Positions 1 to 32,336 of a stretch of DNA of 32,336 nt are shown piece by piece. The position numbers and the translations under genes are program-made. Each line of letters starts with the position of its first letter. Position 1 is the first letter of the stretch. Where the stretch lies: the IMG/VR virus record IMGVR_UViG_3300044612_001817, positions 1 through 32,336 of that record; one strand, given 5' to 3'. The notes beneath the pieces are model-generated. The model made no database searches, had not been told where the DNA came from, and saw only the letters and a program-made list of their open reading frames with translations. Source of the DNA: a virus.

Positions 1-401
1 AGCCGCGCCGCGATATCGTTGTGCAGGTTTGCAACTGCCGTCTTGTCCCAACCCTTTGCCAAAATGTTTTCAATCTCCCGAATCTGTGACAGGTGCCACG
101 ACCTCTCGTTCGCTGCCATTAATTCTCTAGCGCATACCTTAGCTAGGGAAGGGGCCTGAGATTGCCGATATACCTCAGAGGTCACCTTGATGAAGGCATC
201 TATACCGCCCTGAACCTCTTTTAAAGCCGCCGGCATATCCTCCTCTGGTACAAGTGCCCCAATAAGGCTCCAGATTGCCCGTAAAGCGGGGTCTAGGAAC
301 GAACTAGGGATTACCCCTAGGGCCATGGCTTCGGCGTAACCACGGTCATCCTGAAGGCTGTATGCAACTAGTTGGGTTTCAAGGTCGATGCGGGTGGTCA
401 T
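1..401 (-). CDS. DnaB-like replicative helicase, N-terminal part (cut by left window edge)
   Basis: An open frame starts with ATG at 401 and runs off the left edge with no stop, giving the first 133 residues. It is preceded by GGAG eight bases before the ATG. The start (MTTRIDLETQLVAYSLQDD) and the later FLDPALRAIWSLIGAL stretch look like the helical N-terminal domain of DnaB-family helicases, which mediates ring assembly and primase/loader contacts. The Walker motifs would lie outside the window, so helicase activity is not shown. It follows the replication initiator (890-2008) and a small unknown gene in the same direction, the usual initiator-then-helicase order in phages. Alternative: a helicase loader or another all-helical replication protein. 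Function is inferred from a weak family resemblance plus context. Confidence 0.55.
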   Translation of the reverse strand, partial: MTTRIDLETQLVAYSLQDDRGYAEAMALGVIPSSFLDPALRAIWSLIGALVPEEDMPAALKEVQGGIDAFIKVTSEVYRQSQAPSLAKVCARELMAANERSWHLSQIREIENILAKGWDKTAVANLHNDIAAR

Positions 402-447
402 TCTGAGGTCTCCGGTAGGTCTATGGTTTCAATGGCAAGCAGGATTT

Positions 448-882
448 TCACCACCACCTAAATTTTTTTCTTTCAATTTTTTCTAGTGCGGCTGAGATTT
501 TCAAATAAATGTCAAACTCTTTTTGTACTGACTTAACCAGCTCGTGAGTCGTTTCATGAAATTGCATCCAGCAATATGCTTGTGCCTCAAATCCCCCGTC
601 TGATTTAAACCAAAATCTCATTTCTCTCTCTGGTCCCTCCGGCAACGGCATTGATTTAAAAAGAAGTTCAATTGAATGCATCTTTATTTCGGCGCTTGGT
701 TGTTTTCGGAAATAAAGATACGAATCGGGCTCTTTCCAAAAACTTTCAACCAGATTCAATGTTGTCAGTCCAAAGGCTTGCCAATGGAGACCAAGAAATT
801 CCCATTTTATTTTTTTAAACCCTTCGTGTGTTTTATCGCTTTTTTCATATAGCTCTCTTGCCCAATCGTCGTAACTTTTCAT
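448..882 (-). CDS. Hypothetical protein between initiator and helicase
   Basis: This 144-residue protein starts at an ATG preceded by AGGGGA four bases upstream on the minus strand. It is rich in Trp, Phe, Lys and Glu and looks mostly helical, ending in a basic KKFRWW tail. No family was recognised. It lies 7 bases downstream of the initiator gene and 46 bases upstream of the helicase-like gene, so all three are almost certainly co-transcribed. The position would suit a helicase loader or replication accessory factor, but no P-loop or other loader motif is visible. Its reading frame looks more A/T-rich than its neighbours, which may mean separate acquisition. Confidence 0.75.
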   Translation of the reverse strand: MKSYDDWARELYEKSDKTHEGFKKIKWEFLGLHWQAFGLTTLNLVESFWKEPDSYLYFRKQPSAEIKMHSIELLFKSMPLPEGPEREMRFWFKSDGGFEAQAYCWMQFHETTHELVKSVQKEFDIYLKISAALEKIERKKFRWW

Positions 883-889
883 TTTTCCC

Positions 890-2008
890 CTATATGTTGT
901 TAAACGTTTGTTTCATCTTTCGAATGTAGATTTTTTTGATGTCTTTCAGGATGAAGGTCCGGCCACTGCCCTCAGCCTTATTTTTGAACGTCTGCTTATC
1001 GTCGATTCCGTTCGCGCCCATGTATTCGGTTAGAGAATCTCGTAACAACGGGTTGCTTCTTCCAGCCTCTACCCAATCGCCATCTTCGCTCATGCATACG
1101 AAGAGCTTGTTTACCGCCTCGTCAGCTACTTCGTCGAGGTCTTGATATTTTATTGGCCAGAGCCCGTCATAATTACTTGAAATGGATCTTTGAACCACGA
1201 CCGGCAACCCGTGACCGTATTTTGTGATCTCACGTAAAAGGGTACGAACCTTGATCGGGTCTTTGATCAACTGCTTGTGCTCAAACCATCGCTTGGCCGC
1301 CGCCTTAACCTCGTCCGGAACTTCCAAGGCATCGACCGCATCAAGGGGGAGGTCCGGCTTCTTCGGTTTTTGCGCCTTGGGGGGGGCCGCCGAAATTGGG
1401 GGGGCTTCGTGGATCTCAAGAGGCTCTTTAACAGGTTCGAGGTCAGTTAAAGAATCCTTTAAAAGAGATTCGGTGGGTAGAGGAGCGTCAGCGACGACTC
1501 TTTCAGTTACCTTTAAGTTATGATCTTTTAAGTTCCTTTTAGTTATGTGTATCAAATTGATACTCTGATTGTATAAATTTGATACTGTGCTAGGTGAGCA
1601 TTGTATCGTTTTGATACTATGACTGTATAAATTTGATACTATGCTCTCGTCTGACTCATTCGAGCATTGTAACAATTTGATACTATGCTCAACTCCGAGA
1701 TACTTCAGAGACCGGTAACTTTTACCGCCTTCCCGAGACTCAACCCGCTTTTCGAGAAAGCCAAGGCGCACTAATTTTTGGACAGAACGGTTGACCGTGA
1801 TCCGCGACACGAATAAAAAGAAGCTGAGATCCTCGTCCGATAGGTAAAGCCGACTACCATTTTCGGTAAAAGACTTTGCAAGCGATAAGATACCCTTTTC
1901 AATGAAGGGAATCGGAAGGGAAAGGATAGGTTCTTCGATGATGATGCGCATAATGCTGCGCATTTTACCCTTGTCGGGAGTGCAGGAAAGGGGTATTTTT
2001 GTGGACAT
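890..2008 (-). CDS. Replication initiator protein (winged helix; origin-carrying, lambda O-like organisation)
   Basis: A 372-residue protein; the ATG at 2008 follows AGAGGT three bases upstream. Residues about 35-110 read as a winged helix-turn-helix: LSDEDLSFFLFVSRITVNRSV followed by KLVRLGFLEKRVE and a wing. Residues about 115-165 are a Ser/Ile/Gln/Asn-rich segment created by DNA repeats (the iterons at 1549-1684). A Pro/Lys/Ala-rich linker follows (about 200-220), then a C-terminal domain with the SISSNYDGLWPI motif typical of phage replication proteins of the DnaD/O class. By analogy with lambda O, the N-terminal domain would bind the iterons and the C-terminal domain would recruit the helicase. 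No primase or nuclease motif is present. The role is inferred from domain layout, the internal repeats and the helicase-like neighbour. Confidence 0.7.
   Translation of the reverse strand: MSTKIPLSCTPDKGKMRSIMRIIIEEPILSLPIPFIEKGILSLAKSFTENGSRLYLSDEDLSFFLFVSRITVNRSVQKLVRLGFLEKRVESREGGKSYRSLKYLGVEHSIKLLQCSNESDESIVSNLYSHSIKTIQCSPSTVSNLYNQSINLIHITKRNLKDHNLKVTERVVADAPLPTESLLKDSLTDLEPVKEPLEIHEAPPISAAPPKAQKPKKPDLPLDAVDALEVPDEVKAAAKRWFEHKQLIKDPIKVRTLLREITKYGHGLPVVVQRSISSNYDGLWPIKYQDLDEVADEAVNKLFVCMSEDGDWVEAGRSNPLLRDSLTEYMGANGIDDKQTFKNKAEGSGRTFILKDIKKIYIRKMKQTFNNI
1501..1548. repeat. A/T-rich direct-repeat block beside the iterons (candidate unwinding element)
   Basis: Directly next to the iterons are four related units: TTTCAGTTAC, CTTTAAGTTATGAT, CTTTTAAGTTC and CTTTTAGTTATG. 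The stretch at 1522-1534 (GATCTTTTAAGTT) partly resembles the 13-mer unwinding repeats of bacterial oriC. An iteron array bordered on one side by A/T-rich short repeats is the layout of lambda ori. The unwinding role is inferred. Confidence 0.5.
1549..1684. repeat. Five iterons inside the initiator gene (probable replication origin)
   Basis: Five 16-bp copies of GTATMAATTTGATACT (allowing 1-4 changes) lie at 1549-1564, 1571-1586, 1603-1618, 1625-1640 and 1669-1684, all in the same orientation. Start-to-start spacing is 22, 32, 22 and 44 bp, close to whole helical turns. The core is an imperfect palindrome (GTATCAA-N-TTGATAC), and several copies have GAGCAT/ATGCTC-like flanks that extend the symmetry. 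Because 22, 32 and 44 are not multiples of 3, the same DNA is read in alternating frames (SIKLLQC, VSNLYS, SIKTIQC, VSNLYN, SINLIH). Conservation is therefore at DNA level. This matches the iteron array in lambda gene O. Confidence 0.8.
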
Positions 2009-2040
2009 AGCACCTCTAGTTGCTTTAGGGACTGCTTACT

Positions 2041-2141
2041 GATACTTGAGAGATTCGCCCCTCTCAGGTATCGGGCCTTCACGGCCTAGCCCCAAAACTA
2101 GCGGGCATGTTGAAACGGTACACCGCTTCCAGCGTACCGTA
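2041..2141 (-). promoter_or_regulatory. Structured 5' leader of the initiator gene
   Basis: Three potential stem-loops lie between the 38-residue gene and the initiator start. At 2041-2072, GATACTTGAGAG and CTCTCAGGTATC can pair over 12 positions with one mismatch and an 8-nt loop. GGCC-GTGAA-GGCC lies just beside it at about 2074-2086. An outer stem pairs ACGGTAC with GTACCGT at about 2112-2141. No U-run follows on the transcribed strand, so these are not classical terminators. They could tune initiator translation or be an antisense target. The role is inferred. Confidence 0.35.
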
Positions 2142-2151
2142 AAGAGGTTTT

Positions 2152-2268
2152 TTATAGCCTCATTTGCCGGTCAAACTCAAATAGAAACATCCCAACCAAA
2201 ACAATCCCACAAAATATGAAGAGTCCGATGGTCACTCCTGCTGCAATAGTCATAATAGATTCGCTCAT
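2152..2268 (-). CDS. 38-residue single-span membrane protein
   Basis: A short frame starting with MSESIMTIAAGVTIGLF and ending in FEFDRQMRL. It has one hydrophobic segment at about residues 7-30. The start is strongly supported: TAAGGAG lies six bases before the ATG, in the module shared by most genes of this operon. The ATG overlaps the TGA of the preceding gene (2265-2639) as ATGA, so the Shine-Dalgarno sequence lies inside that gene's last codons and coupling is likely. The function is unknown. Small early phage membrane proteins often act in host takeover or superinfection exclusion, but nothing here identifies such a role. Confidence 0.65.
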   Translation of the reverse strand: MSESIMTIAAGVTIGLFIFCGIVLVGMFLFEFDRQMRL

Positions 2269-2639
2269 TGTGTCTCCTTATTTTTTTCTAACGGCAAACT
2301 CCCTACCCTGCGTAACACTTCGTCGTCCCTAGCTTTTTCGTAAGCTTTGTAAGCTTCCCGAGCATTGATTACCAACCATTTCAATTCACGGTCGAGTTCC
2401 TCGTACTCGCCCATCTCGTAAATCCGATTTTTTTTGAGCCCGATGATGTACCGAGTATCTCCTGAGTCAAAGCTGGTGCCCTTAAGGGCCAACTGATATG
2501 CGGGCCATCCGGAGTTCGTTGAGTATTTCAAGTCAACGTTGCTTTGACCGCCGTCATTAAGAAAAACCAACTGCATCAAGTCACGGCCAAGCTCTAACCA
2601 TGGATCGCGATACACCATTTTTTTTTCTTCTGTTGTCAT
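2265..2639 (-). CDS. Hypothetical early protein, 124 residues
   Basis: The ATG at 2639 sits in the operon's repeated start module (A-run, TAAGGAG, ACACA, ATG). The protein is soluble, with no membrane segment. It has a DPWLELGRDLMQLVF segment near the N-terminus and a charged helical C-terminal half (EYEELDRELKWLV, then AREAYKAYEKARDDE). Its last residues, KNKETQ, are encoded by the ribosome-binding site of the following 38-residue gene. No family was recognised. It is cotranscribed with short membrane-protein genes on both sides. Confidence 0.7.
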   Translation of the reverse strand: MTTEEKKMVYRDPWLELGRDLMQLVFLNDGGQSNVDLKYSTNSGWPAYQLALKGTSFDSGDTRYIIGLKKNRIYEMGEYEELDRELKWLVINAREAYKAYEKARDDEVLRRVGSLPLEKNKETQ

Positions 2640-2685
2640 TGTGTCTCCTTATTTTTTTTTGGTGTCCCCGAGTACTTGCACGCGA

Positions 2686-2838
2686 TCAGAGGTTCCATTT
2701 TTTAAAAGGCTTTACAGCCGATTGATCTCTTTGAATCCCCTTCGTAACGTTCACGAAGAACCAGCCGAACAGCCCCAAAAATGCCAAGCTAACTACGATG
2801 ATCACGCCTACAACCAGATAGATTATTGTTCCTAACAT
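2686..2838 (-). CDS. 50-residue single-span membrane protein
   Basis: The frame starts MLGTIIYLVVGVIIVVSLAF and ends in the basic tail KPFKKWNL. One long hydrophobic segment covers about residues 3-29, followed by a short cytoplasmic-type tail. The ATG at 2838 has the shared start module (TAAGGAG, then ACACA, then ATG, behind a run of about nine A on the transcript). It lies between the 102-residue gene (2858-3166) and the 124-residue gene (2265-2639), all in one direction. The function is unknown; an inner-membrane location is inferred from composition. Confidence 0.65.
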   Translation of the reverse strand: MLGTIIYLVVGVIIVVSLAFLGLFGWFFVNVTKGIQRDQSAVKPFKKWNL

Positions 2839-2857
2839 TGTGTCTCCTTATTTTTTT

Positions 2858-3166
2858 TTAGCTTATTCCGTTGAATGGTCTCGGTTTTTTTGGTCTCCCT
2901 ACCCGTCTGCCAGGGTTCGCTTCTCGATTCGCCCGTCTCCTCAGTGTCTCCAGCCTCACCGCTTCCGCTAGTTTTTTTCGTTCTTCGATCTCTTCCAACC
3001 GATACATCAAAGAGCGGCAACCGGATTCGATGTAGCGGAAGATAGCTTGTTCGATGACTTGGAATCGGCTCATTCCAAGCTCGACCATCATCTTCTCAAC
3101 CCTGTCGGTTAGGTCCTTCGGTCTCTGCGCTATCCTCAGCAGTGTTGCTCCCTTCCTGATTCCCAT
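2858..3166 (-). CDS. Hypothetical basic protein, possible ribbon-helix-helix regulator
   Basis: A 102-residue protein starting at 3166 behind AAGGAGG and ACACA. The N-terminal half (RKGATLLRIAQRPKDLTDRV, then helices ending in FRYIESG) resembles the strand-helix-helix order of ribbon-helix-helix DNA-binding proteins. The C-terminal half is very basic (RLETLRRRANRE, then PGRRVGRPKKPRP) and could bind nucleic acid. Its first 71 bases overlap the end of the preceding gene in another frame. The DNA-binding assignment is a guess from pattern and charge, not a confirmed family match. Confidence 0.7.
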   Translation of the reverse strand: MGIRKGATLLRIAQRPKDLTDRVEKMMVELGMSRFQVIEQAIFRYIESGCRSLMYRLEEIEERKKLAEAVRLETLRRRANREANPGRRVGRPKKPRPFNGIS

Positions 3167-3497
3167 TGTGTTCCTCCTTGGTCTCGTTCTGTTCTAGCCA
3201 TTTTTTTGCCCGTTCAAGAGCCGATTCTTTCTTATTTTTTTTCTGGTTGGGGGTGAGTAACCCTAGAATTTTTGCCCTCATTTTTTCGGCCCGATTCTTC
3301 GCCGCACTTATCTGCTTGCCCTCAAAAAACTCAATTCGGTCTGTAAAAGGATGCTGAGAGCATCGGAATTTTAGGTAATACTCGAGCGCATGAAGGATAA
3401 AAACAGCCTCGGGAACGTGAAACTTCTCTGAGCCTCGGCGGACAGCTTCGCGGATTGCGGGTCTCATAACCACGTCATAAGGTTCTTTGGTCGGCAT
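3096..3497 (-). CDS. Hypothetical protein, 133 residues, overlapping the next gene by 71 bp
   Basis: The ATG at 3497 is preceded by GGAGG with a 6-7 base spacer. The N-terminal part (about 1-55: DVVMRPAIREAVRRGSEKFH, then EAVFILHALEYYLKF) suggests a short ribbon-helix-helix-like or helical domain. The middle is a Lys-rich helix, and the last 26 residues (low complexity: Gly, Asn, Glu, Ser) are encoded in the overlap with gene 2858-3166. The tail probably reflects the neighbour's coding needs rather than a folded domain. Because both this gene and the next have possible DNA-binding N-termini, they may be diverged paralogues. Confidence 0.65.
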   Translation of the reverse strand: MPTKEPYDVVMRPAIREAVRRGSEKFHVPEAVFILHALEYYLKFRCSQHPFTDRIEFFEGKQISAAKNRAEKMRAKILGLLTPNQKKNKKESALERAKKWLEQNETKEEHNGNQEGSNTAEDSAETEGPNRQG

Positions 3498-3514
3498 TGT
3501 AGGTCCTCCATTTT

Positions 3515-3685
3515 TTAGTCGTCCTCTTCATCGTCGGTTAGGATCTCGTAGGCGTACGCCATTTCTATCAGCTCACTTTCTCGCATGTAGAGTAGGCATT
3601 TTTTCGCTAGAGATTCCCAGGATAGCTGGCCAGTTTCGACTAACTCTAAAAGCGTTCGGCGTGTTGGCTTGTTGTCCCATTTCAT
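3515..3685 (-). CDS. Small acidic-tailed hypothetical protein (56 residues)
   Basis: The chosen start is ATG at 3685 (MKWDNKPTRRTLLELVE). A longer frame begins at 3838 but would run through the preceding gene's end and the hairpin at 3703-3718, so the short form fits the operon better. The ribosome-binding site is weak (GGAA upstream). The protein looks all-helical and ends in a strongly acidic tail (LTDDEEDD). No family was recognised. It lies between the hairpin and gene 3096-3497. Confidence 0.55.
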   Translation of the reverse strand: MKWDNKPTRRTLLELVETGQLSWESLAKKCLLYMRESELIEMAYAYEILTDDEEDD

Positions 3686-3702
3686 CGTTTGGTTCCGGTT
3701 AG

Positions 3703-3718
3703 GGGGGATTGCTCCCCC
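3703..3718 (-). repeat. Intergenic GNRA-loop hairpin, copy A
   Basis: On the transcribed (minus) strand this reads GGGGGA-GCAA-TCCCCC: a 6-bp stem closed by a GCAA (GNRA-type) tetraloop. It lies 8 bases after the stop codon of gene 3726-3986 and is flanked by CCAAC. No U-run follows, so it is not an intrinsic terminator. It is one of four such elements in the operon. Confidence 0.65.
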
Positions 3719-3725
3719 GTTGGGT

Positions 3726-3986
3726 TCAATAGAAAGAATCGGCGTCGTACTGCGCCACGTATTGTTTCCACCAAAGTTTACATATCCGCTCAAACTGCTC
3801 TTGGACCTTAAGATCGTCATCGTCCCCACTGATGCCAATCGTGGAGCCCATCAGTTCACCGCCTTTACATATTTGATTCCCGAGGTACCCACACTTACCA
3901 TTCAAATTAACATAGATACATTCTGTACCTGGACGCGAGAATGTTATCTGTCGCTTTAATTTTTTGCTTTTTATCGTGTATTCCAT
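3726..3986 (-). CDS. Hypothetical early protein, 86 residues
   Basis: An ATG 12 bases further upstream is in frame, but it is itself part of the GAGGAACACA ribosome-binding module, so the start is placed at 3986 (MEYTIKSKKLKRQITF). The protein has a basic N-terminus, Cys at CIYV, CGYLG and ICKG, and an acidic DDDD segment before a helical C-terminus with WW. No family was recognised. The Cys residues are not spaced like a clear zinc finger. It is followed by hairpin A and preceded by hairpin B. Confidence 0.65.
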   Translation of the reverse strand: MEYTIKSKKLKRQITFSRPGTECIYVNLNGKCGYLGNQICKGGELMGSTIGISGDDDDLKVQEQFERICKLWWKQYVAQYDADSFY

Positions 3987-4006
3987 TGTGTTCCTCATTT
4001 TTTTTT

Positions 4007-4022
4007 GGGGGGTTACCCCCCC
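4007..4022 (-). repeat. Intergenic GNRA-loop hairpin, copy B
   Basis: The transcribed strand reads GGGGGG-GTAA-CCCCCC, a 6-bp G/C stem with a GTAA (GNRA-type) loop, inside a longer C run. It lies 11 bases after the stop of gene 4033-4347 and just before the start module of gene 3726-3986. The stem and loop differ in sequence from copy A but keep the same fold and position. Confidence 0.6.
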
Positions 4023-4032
4023 CCGTTGGTGG

Positions 4033-4347
4033 CTAATCTCTTAGATCTTTCGGCATCCACCCTTGGATCGCGCGTTCTGCCGTACCTCTAAACGTATGCA
4101 GGACTCCGCCGTAACCGGTCACGCCGTACATATCGGCCCATGAATCGATTACCTCCACGGGTAAAGGATTGCCTCCTATTGCGTAGTCCGTTATGGCTTT
4201 TTGCCATTTTTCAATCGCCTTGTTTGATAGATATGGGATAGTTTTTGTTGCAGGCCATTGCTGGTACCCGCGATACTTGTTCAAGTGGTAAACTATGTAA
4301 TCTTTGATAAAAGTTTGAACGGGTACGAGAAAGTTTAGGTTGTCCAT
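4033..4347 (-). CDS. Hypothetical early protein, 104 residues
   Basis: The ATG at 4347 is preceded by GAGG and CACACA. It is a soluble protein rich in aromatics (WPATKTIPYLSNKAIEKWQK; VIDSWADMYGVTGYGG), probably a small globular domain. No catalytic or metal-binding motif was seen and no family was recognised. It is flanked by GNRA hairpins B (downstream) and C (upstream) in the leftward operon. Confidence 0.7.
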   Translation of the reverse strand: MDNLNFLVPVQTFIKDYIVYHLNKYRGYQQWPATKTIPYLSNKAIEKWQKAITDYAIGGNPLPVEVIDSWADMYGVTGYGGVLHTFRGTAERAIQGWMPKDLRD

Positions 4348-4368
4348 TGTGTGTCCTCATTTTTTGTA

Positions 4369-4384
4369 GGGGGATTGCTCCCCC
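4369..4384 (-). repeat. Intergenic GNRA-loop hairpin, copy C
   Basis: Identical in its 16-base core to copy A: GGGGGA-GCAA-TCCCCC on the transcribed strand. It lies 7 bases after the stop of the RadC-like gene and about 20 bases before the ribosome-binding site of gene 4033-4347. It also shares the CACCAA flank on the stop-codon side with copy D. Confidence 0.65.
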
Positions 4385-4390
4385 TTGGTG

Positions 4391-4900
4391 TTATCCATTA
4401 ATGACCGAATTGAATCCACCTTTACTCCCAATGATGACGTGATCTAGAACACGGATTCCCAGGCACTCTCCTACCTTTTTAATCCGCTCAGTTATATCAA
4501 TATCAGCTTGCGAGGGAGTCAAAGAGCCGCTCGGATGATTGTGAGCTAGAATAATTGCGCAAGCGTTATCCTCGATCGCCTTTTTAAAAACGTCTCTCGG
4601 ATGAACCATGCAAGCGTTCACCGTTCCAGTGTTTAGTTGATGCATTTTTATCACTTCGTTAGCACCGTTTAGCGTTAGAATGATGAAGTGCTCCTTATCG
4701 AGTAATCGCATGAAGCCAAGTAACTCGACTACATCATAATCGCGGCTGATCTTTTTATTGTTCGGTGCGATACGCCTACGGCTATATTCAAGTACAGCGT
4801 CTAATTGCGATTCTGAGGGGCTCGCATTGCCAAAAATCGTTTTTAATAACGTTGAATCGGGTACGGTTTCGGAGTACCCGTCTAGGTTGTATATTTCCAT
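4391..4900 (-). CDS. RadC-like JAB/MPN-domain protein
   Basis: A 169-residue protein with the RadC signature HNHPSGSLTPSQAD at about residues 120-133: the two His and the following Asp of a JAMM-type metal site. VLDHVIIG follows near the C-terminus, as in RadC. Bacterial RadC proteins are about 220 residues with an N-terminal helix-hairpin-helix. Here only the JAB part plus a short helical lead is present. The true biochemical role of RadC is unresolved; the family is common on phages and plasmids, and a part in DNA repair or recombination is often assumed. The start at 4900 has AAAAAGGA followed by the CACACA spacer. Confidence 0.85.
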   Translation of the reverse strand: MEIYNLDGYSETVPDSTLLKTIFGNASPSESQLDAVLEYSRRRIAPNNKKISRDYDVVELLGFMRLLDKEHFIILTLNGANEVIKMHQLNTGTVNACMVHPRDVFKKAIEDNACAIILAHNHPSGSLTPSQADIDITERIKKVGECLGIRVLDHVIIGSKGGFNSVING

Positions 4901-4918
4901 TGTGTGTGTCCTTTTTAA

Positions 4919-4934
4919 GGGGGATTGCTTCCCC
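4919..4934 (-). repeat. Intergenic GNRA-loop hairpin, copy D (imperfect)
   Basis: The transcribed strand reads GGGGAA-GCAA-TCCCCC. Four G-C pairs and an A-T pair surround one A-C mismatch below the GCAA loop. It lies 9 bases after the stop of gene 4943-5152 and shares the CACCAAC flank with the other copies. It is the same module, slightly decayed. Confidence 0.5.
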
Positions 4935-4942
4935 AGTTGGTG

Positions 4943-5152
4943 TTATCTCTCTTTGAAAGCTACTCGATTATCGCGTACCCGTAAGGTTTTTAGTTGTTCA
5001 ATCCGATTCCACTGCTCCTGGCTGTGAACTGGTAAGACTTTTAAACGGTTGTACTCGTTCCATCGATCAGCCCTAGCCTTCCAACTAGTATCGGAATCGC
5101 TAGGTCTCCGGTGTGGGGGATTGTGCAGATCGTTCGGTTGTGCGTTGTTCAT
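4943..5152 (-). CDS. Small hydrophilic hypothetical protein (69 residues)
   Basis: The start at 5152 is supported by AAAAAGGA and the CACACA spacer before ATG. The protein is highly charged, with a His/Pro-rich N-terminus (NDLHNPPHRRPSDSDTSW) and a probable helical C-terminal half (QEQWNRIEQLKTLRVRD). It has no membrane segment or metal motif, and no family was recognised. It is part of the leftward early operon between a zinc-ribbon-like gene and the RadC-like gene. Confidence 0.6.
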   Translation of the reverse strand: MNNAQPNDLHNPPHRRPSDSDTSWKARADRWNEYNRLKVLPVHSQEQWNRIEQLKTLRVRDNRVAFKER

Positions 5153-5182
5153 TGTGTGTCCTTTTTAGTTTGTGTGTGATGC

Positions 5183-5237
5183 CGGTAATGCTACCGAATC
5201 TACCCACACGCATGCGGGTAGGGCTCGGGAACACTAA
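5183..5237 (-). repeat. Double-hairpin intergenic module, copy 1
   Basis: It contains the inverted repeats CGGTA-ATGC-TACCG (5183-5196) and CTACCC-10 nt-GGGTAG (5200-5221), then GGCTCGGGAACACTAA (5222-5237). A second copy of this order is at 5716-5767. Both lie directly after the stop codon of a small early gene. No U-run follows. It could stabilise mRNA ends or bind a protein; this is inferred. Confidence 0.5.
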
Positions 5238-5476
5238 TCCTCTGCATAATCCGATAGATCGGTACCGCATGCCGAACAGTAAAGAGAGTCGGGGTCAATC
5301 TCGCTACCCGAGGAGATAAACAGATTGTTATCAAAGTCCGCATGTCTTATCGCGCACTCCTCGCAGTACGCATCACCTGCGCTCTCATCACACAGTATGA
5401 CCGTGTAGCTAAAAAGCTTATTAGAGAGGATTGACCGATACTGTGCTCTGCTTGTAACTCGGCGTGCTGTGTCCAT
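5234..5476 (-). CDS. Small zinc-ribbon-like protein (80 residues)
   Basis: Two Cys pairs, CEEC (residues 38-41) and CSAC (67-70), separated by a 25-residue insert, form a plausible four-Cys zinc site. The C-terminal LYCSACGTDL looks like a zinc-ribbon knuckle. The N-terminus is basic (MDTARRVTSRAQYRS). The ATG at 5476 is preceded by AAGGA and an ACACAAC spacer. No specific family was recognised; small zinc ribbons in phage early operons often act through protein or nucleic-acid binding. The module at 5183-5237 begins at its stop codon. Confidence 0.65.
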   Translation of the reverse strand: MDTARRVTSRAQYRSILSNKLFSYTVILCDESAGDAYCEECAIRHADFDNNLFISSGSEIDPDSLYCSACGTDLSDYAED

Positions 5477-5504
5477 ATGTTGTGTTCCTTGTTTAGTTGT
5501 GTGT

Positions 5505-5687
5505 TCAAACGCCTAACTCTGTTAGATACTCATCGAATTCCGCTAGGGCTTCGCATCGGTCATAACCCATATACTGCCTATGATAGTACTCGCCATCGTT
5601 CCCGATGTAGCTCAGCTCGTATGCGCCCTGGAAAGTCACTCGTACGACAATAGGGTTCTCGTTATGTTCCGGAGTTTCTGTATTCAT
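5505..5687 (-). CDS. Small hypothetical protein (60 residues)
   Basis: The start at 5687 is preceded by GAGAGGA and ACACG. The sequence looks like a small beta-rich domain (NPIVVRVTFQGAYELSYIG, then DGEYYHRQYMGYDRCEALAE) followed by a helix and an acidic end. No family was recognised. It is the second gene of the leftward operon. Confidence 0.6.
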   Translation of the reverse strand: MNTETPEHNENPIVVRVTFQGAYELSYIGNDGEYYHRQYMGYDRCEALAEFDEYLTELGV

Positions 5688-5715
5688 CGTGTTCCTCTCG
5701 TTTTGTTGTTTTATC

Positions 5716-5767
5716 CGGTAATATTACCGATACTCCCCACCGTAGCGGGGAGGCTCGGGAACACTAA
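5716..5767 (-). repeat. Double-hairpin intergenic module, copy 2
   Basis: It carries the perfect 14-bp palindrome CGGTAATATTACCG (5716-5729), the inverted repeat CTCCCC-8 nt-GGGGAG (5733-5752), and the same GGCTCGGGAACACTAA tail (5752-5767) as copy 1. It lies directly after the stop of gene 5776-5967. The conserved outer sequence with a changed stem that still pairs (ACCC/GGGT versus CCCC/GGGG) suggests selection on structure. Confidence 0.55.
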
Positions 5768-5775
5768 GCCTAAGC

Positions 5776-5967
5776 CTACTTGGCATCAACAATTGCTTGT
5801 AAAGTCTGTCGCACAACCTTTGCCTTGGCGTTAGCCTGTTCTACCTGCTTAGCCGTATCGCGGTGTGACTGCTGGACCTGCCCCGCAAAAAACAGCCCGC
5901 CGAACGCGATGAAACAGACAATGCTAGTAAAAACAATCGCATCTAGCTTATCGAGAAATGAGTCCAT
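5776..5967 (-). CDS. Small membrane protein, first gene of the leftward operon
   Basis: A 63-residue protein with one hydrophobic segment at about residues 10-29 (AIVFTSIVCFIAFGGLFFAG) and a charged helical C-terminal half rich in Gln, Lys and Ala. The ATG at 5967 has AAGAGG and the CACACA spacer. It is the promoter-proximal gene, about 45 bases from the predicted transcription start, so it would be made first. Early phage membrane proteins can block superinfection or alter the host envelope; no motif here shows which. Confidence 0.65.
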   Translation of the reverse strand: MDSFLDKLDAIVFTSIVCFIAFGGLFFAGQVQQSHRDTAKQVEQANAKAKVVRQTLQAIVDAK

Positions 5968-5993
5968 TGTGTGCCTCTTGTTTAGTTGTTTCG

Positions 5994-6013
5994 TATCAAC
6001 CGTTCAGTTGATA
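5994..6013. promoter_or_regulatory. Operator-like inverted repeat at the leftward promoter
   Basis: TATCAAC-CGTTCA-GTTGATA is a perfect 7-bp inverted repeat with a 6-bp gap. It lies over or just downstream of the predicted start of leftward transcription, where a bound protein would block initiation. Its TATCAA half-site is also the half-site of the iterons in the initiator gene, but with wider spacing. Autoregulation by the initiator is an inference. Confidence 0.5.
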
Positions 6014-6018
6014 AGCCT

Positions 6019-6048
6019 ATGATATATCCATATCCTTGCCATAGTCAA
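6019..6048 (-). promoter_or_regulatory. Putative sigma70 promoter for the leftward early operon
   Basis: On the minus strand TTGACT (6048-6043) is followed after 16 bp by TATATC (6026-6021), or after 18 bp by TATCAT (6024-6019). It lies upstream of the first leftward gene and next to the inverted repeat at 5994-6013. Confidence 0.55.
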
Positions 6049-6451
6049 GGACAATTACAAAAATATATGAAGAAAGTAAAAATAACCCAAGCACCCGAAA
6101 CAACTACTGAAAGTTTAATGTTGAATAAAGGACTCAAGATTAAACTCGAAAAAAACTATTGTTTGAGGTATTGACTGAGGGTACTTTGAGGGGGGAAGGG
6201 GGGTGCTAACACGAGGTAAACGGTTATATCAAACGAAAGTCATAGAGCGAGCAATCTGAGGAGATGACGGCACGTCGACGACGATAGAGAGCGAGCTCGC
6301 AAGGGAGTAAGTAAGGTACAAGTATAGAGGTAAGTAAGTAGGTGGATCGGTGTGTAGATAGAGTGGTTATAGTGTAGAGGTTAGATGAGGTTAGATTGAG
6401 GTAGATCGGATAAGGTAGGATGGTAGGACTGCGAGAACCACGGACTTGATA
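6049..6451. other. Gene-free divergent region
   Basis: No convincing gene lies here. It opens with an A/T-rich part (6050-6170), in which a 35-codon frame from 6066 lacks a ribosome-binding site. A G-rich cluster follows at 6179-6203 (GGG, then two runs of six G). The C-poor tract described separately is at 6301-6420. No clear rightward promoter was found for the following gene. Confidence 0.6.
6301..6420 (+). repeat. C-depleted GTAAG/GTTAG-rich tract upstream of the small terminase gene
   Basis: These 120 bases contain only three C on the plus strand. They are built from short repeated words: GTAAGTAAG (twice), GTAGA, and GGTTAGAT followed by GGTTAGATT. This composition is unlike any other part of the window. 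It sits about 30 bases before the putative terS, a usual place for packaging-recognition sites. Role inferred; it could also be an unstructured leader. Confidence 0.5.
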
Positions 6452-6826
6452 ATGACAATTAGATTGAGACTCGAACATCTAGTACCGGAAGCAATAGATG
6501 CACTAAGAGATGTGCTGAAAGATGGAACGGCAAGAGACAAGGTTGCCGCAGCGAAAGAGGTGTTATCGTGGGTCTACGGCGACCGCGAAACAGTCCAAAC
6601 GGTAGATATACAGCTATGCGCTGTTGCTCCGGAAGCAATCACACTAGATGAGATTCGCGCTGAGTCCGAGCGCCGCAGGATTGAATCCACTTCCCCGAGT
6701 CTGGTGTCCGATAACGGTTCTATTATCGGACATCAGAAACATAACGTTGAACAGAGGAAACTGAGGACAAGCGACGACCTGTTCCAAGCCATTGCGGATA
6801 TCCGTCCAGACTCCGAGCCGCAGTAG
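6452..6826 (+). CDS. Putative terminase small subunit
   Basis: A 124-residue protein; an in-frame TTG two codons upstream is the alternative start. No good ribosome-binding site is visible for either. The N-terminal LEHLVPEAIDALRDVLKDGT followed by AAKEVLSWVYGD matches the helical repeat pattern common in phage small-terminase proteins (many have an 'ALxxLxEIxxD...ARVxAAKxxLDxxYG' motif). The C-terminal half is variable and hydrophilic. TerS binds the packaging site and hands DNA to TerL. The assignment rests on that N-terminal pattern and the position before TerL, although an unusually long 520-bp non-coding spacer separates them. Confidence 0.5.
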   Translation: MTIRLRLEHLVPEAIDALRDVLKDGTARDKVAAAKEVLSWVYGDRETVQTVDIQLCAVAPEAITLDEIRAESERRRIESTSPSLVSDNGSIIGHQKHNVEQRKLRTSDDLFQAIADIRPDSEPQ

Positions 6827-7020
6827 TTTCCAATCCAATCCCGATTCCGCTCAGCTCACTAGGTGTTTTTCTTCCGCTTTTTCGCCTACTTGCGCCGATT
6901 CGACCCCCCCCACCCTCCGCCCCCCGATGCAAAACGGCAGGCACTTCCAGCCCACTGGGGAGACGCGCGTTGTAAGCCACCCTCTCCCCCCAAGCAAATT
7001 TCCCCAAAGCTCCTTCCACC

Positions 7021-7064
7021 TATCAAGTATTCCTTGACAACTGACCCCTCAATCCGGCTATCAT
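7021..7064 (+). promoter_or_regulatory. Putative rightward (late) promoter with overlapping inverted repeat
   Basis: TTGACA (7034-7039, perfect -35) is followed after 19 bp by TATCAT (7059-7064). The spacer is long by two bases, which usually means a weak or activator-dependent promoter. TATCAAG-TATTC-CTTGACA (7021-7039), an inverted repeat with one mismatch, overlaps the -35 box and shares the TATCAA half-site with the leftward operator. Confidence 0.45.
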
Positions 7065-7105
7065 GACGACACGAGGATCTCAACTAAGAGATGCGCGCTT
7101 CATAG

Positions 7106-7161
7106 AGCCTTAAGGAGAGTCGAATCTTGCCGGATGTAGATCTCTTTAAGGCTTCTTTTTT
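7106..7161 (+). terminator. Terminator-like hairpin in the late leader
   Basis: AGCCTTAA (7106-7113) pairs perfectly with TTAAGGCT (7146-7153); AGAG/CTCT extends the stem after a GG bulge. TTCTTTTTT follows. It lies about 35 bases downstream of the predicted start from the promoter at 7034-7064, so it would release an RNA of about 90 nt unless read through. Confidence 0.55.
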
Positions 7162-7348
7162 CCAGCCCTTCAGAATCCCTTAACAACTGCCCCCCCCTGG
7201 GACCCCATCCCCCATCAAATCAAAAAGAGTCTCATCCACCTCCCTTTCTAAAGCCCCTCTACCTCCTGATAGGCACTAGCGCCGCTACCCGATACCTGTG
7301 CTATCCTACTCATATCACCAATGCACTACAGGCCATTTACGAGGCTTT

Positions 7349-8776
7349 ATGGACGGAAGCGACGAGATATTAAGGCGGGCCTCTAAACTTGTATGGTTCC
7401 CTCAGAAGGGACCTCAAGAGGACTTGCTTAAATACAAGAGTGTTCCTGAGATACTGTTCGGAGGAAGTCGCGGAGGCGGAAAAACTGCCGCTCTTCTAGG
7501 GGATTTTGTAAGTGACGTTTCGGTTTATAAGCAGCACTGGGTTGGGATGCTCTTCCGTAGGACTTACCCAGAACTAGAGGAGGTGATTCGACAGAGTTTC
7601 GAGTTTTACCCTCAATCCGGTGCTTCCTATAATGCGAATGAGAAGGTTTGGAAATGGCCTAATGGGGCTAAACTTTATTTAAGGTACATGGCGCACCCAA
7701 GAGATGCCGCAAATTATCAAGGTTTCCAGGCAGTTTGGATTGGCTTCGATGAGATCGGTAACTTTGCCACCGATGAGGGGTTCACTCAGATGATTGCTTG
7801 TTTGAGAAGCCCTCACGATGTGCCTCATAAGCGGATCCGGTGTACAGCAAACCCTGGAGGCGTGGGCCACGGATGGGTAAAGGCGCGTTACGGGATAGCC
7901 GAGAACCCTCAAGGCTATAAGCTCCTAGAGCAAGACACCGGACTTCATAGGATGTTCATCCCTTCTAGAGTCACCGATAACCAGATTCTGATGAAGGCCG
8001 ACCCGACTTATGTTCAAAGGCTTCATGAGGTTGGGAGCCCTGAGATGGTGCGGGCGTGGTTGCATGGGGATTGGGACGTTGTAGCTGGTGCTTATTTTCC
8101 GGAGTTTAGTCAAGAACATGTTATTGATGCGATTGACCCTGATGACATCCCGAATCACTGGAAGATTTACAGGGCGTACGACCACGGGACCTATCACCCG
8201 TTTGCTGTGCTCTGGTACACCTATGCCGGAGAGGACTGGAGAGGCATCAAGAAGGGCTCGATTGTCATTTTAAGAGAATGGTATGGGGGGAATGATAAAG
8301 ACGAGGGGTTAAAAATGTCCCTTGTTGACATTCGAGACGGGATTACTGAGCGAGAATCAACTATTAAGAGAAGAATTGAGCCAGGGCCGGCGGATAATCA
8401 GATATTTGAGAACCACGGAGGTCAAAGTATTGCCGATGCGTTGGCGATTGCGGGGGTTTACTTCTCAAGAAGCGATAAGTCGAGAATTCCTGGCTGGAAC
8501 CAGATACGGATGAGGTTGAGAGAGAAAAGTTTGCTGTTTACTCGCAACTGTAAGCATTTGCTTAGAACCTTTCCGATGCTTCAGCACGATGATAGAAGGC
8601 CGGAGGACGTGGATACGCAAGGGGCCGACCATATCGGAGATTGCATTAGATATATTTGTATGCAATGGCCAGTTATCCCCCGTTTTGACAAGAAGAAGCG
8701 CCGAGACCCGAACGCAATGACCTACTCGGACTTGGTGGAGGCGGTGGACGATGTGAGCAATCGGTGGCGGATTTAA
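7349..8776 (+). CDS. Terminase large subunit
   Basis: A 475-residue packaging motor and nuclease. The start is placed at ATG 7349 (MDGSDEILRR), preceded by GAGG; a GTG at 7298 would add 17 residues without a better ribosome site. The ATPase domain shows Walker A GGSRGGGKT (38-46), Walker B WIGFDE (130-135) and the coupling motif TANP (166-169). The C-terminal nuclease domain has the acidic residues expected of the RNase H-like fold: YDHG (YRAYDHGTYHP), an Asp in GPADNQIFEN, and DHIGDCIRY. It docks on the portal encoded next door. The gene is typical in length and intact. Confidence 0.95.
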   Translation: MDGSDEILRRASKLVWFPQKGPQEDLLKYKSVPEILFGGSRGGGKTAALLGDFVSDVSVYKQHWVGMLFRRTYPELEEVIRQSFEFYPQSGASYNANEKVWKWPNGAKLYLRYMAHPRDAANYQGFQAVWIGFDEIGNFATDEGFTQMIACLRSPHDVPHKRIRCTANPGGVGHGWVKARYGIAENPQGYKLLEQDTGLHRMFIPSRVTDNQILMKADPTYVQRLHEVGSPEMVRAWLHGDWDVVAGAYFPEFSQEHVIDAIDPDDIPNHWKIYRAYDHGTYHPFAVLWYTYAGEDWRGIKKGSIVILREWYGGNDKDEGLKMSLVDIRDGITERESTIKRRIEPGPADNQIFENHGGQSIADALAIAGVYFSRSDKSRIPGWNQIRMRLREKSLLFTRNCKHLLRTFPMLQHDDRRPEDVDTQGADHIGDCIRYICMQWPVIPRFDKKKRRDPNAMTYSDLVEAVDDVSNRWRI

Positions 8777-8859
8777 GCTCTTTTCAATTTAAGGCAATAT
8801 CAGATACCCTTATCGCATGTGGTTAAGTGAGAGATTCTCTATGTAGGGGTTAAAGCGGG

Positions 8860-11235
8860 ATGGCTGAGTACGAAAGCGACGACAAAGACAAAGAGCATCC
8901 CCTGCACACCGAGATTAGACGGTGGAAAAAGGCGCGTGACCGTTACTACGAGATGGCAAGGCGCAGTGAGCAGCTGTATGCCGGAGAGGATTTTAGTCAA
9001 TACTGCGAAAGACCCGCACAATTGAACGTGTTTTGGTCGATTGTTAATACGCTAAAGCCCGCTCTTTACGCCCAACCCCCTAAGCCGGAGATATTTAGGC
9101 GGTACCCTACTCGGGACGTTACAGCCCGCTTAGGAAGCCAGATTTTAGAGCGTTGCACACGGTTCCAGGTGGAAGTGTCGGGTTTTGATGCTGCCGTATC
9201 GCGTGCCGTTGATGATTACCTCGTTGTAGGCCAAGGTGCCCTATGGGTACGTTACGAGCCAAAGATAGGCGTAGAGACTCCTAAGATTAGAGTCCAAGAG
9301 GTAGCCCCCGCTCCTATGATGGGCCAAATGCCTGGTATGCCTCCGATGGAAGGGATGCCTCCTATGCCTGAGATGGGCATGGAGATGGGCGGCGAAATGG
9401 AAGGCCAAGAAGCTCCTGAAATGGGTGAAGCCCCTGAGCAGTACGTTGATGAGATGGGCCAACCTGTAGACCCTAGCCTCGTTAAACAGGACGACGAAGG
9501 CTACTACGTTGACGGAGAGCCCGTTGAAACGCTTTTAGATGAGAAGTGCGTAGTTGATTATATCCATTGGTCGGATCTGCTGTTTGAACCAGCAAGAACA
9601 TGGGCGGAAGTCCGTAAAGTAGCCCGAAAAACCCATATAACCAAAAAAGAGTTTAAGGAGAAATTCGGGGAAGATGCTTACACTAATTATCGCAACTCGG
9701 AGGAAGCGTCGCAGGAAGAAGGCGAGAAGGAAATAAATAAGAACCGTATCTGCGTTTACGAGGTTTGGTGCAAAGACTCCAATAAGGTCTATTGGTTAGC
9801 TGAAGGCCACAATGAAGTCTTAAAAGAGGACGAACCTTACCTTGTTTTTGATGAGTTCTTCCCCTGCCCTGAGCCCCTCTTTGCGACGCTCACAACCGGA
9901 CTTATCCCAAGACCCGATATCTGTTTTTACCAAGACCAGCAAGAGACCTTAAATCAGCTTTGCCAAAAAGCTCAAGATATCGCGAGATACATTAAGGTTG
10001 TTTCTATCTCTGGAAGCGAGAACCCAGAGCTAGACAACATATTAAAGAAGCCAAACGGCACCCACATCCAGCTATCTAACTTTCAGATGTACCTTCAACA
10101 GGGCGGCGTAAAAAGCGCACTGGAAGTACTCTCGATGGCCGACCATGCCGCGATTTTGCGCGTGCTGCATGAAGCGATGGAGCAAGAAAAGCAACAGATT
10201 TACGATATCACGGGTATCTCGGACATTGTGCGCGGTACTTCTCGTGCTTCTGAGACTTTAGGGGCGCAACAAATCAAGACTCAGTACGCAATGAGTCGAA
10301 TTAGTGAAAGGCAAAGAAAGGTTGCCAAGTTCTGCCGCGATGTGGTTGCCCTAATGGCGCAAATCGTAAAGAACCACTTCCAGCCTCAGACCATGATTAA
10401 GATGGCAGGGGTTACTAATGACCCTGACATAGAAGAGTATTTAGGCGGTGTAATTGACCTACTTCGCAATGATACTCAAAGCGATTATCGCATTGATATT
10501 GAGACAGATTCGACTACTTTTGCTGACCAAGAAGCCGCAAAACAATCCGCAATTGACCTAACTAACGCACTAGGCAATTTATTTAACGTGTTGCTTCCAC
10601 ACGCTCAAGCAATTCCTCAGTTGATGCCAGTCATTAACGAGATAACCTTGTACACCACAAGCCAGTTTGAGGCGGGCCGTGAGGTAAGGGGTAAACTTGA
10701 AAAAGCTCTCACCGAAGTAGAGGGCGAAATGGAAAAAGCTCGACAGGAGCAAAAAGCCATTGAAGAGCAGCAACGTCAAATGCAAGCTCAACAGGCTGAA
10801 CAGGCAATGCAAGCGCAAGCCGCTGAACAGCAAAGAGCTGATGCCGAATTGCAGATGCAAGCTCAACAACAGCAGCAGCAGCAGCCGCAGGTCGATACTA
10901 GGTTTATTGAGTTAGAACAGAAAAAAGCAATTGCAGAAGCGGAATTGCAGTTAAAAGCTCAAAAGCAGTTAGTTGAAGAGGATTTAAAACGGCAAGAAAT
11001 CGCCCTAGCTGACGAACGAGAGCGACGGGCCGAGGACTTGCGGCATGTACGCGAACAATTAAAGATGCAACTTGATAAGGCTGCACAGCTTAAAACTATT
11101 GCGCCTAAAAAGACAAAACGCGTAGGCAGAATCGGCGTTGATGAGATGGGTAATAAAATGGTCATCATTGAGGACGCAGAGGAACTGTTGCCCGAAGTAG
11201 AGCAAGTGATGGCACAAATAAGAGGGATTAGCTAA
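8860..11235 (+). CDS. Portal protein (P22-like)
   Basis: A 791-residue portal, the dodecameric ring through which DNA is packaged and ejected. The N-terminal region (IRRWKKARDRYYEMARRSEQ, then NVFWSIVNTLKPALYAQPPK, then ERCTRFQ) is characteristic of P22-type portals. Residues about 151-194 are a Met/Pro/Gly/Glu-rich insertion (repeats of MPGMPPMEGMPPM type). Residues about 626-740 are a Gln/Ala/Glu-rich coiled coil with a seven-Gln run, comparable to the helical barrel of long portals. The gene follows TerL after an 83-bp spacer, and its TAA shares an A with the ATG of the next gene. Confidence 0.92.
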   Translation: MAEYESDDKDKEHPLHTEIRRWKKARDRYYEMARRSEQLYAGEDFSQYCERPAQLNVFWSIVNTLKPALYAQPPKPEIFRRYPTRDVTARLGSQILERCTRFQVEVSGFDAAVSRAVDDYLVVGQGALWVRYEPKIGVETPKIRVQEVAPAPMMGQMPGMPPMEGMPPMPEMGMEMGGEMEGQEAPEMGEAPEQYVDEMGQPVDPSLVKQDDEGYYVDGEPVETLLDEKCVVDYIHWSDLLFEPARTWAEVRKVARKTHITKKEFKEKFGEDAYTNYRNSEEASQEEGEKEINKNRICVYEVWCKDSNKVYWLAEGHNEVLKEDEPYLVFDEFFPCPEPLFATLTTGLIPRPDICFYQDQQETLNQLCQKAQDIARYIKVVSISGSENPELDNILKKPNGTHIQLSNFQMYLQQGGVKSALEVLSMADHAAILRVLHEAMEQEKQQIYDITGISDIVRGTSRASETLGAQQIKTQYAMSRISERQRKVAKFCRDVVALMAQIVKNHFQPQTMIKMAGVTNDPDIEEYLGGVIDLLRNDTQSDYRIDIETDSTTFADQEAAKQSAIDLTNALGNLFNVLLPHAQAIPQLMPVINEITLYTTSQFEAGREVRGKLEKALTEVEGEMEKARQEQKAIEEQQRQMQAQQAEQAMQAQAAEQQRADAELQMQAQQQQQQQPQVDTRFIELEQKKAIAEAELQLKAQKQLVEEDLKRQEIALADERERRAEDLRHVREQLKMQLDKAAQLKTIAPKKTKRVGRIGVDEMGNKMVIIEDAEELLPEVEQVMAQIRGIS

Positions 11236-11750
11236 TGGCCGATAATGTTGGATACACACCTGGAACGGGGGCGACCGTCGCAGCAGATGATATTGGCGGC
11301 GTATTGCACCAGCGCGTTAAGATTGGGGTTGGAGTTGATGGATCTGCGGTTGATGTATCAAGTTCTAACCCCATGCCTGTATCGGTAGATACCGCTACCC
11401 CATTAAATGTCAAAATTGCCGACGTTTCAACAACTACTCCAATTCCAGTAACGGCTGCAAGTTCATTGCCAGTTACAATCTCCGAAACCGACCCGCTGAC
11501 TTTAAGAGTTGAAAACGTTCGTAATTTGATGAATTTGGTTCTTCAGCTCCTCGATTCTCCAAGAGGGTACGATAAGTCTCTCCAGCGGCAACGCTCCACG
11601 GTTGTGCTCGAATCTGGAACCGTTACAACCGTTTCAGCCGTTACAACCGTTTCAAACATTTCAACGATTGATGGGATACAGGGAAGAATTGGGCAACTCG
11701 GCCAGAATCTCTCCGCATGGGCAGATTGCGTAAGATCTAGAATTTCTTAA
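11235..11750 (+). CDS. Hypothetical virion-associated protein (171 residues)
   Basis: Its ATG overlaps the portal stop (TAATG), so translation is probably coupled. The N-terminal half is Val/Asp/Ser/Thr-rich and beta-type (VKIGVGVDGSAVDVSSSNPM, then PLNVKIADVSTTTPIPV), a composition seen in phage structural proteins that often sit near portal or head genes. The middle is helical. A DNA direct repeat GTTACAACCGTTTCA encodes TVTTVSAVTTVS at about 131-142. The position between portal and scaffold argues for a head- or neck-associated protein; the exact role is unknown. Confidence 0.75.
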   Translation: MADNVGYTPGTGATVAADDIGGVLHQRVKIGVGVDGSAVDVSSSNPMPVSVDTATPLNVKIADVSTTTPIPVTAASSLPVTISETDPLTLRVENVRNLMNLVLQLLDSPRGYDKSLQRQRSTVVLESGTVTTVSAVTTVSNISTIDGIQGRIGQLGQNLSAWADCVRSRIS

Positions 11751-11759
11751 GGGTGAACA

Positions 11760-13376
11760 ATGGCAAATACATTTAAAAAAGTGATCGATCGCATGATATG
11801 GGCTCAGGTAACCCCTTCGCCAAACGCACATGTAGCGGGTATATGTATTGCATCTGATTTACGGTCGGATTTGTCGAGAAATCCTTTTGTATATCAACTA
11901 GTAAGCACCACGATTTTAAACCGCTATAACATTGTAACTAAGGCATGGAATTTTGTTCAATCGCCAGCACTTGCGGGAACTTTTGGAGCGGGTGCGGCGG
12001 TGTCGTTTGTCCCTAGTTTCGGCGCAGTTGGAACAATCGCAGCCGGAGCCACGACTACTAGTGTGACGCTTTCAACCGCATTAGCTACAGCGGTTGGCGT
12101 AAATATGCTTGCAAACCGAGGAGGCTCGGGAGAGTACGGATACAAGCTCCGAATAATTGATACGACTGCAGGAAAAACCGAAGAGAGATATATCGTAGGG
12201 AATAGCGCGGGAACAACGCCAACTATAAGCGTTGATAATGCGTTCAGCTTTACACCAGCAAGCGGCGCACGATACGAGATCCTTGCAGGTCGAGTGTTTA
12301 TGTTGGGAGCTGCAACAGTTGCCGCAAATATTTGGAGATCTTTTGAGGTTTCTACTAATACCCTTTCAACGGGTTTAAGCACTACGGGGCTACCCGCCAC
12401 AATCGCCACAGACTCGTCTATCATGGTCCTAGATGAGCAGTACACGCCTTTTGATTGTGTGCCAGGCGAAGGGATGATTAAGGGTGCCTTTACCTATGAC
12501 ACGAACCTCGTGGCCAGAAAAGCTCTTACCGCAACAGCATCAGGAGCCTCGAGCCTCACAGGGCAAGCGACTCTCGGAGATGCGGTGGTAAAAGCCGATG
12601 AGTATCGGAATTTTCAGATCAGAATCGTACAAGATACCGTTACGCCAGCAGCCGTTGGCCAGAGAAGAATTATTTCAAGCCATACCGCAGGGGTATCGCC
12701 AGTTTACACTCTCGGGACGGCATGGACGACACAACCATCCAGTAGCGCGAAATACGTCATCGAGTTGCCGAATCTGTTACTACTGAGAACTACAGGAACA
12801 AACACGGTTTACACCTACAATTATACCGATGCGACTATAAATAACGGCACAAATAACATCACGGCGGGATCGTGGAGTACTACGTATTTTGGCGCAGCAC
12901 CAGCAGGAAACGGAACGGGTGGGTTGTGGGCTCCTTCATGGGGTATCCAGCCAGATCCAGCCAGAAACGCGCGGCATAGTTTCTGCTATTTCTTCCGAGG
13001 TGGAGGAGCAACAACGCTTGATGTTCTTGATATCGCAGGGAGCATTACCGGAACGTGGACGGGTGCTATTACTTATGATGGATCAGTCTCTATAACGGCA
13101 GGAACTAGCGGATCGTATTCTCCTTTTGGAAACGAAGGCCGCATGTTTTACATGAATATTTACGTAGCATCTATATTGAATCAGATATTCAGATTCGATG
13201 TAAAAAACAGGGTTCTTTCTCCCTACACGCCGACCGATTTAGTGCAAGCTGGGACCGGAACGCCGGGTAATAGAATGGCAGCATATGCAGCAATAGACGG
13301 AACGGATCTTTATGATGTTCTGCTATTGCAGTCACATTTAGTGACGACAGCTCAAGAGCTAATTGCGCTAGTTTAA
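11760..13376 (+). CDS. Large structural protein with duplicated beta module
   Basis: A 538-residue Gly/Thr/Ser/Ala-rich protein with no hydrophobic signal. Two related segments (about 125-180 and 280-335) have the pattern YKLRIIDTTAGKTEERYIVG...FTPASGARYEIL and FQIRIVQDTVTPAAVGQRRI...TQPSSSAKYVIEL, a small beta module that recurs in phage tail and head appendage proteins. The rest reads as beta repeats, possibly propeller-like. SD AGGGTG precedes the ATG. Its size and place after the portal suggest a virion surface or head-fibre/decoration protein; receptor binding is possible. No enzymatic motif was seen. Confidence 0.75.
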   Translation: MANTFKKVIDRMIWAQVTPSPNAHVAGICIASDLRSDLSRNPFVYQLVSTTILNRYNIVTKAWNFVQSPALAGTFGAGAAVSFVPSFGAVGTIAAGATTTSVTLSTALATAVGVNMLANRGGSGEYGYKLRIIDTTAGKTEERYIVGNSAGTTPTISVDNAFSFTPASGARYEILAGRVFMLGAATVAANIWRSFEVSTNTLSTGLSTTGLPATIATDSSIMVLDEQYTPFDCVPGEGMIKGAFTYDTNLVARKALTATASGASSLTGQATLGDAVVKADEYRNFQIRIVQDTVTPAAVGQRRIISSHTAGVSPVYTLGTAWTTQPSSSAKYVIELPNLLLLRTTGTNTVYTYNYTDATINNGTNNITAGSWSTTYFGAAPAGNGTGGLWAPSWGIQPDPARNARHSFCYFFRGGGATTLDVLDIAGSITGTWTGAITYDGSVSITAGTSGSYSPFGNEGRMFYMNIYVASILNQIFRFDVKNRVLSPYTPTDLVQAGTGTPGNRMAAYAAIDGTDLYDVLLLQSHLVTTAQELIALV

Positions 13377-13387
13377 AGGGTAAAAAG

Positions 13388-13555
13388 ATGAATATAGAAG
13401 AATTGGTATTCTTATGCGAAAACCGATTAAGTTATCTAAACTCCCAACTAGCAACAGCAACCGCGCTGGGAGATATCCAGCAGATCGTTAAGATTGAAGC
13501 GGAAATCGAAACAACTGCGGCAACGCTTCAAAAATTAAGATCGCTTTTGAGCTAA
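13388..13555 (+). CDS. Small conserved phage protein (55 residues)
   Basis: The frame begins MNIEELVFLCENRLSYLNSQ and continues through ALGDIQQIVKIEAEIETT to KLRSLLS. It is a short two-helix, probably coiled-coil protein. The pattern 'LxxLCExRLxYLxxQxxxAxxxGDxxxIxxLExEIxxT' is familiar as a small orphan beside phage structural genes. GGG and then AAAAAG precede the ATG, a weak to fair ribosome site. It fits exactly between the stops and starts of its neighbours. The role is unknown; it is probably part of the virion-morphogenesis set. Confidence 0.7.
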   Translation: MNIEELVFLCENRLSYLNSQLATATALGDIQQIVKIEAEIETTAATLQKLRSLLS

Positions 13556-13559
13556 AAAG

Positions 13560-14021
13560 ATGCTTTTAACGCTTTTGCAAAACTTTGGGGAACCTCCAGT
13601 TCCTCCCATATCGAAAATATACCAAGAGATATGGATAATTGAGGAGCGTAAAAAAGGCGAACCACGAAAAGCGCGTCGCGTTGTAAAGAAGATTAAGAAG
13701 CAGTTGCAGCAAACTGTTTCCGCTATAGACGCGGCGCAACAAGCTCAAAGTGAACGCCAGTCGTTAGAGAAACAACAAGAAGCTTTGCGATTAGCTGAAG
13801 AACAAATCGCCATTAGTTTTCAGTTGTTAGAGCTGCAAATAAAAGCTAATGAGCTAAATAAGGCAGCAGAAGCGTATCAAGCTAAGATTCGACTAGAAGA
13901 ATATATAAAGCAGGAATACGAAAAAGCCGTTAGACTGTACCAAGAAGAGAAAAAACGGAAGGAAGCGGAAGAATACGAGGAATTACAGCTTCTTTTAACT
14001 TATTTAATGCAAGAGTTATGA
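13560..14021 (+). CDS. Coiled-coil hypothetical protein (153 residues)
   Basis: After a Pro-containing N-terminus (FGEPPVPPISKIYQE) the sequence is almost continuous charged helix: a basic part (EERKKGEPRKARRVVKKIKK) followed by Gln/Glu/Ala heptad-like repeats to the end. No family was recognised. The stop codon overlaps the next ATG (ATGA), so the two are probably coupled. The ribosome site is weak (AAAAAG). Placed just upstream of the scaffold, it may assist head assembly; this is inferred only from position. Confidence 0.7.
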   Translation: MLLTLLQNFGEPPVPPISKIYQEIWIIEERKKGEPRKARRVVKKIKKQLQQTVSAIDAAQQAQSERQSLEKQQEALRLAEEQIAISFQLLELQIKANELNKAAEAYQAKIRLEEYIKQEYEKAVRLYQEEKKRKEAEEYEELQLLLTYLMQEL

Positions 14022-14431
14022 TTGATATTCAAGGGGTGCGCGGCAAGTGGGTATACGATTCGGCAACGCAAAAGCTTGTCGAGAAAGTTCCGACTGTGAT
14101 TGTCTCCTCTGCCCCTGCCGTTCATCAAGATACCATTAACCCTACATGGCACCCTGCAACTGGTGAAACCTTTGACAGCAAGAGCGCGTTTCGTCGTGTA
14201 ACGAAAGAAAACGGGTACGTTGAGATTGACGATAAACGCACCTGGGATATGGTTGGCAAACATCAAAATAGGAAATTAGACGGATTAAAAGACGATATCG
14301 AAGAAATAAAAGCCTGGTATACCGCTGCGATGAAAGGCAATAAGGACTACATAAACGCGAACGTTCCGCAGGAGTTAAGAGACTGCGAAGAAGTCGACCC
14401 TAACGATATAACCGAAGGATTACGCCGATGA
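14018..14431 (+). CDS. Conserved phage hypothetical protein upstream of scaffold (137 residues)
   Basis: The start GKWVYDSATQKLVEKVP and the motif TWHPATGETFDSKSAFRRVT are recognisable from proteins commonly encoded before scaffold/capsid genes in podoviruses, where they lack a firm function. The rest is a charged helix. Its ATG overlaps the upstream stop, and its own stop overlaps the scaffold start (ATGA), making a tightly coupled trio. A role in head assembly or as a minor head protein is inferred. Confidence 0.75.
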   Translation: MIDIQGVRGKWVYDSATQKLVEKVPTVIVSSAPAVHQDTINPTWHPATGETFDSKSAFRRVTKENGYVEIDDKRTWDMVGKHQNRKLDGLKDDIEEIKAWYTAAMKGNKDYINANVPQELRDCEEVDPNDITEGLRR

Positions 14432-15399
14432 GCGACGTGCGAAATGATTTAATGGAAGCGGCTGAGGATCTCAACGAGCTTAACGAAGGCTCAGAAGTTG
14501 AGGAGGCCGAAGAAACAGATTTACCACAGACCGATGAAGCAGGCGACGACGAGGAAGCCACCTTTGAAGAAGAAGCCGAAGAAACTCCTGAAGAGGAGCC
14601 AGTCTTAGGTGAAACCGACGAGGACATCCCTGAGCCTGAACAGTGGGTTGCTGAGATGCGCCAGCGTTGGGCAAGTGTGCCGAAAGATGTGCGAAAGTAC
14701 ATCAATCAGCGCGAGTCCCAAATGCACTCATACATCAGCAAGATCGGAGGGCAGTTTGCAAACATGCGGAAGACCTTTGAGGATGTTGATAAGGCTCTAA
14801 AACCGTATGACGCAGAGTTACAAAAACATAACGTATCCAGAGGCCAGATCGTTGAACGTCTTTTGGCTGAACGGGGCGAAATGATGAAAGACCCTTCGGG
14901 GTTTATCAAGCGTTTTGCCGATATGAATCGTATCTCCCTGCACGACCTTGCAAGCGACCCAGAGTTGAACGAACCGCCTGAAGTAAGGCAAGCGCGATGG
15001 CAGTTAAGGGACCAGCAGAGTCAAATTGAAGCGCAAAGACAAGGTATTGCAGAACAGCAGAGGCAAATTGAGTTAGGGCAACTAACTGACTACGTTAATA
15101 ACTGGGGGGCTGCAAAGCCGCATTTTGCCGAGGTCCGGCAAGCAATGGCCCAGATTATTCCAGAGATTCAGCAAAGCTATCCCTACCTCTCGTTTGAGGA
15201 ACAACTTGAAACGGCCTACGGAGCTGCACTGCGCCACCCTTCTTTTGCTTCACTAAGGAGGCCACAGCCAGTACCACAATCCGTAAGGCGAGCAGCTAGC
15301 GGAGTTAGTGGCATTAGCGGTGCGCCTACTAGGACGAAGGAACCTGCCAATATCCGCGAAGCCTTAATGCAGGCAGCTAAAGAAACTGGATATTTTTAA
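14428..15399 (+). CDS. Scaffolding protein
   Basis: A 323-residue protein placed directly before the major capsid gene. Residues 1-72 are extremely acidic (runs of Glu/Asp, for example EEAEETPEEEP). The middle is Gln/Arg/Glu-rich coiled coil (QIEAQRQGIAEQQRQIEL), and the last 40 residues are basic with Arg-Arg pairs (LRRPQPVPQSVRRAAS), which in scaffolds contact the coat protein. This architecture, with PEQWVAEMRQRWASVP at 72-88, is typical of podovirus scaffolds that direct procapsid assembly and then leave. No protease motif was seen. Translation is coupled to the gene upstream. Confidence 0.85.
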   Translation: MSDVRNDLMEAAEDLNELNEGSEVEEAEETDLPQTDEAGDDEEATFEEEAEETPEEEPVLGETDEDIPEPEQWVAEMRQRWASVPKDVRKYINQRESQMHSYISKIGGQFANMRKTFEDVDKALKPYDAELQKHNVSRGQIVERLLAERGEMMKDPSGFIKRFADMNRISLHDLASDPELNEPPEVRQARWQLRDQQSQIEAQRQGIAEQQRQIELGQLTDYVNNWGAAKPHFAEVRQAMAQIIPEIQQSYPYLSFEEQLETAYGAALRHPSFASLRRPQPVPQSVRRAASGVSGISGAPTRTKEPANIREALMQAAKETGYF

Positions 15400-15409
15400 G
15401 GGATAAATA

Positions 15410-16387
15410 ATGGCAACGCCTAACGCATCTATCGGTGAAATGCTCACCGTAACGATGTACAAGAGATCGAAAAAGATGGCAGATGGGATATCGAAAAACA
15501 TCCCTCTGCTTCGTTTTATGAAAGACAACCAGAAGCTAGTTGCGGGTGGAGAATCCATCCTCGAAGAGCAGCTGTTTGCAGAAAACCCCTCTTATCAGCG
15601 TTATGCTGGTTCTGAGGTTCTTAACACTTCTCAGACCGAACAGTTTACGTCTTTCCGCTTTAACTGGAAGCAGGTGGCGGTTGCCGTTGTAATTAACGGA
15701 CTTGAAAGCGACGTTCAGAACACTGGACCTGAGCAGGTATTCGACCTCCTTGAAAAGAGAATCGAAGCTGCTGAGTACACAATGATGAACTCGATGGCAA
15801 CGGACGTTGAATCCGATGGGACAGCCGACGGTGGAAAGCAGATTGGTGGTTTGGGACTCCTTAACCCTTCTGCAAACACTTCTGGTTCGGTTGGTGGAAT
15901 TGATCGAGGAACCTATACCTGGGCGCGGAATCAGATATTTGATGCTTCCGATCTTGGGTTTGCTACCCTTACCAATGCCAATATTCAGCAGTTTTACGGA
16001 ATCTGTTTCGACGGACTAACCCGTAACGCTGAAAAACCTACCCTCGTATACGCAGGTGGAACGCATTTTAGACTTTACAGAGAGTCCTTGCAGACCATCC
16101 AGCGCATCATGAAAGTGGGTGAAGGCACCGTTGATACGATTGGCACTGGCCTTGAGTTCATGGGCGTTCCAGTTGTTAACGGCGGTGGGTATCAGGGTAT
16201 TGCGAATGCAACCACAACTCACTTCCTGAACATGAACCACTTGTTTTTCAAAACTGCATCGAAGCGTAACTTCGTGCCTTTGAAAGCTCGTGACTCGTTC
16301 AACCAGGATGCGACTGTCCGTTATTTGGCATGGGCTGGTAACATGACCGCTCGGAACTTGTTCCTTCAGGGACATGCTAAACCTTAA
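15410..16387 (+). CDS. Major capsid protein
   Basis: A 325-residue coat subunit with ribosome site AGGG before ATG. The N-terminal MLTVTMYKRSKKMADGISKN, FRFNWKQVAVAVVINGLE, and the central GGIDRGTYTWARNQIF are typical of a phage major capsid family with the HK97 fold. The C-terminus has the NMNHLFFKT and PLKARDSFNQDATVRYLAWA stretches seen in the same family, where they build the A domain. The gene follows the scaffold directly and precedes two head accessory genes. Length is normal and no frameshift is visible. Confidence 0.92.
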   Translation: MATPNASIGEMLTVTMYKRSKKMADGISKNIPLLRFMKDNQKLVAGGESILEEQLFAENPSYQRYAGSEVLNTSQTEQFTSFRFNWKQVAVAVVINGLESDVQNTGPEQVFDLLEKRIEAAEYTMMNSMATDVESDGTADGGKQIGGLGLLNPSANTSGSVGGIDRGTYTWARNQIFDASDLGFATLTNANIQQFYGICFDGLTRNAEKPTLVYAGGTHFRLYRESLQTIQRIMKVGEGTVDTIGTGLEFMGVPVVNGGGYQGIANATTTHFLNMNHLFFKTASKRNFVPLKARDSFNQDATVRYLAWAGNMTARNLFLQGHAKP

Positions 16388-16405
16388 TGCTAGGAGGCTT
16401 ATAAA

Positions 16406-16909
16406 ATGGGTATTGGAATATATGAGTCCCTTGGTGGGGTTGAATTGGAATGGAACGCGCCAACGCTTCCAGTGGGGTTTGTCACTGGTCACGTTGTTAT
16501 CGGGAAAGATGGCAAGATTTACCGTCTTGTGAAAAATGCTCTTGGAAGTGCTGCCACGCTTCGGTTTGCGTATTTCTTGAGACTAAATAGCTCGAGCGGT
16601 GAACTTGAGTTAAAAGCTGCGGGTGGTAGTACAGGCGCAGGGGCTGTTTGTATTCCTCAGTTTGAAAACATCCCTAACGGTAACTACGCATGGGTTGGAA
16701 CTGGTGGACTGCTCAACGCTACTTCAGCGGCGGGAATTGCGCTGAACGCTCAGGTATCCCTTAGTACTACTGATGGGAAGCTGGACGATGCGGCGATCAC
16801 AGGTAAGACGCTCAATGCGTTCCACAGTGATTCAGGGGCGGTTGCTGCGGCGGATGCTAACATCCGTATTTTCTGCCCTGGCGAGCTTGTTTATCAAGCT
16901 AGCAACTAA
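16406..16909 (+). CDS. Head decoration-like protein (167 residues)
   Basis: It starts behind a strong AGGAGG, 18 bases after the capsid stop. The sequence is small-residue-rich and beta-type (VTGHVVIGKDGKIYRLVKNA, then GNYAWVGTGGLL, then GIALNAQVSLSTTDGKLDD). This resembles the small beta-barrel head proteins that coat phage capsids (DUF2190-like decoration). The end, NIRIFCPGELVYQ, fits such a barrel. Placement right after the major capsid gene supports a capsid-surface role; the family assignment is by pattern only. Confidence 0.65.
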   Translation: MGIGIYESLGGVELEWNAPTLPVGFVTGHVVIGKDGKIYRLVKNALGSAATLRFAYFLRLNSSSGELELKAAGGSTGAGAVCIPQFENIPNGNYAWVGTGGLLNATSAAGIALNAQVSLSTTDGKLDDAAITGKTLNAFHSDSGAVAAADANIRIFCPGELVYQASN

Positions 16910-16921
16910 GGCATAACTAAC

Positions 16922-16941
16922 GGGGAGGGGCGGCTCTCCCC
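16922..16941 (+). repeat. Hairpin between head genes
   Basis: GGGGAG and CTCCCC pair around an 8-nt loop. CTATTAACC follows, with no U-run, so termination is unlikely. The stem resembles the G/C stems of the leftward operon but lacks the GNRA loop. Confidence 0.4.
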
Positions 16942-16960
16942 TATTAACCAATGAGGATTT

Positions 16961-17524
16961 ATGTTTCCGCAGATACAAGAAGATAGGATGCCCCTTCCAG
17001 GCCAGAGGATGCGCCACGGTGACGACTCCGCACTGCGGGTGAGGTTTTATACGGGGCCAAAATTCAAGAGCGAGGAGAGCCGTATAGAAGGCCGCGACGT
17101 GTACGACCCTGAAGTACAGATTGAATATATCGAGATTAAAGTACCAGGTGGCGATACCATCGTGAGGATTGCAACCTCAGATGACGTTAAAAGATTCTCC
17201 GAAATCTACCGACGATGGAAACTTGACGAAGGGCAAGACTTAGGTACCCCTCTTGATGTTCTTGGGTTTACCGAAGTGCAAAAAGATATGTGCACAAGAG
17301 CCCATGTGTTTTCGGTCGAACAGTTGTCAAAAATAGGCGACCACGCTCTTTCCGCTATCGGAATTGGAGCAATGAACATGCGGCGACGTTCTCAGGATTA
17401 CCTAAACGCTCGTCCTACTCCTAATGCTGAAGTCGAAGCTCTCAAAGAGCAGATGGCGGCGATGCAGAAGCAAAATGCAGAGTTACAAGATATGTTGAAA
17501 GAGCTCGTAAAAGGCAAAAAGTAG
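16961..17524 (+). CDS. Conserved phage structural-region protein (187 residues)
   Basis: The ATG at 16961 follows GAGG. The middle (IEYIEIKVPGGDTIVRIATS, DVKRFSEIYRRWKLDEGQDL, GTPLDVLGFTEVQ, VFSVEQLSKIGD) matches a widespread phage protein found between capsid and connector genes, which ends in a coiled coil, here KEQMAAMQKQNAELQDMLKE. Its function in the family is not established; a minor virion or head-assembly role is assumed from position. A terminator-like hairpin follows 32 bases after its stop. Confidence 0.75.
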   Translation: MFPQIQEDRMPLPGQRMRHGDDSALRVRFYTGPKFKSEESRIEGRDVYDPEVQIEYIEIKVPGGDTIVRIATSDDVKRFSEIYRRWKLDEGQDLGTPLDVLGFTEVQKDMCTRAHVFSVEQLSKIGDHALSAIGIGAMNMRRRSQDYLNARPTPNAEVEALKEQMAAMQKQNAELQDMLKELVKGKK

Positions 17525-17556
17525 TTGTGGCAAAATAGCTGCAATTAACATAAGAT

Positions 17557-17587
17557 AGAGGGGGGACGTCGCTCGGCCCCTCTTTTG
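17557..17587 (+). terminator. Possible intrinsic terminator after the head gene block
   Basis: AGAGGGG (17557-17563) pairs with CCCCTCT (17577-17583), followed by TTTTG. The U-run is short, so termination may be partial. A weak promoter-like pair (TGGCAA, 17 bp, TAAGAT) lies just upstream. It separates head genes from connector/tail genes. Confidence 0.5.
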
Positions 17588-17663
17588 TACCCCCGAAGAG
17601 CGTTACCGACGGCGGCCCTTTATTAGAGCCTCTCCGTTTTGAAGTCTTACAGGATTTTGAAAC

Positions 17664-19700
17664 GTGGCGACTCTTCTCTCTGTTCTCCAAGATGCCTGTG
17701 ATTTTGGTGGCTTCCCACGCCCAACATCCATAATCAACAATACGGACGCAACTACAAGACAGTTGCTAGCGATTGCCAACGAACGAGGCATTGAAGCCGT
17801 TCGAATGTTCGATTGGCCACAACTCACAAAGCTCTCTTCCCTCTCCCTTGTTGCTGGAACTAACCAAACGCTCCCCGCTGATTGCGCTGAATTACTCGAT
17901 TCAACGGCATGGTACACCGGAGACATGACCCCGATACGAGGCCCGATAACGCCTCGTGAATGGCAAGCACTTACACAAACAGGCAACGCCGGAATCAAGT
18001 TTGCGTTTCGCGTTACTCAAAGCAGCAAAGCAACTCGCGCCGTTGCTATGCATCCTACTCCGGTAGGCACCGAAACAATCAGCCTCTTTTACCGCTCAAA
18101 GACATGGATAAAGCCTCGTGATTGGGCGGCCTCTATGAGCGTCACAGCGGGCATGTGGGTGTTCTCCGATGGTGAGTATTGGACTGCAAATACAAGCGGC
18201 ACAGCGGGCAGTTCTGCGCCTACAATCGCCAACAATGGAGCCGATGGCACTATCACCTGGACCCGTAAGCCTAATGTTCTTTACGAGCGTTTTGTTGCTG
18301 ATACCGACGAACCACTAATTGAACCATCCCTCCTAATGAAGGGCATTTTAGCCCGATTCTACCGGATGAAGGGGCTTGAGTACCAGGATTTAGAGGCCGA
18401 GTTTAACATTGGGTTAAGAAACGACCTAGCTGAACGCAACGGTGGGCGAACGAGCAACCTGTTTAGGCATAGTTGCGGATTCATCGATACGGGATGCCGA
18501 GACGTTGGGTTCATTGGCGGGGCTAGTAGCACACCTACTCCTCCAGTACCTCCAGTACCTCCTGTGCCTAACAACTTACTGTTGATGGGTACTGGTCTCG
18601 CTGCACACTTTGGTACCCCAAGTAGACCTTACTTCTATTTTGGCGATGCTCAAATATTTGATCTTCAATCCATCCAAAATGAGTTTGCTGAAGTTTCGTG
18701 TGGCGATCGATATAGCTTATTTTTGAAAACCGACAATACTCTTTGGGCTAGTGGATTAAATGAGGGCCGTATTGGGAATGGAAGCTTTGATACAGTCGAT
18801 GTCGTACCCGCGATACAAATTCAACCAGGGACCACATGGAAGGCGGTTAGCGCAGGGTATTTATATTCACTAGCTATTAAAACAAACGGAACACTTTGGG
18901 GTTGGGGGAATAATACCTTTGTTTGGCAGACAGGATTCTGGTCATTAGGCGATGGAACCCAAAACTCTAGTGCGTCTCCAATCCAAATTGGCACCGATAC
19001 CGATTGGGCAAATGTTTTTGCTGGTAGTTTTGGAGGAATGGGACTCAAAACCAACGGAACACTTTGGTCGTGGGGATGGAACGGACATGGGCAATTAGGC
19101 ATTGGAGGTACCACTAATCAACTTGTCCCAACGCAAGTGGGCACCGATACCGATTGGGCAAAAGTAGCTTTTTCGGGGCAGCATGCTCTTGCCATTAAAA
19201 CAGATGGCACTCTTTGGGTATGGGGGAAAAATAATTACGCTCAGCTTGGCGATGGTGGTGGTTCGGTAAGAACAGTCCCATTTCAATTAGGCACAGATAC
19301 CAACTGGAAGGATATAGTAGCAGGAGATGAGCATTCCCTCGCGTTAAAAACAAACGGGACACTTTGGGGTTGGGGAAAAAATTCAACCTTTTATGGGGGT
19401 AGTCCATTAGGTCTAGGTGATAACATTGATCGCTCTGTTCCCACACAAGTTGGTACAGCAACCGATTGGGAATCTATCGGGAAAGGAATGGGAGTTAGTA
19501 CTCACCACGCCAAAAAAACCAATGGAACACTTTGGGGATGGGGCGCAAATTCTCATTTTCCAATTGGGGATGGAACCAATACCAGCATAAATGTTCCTAC
19601 TTTGATTCAATATTATAACTTGGGGAACCTACCCACTGGCATAATTAAAATAGCCAACGGCGGGTTGCACACTGTAATTTTAGTAACCCAAGGAGCCTAG
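17664..19700 (+). CDS. Head-tail connector (P22 gp4-like) fused to an RCC1-like beta-propeller
   Basis: A 678-residue protein with GTG start behind AGGA. Residues 1-275 resemble P22 gp4-like packaged-DNA stabilisation/adaptor proteins (SVLQDACDFGGFPRP, EAVRMFDWPQL, FYRSKTWIKPRDW, LLMKGILARFYRMKGLEYQD). Within it, about 163-203 is a small W/Y-rich module (GEYWTANTSGTAG...GTITW) like carbohydrate-binding inserts of phage proteins. Residues 289-302 are a Pro linker (PTPPVPPVPPVP). Residues 303-678 carry RCC1-type repeats, each with KTNGTLWGWG-like cores (six clear copies); the first and last partial strands would close a seven-blade propeller. Gp4-like adaptors are usually under 250 residues, so the C-terminal propeller is extra. 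It would project from the portal-tail joint. Propeller function (host or glycan binding) is inferred. Confidence 0.85.
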   Translation: MATLLSVLQDACDFGGFPRPTSIINNTDATTRQLLAIANERGIEAVRMFDWPQLTKLSSLSLVAGTNQTLPADCAELLDSTAWYTGDMTPIRGPITPREWQALTQTGNAGIKFAFRVTQSSKATRAVAMHPTPVGTETISLFYRSKTWIKPRDWAASMSVTAGMWVFSDGEYWTANTSGTAGSSAPTIANNGADGTITWTRKPNVLYERFVADTDEPLIEPSLLMKGILARFYRMKGLEYQDLEAEFNIGLRNDLAERNGGRTSNLFRHSCGFIDTGCRDVGFIGGASSTPTPPVPPVPPVPNNLLLMGTGLAAHFGTPSRPYFYFGDAQIFDLQSIQNEFAEVSCGDRYSLFLKTDNTLWASGLNEGRIGNGSFDTVDVVPAIQIQPGTTWKAVSAGYLYSLAIKTNGTLWGWGNNTFVWQTGFWSLGDGTQNSSASPIQIGTDTDWANVFAGSFGGMGLKTNGTLWSWGWNGHGQLGIGGTTNQLVPTQVGTDTDWAKVAFSGQHALAIKTDGTLWVWGKNNYAQLGDGGGSVRTVPFQLGTDTNWKDIVAGDEHSLALKTNGTLWGWGKNSTFYGGSPLGLGDNIDRSVPTQVGTATDWESIGKGMGVSTHHAKKTNGTLWGWGANSHFPIGDGTNTSINVPTLIQYYNLGNLPTGIIKIANGGLHTVILVTQGA

Positions 19701-19703
19701 CCG

Positions 19704-20891
19704 ATGCCGTACATTGATTACGCCGAGTGGTTTAGGCGCGAACAAAAGAGGAGGCAACAGGCAACCACTAGTCCATCAGGGGCACCGCAGGTTATTACTC
19801 AGACGAATACGCCTACTTCGTTTGAACAGATCGGTGGTCGTGCTGTCGATATTGGTAAAGAGGAATTAAAAGGTGAAATAAGGAACCGTGTTGCTGAAGC
19901 ATTAGCTCCAAGTGCGGCTCCGGCAGCAACGTCTGTTATCGCTCCAGGCATTGCCGTCCCTTCTGGATACACAGCGGTGGGGACAGCGGCAAGCGGCGGA
20001 ACAATAATTGCACCTTCTTCAGTTGCAGGTTATGGAGCTGGAGCAAGTAGTCTAGCCCCTGGAACTACCGCTGTTGGAACCTCAATTAAGGGCGGGACAA
20101 TGGTCGCGCCTTCTTCTGTCGCCGGATCAGGGGTTAAAGGTGCAAACGTTGGAGCCAGCAAAGCGGGGTCAGCTCTTGGGACGACCGCTAGTGCAATTGC
20201 TGCGGCCAAAGGTGCATATGACCTTTCAAGAGTTATCAACAAAAGGCAAGGGGCGACCGCTGGAGCTATGGCGGGGGCAACTCTTGGAGCTGGAACGGCT
20301 GGATTGCTCGGAGCGGCTGGATTAATCGCCTTGGGGCCATTAGGAATCGGAGCAGGCTTATTGTTAGGAGCCGGAGGCGGAGCCGGATTGGGCAAGCTAT
20401 TTTCGCCTCGACAAAAAAACCTAGAAAAAGAGCGATGGAAACGCCTTGAAAAATACTACGGATTTACTGGCTTAAAACCCGAATGGGTCGATACCAAGGA
20501 CGCAGCTCTAAAAGCGCAAGATAAGACTATGTCAAAAGACTTTGTTGGTTATAACGACAAAGGTCAGTGGGTAAATAATAAGTTCGCCAATAGTGGGAAA
20601 GACGCGGACTTAAAGGCTCAAGATATTCAACAATTTGCAACGAACTTTGAAACTTTTGGGAAAGAATATTCCGCCCTACCGGAAGAAAAGAAGCTGCAAA
20701 TGATGCAAATTGCGCTGGATAACGGTTTGGTGCGAGAACATAAAGGAACAGTGGATATAGCTTGGACCGATGAAACGTATCAGCAGGCCGCCGATATCTT
20801 ATTTAACGATCCTAGCGTTCAACAATTCCAAGCAGAACAACCTAGAGTTTACAGAGCCCCAACGTATGTACATCCGTCGAAGCGAAAATGA
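19704..20891 (+). CDS. Gly/Ala-rich ejection-type (internal virion) protein
   Basis: A 395-residue protein; SD AAGGAG precedes the ATG. The N-terminus is charged (IDYAEWFRREQKRRQQ). Residues about 90-142 hold two copies of a TAVGT...GGT...APSSVAG motif. Residues about 182-234 are a long Gly/Ala/Leu hydrophobic stretch with glycine-zipper character (GAAGLIALGPLGIGAGLLLG) that could insert into membranes. The C-terminal half is soluble and charged. Such proteins in podoviruses are packed in the head and form a channel on injection. Its stop overlaps the next start (ATGA). The family was not identified; the role is inferred from composition and position. Confidence 0.65.
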   Translation: MPYIDYAEWFRREQKRRQQATTSPSGAPQVITQTNTPTSFEQIGGRAVDIGKEELKGEIRNRVAEALAPSAAPAATSVIAPGIAVPSGYTAVGTAASGGTIIAPSSVAGYGAGASSLAPGTTAVGTSIKGGTMVAPSSVAGSGVKGANVGASKAGSALGTTASAIAAAKGAYDLSRVINKRQGATAGAMAGATLGAGTAGLLGAAGLIALGPLGIGAGLLLGAGGGAGLGKLFSPRQKNLEKERWKRLEKYYGFTGLKPEWVDTKDAALKAQDKTMSKDFVGYNDKGQWVNNKFANSGKDADLKAQDIQQFATNFETFGKEYSALPEEKKLQMMQIALDNGLVREHKGTVDIAWTDETYQQAADILFNDPSVQQFQAEQPRVYRAPTYVHPSKRK

Positions 20892-22390
20892 GAAGCACAA
20901 CCGCAACCATATCAGCACCAACTAGCGGATGGAACACCCGCGACCCTCTTGATCAGATGGACCCTACCTACGCCATTAAGATGATTAATGCGTTTCCAGA
21001 TGATGGGTTTGTGAGGACGCGCAAAGGATTTACTCAGCATTGTGCCATAACTGCCAACACTAGCGATGTAAATACGCTTGTCGAGCTCCCTTTAGCGAAT
21101 GGAACCAGCAAGCTCATAGCGTGTGCAGGGACTCGATTTTACGACGTTACATCTTCAAGCTCGGTTGCGTTAGGTCCAGCAATCACAAATAGCACTTGGC
21201 AGCATGTTCTAATTGGCAACCGGATACTGTTCTTTAACGGCAGCGATACCCCTCAAATGTATGACGGGACAACGTGGAGTCAGCCTAGTTTTAACGGGCA
21301 GGTGCATACGCTTACGCCGTCAAACTTGATACAAGGGTGCCAGTACAAAAGCCGCCTTTTTGTCGTTGAAAAGAACACTAGCTATGTTTGGAACAGCAAC
21401 ACGGCAGCGTTCCAAGGGCAGATGCACCGGATTGATTATAGCTACCTATTGCAACGAGGCGGCACTGTTCAATTTGTCGCTTCATGGTCTAGAGATACGG
21501 GAGTCGGATTACAAGATTACTTTGTAATCGTATCGAGTGAAGGCGAAGTACTTCTCTATTCTGGAACAGACCCAGAGAATGCGAACAACTGGTCTATCGC
21601 TGGACGGTTTTTCCTTCCTGAGCCAGTTGCCGGACGACGAGGATACTTAGGACTCGGCTCGGATCTGCTCATCATTCATAAAGCTGGTATTACCCCTCTT
21701 TCCTCGCTTCTTGCAGGTGGGAATAATTCTTCCTACGCCAGTATAACGGCAAATATCAATCAGGCTTTTTTGGCAGCCGCGCAAGATTACGGTGGTGCGG
21801 ATGGATGGAACGCCGCATATCACAGCGGTGGGAAAGCCGTTTATTTTAACATCCCAATCCCGAATATAGCGCAACAATTCGTGCTTAATCCCGACCGAGG
21901 GGCATGGGCTCAATACACGGGGATGCAAGCAAAAGTGTGGGCTTCGTTTGGCGATAGCATTTATTTTGGCGGGACGAATGGGCGGGTATTTAAAGCCGAA
22001 ACAGGGGCGCTCGATAACGGAGCCCCGATAAAAAGCGAAGTCCATATCGCCTATAATTATTTCAAAGACCGAGCGCGGATAAAGCGATTCACGATGATTC
22101 GTCCACATGTAAAAAGCGCACCAGGCGAAACGTTCTCAATTGGAACGGATGTAGACTTTAAGGAAGCCCCATTTACTTATACGACTCAAAATAATGAAGG
22201 TGGGTTTAACTGGAACGTCGGGCTTTGGAATCAAGCTCTTTGGAGTGCTCCCAAGATTCGTGGAGAAGATGTTTATTCGCTTACAGCTTTTGGACGGGCC
22301 GCAAGTATCAGTTTTGCTTTTGAAAGCACCACAGGACCGTACGAGTTTTACGCAGCAGCAATCACTTTTGAGACCGGAGGATTACTCTAA
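20888..22390 (+). CDS. Tail hub / tail stabilisation protein (P22 gp10-like)
   Basis: A 500-residue beta-rich protein. The opening (SAPTSGWNTRDPLDQMDPTYA, then AFPDDGFVRTRKGF) is the hallmark of phage tail stabilisation proteins of the gp10 kind, which read out as a beta-propeller-like hub under the connector. Further family stretches are NRILFFNGSDTPQMYDGTTW, QYKSRLFVVEKNTSYVW, and LLIIHKAGITPLSSLL. The C-terminal part (KRFTMIRPHVKSAPGETFSI) continues the beta pattern. It would seal the DNA channel and carry the tail appendages. The start overlaps the upstream stop by ATGA, so translation is coupled. Confidence 0.85.
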   Translation: MRSTTATISAPTSGWNTRDPLDQMDPTYAIKMINAFPDDGFVRTRKGFTQHCAITANTSDVNTLVELPLANGTSKLIACAGTRFYDVTSSSSVALGPAITNSTWQHVLIGNRILFFNGSDTPQMYDGTTWSQPSFNGQVHTLTPSNLIQGCQYKSRLFVVEKNTSYVWNSNTAAFQGQMHRIDYSYLLQRGGTVQFVASWSRDTGVGLQDYFVIVSSEGEVLLYSGTDPENANNWSIAGRFFLPEPVAGRRGYLGLGSDLLIIHKAGITPLSSLLAGGNNSSYASITANINQAFLAAAQDYGGADGWNAAYHSGGKAVYFNIPIPNIAQQFVLNPDRGAWAQYTGMQAKVWASFGDSIYFGGTNGRVFKAETGALDNGAPIKSEVHIAYNYFKDRARIKRFTMIRPHVKSAPGETFSIGTDVDFKEAPFTYTTQNNEGGFNWNVGLWNQALWSAPKIRGEDVYSLTAFGRAASISFAFESTTGPYEFYAAAITFETGGLL

Positions 22391-23461
22391 ATGGCCGTTA
22401 AAAAAACAATGCCAGGAACCCCAAAACAGCCAGTACGCGATTCGGATTATGCGGGCAACCGGATGGGCCAGCCGAATGAGCAAGCAAAGGAAGCGTTTAA
22501 CCCTCCAGCTACAACGCCTGTCCCTCAAGCGGCACCCGCTCAATCTACGTTTAAAGCTCCATCGGGTTATACAAGAGTCTCGCCTGGTCTATATCGGGAC
22601 ACCTCCGGCAAGCTAGTGCCACAGGCGCAAATATCGGGCAAAATGGCAGAACCGTTACAGCCGCCGCCTGCTGCGACTACTCCCCAACAACCGCGAAAAC
22701 CTATCACCGCTCCGGCTCCATACACACAAACTCCAACTCCTGAGCAGACTCAACAAGCTCTTACCGGAGGCTATCGCCTTCCAACACAACAAGAGTTAGC
22801 GGCGATGTTTCAACAGCGGTATGAGCAAGAGCTAGGCGATATCACCGTTGGTGCCGCAGAGCGTCAAGCACGAGAACAGAGAGAGCGAGAACAGTACCTA
22901 GCCGATAGAGGTATCTCACCAGACTCGCAAGCTTATCGAGGCGAACAGCAAGCCCTTGCAGAATCACGCGCATTAGAGGCAGCACAGGCCCGTAGCCAAG
23001 CGCGGCAATTCGCCGAGGGTGCTACTACCGCCGAGTTTAATCGTACGCTACAGGCCGTTGGTGCGGCTCAGGAAGAGCGCAAGATTGGAACGGCTGAAAG
23101 GCAGTGGGAGAAAACCTACAAACTTGAGCAAAAGCGAATATTGTCAGATATCCAAAACAACAAACTTCTGACGAAACTTGAAAAACAAAAAATAAAGTCA
23201 GCCGAAAGACAGGGAGACCTAGAGAGGGCGAACCGATTGGCTATTGCGGCAATGCAAAGAGCAGGACAAGGCGAAGAGGCTCAACAATATGCAGATCGTG
23301 TGGCGTTGCTTAGGGACGAGCGGTTCCAATATATGACTCGCCAGCCAGATGCAGCTAATGGGATTGCAGGACTCGGACTAACCCCTGAAGAAGCCACCAA
23401 GATTTTAGAAAAAGAGGAACGCGGCGGCAGCAGAGAATCACAAATCAGAATGAGGAGCTAG
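22391..23461 (+). CDS. Putative tail/ejection protein, Pro-rich then coiled coil (356 residues)
   Basis: Strong GGAGG before the ATG, which follows the hub gene's stop directly. Residues 1-140 are Pro/Gln/Thr/Ala-rich and probably disordered (PPAATTPQQPRKPITAPAPY). Residues about 150-310 are an Arg/Glu/Gln/Ala-rich helical region (AAERQAREQREREQYLADRG, AEFNRTLQAVGAAQEERKIG). No membrane segment or enzyme motif was seen. Large helical proteins after the tail hub are typical internal virion proteins of podoviruses. The exact family is unknown. Confidence 0.6.
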   Translation: MAVKKTMPGTPKQPVRDSDYAGNRMGQPNEQAKEAFNPPATTPVPQAAPAQSTFKAPSGYTRVSPGLYRDTSGKLVPQAQISGKMAEPLQPPPAATTPQQPRKPITAPAPYTQTPTPEQTQQALTGGYRLPTQQELAAMFQQRYEQELGDITVGAAERQAREQREREQYLADRGISPDSQAYRGEQQALAESRALEAAQARSQARQFAEGATTAEFNRTLQAVGAAQEERKIGTAERQWEKTYKLEQKRILSDIQNNKLLTKLEKQKIKSAERQGDLERANRLAIAAMQRAGQGEEAQQYADRVALLRDERFQYMTRQPDAANGIAGLGLTPEEATKILEKEERGGSRESQIRMRS

Positions 23462-23464
23462 GCA

Positions 23465-25165
23465 ATGGGCATCGCAGACTGGATACCAACTATCATCAAC
23501 GTAGGCTCGTCTCTGTTCGGGGGCGGTGGTTCTTCTGCACCGTCCAGTAGTGGCCTCGATTGGGGCTCTATCCTCCAAGGAGTCGGTCAACTTGCCTCTC
23601 GAGTAGAGATGGTCCCAGGCGCAGGGGCTCTTGATGAGGATATCCGCAAGGCAAACCGTTTTAACTTGATTGCAGGGCTCCTTGGGGGCGCAGGTCAGAT
23701 TGCTGGTTCTCAAATACAAGCCTCTGAAAAGCGAGGTTTAGGACAAGACTTAGCGGCTATTCTTGGCGGACAGGGGACCTATACAGGGCAACCAATTGCT
23801 CCTGCCTCCCCTGCTCTTGCGACAAGCCAAGGGGCAGTATCGAGTGGGGTTTATCCAGAATCTTTAGTTGGGCAAGCCATTCCGCAATCGGCATTAACTA
23901 CTCCTGTTCCAGCCGCAATGCCACAATCGAAATCGGCGGCGTTGTTTGGATTAATTAACAAGTATCCGAACCAAGCAAGTCAGATCCTCGAATTGGGGAC
24001 AAAAATACAGGATGCTGAAGGCGCGGCAGTCAAGGCTGAACAAGACCGGAATACCAAACTTGAGGCAGCGCGAATCAAGGCAATGCAGCCACCTTCATTC
24101 TCTGAAATGCAAGCAGCTGATAGCTACTTCCTCAGTCAGGGGATTCTCGACCCACAAGAACGTGCCGCAAAAGTGCAAAGTGCCTTTGCTGAACGTGGTA
24201 AGCCATTAAGTCCAATTGCTGCTCCATCAGTGACTCAGCCGGATTATGCAAGCATTTTACGCGGCGCAGGACAAGCTGCTGCAGAAGGCGAACCTATTAA
24301 TGTGAGGATCCCAAGCAGCGCGATGTCGGAAGAGGATGCAATAAATAGCTTTAGAGAAGGTTTCCAAGTTCCAAAAGAAGAACAAGGCCAGCCGTTTTTA
24401 GCTCCGGGGACAAATGAGCCATATCCGAAGAGTGCAGAGTTAAGACGGGAACAACAGCAACGAACTAGGGAAGAAAAAGATCGCGAACAAGTTAGGTTTG
24501 AACGTGAAATTAAAACAGATATTCAAGCTCCTTTTAAGACAGTTTTAGATACAGGAACAGAAAGTGTTCCAAACTTTACAAAAATTAAAGACCTTTTAAA
24601 ACAAAAAACATACGCAGCTACGGTTCAAGCCGCTACGCTTGTAAAAGCGGCCTTAGATAGAAGTGTGGTTCAACCGAGCGAACAAAAAGTCATGTTAGAA
24701 TCCCTTGAATCAATTATAGAAAAATACAAAAGAATTATCCAAGAGGGGATTACAGGTCAAAAACAAGATTTAGGAGAATCGGCAAGAAATGCTTTATTAC
24801 AAACCGCAAAAGTTGCAGCAAAAGTAAATAGTGATGCAGCAAAAGCCGCAAGAGCAGCTATCAACGAAGCGGTTATAATTGCATCAAAGCCTAATCAACA
24901 GGTTGATCCACAAAGTTTATATGAGAATTTTTACGCACAATTTGAAAGCCAAAACGCCGAGACTCTTTTAGCAAGTACTAACAGCTTAAATACTGTTTTG
25001 CTTCAAGAACTCCAAGGAGTAATGCCAAAACCAAAGCAAGCGAGTACTCCCGCTGCTCCCGCTGTCCGTACTCCAATGGTTCCTCCTGTTCCAACTACAG
25101 GGACAACGGCCCCAGAAACTTACCAGTACAACGGGAAATCCTACATCGTTAGACGGAGATTTTAA
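23465..25165 (+). CDS. Putative internal virion (ejection) protein (566 residues)
   Basis: SD GAGGAG precedes the ATG. The N-terminal 100 residues are Gly/Ser/Ala/Ile-rich and amphipathic to hydrophobic (MGIADWIPTIINVGSSLFGG; FNLIAGLLGGAGQIAGSQ), suited to membrane contact. The middle is helical with Pro/Ser linkers. The C-terminal 250 residues are mostly Ala/Lys/Glu helix (LLQTAKVAAKVNSDAAKAAR), ending in PETYQYNGKSYIVRRRF. It is the second of three consecutive large genes that probably encode the ejected core. There is no sequence-level proof of function. The base composition becomes more A-rich in the second half. Confidence 0.6.
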   Translation: MGIADWIPTIINVGSSLFGGGGSSAPSSSGLDWGSILQGVGQLASRVEMVPGAGALDEDIRKANRFNLIAGLLGGAGQIAGSQIQASEKRGLGQDLAAILGGQGTYTGQPIAPASPALATSQGAVSSGVYPESLVGQAIPQSALTTPVPAAMPQSKSAALFGLINKYPNQASQILELGTKIQDAEGAAVKAEQDRNTKLEAARIKAMQPPSFSEMQAADSYFLSQGILDPQERAAKVQSAFAERGKPLSPIAAPSVTQPDYASILRGAGQAAAEGEPINVRIPSSAMSEEDAINSFREGFQVPKEEQGQPFLAPGTNEPYPKSAELRREQQQRTREEKDREQVRFEREIKTDIQAPFKTVLDTGTESVPNFTKIKDLLKQKTYAATVQAATLVKAALDRSVVQPSEQKVMLESLESIIEKYKRIIQEGITGQKQDLGESARNALLQTAKVAAKVNSDAAKAARAAINEAVIIASKPNQQVDPQSLYENFYAQFESQNAETLLASTNSLNTVLLQELQGVMPKPKQASTPAAPAVRTPMVPPVPTTGTTAPETYQYNGKSYIVRRRF

Positions 25166-25167
25166 GA

Positions 25168-27531
25168 ATGGCGACAATTGAAATCGAAGATCCAGAAACG
25201 GGGCAAATAGTTTACTTAGACGAATCAACTGGAGAACAGGTCCGACCACCTCCGGTTGTTATGCCAATACCATCCCTTGCCGATCAGGGAGTAAGGACAT
25301 CAGCGGTCCCGCCTAAAGCTAAAATGTCATTGGGCGATCTTGCTATAGCAGCTTTGATGGCACCAGCTCAAGGAATGACATTAAATACTTTGGACGACAT
25401 AGTAGAGTTCGTTAATCCTGAAGCAGGTCAGCAGATGAAGGGGTTGTATAAACAATTCCAACAAGAATATCCAATCTCCTCAACTGGATTAGAAATAGTT
25501 GGTCCAATGGGAGCCGGTAAATATCTTGCTAAGACTGCGGCGCGTTACGGTATGCCATTAGTGGCAGAGGCAATAAAAGCGGCGGGGTCACAAAACTTTA
25601 TTCCACAGGTTTTTAAAGGTGGGATATCTGGTATTGCATCTGCGGAAGGTCCATTTGAAGAGCGTTTATTACCAGGAGCAATGGGGGCCACGGCAGGTGG
25701 GCTTGGGGGCATTATCGGAGGACAAGCCGGAAAAGCTAAAGGAACGGCACAACAAGTACTCCAAATGGCCTCAGAGCCATTAACAGATGCAGAAAAACGC
25801 ATGGCCCTAGAAATCGCACAACAGGGACGAGGAGAGGATTTTGCGAAGCGAATGACGCAATCGCAACAAGACCTATCGCCCGTTGAAACATTCGGGGAAA
25901 TGGCGGGGTATACACCAACAGTGCAGGGGATTGCTCGGATGCCGGAAGGGAGTGATCTTGTGGCAATACTCGAAGGACGAGGACGAACCAGACCAGAACG
26001 TTTGCAATCTACGTTTGAACAAGGTCTTGGAGGAGAAGGTAAAATACCTACAGAGCTTGCTCAAGAGGCTTTACAGACAACTAAAGACGTTCGTCAAACT
26101 GCACTACAACGGCAATATGAAGCAGGTCGCGAATTGTATAGCCCATTAGAGGTTGCCCCTGAATTGACATCAGGGAAAAAGGTAACGATGGGAGAAGCGG
26201 TCAGCGGGACAAAACTTGCAAAAGAAGAATTAAAATTCGGGAAAATAGTCGGAAAAGGCGAGGAGCGTATTCAAAATATCCTTGATGACGTTGCCGACGA
26301 TTTAGGAGATGACGTTGCAAACAGCGTACTTGAGCCAGGTATCTCTACAGCAGAACGTACAAAGCGCATAAAGAACATCGGGCAACGTGGCTATGAAAAC
26401 GCCGACCTCCTAATGGATGAGTTTGGGAAGGTTGATCGAGCGCAGTGGGAAATTATTGCTAAAAACAGGTTAAGAAAAGAGGTCAACAACCTAACGAGCG
26501 AATTAGGGCCACGAGAATGGCGCAAACTTCTGTCTCATATTTATATGGGGGAAAAAGAAATCCCGACGTTACAAAATATATCTCTGACTGAATTAAAAAC
26601 GAGAGTATTGGGTCGTGTAAAAAAGATAAACGCCGAGAATGCACAAAAAGATATTGGTGCATGGAAAGGAATTAGTGTCGAAGCTCTTAACAAGTTAGAA
26701 CGGAATCTCGATAAAGGCTTTAAAAAGATTTTCCCGCAAATTAAAGAAGCTGATTATACCTATGCAACAAAAACAATACCGGAAGCATTTGGAGGCATGG
26801 GCGAAACATCTCGAAGAGCTCTTCGGCAAATGACGAAGTTTGCTGTGGACGACCCAAGGCAGGTAAATCGCATTGGAAGAATTATCTCCGATCTTGACCC
26901 TTCTCAGGTTGAAGAAATTATTGTAGGAGCCAAGAATATTGGCAAACCTGAGATGCTAGACGCTATGAAGAAAGGTTATGTTGCTATGCTAAAAAAAGAT
27001 GTAGCGCGACAACCTCCTTCTAAGGTCATTAAATATTTTGATAGCAGCTCAAATCAGCGGCAGATACTTGAACTTCTCGCCGGAAAAGAACAATCCGATA
27101 AGATTCTATCGCGTTTAGCCAAGGAGGAAAGATTGGGCCGAGTTGAGGCGCAGGTCAAAGGCGGATCTCAAACTGCCCCTGTTACCACTGCATTGAAAGA
27201 CCTAATGCGTATGACGGATCAACCGCTGCCTCAGAACGTAACGCAAAGAGCCGTAAATATGTTTAGGCAACCATTCGCGGCTTTGGATGCGCTAATTAAC
27301 CTTGCTCCACAATTTAGAGATAAGCAGGTCAAAAAAGAGATATTCCGAATCTACGGTCTACAGGGACTTACAGCTTTAGAAAAAATGCAGCAATTAGCTC
27401 CGGTTATACAAAAGCTCGAGAAAACAGGCGAATTGACTGATAAATGGATGGAACTGGGAGCGCGTATCGGAGCAAAAGCGGGGACATCTGGAGCCCGATA
27501 TTTAACGCAAAAAAATAACATGGAGGAATAA
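25168..27531 (+). CDS. Putative large internal virion (DNA ejection) protein (787 residues)
   Basis: The largest gene after the tail hub apart from the portal. Residues about 1-40 include EIEDPETGQIVYLDESTGEQ. Around 90-190 there are Gly/Ala hydrophobic stretches (LEIVGPMGAGKYLAKTAARY; LPGAMGATAGGLGGIIGGQA), the glycine-rich type expected to enter the envelope. The remaining 600 residues are charged helices (for example RKEVNNLTSELGPREWRKLL). There is no lytic transglycosylase signature. GPMGAGK resembles a P-loop in passing but lacks the rest of an ATPase. Position and composition fit the largest ejection protein. Confidence 0.6.
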   Translation: MATIEIEDPETGQIVYLDESTGEQVRPPPVVMPIPSLADQGVRTSAVPPKAKMSLGDLAIAALMAPAQGMTLNTLDDIVEFVNPEAGQQMKGLYKQFQQEYPISSTGLEIVGPMGAGKYLAKTAARYGMPLVAEAIKAAGSQNFIPQVFKGGISGIASAEGPFEERLLPGAMGATAGGLGGIIGGQAGKAKGTAQQVLQMASEPLTDAEKRMALEIAQQGRGEDFAKRMTQSQQDLSPVETFGEMAGYTPTVQGIARMPEGSDLVAILEGRGRTRPERLQSTFEQGLGGEGKIPTELAQEALQTTKDVRQTALQRQYEAGRELYSPLEVAPELTSGKKVTMGEAVSGTKLAKEELKFGKIVGKGEERIQNILDDVADDLGDDVANSVLEPGISTAERTKRIKNIGQRGYENADLLMDEFGKVDRAQWEIIAKNRLRKEVNNLTSELGPREWRKLLSHIYMGEKEIPTLQNISLTELKTRVLGRVKKINAENAQKDIGAWKGISVEALNKLERNLDKGFKKIFPQIKEADYTYATKTIPEAFGGMGETSRRALRQMTKFAVDDPRQVNRIGRIISDLDPSQVEEIIVGAKNIGKPEMLDAMKKGYVAMLKKDVARQPPSKVIKYFDSSSNQRQILELLAGKEQSDKILSRLAKEERLGRVEAQVKGGSQTAPVTTALKDLMRMTDQPLPQNVTQRAVNMFRQPFAALDALINLAPQFRDKQVKKEIFRIYGLQGLTALEKMQQLAPVIQKLEKTGELTDKWMELGARIGAKAGTSGARYLTQKNNMEE

Positions 27532-27533
27532 CA

Positions 27534-28901
27534 ATGGGCTTTGACGGCAGCGGAAACTACACAAGAACTAACGGCACTTTGAGCGGAAGCACTCTCTGGA
27601 CTCAAAGAGCGGCGCAAGCTAACCCCGTGATATCCGCGACAGAGCACGATGCCGAGATGAATGATGTTGCCACGGCTCTGACTGATTGTGTTAAGGCGAA
27701 CGGGTCTAAAGCCGTTACGGGCAATCAGCCTATGGCGGGGTTTAAGCACACAGGCGTAGGCGATGCTACGGCGAATGATCAGTATGTGGCTCTTGGACAG
27801 TTGACGAACAGCACTCTACAGTTTGATTCGGTTGCGGGCACTGCAGCCTCACCTGGGTTTGTCAGTGGCGACGACACCGATACAGGCGTATTTAGTCCTG
27901 GAGCAAATACTTGGGCAGTTGCAACGGGTGGAGTTGAACGGTTGCGCGTTTTGCCGACAGGGGAAGTGTCAATTACAAATACCATTCCACTTTTAACAGT
28001 GGGATCCACCGCAACGACCACCGAAGATTGTTCAGTACAAATTGGAGCCGCGAGGACTGGATCCGGCAATGCTTACGTCGATTTTGTAGGAGATACCACG
28101 TACACCGATTACGGAATGCGAATAATTCGAGGACCGTCGGCTAACGGCAATTCGGAGATATTGCATCGTGGTACGGGCAACTTAACTCTATCTGCCCCTG
28201 ATGGCGGATTGCTAAATATGTCACTTAGCGGGAATGTATTTTCGCTGAGTGCCGTAAACGGGCTTCAGATAGTCGATGAAAATAACAATGTGGGCGGTTT
28301 TATAACGACCAGTAAGCAAGCTGGAACCGCTAACAAGTTACGGATTTTTGGTTCACGCGGATCTGGTGGGGTTGTTATTCGAACAGATAACAGCGGAACG
28401 ATTGCGGATCGAGTCGATGTTGTGGATGCGGGCGACCTGCAACCTGTCACTGATAACGCCAACACTTGTGGCGCAAGCGGCAAGCGGTGGTCAGCAGTAT
28501 GGGCGGCGAACGGCACCATCCAGACTTCCGATGAACGCACTAAAAAAGATATTGCCGATTCTTCGCTTGGATTAGACTTCATAAAAACTTTACGCCCTGT
28601 CTCGTACAAATGGGTAGAAGGCTCAAAGGAAGTTACGGGGCAGGTTGACGGGCAAGCCCCAACAACGGTTAGCGTACCAGGGCAACGGACGCACTTTGGA
28701 TTAATAGCTCAAGAAGTGAAAGCGGCTCTTCCCGCGGGTGTTGATTTTGGTGGGTGGGTTCTAACCGACAAGAACGATCCTAATTCGCAGCAAGCTCTGC
28801 GGTATGACCAGTTTATCGCTCCGCTCATTCAAGCCGTAAAGGAACTTTCAGCAAAAGTCGAAGTATTGGAGGCAAAAGTTGCAGCATTAGAGGGGGCATA
28901 A
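27534..28901 (+). CDS. Tail fibre/spike with C-terminal peptidase S74 chaperone
   Basis: A 455-residue protein behind GGAGG. The N-terminus (YTRTNGTLSGSTLWTQRAAQ, then ATEHDAEMNDVATALTDCV, then NQPMAGFKHTGVGDATAND) is a common phage fibre attachment region. A beta-rich middle follows. From residue 332 the sequence SDERTKKDI...LGLDFIKTLRPVSYKW is the intramolecular chaperone of peptidase S74; the Ser and Lys residues perform self-cleavage after trimer folding. FGLIAQEVKAALP and a coiled-coil tail (VKELSAKVEVLEAKVAALEG) complete the domain. It is the likely receptor-binding protein and a trimer. Confidence 0.9.
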   Translation: MGFDGSGNYTRTNGTLSGSTLWTQRAAQANPVISATEHDAEMNDVATALTDCVKANGSKAVTGNQPMAGFKHTGVGDATANDQYVALGQLTNSTLQFDSVAGTAASPGFVSGDDTDTGVFSPGANTWAVATGGVERLRVLPTGEVSITNTIPLLTVGSTATTTEDCSVQIGAARTGSGNAYVDFVGDTTYTDYGMRIIRGPSANGNSEILHRGTGNLTLSAPDGGLLNMSLSGNVFSLSAVNGLQIVDENNNVGGFITTSKQAGTANKLRIFGSRGSGGVVIRTDNSGTIADRVDVVDAGDLQPVTDNANTCGASGKRWSAVWAANGTIQTSDERTKKDIADSSLGLDFIKTLRPVSYKWVEGSKEVTGQVDGQAPTTVSVPGQRTHFGLIAQEVKAALPAGVDFGGWVLTDKNDPNSQQALRYDQFIAPLIQAVKELSAKVEVLEAKVAALEGA

Positions 28902-29288
28902 ATGACCGAGGAAGAGCGGGTAAACCTATGCGATGTTGTCGAGCACCTTCGGACTCAGACCGAAGCCATTGTCGAGCTAACGCGGAATGTGACCGCTCTT
29001 TCCACCTTGCCAACGAGCTTGACCTTACAGGCTCAATCGGTTGCTGAGATTCGCTCGGACTTGGCCGCTATCGAGACTCGGCAGAGTGCTTTAATATCGC
29101 AGATAACGTCACTCACAACGCAAGCGATTCAGAGCCATCGACCAGCGCACTTGATACAGGTCGGGGGGTTTGTACTTGCGGTGACGCTCTTGATTCTTAA
29201 CCTTTTAGGCTATAGCGCAGGGATGAAAAATGGCCGATTTGAAATCGTTCGAGAACACACCGTTGGAGAAAATGCTAATCCAAGATGA
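28902..29288 (+). CDS. Single-span membrane protein of the lysis region (holin or lysis-regulator candidate)
   Basis: A 128-residue protein with GAGGGGG before the ATG. Residues 1-80 form charged helices with heptad character (VNLCDVVEHLRTQTEAIVEL; EIRSDLAAIETRQSALISQI). Residues about 84-105 are a single hydrophobic segment (LIQVGGFVLAVTLLILNLLG), and a short tail follows. Its last 59 bases overlap the lysozyme start in another frame. The order membrane protein then lysozyme fits a holin, but a long N-terminal coiled coil and C-terminal anchor are unusual for holins; an i-spanin would have the anchor at the N-terminus. The call is tentative. Confidence 0.6.
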   Translation: MTEEERVNLCDVVEHLRTQTEAIVELTRNVTALSTLPTSLTLQAQSVAEIRSDLAAIETRQSALISQITSLTTQAIQSHRPAHLIQVGGFVLAVTLLILNLLGYSAGMKNGRFEIVREHTVGENANPR

Positions 29289-29682
29289 GGGTTGGCGAAA
29301 CCGGATGTATGCCTGTCCAAAAGGTAAACTCACCATCGGAGTTGGGTTCAACCTGGAAGCTAACGCTATGTGTGACCCCGCGATTCGGGCGCAGCTTCGG
29401 CATGACATTGCTAAATCTCAAGAGTCAGCGGCTAAAGTAGTCGGTCCGGTTTGGGCTGAGATTGATTCTGTTCGGCAGGATATTTTGACTAGTATGGTGT
29501 TCCAGATGGGGGCTGGGGGCTTTGCCAAGTTTACCGACACGTTGGAAGCGGTCAGAGAAAAAAAATGGGCAGAAGCATCCACTCACATGTTAAACTCGAG
29601 GTGGGCAAAGCAGACCGGACGACGAGCGCGGCGGTTAGCTGAAATGATGGAGAAAGGAGAGTATGTCAAATATCGACTCTAA
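29230..29682 (+). CDS. Endolysin, T4-type lysozyme (GH24) with E-C-T catalytic triad
   Basis: A 150-residue muramidase cutting the MurNAc-GlcNAc bond. It aligns by eye with T4 lysozyme: DEGWRNRMYACPKGKLTIGVG for the active-site region and SMVFQMGAGGFAKFTDTL plus NSRWAKQTGRRARRLAEMM for the C-lobe. The catalytic Glu is E20 and the Thr is T35. The position of T4 Asp20 is occupied by Cys29, and the T4 His31 position by Phe40. Cys at the Asp position is known to keep activity in T4 lysozyme. There is no signal peptide or SAR segment, so a holin is needed for release. Its start lies inside the upstream membrane gene, and its end overlaps the next gene by 20 bp. Confidence 0.92.
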   Translation: MADLKSFENTPLEKMLIQDEGWRNRMYACPKGKLTIGVGFNLEANAMCDPAIRAQLRHDIAKSQESAAKVVGPVWAEIDSVRQDILTSMVFQMGAGGFAKFTDTLEAVREKKWAEASTHMLNSRWAKQTGRRARRLAEMMEKGEYVKYRL

Positions 29683-29845
29683 CAAAGTAGCTAACGCTAG
29701 TTTCGCATCAAGCGCGGGACTTCTGTCTCTCGCTCAGACGATTGACCTTCCTGCTAATCTCATCGGAGTCGGTGAGCCTATCGGGTTGGTCCTAGCTCTT
29801 ATCGGCACTGTGCTGAAATTGGTTCAGTTTTTCCAAAAAAAATAG
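29663..29845 (+). CDS. Small hydrophobic protein after the lysozyme (holin candidate)
   Basis: A 60-residue protein with AAGGAG six bases before the ATG. Residues about 38-56 (EPIGLVLALIGTVLKLVQFF) form a transmembrane helix, residues 17-36 are a weakly hydrophobic segment, and the tail is basic (QKK). Size, hydrophobicity and a positively charged C-terminus fit small holins. It begins within the lysozyme gene, suggesting coupled expression. With the 28902-29288 protein there are two holin/antiholin candidates flanking the lysozyme; which one makes the hole cannot be told. Confidence 0.6.
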   Translation: MSNIDSNKVANASFASSAGLLSLAQTIDLPANLIGVGEPIGLVLALIGTVLKLVQFFQKK

Positions 29846-29853
29846 GAGGCTTT

Positions 29854-29916
29854 ATGGCGTGTGGTGGTGGACACAAAAAAGGCGGTAAAAAAGGCGGCAA
29901 GGGTGGCAAAAAGTAA
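29854..29916 (+). CDS. 20-residue Gly/Lys-rich micropeptide
   Basis: A tiny frame with a textbook ribosome site (TAGGAGG-CTTT-ATG), starting eight bases after the preceding stop. It encodes MACGGGH followed by KK/GG alternation to a KK end: a net charge near +8, one Cys and one His. The spacing and strength of the ribosome site make chance unlikely. The same AGGAGG site is used by the head gene at 16406. The peptide could be nucleic-acid-binding, act on envelopes, or be a lysis helper; none of these is shown. No family was recognised with certainty. Confidence 0.55.
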   Translation: MACGGGHKKGGKKGGKGGKK

Positions 29917-29925
29917 CTCTCCCCT

Positions 29926-29980
29926 ACCCTCTCGTGCCCCCTACTGGCTCGGTTTTAGTCAAAAAGTGGGTGGAGAGGGT
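29926..29980 (+). other. Long-range inverted repeat after the micropeptide
   Basis: ACCCTCTC (29926-29933) pairs perfectly with GAGAGGGT (29973-29980) around a 39-nt loop. CTCCCC and GGGGAG nearby could form an alternative pairing with the region before the lipoprotein's ribosome site. No U-run follows. Confidence 0.3.
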
Positions 29981-30020
29981 CCCTCAAGAGGTGAGGGGAG
30001 GGGTTTTGGAGGCAAAAGCG

Positions 30021-30560
30021 ATGAAAAAACTGATTCCCCTGATACTTTTAACTGCTTGTTCGGCAGAGCATCTGAAAGTCGCCGAACAGGTCTTAAGTGC
30101 GATACAACGTCACTCCAAGAGTTCTGTAGAGCCATCGGTTGCACCGAGCCCCACACCGACGATACAGCCTCTAGTTGCCCCAACAGCGGCACCGACACCA
30201 ACTCCTGCACCGATTGTACTCGTTGAAAACGAAGAGCCCGTAGAGGTCAAATGCGGGGCTAGAAACCCTAAAGACGGACACAAGCGCGGGTTTGTCTGGA
30301 AGCCTGAAAGCGACACTCAGAAGTGGGCGGTTGCGATTCTCCCGAATGAGTTAGGACCAGAACTCGAATGTACTTTCGCCGGACTCCCTGCCCGACATAA
30401 AGGGGCTCACCACGACGAGATTGGTACCGCTGGAACAAGGGAGGTCCATATTCTTGATGGCTGGACGGGCGAACGGTTGGAGAAAAAACACGGGCGTATT
30501 GTAGTCCGATGCGGATGCGTCCACTGGTCTATCCCTCGACCTTCGAAGCGAGTTGATTAG
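30021..30560 (+). CDS. Lipoprotein with Pro-rich linker (spanin-like or envelope protein)
   Basis: The start is placed at ATG 30021 (MKKLIPLILLTACSAEHLKV), with GGAGG eight bases upstream; longer in-frame starts would bury the signal. Residues 1-14 are a lipoprotein signal with lipobox LTAC (Cys13). A Pro/Thr/Ala-rich linker (PSPTPTIQPLVAPTAAPTPT) follows, then a compact C-terminal domain with Cys and His (VKCGARNPKDGHKRG; LECTFAGLPARHKGAHHDE; VVRCGCVHW). A lipoprotein with a Pro-rich stretch near the lysozyme resembles an o-spanin, but at 179 residues with a folded domain it is much longer than Rz1-type ones. Alternative: surface or exclusion lipoprotein. The stop overlaps the next GTG start. 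Confidence 0.7.
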   Translation: MKKLIPLILLTACSAEHLKVAEQVLSAIQRHSKSSVEPSVAPSPTPTIQPLVAPTAAPTPTPAPIVLVENEEPVEVKCGARNPKDGHKRGFVWKPESDTQKWAVAILPNELGPELECTFAGLPARHKGAHHDEIGTAGTREVHILDGWTGERLEKKHGRIVVRCGCVHWSIPRPSKRVD

Positions 30561-31084
30561 TGGCCGATCCAAGAGTTATCAACGGCGGTGGAAACGAGTG
30601 GTATACCCCTCCGCAGTATATTGAAGCGGCCCGAGAAGTGATGGGCGGGATTGACCTAGATCCCGCATCCAACGATATTGCCGCACAATGGATTAACGCC
30701 ACGAGCTATTACACTATTACCGATAATGGGTTAGCTAAAAGTTGGGAGGGGCGCGTTTGGATGAACCCGCCCTATTCTCAGCCACTCATTAGTCAGTTTT
30801 TTGAAAAGTTGCTATCCGAATTTGAAAAAGGCACCGTAACCGAAGCGATTGCATTGACCAACAATAACACAGATACGGCATGGTTCCATCGAGTCATGCA
30901 AGACGTTCAAGCCGTATGCTTTACCCGAGGTCGAATAAAGTTTCTTTTTGAGGGCACGAATAAGAAAGCTTCCCCAACGCAAGGCCAAGTTTTTTATTAT
31001 TTGGGACCAGCTCCTCAGCGATTTGTAGAAGTGTTTTCACAGTTCGGAACCTGTTTATTGGCTTCTCCGAACCCTCTTCCGTAA
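30560..31084 (+). CDS. Phage DNA N6-adenine methyltransferase (Dam-like)
   Basis: A 174-residue protein with GTG start sharing a base with the upstream TAG. It has the phage Dam signature: NEWYTPPQYIEAAREVMGGI, then DLDPAS (32-37) and the catalytic NPPY (69-72, in WMNPPYS). ALTNNNTDTAWFHRVMQD follows as in the family. These enzymes transfer a methyl group from SAM to adenine, probably protecting phage DNA from host restriction or marking it. No partner endonuclease is seen nearby, so it is an orphan. Its last 30 bases overlap the convergent regulator gene. Confidence 0.88.
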   Translation: MADPRVINGGGNEWYTPPQYIEAAREVMGGIDLDPASNDIAAQWINATSYYTITDNGLAKSWEGRVWMNPPYSQPLISQFFEKLLSEFEKGTVTEAIALTNNNTDTAWFHRVMQDVQAVCFTRGRIKFLFEGTNKKASPTQGQVFYYLGPAPQRFVEVFSQFGTCLLASPNPLP

Positions 31085-31315
31085 TGGCCTTTCCTCGTTC
31101 CACGTTTCCAACAGCTCCCCAACTGTGTCCCAAGAAAGATTGGACTCTCTTTTAAGAGCGATGAGGTACCGGAGCGGGTGGAGTTGGACTGCCTCTCGCT
31201 CATACTGAAAGATGCAACTCTTATTCATCGGCACCAGATCTCCTGCTTCCTGTAGAGTCATCTCGCAGAATTGCCGCAGATTGTAGAAAAAGTTTTTCTT
31301 GTCGGTCTTATTCAT
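31055..31315 (-). CDS. Xre/Cro-type helix-turn-helix regulator (86 residues)
   Basis: The start is placed at ATG 31315 (MNKTDKKNFFYNLRQF). A longer in-frame start at 31411 would read through the operator and encode an odd hydrophobic lead. Residues about 8-60 fit the Xre helix-turn-helix (LRQFCEMTLQEAGDLVPMNK, SCIFQYEREAVQLHP, LRYLIALKRESNLSW). The ribosome site is weak (AAGAG). It is transcribed against the recT-like side with a perfect palindrome in front of it, so autoregulation and control of the divergent genes are likely. It could be a Cro/CI-like switch protein. The 3' end overlaps the methyltransferase gene. Confidence 0.7.
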   Translation of the reverse strand: MNKTDKKNFFYNLRQFCEMTLQEAGDLVPMNKSCIFQYEREAVQLHPLRYLIALKRESNLSWDTVGELLETWNEERPLRKRVRRSQ

Positions 31316-31329
31316 CTCTTGCTCAACTT

Positions 31330-31345
31330 GTTCACATATGTGAAC
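31330..31345. promoter_or_regulatory. Perfect palindromic operator between divergent genes
   Basis: GTTCACATATGTGAAC is a perfect 16-bp palindrome just upstream of the Xre-type regulator's start and in the spacer to the divergent gene at 31398. It lies directly downstream of the predicted -10 of the leftward promoter, where binding would repress it. The regulator as binder is inferred. Confidence 0.65.
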
Positions 31346-31347
31346 AT

Positions 31348-31376
31348 AGGGTACCCCATGTAGTTCAGGGGTGCAA
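31348..31376 (-). promoter_or_regulatory. Putative promoter of the Xre-type regulator
   Basis: On the minus strand TTGCAC (31376-31371) is followed after exactly 17 bp by TACCCT (31353-31348). The palindrome at 31330-31345 would cover its start point. The -10 is weak in the middle bases. Confidence 0.4.
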
Positions 31377-31397
31377 CACAAAAACAAAGAGGCAAAG

Positions 31398-31661
31398 ATG
31401 AGAAAAAGCAAACGATTCTACATAGATGGGTTTAGAGAGATCCAAGCCTACGTCCGGCGGTCGGTCCCCGATTTAAGACGGCTGAAAATGTTGAGCGAGC
31501 AACTCCGCGAGTTAAAATTCTATAACCCTAAGTTCAGCGGACCTGAAATTCTCGGGGCATACCTAGCTCTCGATCGGCAAGAATGGAGTTTAGTCGATGA
31601 GTACAAGGCCGAGGGGTTTGACTTCGATATTTACGCGAACTCTGATGACATGTTTATTTAA
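31398..31661 (+). CDS. Hypothetical early protein (87 residues)
   Basis: The ATG at 31398 follows AGAGG with a 5-base spacer; a GTG at 31371 is the alternative and is less likely because it lies in the regulator's promoter. The protein begins basic (MRKSKRFYIDGFREIQAYVR) and ends acidic and aromatic (KAEGFDFDIYANSDDMFI). No family was recognised. It is 12 bases upstream of the recT-like gene and divergent from the Xre-type regulator, so it is probably the first gene of a recombination/early operon under that regulator. Confidence 0.65.
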   Translation: MRKSKRFYIDGFREIQAYVRRSVPDLRRLKMLSEQLRELKFYNPKFSGPEILGAYLALDRQEWSLVDEYKAEGFDFDIYANSDDMFI

Positions 31662-31673
31662 CAAAGGAACACC

Positions 31674-32336
31674 ATGACAAACAATCTTCCAGCACTCTCG
31701 ATGAAAGACGTTGAAACAATGGCGAACGTGGTCTGCAAAAGCGGACTCTTCGGTGTCAAAGACCCGACCCAAGCCATGGCTCTGATGCTGCTCTGTCAGG
31801 CTGAGGGGCTGCATCCGATGGTTGCGTGCCGACAGTATCACGTTATCCAAGGTCGTGCCGCGATGACTTCTCAGACCATGATGTCAAAGTTTCTCGCAGG
31901 TGGTGGACGACAGGAGATCCACACTCTCAGTGAAAAAGAAGCGGACATAACTCTATCGCATCCCGCTGGAGGCTCTGCCCGAGTAAAGTGGACGTTTGAA
32001 CAAGCGACAAAAGCAGGGCTCACGAACAAAGACAACTGGAAGAACCATCCTCGCAGCATGCTACTCCGTAGGGCTCAGAGCGAAGCGGTCAGGGCGGTGG
32101 CTCCGTTTGTCTTGGAAGGCATCCCGACAGCTGATGAGGCTGAAGAGATTGAGCCGATGAATCCGACTTTGCCGCTGCGTCCCGATGTTGTTATCGAGGC
32201 GATGCGCCCAGATCCGGTCTATTCTGAATTCGTGCTTGATAAGACTTGGGACCGCGACACCAAAGCCAAGGTAGCGCGGAAAGTCACCGAGCTCAAAGGC
32301 ATCGTAGATAAAACAGGCATTGCTAAGATTCCTGAA
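31674..32336 (+). CDS. RecT-like single-strand annealing protein (cut by right window edge)
   Basis: 221 residues are visible; AAAGGA precedes the ATG by 6 bases, and the frame is open to the window end. ALMLLCQAEGLHPMVACRQY, HVIQGRAAMTSQTMMSKFLA, AGGSARVKWTFEQATKAGLT and NHPRSMLLRRAQSEAVRAVA follow the pattern of RecT-family and related phage recombinases, which anneal complementary single strands. A Pro/Glu-rich linker starts near residue 165. The partner exonuclease would be expected downstream, outside the window. The assignment is from motif pattern. Confidence 0.75.
   Translation, partial: MTNNLPALSMKDVETMANVVCKSGLFGVKDPTQAMALMLLCQAEGLHPMVACRQYHVIQGRAAMTSQTMMSKFLAGGGRQEIHTLSEKEADITLSHPAGGSARVKWTFEQATKAGLTNKDNWKNHPRSMLLRRAQSEAVRAVAPFVLEGIPTADEAEEIEPMNPTLPLRPDVVIEAMRPDPVYSEFVLDKTWDRDTKAKVARKVTELKGIVDKTGIAKIPE

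Follow-up and report, generated by a model that had tools for sequence, protein, structure and literature searches.

A head-tail adaptor gene of a short-tailed phage fused to an exchangeable RCC1-type beta-propeller

Why should a head-tail adaptor gene of a short-tailed phage run on into a complete RCC1-type beta-propeller, and what might such a domain do at the neck of the particle? The question is raised by an intact ORF of 678 codons in the IMG/VR record IMGVR_UViG_3300044612_001817, which comes from a short-tailed phage and was analysed over its whole length of 32,336 bp (hereafter the window). The protein consists of three modules: an adaptor-ring domain, a CBM-like insertion inside it and, after a Pro-rich linker, a C-terminal propeller. 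A previous sequence-only reading had proposed that a Pro linker joins an adaptor to an entire RCC1 propeller, and this is confirmed by the ORF, by Pfam and by the predicted folds; the insertion was absent from that reading. The coordinates of the modules and of the surrounding genes are given in Table 1. The order MCP, 187-aa gene, adaptor and nozzle matches that of Rhizobium, Stenotrophomonas and Myxococcus phages, and related isolates carry a gene of ~195 aa at the position of the 187-aa gene. When host assignment was attempted, no relative was found among cultured-genome contigs.

Table 1. Modules of the fused protein and genes around it, in window coordinates.
Feature	Position	Strand	Residues or product	Basis or remark
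Terminase	7298-8776			
Portal	8860-11235			
Major capsid protein (MCP)	15410-16387			
187-aa conserved gene	16961..17524	+	187 aa	directly upstream of adaptor gene
Fused adaptor-propeller gene	17664..19700	+	678 aa	GTG start
Adaptor-ring domain	17664..18467	+	1-268	phrog_6013, fold, SU10_adaptor match of L010
CBM-like insertion	18114..18278	+	~151-205	fold matches and alignments
Alternative adaptor C-terminal tail	18468..18524	+	269-287	alignment
Pro-rich linker	18525..18569	+	288-302	L004/L005 swap breakpoint by codon-level comparison and blastn blocks
Predicted seven-blade RCC1-type beta-propeller	18570..19697	+	303-678	Pfam, model, fold matches
Gene 3' of adaptor	19704-20891			
Nozzle-like tail protein	20888..22390	+		phrog_5107; conserved partner downstream of adaptor
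Tail fibre	27534..28901	+		S74 chaperone end
Lysozyme	29230-29682			
Dam	30560-31084			
RecT	31674 onwards			

By sequence, the nearest named family of the N-terminal domain is phrog_6013 ('tail protein'), which matches residues 3-264 with E=1.2e-30; the corresponding protein of the sister contig L010 matches it over residues 1-280 (E=3.6e-36). The domain comprises helices at residues 4-15, 29-48, 221-236 and 241-258, plus a beta domain. Residues 1-302 were modelled with AlphaFold from 18 sequences (pLDDT 66), and at this pLDDT the top fold matches of model residues 1-262 are podovirus adaptor rings with Z scores of 9-12, namely those of cyanophage A4 (12.1), Pa223 (11.1), SU10 (11.0), Carin-1 (10.6) and T7 gp11 (9.5-9.7). 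The Pfam model PF24175 (SU10_adaptor) gave no match to the window domain; it matches the 56% identical L010 protein with a score of 36.5 against a cut-off of 27, as well as the adaptors of five isolates, four of them above the cut-off (72.1 for that of RHph_Y25). These isolates (Rhizobium RHph_Y25, Stenotrophomonas BUCT555, Bradyrhizobium ppBjS10J-1, EBPR podovirus 2 and Myxococcus Mx9) have an adaptor of 200-244 aa at the same gene position, and a gene of ~1.5-1.6 kb in nozzle position follows directly or almost directly. A PDB sequence search with N-domain profiles gave nothing significant.

We assign residues 1-262 to the head-tail adaptors of SU10/T7 gp11 type. With the group of SU10 gp11, PF24175 and phrog_6013, to which T7 gp11 and KP32 TTPA belong, these residues share the predicted fold and the gene neighbourhood, and homologues of the window adaptor match the Pfam model. 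Adaptors of this type have ~190-245 aa, whereas the window protein adds the insertion and ~390 aa of linker and propeller. The domain had earlier been compared with P22 gp4: its assignment as an adaptor holds, but the best matches are SU10-, A4-, Pa223- and T7-type adaptors, and the gp4 label is not supported, no gp4 match being seen in Pfam or among the fold matches listed.

The 54-aa insertion is missing, in alignments, from the 200-244-aa adaptors of the related isolates and is present in all sisters, including those devoid of a propeller. Its predicted fold resembles the receptor-binding domain of the Pam1 tailspike, with Z 8.9 and an rmsd of 2.0 over 54 residues. Chitinases and chitin deacetylases match it through their CBM region at Z 5.5-7.8 (rmsd 1.4-2.5 over ~48 residues), the best of them being a chitin deacetylase at Z 7.8. 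As neither Pfam, queried with the insertion alone, nor the PDB sequence search gave sequence-level support for a CBM identity, we regard the insertion as a putative small carbohydrate-binding-like module, a lead at the level of the fold.

The C-terminal region is matched by three Pfam RCC1 models: PF25390 (E=2e-55, residues 339-672), PF13540 (4e-41) and PF00415 (2e-36). It contains six LWxWG-type repeats and is modelled with a pLDDT mostly of 80-98 over residues 340-650. Residues 303-675 of the model align to the complete seven-blade propeller HERC2 RLD2 (Z 46.7, rmsd 1.7, 341 residues). As this range takes in both the first strand (~303-310, modelled with low confidence) and the last one (~670-675), one at either end of the domain, the ring is predicted to be closed with seven blades, and the proposal that six repeats plus split first and last strands would close such a ring is borne out by Pfam and by the predicted structure. 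Further fold matches include UVR8, RCC1 and BLIP-II (the latter at Z 27). The domain has in common with RCC1, UVR8, HERC2 and BLIP-II the closed seven-blade propeller and the Pfam RCC1 repeats, with Z scores up to 46.7; the RCC1-like domains are 20-26% identical to the window propeller, a putative virion cassette for which we see no grounds to assume nucleotide exchange or chromatin binding.

The propeller is an exchangeable cassette, and the breakpoint lies in the Pro linker. The same fusion is present in seven other metagenomic phage contigs (L002, L003, L004, L005, L006, L008 and L039), several of which are distinct sequences, L003 and L008 being identical over the fused protein. When the fused proteins are compared, the identity of the adaptors amounts to 94-100%, or 58% where L039 is concerned, and propellers of different types, the L002/L039 pair excepted, are 34-54% identical. 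L004 and L005, that is, records G003 and G004, share ~97-98% nucleotide identity on both sides of the propeller, along the structural genes; their propellers share 34% of their amino acids, and their tail fibres are identical in 417 of 417 residues. According to codon-level comparison and blastn, their divergence starts in the Pro linker and stops at the stop codon, and a second variable stretch lies in the gene after the adaptor. For L002 and L039 the propellers are 72% identical and the adaptors 58%, and trees of the two parts conflict: L039 groups with L009 by its adaptor and with L002 by its propeller. Third-position G+C amounts to 0.47-0.53 in the adaptor and to 0.35-0.38 in the propeller. 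Since the propeller is swapped while the fibre stays the same, the two vary independently, and the suggestion that the propeller competes with the fibre for adsorption finds no support. We also rejected a diversity-generating retroelement as the source of variation, as a reverse transcriptase (RVT_1) match was not found in the nine records searched, several of them fragments.

Selection on the two parts was compared in pairs of L003, L004 and L006, which have one propeller type in common. Values of dN/dS were 0.01-0.03 for the adaptor and 0.58-1.32 for the propeller, and the contrast yields Fisher p values of 1e-5 to 1e-8. As dN significantly exceeds dS in none of these pairs, relaxed constraint on the propeller is possible. 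The substitutions are concentrated in the loop that follows LWxWG (13 of 23 sites within 74 of 353 columns, p=1e-4), a loop that was defined post hoc, after inspection of the data, and the counts are small and affected by recombination.

The propeller is also dispensable, as sister phages keep the adaptor gene without it. In L009, L010, L040, L042 and L044 the adaptor has 283 aa and ends in ..NIKEG.W; in the alignment, residues 269-287 of the window protein (..CGFIDTGCRDVGFIGG..) stand in place of the ..ISEANIKEGNW end of these propeller-less adaptors. In L009, what is left of a window-type adaptor is a stump of 99 aa (6001-6300); the adaptor encoded directly after it (6552-7403) is complete, has no propeller and belongs to a different clade, an arrangement that is likely the result of a gene replacement. 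Between the capsid and adaptor genes, LamG-like genes were recognized by eye in L009 (4666-5586), L010 (4728-5921) and L039 (2888-4532); two of the three proteins match phrog_10356, a virion structural family.

What, then, is the cassette for? The best reading, to which we assign a probability of roughly 0.6, is that of an accessory host-adhesion propeller carried by a collar of SU10/T7 gp11-type adaptors, probably 12 in number. SU10 adaptors are dodecamers located between portal and nozzle (PMC9509320), and by analogy with them and from the gene order we infer that the window adaptor would likewise form a ring of 12 at that site. The outer side of the ring would display the CBM-like insertion and, on its Pro-rich tether, the propeller, which would thereby be a presumed outward-facing virion component. 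Such a collar would probably provide the short-tailed particle with weak, multivalent contacts to the host surface or matrix that aid cell capture ahead of the fibre or together with it, and the propeller would diversify by tracking changes of the host surface. By calculation, a circle of ~97 A radius has room for twelve adjacent propellers of 50 A, which makes a tethered collar possible on steric grounds. Host binding by the propeller is putative, and consistent with the swapping of cassettes and with the loop-focused variation.

Two parallels make accessory adhesion the best reading. In the neck passage structure (NPS) proteins of lactococcal 936 phages, variable and exchangeable C-terminal binding domains sit on a conserved N-terminal neck ring domain, and for one of these domains, a CBM, host-cell binding has been demonstrated (PMC6669499); the window protein resembles them in combining a conserved ring domain with a variable C-terminal domain. 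The 936 proteins, however, belong to siphophages and build a BppU-type collar that bears coiled-coil fibres, whereas in the window protein an N-terminal domain of adaptor fold leads into a short Pro linker, with neither a BppU-like domain nor a coiled coil: here the adaptor ring itself would bear the module, an RCC1 propeller, in a short-tailed phage. The second parallel is phage OWB, whose adaptor TTPA (tail tubular protein A) binds a host receptor protein and takes part in adsorption (PMC7241545); it is not known to carry an extra propeller. Propellers are found on phage adhesion devices as well, that is, at the C-terminus of phiKZ gp131 (4GBF) and in the phi11 RBP, both suspected of binding a receptor or GlcNAc (PMC4901313), but these are located in the baseplate and have little sequence similarity to the window propeller (8% identity in the case of 4GBF). 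Among the papers searched, none on RCC1 proteins as phage receptor-binding proteins was found. As the ligands of RCC1 propellers are diverse, the fold names no target. Against adhesion, a collar close to the capsid may not reach the cell for a first contact, and the raised omega of the propeller may reflect relaxed constraint.

Somewhat unlikely, but the strongest of the competing explanations, is that the propeller binds a target other than a receptor (a polysaccharide in the environment, the matrix of a biofilm, mucus or a surface on which the phage rides) and so prolongs residence near hosts. Ig-like capsid domains have been proposed to work in this manner (discussed in PMC13320782), and the CBM-like insertion together with the LamG-like genes of the sisters suggests general glycan binding. 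It is improbable that the propeller is an internal part of the virion, clamping or stabilising the portal-adaptor-nozzle joint or docking the fibres, with its diversity arising from co-adaptation to partners. SU10/T7-type adaptors do dock fibres (PMC9509320), the SU10 nozzle is likewise formed by a seven-blade propeller and the 5' portion of the gene next to the adaptor is variable too; nevertheless, the propeller is swapped while fibre, nozzle and neighbours remain 97-100% identical, sisters do without it, and a surface in contact with conserved partners would be expected to be conserved itself, which propellers with 34-54% identity between types are not. A role against host or competitor defences at the cell surface, as a decoy or in phage exclusion, fibre competition included, is highly improbable: BLIP-II, which binds beta-lactamases at picomolar affinity, shows through its match to the model that an RCC1 fold can be a protein inhibitor, but neither sequence nor gene context offers evidence for it, and no link between propeller and fibre is seen. 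Just as improbable is an artefact of the reading frame (an assembly chimera, or two proteins arising by internal start or cleavage), for although third-position G+C falls from 0.50 to 0.36 at the junction and cleavage is compatible with the sequence, the recurrence of the same fusion in seven other contigs all but rules out a chimera, and near the linker neither a conserved in-frame start nor a Shine-Dalgarno-like site was found.

Returning to the accessory-adhesion reading, a bolder form of it is that the adaptor ring constitutes a second, independently evolving receptor-binding organ, in which a 12-fold collar of propellers and CBM-like modules would choose the cells to be captured while the fibre remains constant, and whose module could move to other virion parts, a different repeat array being carried by a putative decoration protein of sister phages, described below. 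This we put forward as tentative, with the odds somewhat against it. Host range of short-tailed phages is usually put down to fibres or spikes alone. The natural pair described above, near-identical phages with the same fibre that differ only in the adaptor-borne domain and in a stretch of the next gene, makes the adaptor ring as a separate adhesion organ directly testable and, if the proposal is true, a function would be provided for abundant phage proteins annotated as 'regulator of chromosome condensation'.

Some further observations concern related proteins. A viral scan with the propeller profile returned at least ~600 stretches, and among 72 other viral RCC1 ORFs the adaptor domain was found only in L045, whose contig is that of L039. 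Viral contigs commonly carry RCC1 propellers (L045-L121), often as stand-alone ORFs of ~370-400 aa, and a short variable N-terminal tag is often present; these stand-alone proteins are possibly virion adhesins. In L040 and L044 (2675-4168 in both), a putative decoration domain of 126 aa continues at its C-terminus into an array of repeats, each of ~47 aa (GKIY..P...IID), which resembles a propeller in its pattern only, and the 126-aa putative decoration protein is stand-alone in L009 and L042. Within the window, the gene 3' of the adaptor varies in its first half and is better conserved in its second. The first 93 residues of the fibre are kept between phages (90%), with strong divergence beyond. 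The PHROG 5107 name of the nozzle-like protein, 'amidase', is probably a misnomer, its gene position and length pointing to a tail nozzle.
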